Below are positions 1-7,452 of a stretch of 7,452 nucleotides of DNA, one piece after another. The stretch comes from Candidatus Lithacetigena glycinireducens (GTDB taxonomy: Bacteria > Coprothermobacterota > HKB111), in assembly GCA_018725485.1 (NCBI GenBank), contig QLUP01000047.1:1-7452 (forward strand). The letters are read 5' to 3'. The notes under the pieces are model-generated. The model did not search any database, had not been told where the DNA came from, and was given only the letters and a program-made list of their open reading frames with translations. The translations under genes were made by a program, and so were the position numbers. Within the stretch, counting starts at the first letter, position 1; each line of letters starts with the position of its first letter.

Positions 1-54
1 GGTTGAACCGATGTGACTTCGGTGCCGACGGTTAAAGTCCGGATGGGAAAAGGG
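1..54 (+). promoter_or_regulatory. FMN riboswitch (RFN element), 3' portion only
   Basis: This is the 3' part of an FMN-sensing aptamer; the 5' half lies before the window. Visible landmarks are a P5-like hairpin (ACCGA at 7-11 pairing with TCGGT at 19-23) and the conserved GCCGAC at 24-29. A P6-like pairing joins GAC 27-29 to GTC 37-39, and the hallmark AGTCCGGATGGGA runs through 36-48. The purine run AAAAGGG (about 48-54) is where the 3' strand of P1 is expected. By family knowledge the element lowers expression of riboflavin genes when FMN is abundant, and its position before ribD-ribE-ribBA-ribH fits exactly. The 5' boundary and the P1 partner strand cannot be seen. Confidence 0.93.
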
Positions 55-82
55 TCATCTTTATACCTTCATGCCTTTTCCC
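45..82 (+). promoter_or_regulatory. Expression-platform hairpin of the FMN riboswitch
   Basis: GGGAAAAGG at 45-53 is perfectly complementary to CCTTTTCCC at 74-82, giving a 9-bp stem with a 20-nt loop. Its 5' arm overlaps the expected 3' strand of aptamer helix P1, so the two should be mutually exclusive. It resembles an attenuator, but only three T residues (83-85) follow, so Rho-independent termination is doubtful. Control of translation or an alternative-structure switch is also possible. The hairpin ends 11 nt before the ribD ATG. Confidence 0.6.
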
Positions 83-93
83 TTTGAACAAGT

Positions 94-1224
94 ATGGACA
101 TAGATTATTATTTTATGAAAAAGACTATAAACCTGGCAAAACACGGTAGGGGAAGGGTAAGTCCTAATCCCCTCGTTGGTGCTTTAGTTATCAAAAATGG
201 AGAAATCATCGGAAAAGGATACCATCATAAAACAGGTGAACCTCATGCAGAAGTCCTGGCTTTAAAAGAGGCTGGCCCAGATGCAAAAGGTGCAACTTTA
301 GTAGTAAATTTAGAACCCTGCTGTCATTATGGTAAAACTCCTCCCTGTACTAAAATGATAATTGAATCAGGTATCATAAAAGTCGTTTCAGGAATGGAAG
401 ATCCCAACCCCCTGGTTTCCGGTAAAGGCTTCGCAGAGCTAAAAAATGCTGGTATAGAAGTTAAAACAGATATCCTTAAAGAACAGTGCATCAAATTAAA
501 CGAGGTATTTATAAAATATATTACCACAAAAAAACCTTTTGTAACTTTAAAAGGCGCCATAAGTCTTGATGGGAAGGTTTCCACTAAAACTGGTGAATCC
601 AAATGGATAAGTAACAAAAAATCAAGAAAGATCTCACAAAGGCTTAGAAGTTTACATGATGCTATTTTAGTAGGGGTTGATACTGTTATTAAGGATAACC
701 CCCTGTTAACCTGTCGTTTGGATAAGAAAAGTAAAAATCCAATAAGAATAATTCTGGATAGCACTCTAAGGATTCCCCTTAACAGCCAGGTAATAAAATC
801 AGCAGGTACCTCAACTTCTCCAACTATTATTGTAACTACTGAACAATCTACACCAGAAAAAATAAAAACCATTGAAAAGGAGGGAGTGCAGGTATTGGTT
901 ACCAAAAGTAACCCCGATTTACGAATTGACCTTGAAAATTTGTTAACAATCCTCGGTGAACAAAAGATTACCAGCTTATTAATAGAAGGTGGTCCAACGG
1001 TAAATGCCAGTGCTCTTCATGCTGGTATTGTAGATAAACTCATTTTATTTGTTGCGCCTATTGTGATTGGCGGGATAACTACTCCTTCCCTGGTTGGAGG
1101 AACTGGTATTAAAAAACTTGTAGATGCTTTTAAAATTACAGATTTAACAATCAAGAAAATTGATAACAATTTTCTTTTTGAAGGTTATGTGAGTAAAGAA
1201 AACCATGTTTACCGGACTAATTGA
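94..1224 (+). CDS. ribD: Bifunctional RibD: diaminohydroxyphosphoribosylaminopyrimidine deaminase / 5-amino-6-(5-phosphoribosylamino)uracil reductase
   Basis: This cytosolic enzyme catalyses the second and third steps of the GTP branch of riboflavin synthesis: deamination of the pyrimidine, then NADPH-dependent reduction of the ribosyl chain. Residues 1 to about 145 form the cytidine-deaminase-like domain, with GRGRVSPNPLVGA (18-30), the zinc and catalytic motif HAE (51-53), and EPCCHYGKTPPC (74-85), whose C76 and C85 are the expected zinc ligands. DPNPLVSGKG follows at 103-112. From about 147 comes the reductase domain, with KGAISLDGK (153-161), the DAILVGVDTVIKDNPLLT region (189-206) and LIEGGPTVN (296-304). 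The 376-residue length is normal. ATG 94 is the only plausible start, since an in-frame stop lies at 85-87 and the protein begins as RibD usually does. No SD is visible before it. The 3' end overlaps ribE by 20 nt, which suggests translational coupling. Confidence 0.97.
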   Translation: MDIDYYFMKKTINLAKHGRGRVSPNPLVGALVIKNGEIIGKGYHHKTGEPHAEVLALKEAGPDAKGATLVVNLEPCCHYGKTPPCTKMIIESGIIKVVSGMEDPNPLVSGKGFAELKNAGIEVKTDILKEQCIKLNEVFIKYITTKKPFVTLKGAISLDGKVSTKTGESKWISNKKSRKISQRLRSLHDAILVGVDTVIKDNPLLTCRLDKKSKNPIRIILDSTLRIPLNSQVIKSAGTSTSPTIIVTTEQSTPEKIKTIEKEGVQVLVTKSNPDLRIDLENLLTILGEQKITSLLIEGGPTVNASALHAGIVDKLILFVAPIVIGGITTPSLVGGTGIKKLVDAFKITDLTIKKIDNNFLFEGYVSKENHVYRTN

Positions 1225-1852
1225 AGAATTGGGTATAGTAAAAGATATCAGGTTTATTAACCAGGGCTCAAAAATAACTTTTATGGCTAAATTGTCTGAA
1301 TTTCTGAAAGTGGGCGATAGCGTTTCAGTCAATGGAGTATGCCTAACAGTTACTCATTGTACTCAGTATAATTTTACCGTTGAGGCAATGGGTGAAACCT
1401 TATCCAGAACAAACCTGTCATTATTAACTCCAAATCAGAAAGTAAACCTGGAAAGAGCTCTATTATTAAAGGATAGAATAGCAGGGCACCTGGTTTCAGG
1501 ACATGTAGATGAGGTAGGAGCAATTATTAAAAAAGTCACTACTGGTTTGTCAATAGCAACAGAAATAAGTGCTTCAGGAAACCTCTTGAGCATGGTTGTT
1601 AGTAAAGGGTCAATAGCTGTTGATGGGATAAGCCTAACTGTGGTGGAAGTAAAAGACTCAAGTTTTTCAGTTCACCTGATTCCTCATACCCTGGAACATA
1701 CTACCCTGGGTTTTAAGGGTGTTGGTTCAAAAGTAAACCTGGAGAGCGACATTCTGGCAAAATATGTAAGTAAAATGTTAGGCTTTCACAGTATTAAAAG
1801 CGATAGCCGTAAAACTATTACCGAAGAATATCTTATAGAGAAAGGGTTTTGA
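1205..1852 (+). CDS. ribE: Riboflavin synthase, alpha subunit
   Basis: Riboflavin synthase dismutates two 6,7-dimethyl-8-ribityllumazine molecules to riboflavin and the pyrimidine substrate of RibH. The 215-residue protein has the two tandem lumazine-binding barrels of the family. Barrel 1 starts at MFTG (1-4) and contains VNGVCLTV (42-49), ETLSRTNL (64-71) and NLERAL (81-86). The linker GHLVSGHVD (94-102) leads to barrel 2, with KGSIAVDGISLTV (134-146), IPHTLEHTTL (159-168) and DILAKYV (182-188). C46, H100, S143 and D182 align by motif with residues implicated in substrate binding or catalysis in characterised enzymes. The start lies 20 nt inside the ribD end with only a weak purine-rich stretch before it, so translation is probably coupled to ribD. 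The gene is called ribE here (Firmicutes naming); it equals E. coli ribC. Confidence 0.97.
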   Translation: MFTGLIEELGIVKDIRFINQGSKITFMAKLSEFLKVGDSVSVNGVCLTVTHCTQYNFTVEAMGETLSRTNLSLLTPNQKVNLERALLLKDRIAGHLVSGHVDEVGAIIKKVTTGLSIATEISASGNLLSMVVSKGSIAVDGISLTVVEVKDSSFSVHLIPHTLEHTTLGFKGVGSKVNLESDILAKYVSKMLGFHSIKSDSRKTITEEYLIEKGF

Positions 1853-1864
1853 TAATTTAGATAC

Positions 1865-1869
1865 GGAGG
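1865..1869 (+). promoter_or_regulatory. Displaced ribosome binding site of ribBA
   Basis: GGAGG lies in the 34-nt ribE-ribBA gap and is the only good SD there. It ends 17 nt before the ribBA ATG at 1887, much farther than the 5-10 nt usual in bacteria. The spacing becomes 7 nt if one copy of the adjacent 10-bp tandem repeat is removed. An in-frame TAA at 1884-1886 rules out an earlier start codon. Confidence 0.7.
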
Positions 1870-1889
1870 TTAATAAATATTAATAAATG
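1870..1889 (+). repeat. 10-bp tandem duplication spanning the ribBA start codon
   Basis: TTAATAAATA (1870-1879) is followed directly by TTAATAAATG (1880-1889), with only the last base differing. The second copy ends in the ATG start codon of ribBA. The corresponding ATA in the first copy (1877-1879) sits at ideal distance from the GGAGG but is out of frame with ribBA. This looks like a small duplication that moved the start codon one repeat unit downstream. Confidence 0.8.
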
Positions 1890-3089
1890 AGTATTATTTT
1901 CAATTCAATACCGGAAGTTCTTGATGATTTAAGTAAAGGTAAAATGATAATTGTGGTCGATGATGAACATCGTGAAAATGAAGGCGACTTGATAATGGCA
2001 GCAGAATTGGTGACTCCAGAAGCTATAAATTTTATGGCAACCTATGGCAAGGGACTTATATGTGTACCGATGACTGAAACCCGGCTCAAAGAATTAGACC
2101 TACCTATGATGGTTCCTGGGGGAAATTATAGGTGCGATACTGCCTTCACAATTTCAGTAGATGCAATCGATACTACCACCGGTATTTCAGCTTTTGAACG
2201 TGCCCAAACAATTAAAAAACTTACAGAACCAAAATCTGGGAGCAATGATTTCAAAAAACCAGGCCATATTTTCCCTTTAAAAGCTAAAGAAGGAGGTGTA
2301 CTTAAAAGACCCGGACATACGGAGGCAGCAGTTGATTTAGCTTCCTTAGCTGGCCTCTACCCCGCAGGAGTTATCTGTGAAATAATGAACGATGATGGAA
2401 CAATGTCCAGATTACCACAACTTCTGGAGTTTTCCAGGAAGCATAACCTTAAAATAACTACCATAGCAGAATTAGTTAAATATAGATTTAAACAAGAAAA
2501 GTTAGTGAATAAAATAACCACTGCTAATTTACCAACAAGGTATGGGACATTTAAATTATTGGCTTATGAAGATAACATAGAAAACAACTATCATATCGCT
2601 CTCCAAAAAGGAAGCTTCAAATCTGAAGAGCCTGTTCTGGTAAGAATCCACTCTGAATGTTTGACGGGGGATGTTTTCGGTTCAATAAGATGTGACTGTG
2701 GAGAACAACTTTCTTCTGCCTTAACTATGATTGAAAAAAATCAAAATGGCTTGTTTCTTTATATGAGGCAAGAAGGAAGAGGAATCGGGATTATGAACAA
2801 AATAAAAGCTTATAAACTCCAAGATGAGGGTAAGGATACCGTAGAGGCTAACCTTGCCCTGGGTTTTCCAGCAGACTTAAGAGACTATGGATTGGGTGTT
2901 CAGATAATAAAGGATTTGGGGATTAAGAAGATCAGGTTGATAACAAATAACCCTCAAAAAATCTCGGACTTAAATGAATATGGGGTTGAAGTCGTAGAAA
3001 GAATACCCCTAACCGTATGTCCTCAACCTTCTAATTTAAAATATTTGAAGACTAAAAAAGAGAAATTGGGTCATTTATTAGATTTATGA
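1887..3089 (+). CDS. ribBA: Bifunctional RibBA: 3,4-dihydroxy-2-butanone-4-phosphate synthase / GTP cyclohydrolase II
   Basis: RibBA supplies both entry points of the pathway. RibB makes the four-carbon unit from ribulose 5-phosphate, and RibA opens the ring of GTP. The RibB half (about 1-205) shows the acidic metal and substrate loop [11 protein letters not shown] (25-35), [13 protein letters not shown] (97-109), RPGHTEA (141-147) and [11 protein letters not shown] (165-175). The RibA half (about 206-400) has [21 protein letters not shown] at 255-275, where C258, C269 and C271 are the zinc ligands. It continues with RQEGRGIG (294-301), the DTVEAN...[11 protein letters not shown] region (317-335) and TNNPQK (353-358). 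All key residues are present in both halves, and 400 residues is normal for the fusion. An in-frame stop immediately upstream fixes the ATG, but the SD is unusually far away. ribH follows after 27 nt. Confidence 0.97.
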
Positions 3090-3116
3090 GATTAACTTTT
3101 AAAGGAGGAAAAAAGA

Positions 3117-3584
3117 ATGAGTAAAGTATTTGAAGGAAATTTGTTAGGACAAGGTTTAAAATTTGCGATAGTAATCAGCAGGTTTAATGAATTCATTACT
3201 TCCAAATTATTAGATGGAGCTAAAGACTGTTTAATAAGGCATGGAGTAAAAGAAAGCGATATTGATATTTTCTGGACACCAGGTTCATTTGAAATACCCC
3301 TGATAGCCAAAGAGGTCGCTAAAAGAAAAACACACCAGGCTATTATTTGTCTTGGTGCAATTATTAGAGGAAGTACTCCTCATTTTGAGTATGTGGCTAA
3401 TGAAGCAGCTAAAGGAATTGCACAAATTAATCTAGAACTGGGGGTACCTGTAGTTTTTGGGATAATTACTGCTGACAATTTAGAACAAGCCATAGAAAGG
3501 GCAGGAACCAAAGCTGGTAATAAGGGGTGGAGTTCAGCTTTAAATGCTATTGAAATGGTGAACCTTATTAAAACCCTGGATTGA
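3117..3584 (+). CDS. ribH: 6,7-dimethyl-8-ribityllumazine synthase
   Basis: RibH condenses 5-amino-6-ribitylaminouracil with 3,4-dihydroxy-2-butanone 4-phosphate to give lumazine, the substrate of the ribE product. In many bacteria it assembles into pentamers or 60-mer capsids. The 155-residue protein matches the family along its length: SRFNEFIT (21-28) with the substrate-binding aromatic F23, WTPGSFEIP (53-61), and [14 protein letters not shown] (80-93) with H89 as the expected general base. [17 protein letters not shown] (109-125) and the [11 protein letters not shown] phosphate-site region (127-137) follow. It has the strongest ribosome binding site in the window, AGGAGG at 3103-3108, 8 nt before the ATG, which suits a protein needed in large stoichiometric excess. 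Its TGA overlaps the TTG start of the next gene. Confidence 0.97.
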
Positions 3585-4066
3585 AAGTTATAATTGTTTT
3601 TGGGCAGCATAAATCAGGTAAAACTACTGTAGTAGAGTCTCTTGTTAGAGGTATAGCCGATAAAGGTTTTTCGGTAGCTACCATTAAAGATATTCACTCG
3701 CCTGACTTTGAACCGGATACTCAGGGTACCGATACTTTTAAGCATATTTCTGCAGGCTCAACCGTAACTGTAGGTTTGGGTCTAAATAAGACCGCTATTT
3801 TTATACCTCGAAGAATTAACTTAGGAAAGTTATTGGATTTTATTGAATGCGACTACCTAATTATTGAAGGGAATTTACCCGTTACAGGAGTAAAAATATT
3901 TTGCGCTCTATCAACAGAAGAATTACAGGTAAATGACCCTGCTATAATTGCTTTTTCGGGTTTAGTTTCTAATATAATTTCCCATTCTTCTATACCCCCT
4001 GTTCTTCACCCCATTTATCAGCAAAAGGAGTTAGTCAACCTGGTGTTAGAAAATACTGAAGATTAA
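3581..4066 (+). CDS. MobB-like P-loop NTPase
   Basis: This is a 161-residue soluble protein of the MobB (molybdopterin-guanine dinucleotide biosynthesis B) type of SIMIBI GTPases, an assignment made from motifs. It has a Walker A loop GQHKSGKTT (8-16), the VATIKDIH segment (32-39) matching the MobB IKH strand, [10 protein letters not shown] (46-55) matching the family's D-x-x-G-x-D-[ST]-x-[RK]-H signature, then AG at 58-59 and LIIEG (93-97) as the Walker B-like strand. No mobA or other molybdenum cofactor gene is in the window, so the substrate is uncertain and a different nucleotide-dependent role is possible. The TTG start at 3581 overlaps the ribH stop (TTGA) with no convincing SD, implying termination-reinitiation. 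No ATG or GTG lies in frame ahead of the first beta strand. Confidence 0.8.
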
Positions 4067-4114
4067 AAAAATCAGGATAATATAATTTCACCAGGGTTGA
4101 ATAATTTTACACAT
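4067..4114 (+). other. Convergent intergenic junction, no clear terminator
   Basis: This 48-nt gap separates the ends of the MobB-like gene (+) and psuG (-). A run of seven A residues at 4065-4071 would be a U-tract for transcripts of the - strand, but only weak pairings precede it. CCTGGTG at 4039-4045 is complementary to CACCAGG at 4089-4095, but the 43-nt loop and one-base interruption when extended make it a poor terminator. I see no promoter or small gene here. Confidence 0.5.
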
Positions 4115-5044
4115 TTACCCAGGATGCTGAATATTACTTAATGCAATTGTCAATTGAGACCCTAATTTAGCGTTGTTTAGTAATAAACTTTTATTAGACC
4201 TTAAGGTTCTACCTTGAGAGTAATGATTAACCTGCTTAAGAAGATACGAGGTTAAGCCCTGACCTTTAATACCTGCAGATTTTGCATCATCTACCGCTTG
4301 TTTTATGTATACTTGCACTTCATCAAAAGGAATACTCAATGTTTCTGGAGGGGGATTAAGAATTAAGATACTTTTCTTCTGGTCCAGTAATGATTGTATC
4401 CTAAGATATTCCACCAGACTGTTTATATCCATAAAATATGAACTTAACTCATAAGGCGTATCATAAGAATAAAAAGCTGGAAATTTTTTTGTCTGGTAAC
4501 CAACTACCGGTATCCCCAGTGTTTCTAAATATTCTATAGTTTTTGGTATATCAAGTATAGCTTTAACGCCGGCAGAAATGATTACAACTTCATATTGAGA
4601 CATTATTGTCAAATCCTGAGAAACATCCATAATTCCCTCTTCCCAGCCCCTATGCACACCACCAATCCCCCCTGTGGAAAACACTTTTATGCCGCTTTTA
4701 TAAGAAATAAATAATGTAGCTGAAACCGTAGTTCCTCCAGATATATTTTTAGTTATAGCGTAAGAAAGGTCTCGTGCAGAAAGTTTAACAATCTCTTTTT
4801 CTTTTCCTAAGAATTCAATCTCATCTAACTCAAGACCTACCTTTATTTTTCCTTTAATAACCCCGATGGTAGCCGGGATTGCTCCAGCTGATTTTACGAC
4901 ACTTTCTAAAGCCAGAGATAACTCCACATTGTCTGGAAAGGGTAAACCATGTGTTAATACTGCTGTTTCCAGGGCTAAAACTGGTTTATTATTTAACAGG
5001 GCAAATTTTATTTCTGGAGATATATAGATAAATTCTTTTAAAAT
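4115..5044 (-). CDS. psuG: Pseudouridine-5'-phosphate glycosidase, apparent ATT start
   Basis: PsuG cleaves the C-C glycosidic bond of pseudouridine 5'-phosphate to uracil and ribose 5-phosphate, usually after the kinase PsuK; no psuK is in this window. The first ATG, GTG or TTG codon in the open frame is GTG at 4927, which would remove about 39 conserved residues. The frame is open upstream and encodes a typical PsuG N-terminus: LKEFIYISPEI, then PVLALET (21-27) and THGLPFPDNVE (31-41). Starting at ATT (5044-5042) gives 309 residues, the usual length. E26, D144 and K161 keep the spacing of Glu31, Asp149 and Lys166 of the E. coli enzyme (glutamate, Mn ligand, Schiff-base lysine). Other signatures are GGTTVSAT (103-110) and FSTGGIGGVHRG (122-133). 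The late segment SQGRTLRSN departs from the common T-G-G-x-S-L-x-A-N. The ATT follows the ricT TAA after 1 nt, with AAGGA at 5062-5058 as possible SD. Confidence 0.9.
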   Translation of the reverse strand: MLKEFIYISPEIKFALLNNKPVLALETAVLTHGLPFPDNVELSLALESVVKSAGAIPATIGVIKGKIKVGLELDEIEFLGKEKEIVKLSARDLSYAITKNISGGTTVSATLFISYKSGIKVFSTGGIGGVHRGWEEGIMDVSQDLTIMSQYEVVIISAGVKAILDIPKTIEYLETLGIPVVGYQTKKFPAFYSYDTPYELSSYFMDINSLVEYLRIQSLLDQKKSILILNPPPETLSIPFDEVQVYIKQAVDDAKSAGIKGQGLTSYLLKQVNHYSQGRTLRSNKSLLLNNAKLGSQLTIALSNIQHPG

Positions 5045-5045
5045 T

Positions 5046-5852
5046 TTAAGTTCTCTTTCCTTCAGAAAGAAAAATATCTATGGGAAATACTTTCTCTGAT
5101 CCATCGTTTAACTTAACCAACAAGGTTGACTTAATCAGATTTTTCCCTGATACTGTACCATCACCCATAGGTGTTTTTACTTTATCACCCACTTTAGGTA
5201 GCTTTGTTTCCAACTCCTCATAAAGATCCAACTCATATCGTAAACAACACATTAAACGACCGCATATTCCCAATATTTTTTCCGGGCTGACTAATAACCC
5301 TTGTATTTTAGCCATATTTACCCCAATTGAACTAAACTCGGTAATAAATCTGTTACAACAGGTGACCTGCCCACAGGGACCCATACCACCTAACAGTTTA
5401 GCTCTTTCTCTCTGATTTATCTGCCAGAGTTCAACCCTCTTTTTTAATTTCTTAGCTAAGTCTTTAACCATCTTTCTAAAATCTACCCTTTCTTCGGAGA
5501 AAAAATAAAATACAATTTTATTTTCACCAAATGATGGAACTGTTTTTATCAGTTTAATAGGTAAATGATGTTCTTTCAGTAAGTCCTGGAAAATATTTGT
5601 TGCCTCTTCCTTAACTTCCTCCATTTTGGTAATTTTCTCTTTGTCTGATTCATTAGGAAACCTCAAAATATTGACCATATCTTTCTCATTGATTGATGTT
5701 ATTAAAAAATGGGTTCTTATGATTTTTCCAACTTCCTCTTTATCCTCTTTTTTTACAATCACCTGGTCACCTGTTTGAATCTCCAAATCTGTAGGTTTAG
5801 AAAAAACTAATTCCAAGCCCTGGGCTATTCTAATTACTAATACTTCAGGCAT
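5046..5852 (-). CDS. ricT: PSP1 domain protein RicT (YaaT family)
   Basis: This 268-residue cytosolic protein belongs to the PSP1/YaaT family. In Bacillus subtilis RicT forms an Fe-S-binding complex with RicA and RicF that affects RNase Y-dependent mRNA processing, competence, biofilm formation and sporulation; that role is transferred here by family. The N-terminal third has the GDQVIVKKEDKEEVGKI region (28-44). The conserved core follows, with RVDFRKMVKDLAKKLKKRVEL (122-142) and GGMGPCGQVTCC (155-166). MAKIQGLLVSPEKILGICG (180-198) and GRLMCCLRYE (198-207) complete it. Six cysteines, C160, C165, C166, C197, C202 and C203, are the family's cluster-ligand set and all are present. The 8-nt overlap with the holB end and AAAGGA upstream of the ATG support this start. 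A tmk-holB-ricT order is common in Firmicutes; the yaaQ and yaaR genes often between tmk and holB are absent. Confidence 0.93.
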   Translation of the reverse strand: MPEVLVIRIAQGLELVFSKPTDLEIQTGDQVIVKKEDKEEVGKIIRTHFLITSINEKDMVNILRFPNESDKEKITKMEEVKEEATNIFQDLLKEHHLPIKLIKTVPSFGENKIVFYFFSEERVDFRKMVKDLAKKLKKRVELWQINQRERAKLLGGMGPCGQVTCCNRFITEFSSIGVNMAKIQGLLVSPEKILGICGRLMCCLRYELDLYEELETKLPKVGDKVKTPMGDGTVSGKNLIKSTLLVKLNDGSEKVFPIDIFLSEGKRT

Positions 5853-6843
5853 GCATATAATCCTTTATTTTTATAGTAATTTTATCCCAAAAAAGAGAGG
5901 GATTTACATTATAGTCGTTTGCTGACTTAATTGAGTTAACAATGAAGAGCAGGCACTCCTGGGTTTTTTCAAAATCTAATTCCTCACATATTTCTTTAAT
6001 ATCTCTTTCCAGGTCAATATTAATTATAAGATGGTTGAATCCAGCTAAATACATTAATAGATCTCTTACCAGAAGACTTAAAATCTCTAATTTTTTTAAG
6101 GACTCTTCCCTGCTATCTTTATCCTGAATGCCAAGACAAGCAAAAGCATCAACTAACTTGTTACTTTTTAATAAATAAAGATAATTTATTACTGATTTCC
6201 TCATATTTATCAACAAATCTCCAGAGATATAGTCTATTGCTTTTCCCAGGCTTCCTTGAGATAAACCTGACAGAAGATGAGCACGTCCTTCTGTAATTTC
6301 ATAATTTTCCAGTAAGAATAACTCTATTTGTTCCTGAGATAGAGGAAAAAATTGAATTTTTACCGCTCGTGAAAGAATAGTTGGCAATAATAACTGTGGA
6401 TGGGAGGAAATCAATATTACTGCAAGGTATTCAGGTAGATCCTCAAGAATCTTCAACAGATTGTTAGCAGCTTCAGTGGTAAAGTGGTGGGCATCTTTAA
6501 TAATAACTATTTTAAACCTTCCTTCTAAAGGTACTGTACAAGCAAAATCATGTACTCTGAAACTATCCTCAAGCTTGATATTACCACTAGTGCCAACATC
6601 TATAACTAATAAGTCCGGGTGCTTTAAATTACCGGTCAATAGACAAACTCTACAGCTAAAACAGGGATTATTATCATTTGAATTCCGACAGTTAATTCCC
6701 TGGGAAAAAACTAAAGCAGTGGTAAACTTTCCCGTTCCCTGCGGGCCATAAAATAGAAATGTTCTATTAAAAATCTTCCTTTTAAGAAGCCCCTGTAAAA
6801 TCTTCCTGGCTGTTTCCTGTCCTATAATTTTTTCGAAACTCAT
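5845..6843 (-). CDS. holB: DNA polymerase III delta' subunit
   Basis: HolB is the delta' subunit of the clamp loader that opens and places the beta sliding clamp on primed DNA. The 332-residue protein begins with the AAA+ entry FEKIIGQE (3-10), then the P-loop GPQGTGKFT (33-41). A zinc-module cysteine set follows, C52, C61, C64 and C67. The Walker B region is IIKDAHHFTTEAANNLLKILE (114-134), where the acidic pair is degenerate, and the sensor/arginine-finger region is ILSRA (156-160), close to the SRC motif. The helical C-terminal collar domain is poorly conserved, as usual. Phe40 where Ser or Thr normally follows the P-loop lysine, and KDAHH in place of DEAH, suggest a non-hydrolysing subunit, consistent with delta' rather than tau/gamma. 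The ATG overlaps the tmk stop (ATGA), with AGGA just upstream. Confidence 0.92.
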   Translation of the reverse strand: MSFEKIIGQETARKILQGLLKRKIFNRTFLFYGPQGTGKFTTALVFSQGINCRNSNDNNPCFSCRVCLLTGNLKHPDLLVIDVGTSGNIKLEDSFRVHDFACTVPLEGRFKIVIIKDAHHFTTEAANNLLKILEDLPEYLAVILISSHPQLLLPTILSRAVKIQFFPLSQEQIELFLLENYEITEGRAHLLSGLSQGSLGKAIDYISGDLLINMRKSVINYLYLLKSNKLVDAFACLGIQDKDSREESLKKLEILSLLVRDLLMYLAGFNHLIINIDLERDIKEICEELDFEKTQECLLFIVNSIKSANDYNVNPSLFWDKITIKIKDYMHA

Positions 6844-7451
6844 CTCATCCTGTTAATATATTCAAGAGCAACCCTAAAAATAGAGATATGAACTTCTTCA
6901 ATAGGTCTTTCTCCCTCTATTACTTTTATTCTTTCTGGAAATTTCCTTATAAGCCAGTTATACCCTTCTTCAACTTTCGCATAATAACTGTCAGGTCTTA
7001 TTTCTATCCTATCTTTCCCTCTCCTTTTCATGCTCACTTCCAAACTTATTTTAATATAGAGGGTTAGTTGAGGCCAAAAAGCTGAGGTATACCTTTCGTT
7101 CAGATTTAGAATTTCTTCTCCTCCTAAACCTAAACCAAAACCCTGATAGGCAACGCTGGAATCTATATATCTTGATGATATAACTATTTTTCCTTTTTCA
7201 AAAGCTGGTTTGATTACTTCCTCAACATGGGAAACCCGAGCAGTTAAAAACAGTAAAGCTTCAACTTTAGAGCTAATCCGTTGATGAAGAAGCACTTCCC
7301 TGATTTTTTCAGCAACCTGGGTTCCTCCGGGTTCACGAGTTAGGGTGACTGGAAAACCAATCTCACGAAGTTTATTTGCCAGAAGATTAGCCTGTAAAGA
7401 TTTCCCTGCTCCATCTAATCCTTCAATGGTAATAAAAATACCTTTATTCAT
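6840..7451 (-). CDS. tmk: Thymidylate kinase (dTMP kinase)
   Basis: Tmk phosphorylates dTMP to dTDP with ATP, an essential step of dTTP supply. The 203-residue protein is full length, with its ATG one base from the window edge, so any upstream signals are outside. Motifs in order: IEGLDGAGKS (9-18, Walker A), TREPGGT (38-44, dTMP-binding), LLFLTARVSHV (66-76), SRYIDSSVAYQG (93-104), and the LID segment RRGKDRIE (143-150) followed by YYAKVEEGY (156-164). The DRY/DRH triplet normally beginning the fourth motif is SRY here, so Ser93 replaces the conserved Asp; the rest of the motif is intact. The stop overlaps the holB start by 4 nt, making this the first visible gene of a coupled tmk-holB-ricT-psuG operon. 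Confidence 0.95.
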   Translation of the reverse strand: MNKGIFITIEGLDGAGKSLQANLLANKLREIGFPVTLTREPGGTQVAEKIREVLLHQRISSKVEALLFLTARVSHVEEVIKPAFEKGKIVISSRYIDSSVAYQGFGLGLGGEEILNLNERYTSAFWPQLTLYIKISLEVSMKRRGKDRIEIRPDSYYAKVEEGYNWLIRKFPERIKVIEGERPIEEVHISIFRVALEYINRMR

Positions 7452-7452
7452 T

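Follow-up and report, generated by a model that had tools for sequence, protein, structure and literature searches.

AUU is a poor initiator codon, normally discriminated against by IF3, and IF3 genes themselves often use unusual start codons. Initiation at such near-cognate codons is already known from a small number of bacterial genes. The pcnB gene of E. coli has an AUU start (Binns and Masters 2002, cited in PMC13009471), and in S. aureus near-cognate starts have been demonstrated by ribosome profiling and reporters for cvfC1 (AUU), ccpN (AUA) and infC (AUA), which carry extended Shine-Dalgarno sequences and yield about 10% of AUG output in minimal medium (PMC13009471). In an E. coli reporter, ATT reached about 0.3% of the efficiency of ATG (Hecht et al. 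2017, as cited in PMC10666635), while termination-reinitiation in the same organism is limited to very short distances (PMC10666635). What the present analysis adds is a set of several predicted starts of this kind that are conserved in one lineage, among them that of a psuG gene at the end of an operon.

The window analysed here is a whole contig of 7452 bp, one of 204 in a draft genome of 1.24 Mb. Its minus strand carries tmk-holB-ricT-psuG, a compact operon that ends with psuG, and its plus strand carries ribD, ribE, ribBA, ribH and a mobB-like gene. Apart from ricT, psuG and holB, the genes were named by reading their translations. The tmk-like gene (thymidylate kinase by this reading; 6840..7451, minus strand) overlaps the holB-like gene (DNA polymerase III delta' subunit; 5845..6843, minus strand) by 4 nt, and the latter overlaps ricT (PSP1 domain; 5046..5852, minus strand) by 8 nt. 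The ricT stop is the TAA at 5048-5046, leaving a gap of 1 nt to psuG if that gene starts at the ATT considered below. On the plus strand, the mobB-like gene (3581-4066) opens with a TTG that overlaps the ribH stop and is separated at its end from the convergent psuG by 48 nt, a stretch that yielded no convincing terminator. An Rfam search of the window returned no RNA family.

The psuG frame is open from stop to stop for 320 codons (4115..5077, minus strand). Its product gives a full-length match to Pfam PF04227 (E 2.6e-103, 345.8 bits, profile 1-289 of 291) and matches the structure of E. coli PsuG, 4gij (E 2e-75), from query residue 7 onward. In this alignment E37 (codon 37, 4967..4969, minus strand) falls on Glu31 and K172 on Lys166, residues with described catalytic roles in the E. 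coli enzyme (PMC7722734). By these matches the gene is an intact psuG, encoding pseudouridine-5'-phosphate glycosidase, and an earlier note made from the letters of the window had identified it correctly.

A phylum-wide search gave one close relative, Candidatus Psychracetigena formicireducens BS5B28 (QLTX01000005.1, Candidatus Lithacetigenota), an independent assembly in which PsuG is 83% identical and which is referred to here as the sister species; the Lithacetigenota lineage has been reported only from serpentinite-hosted springs (PMC9751293). Both of the compared genomes are draft metagenome assemblies. In the window, the psuG frame is bounded upstream by an in-frame TAG inside ricT (5078..5080, minus strand), found at the same place in the sister species, and holds no ATG, GTG or TTG before codon 51, a GTG (4925..4927, minus strand) that lies too far downstream to serve as the start; the sister frame holds none before codon 27. 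By itself, the run without these codons is not remarkable, as codon frequencies alone give it a chance of about 18% over codons 12-49. It is remarkable because it spans what reads as strongly conserved coding back to the upstream stop, and because the sister species shows the same up to codon 27. The earlier note had described the frame as open from the TAG at 5080-5078 to GTG 4927, and had placed an ATT (5044-5042) one nt past the ricT TAA with an AAGGA 13 nt upstream, and all of these coordinates are borne out by the sequence. Its argument that a start at GTG 4927 would give a dead enzyme likewise agrees with the alignment, since E37, the equivalent of Glu31, would be removed.

The sister psuG has an identical upstream TAG, ricT junction and ATT, and in either genome one nt separates the ricT stop from the ATT (junction codons CTT AAA ATT TCA AAA GAT TTT in the sister, CTT AAA ATT TTA AAA GAA TTT in the window). 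The ATT is conserved in both genomes of the genus available in the sets searched (n=2); other members of the phylum with psuG have it in different neighbourhoods and with plain ATG starts. Between the two species, all 11 changes in codons 21-50 are synonymous, all 4 in codons 12-20 are non-synonymous, and the remainder of the gene has 49 non-synonymous and 65 synonymous changes. The first of these counts indicates that the region upstream of GTG 4927, which includes an SPE motif common to E. coli PsuG, is translated. As that region contains no canonical codon, translation must, on this comparison, start from a near-cognate codon among codons 1-19, unless a frameshift leads into the frame. The proposal of a non-canonical start is thereby supported, no in-frame ATG, GTG or TTG preceding the conserved N-terminus in either species. 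The further suggestion that an ATG had recently been lost does not hold: the check that had been proposed was to look for ATG at this codon in close relatives, and the sister species, at 83% protein identity, carries ATT. The identity of the ATT in two species is nevertheless weak evidence for that particular codon, since about 70% of amino-acid-conserved codons are identical between them anyway.

Four near-cognate codons of the frame are conserved in both species, namely ATA at codon 1, CTG at codon 5, ATT at codon 12 and ATC at codon 17, and psuG most likely starts at the third of these (5042..5044, minus strand). Among the four, the ATT alone is preceded in both species by a pairing to the 16S tail of about -6 kcal/mol (-6.4 and -6.1 kcal/mol, at differing distances), the other three having about -2 to -4 kcal/mol. 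Together with its position one nt past the ricT stop, this supports the earlier choice of ATT as the best-placed codon. From the ATT to the catalytic Glu there are 26 residues, where relatives have 9-31 by our own count, and obg of the same two genomes also appears to use an AUU start. Against the ATT stands its weak Shine-Dalgarno sequence, the AAGGA at 5058..5062 (minus strand), which is 11-13 nt away in the window, at the limit of the range considered, and is absent as such in the sister species. A predicted hairpin of 10 pairs at the ricT end (5051..5073, minus strand) covers this AAGGA and forms in silico in both species, but it is no better than in shuffled sequence and was left out of the evidence for that reason.

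A start at one of the other conserved near-cognate codons, that is at CTG 5065-5063 inside ricT, at ATC 5029-5027 or at ATA 5077-5075 (all minus strand), is less probable, yet it deserves serious consideration. The two species share all three codons. The alignment with E. coli PsuG reaches some residues ahead of the ATT (ELKI), with the MSELKI of the E. coli protein on codons 7-12, consistent with initiation at CTG 5065; a start at ATC 5029 would in turn give MYISPE and a length as in relatives. Of the three base changes between the species in the ricT-psuG overlap, each changes the RicT sequence and two leave that of PsuG unchanged, a pattern that would favour such a start although three changes are too few to decide. 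The pairing to the 16S tail is poor before each of these codons, with no Shine-Dalgarno sequence before the CTG in either species and weak pairing only before the ATC, and both CTG and ATA lie inside ricT, so that they would be preserved by its coding need. The same overlap bears on the quite improbable reading that psuG has no start of its own and is entered by a +1 frameshift near the ricT end (for example, on UUU C in AUU UUU CUU), giving a RicT-PsuG fusion. A P-site UUU can slip to UUC, and in the two species alike no stop interrupts the psuG frame over the final 32 nt of ricT, with the stretch GATATTTTTCTTTCTGAA identical. The site has, however, neither the stop codon nor a stimulator as in prfB, nor any significant structure, and extra constraint on the overlap, sought as silent-site conservation between the two species, was not significant.

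Initiation further downstream, at GTG 4927 in the window and at TTG of codon 27 in the sister species, is scarcely conceivable. These are the first canonical codons of psuG in the respective genomes, and in the sister species a start at TTG 27 would retain the catalytic Glu; in the window, however, codon 27 is CTG, and neither GTG 4927 nor the sister TTG is preceded by a useful Shine-Dalgarno sequence. A start at GTG 4927 was rejected in view of E37 upstream of it and of codons 21-50, which show no amino-acid change between the species and argue against any downstream start. Equally little weight falls on an assembly error, or on a decaying psuG just deprived of its ATG, even with draft metagenome assemblies on both sides: the same ATT and TAG in an independent assembly of another species exclude both a sequencing error and an ATG lost only recently, and the gene is under strong purifying selection with no internal stop.

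If psuG starts at the ATT, as preferred here, ribosomes ending ricT at UAA 5048-5046, one nt from the AUU, would probably reinitiate there, helped by the weak purine-rich pairing to 16S rRNA. The packing of the operon, with overlaps of 4 nt and 8 nt and then a 1-nt gap, fits termination-reinitiation, and of the earlier suggestion of reinitiation from ricT the coupling, at least, remains plausible. PsuG output would be expected to be low, because AUU is a poor initiator that IF3 discriminates against, and tied to ricT translation. If ATT is as inefficient here as in the E. coli reporter, psuG could be usefully expressed only with coupling or a lineage-specific tolerance.

Further near-cognate starts were sought in 846 kb of the same genome (559 predicted genes whose 5' end is complete) as coding frames reaching far upstream of any canonical start, a screen that misses genes with a chance ATG, GTG or TTG in the first 20 codons. 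Two of the genes it returned, prfB and selD, are explained by the RF2 frameshift and by a selenocysteine codon, respectively, as is established; after their removal the convincing cases are obg and a PhoH-family gene. The obg gene, for a ribosome-assembly GTPase (L118 18203-19435 on contig C150, plus strand), has no ATG, GTG or TTG for 107 codons and shows GGAGG, 8 nt and then ATT (-14.2 kcal/mol), preceded closely by a stop. This layout recurs, as a pattern match only, in the sister obg (G001 C225 171-197, minus strand; GGAGGTATGATTAATTTTTCTTGATAG), where a TGA lies one codon upstream of the TTA that neighbours the ATT. The sister gene also has, between Shine-Dalgarno and ATT (matching L118 18190-18220), an out-of-frame ATG (ATGATTAATTTTTCTTGA, five codons) that could be a tiny competing frame. 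In the PhoH-family gene (L075 5266-6249, also L180; minus strand) a GTA is the only well-placed start, behind AAGGAGG and 6 nt (-11.1 kcal/mol), and the same GTA is found in the sister species.

The infC gene, examined separately from the screen, has GGAGG, 8 nt and ATC (L024 / L074), with the same ATC in the sister species (L025), the sequence in this genus being GGAGGTGAGATTT ATC. A TTG and a GTG stand just before the ATC, and because they fall in and next to the Shine-Dalgarno sequence itself, the ATC is the apparent start of infC in this genus. In Coprothermobacter-like genomes (L026, L029, L031), namely the second genome screened below and two relatives, infC seems to have an ATA start (GAGGAGGTAGAAGAAC ATA) behind a strong Shine-Dalgarno sequence. 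As read from both species, infC (AUC), obg (AUU) and the PhoH-family gene (GUA) are thus without a usable canonical start and are preceded by a strong Shine-Dalgarno sequence.

Four additional candidates, all on the plus strand and without a canonical start near the conserved N-terminus, come from a single genome and lack confirmation in the sister: a DUF362 protein (ATA, L131 3417), an AmmeMemoRadiSam radical SAM enzyme (L040 8092), in which CTG is the first codon after a stop, a hydrogenase maturation protease (CTG or ATA, L111 2148) and an S-layer-domain protein with ATC behind AGGAGG (L109 4225). Short-pattern searches of the sister for the DUF362 and AmmeMemoRadiSam starts gave no match, although such short patterns do not decide the matter. 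A control screen of a second genome of the phylum, presumably Coprothermobacter proteolyticus (400 kb, 318 genes), gave one candidate, and the difference between the two screened genomes is too small for claiming an excess of near-cognate starts. The control candidate (second block position 56901 of joined L159-L178, about G002 C1 456901) reads like YceD/DUF177, has no ATG, GTG or TTG for 51 codons and may start at ATA or ATT.

An altered initiation machinery was considered as a cause of relaxed start selection and set aside. The unusual GRA of IF3 is also present in a solved IF3 chain, 5me0_Y, which is taken here to be that of S. aureus, and no claim is made from it; the initiator tRNA-Met (L113 1001-1077) has, by our own reading, the normal three G-C pairs of the anticodon stem and the 1-72 mismatch. 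Both IF3 and the initiator tRNA look normal. That a single genus of a deep-branching, uncultured phylum holds four conserved cases suggests that near-cognate starts are more frequent than the handful of textbook examples would imply, and most gene finders, which ignore starts beyond ATG, GTG and TTG, would leave PsuG, Obg and others truncated or missed. A comparison of two species suffices for finding such starts, and IF3-sensitive initiation becomes testable in more genes. It is a speculative and rather unlikely extension that the near-cognate starts of infC, obg, the PhoH-family gene and psuG form a recurring, conserved regulatory device, most of these genes acting on ribosomes or RNA. If they did, translation of the set would follow IF3 activity or the free 30S pool, and pseudouridine salvage would be tuned to ribosome supply.

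Compared with E. coli PsuG (YeiN; PDB 4gij), the psuG of the window shares the family and the aligned pair Glu31/Lys166 and E37/K172, and differs in its start codon and in its neighbourhood, being last in an operon with ricT. It resembles E. coli infC and pcnB in having AUU, an IF3-sensitive codon, as the apparent sole possible start of a conserved gene with low expected output; unlike them, it is a downstream operon gene whose putative start lies one nt after the preceding stop and pairs weakly with 16S rRNA. With cvfC1, ccpN and infC of S. aureus, the cases described here share conservation between species and the presence of several such genes per genome. The strong, well-placed Shine-Dalgarno design of those genes recurs here in obg, the PhoH-family gene and infC, whereas psuG has no extended Shine-Dalgarno sequence and adjoins an upstream stop. 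In this last respect psuG is most like the termination-reinitiation pairs, with stop and start within one nt of each other if the ATT is used and with overlapping junctions upstream in the operon; the known pairs, unlike psuG, use standard starts, and ATT is discussed for them as a possible rare case (PMC10666635).
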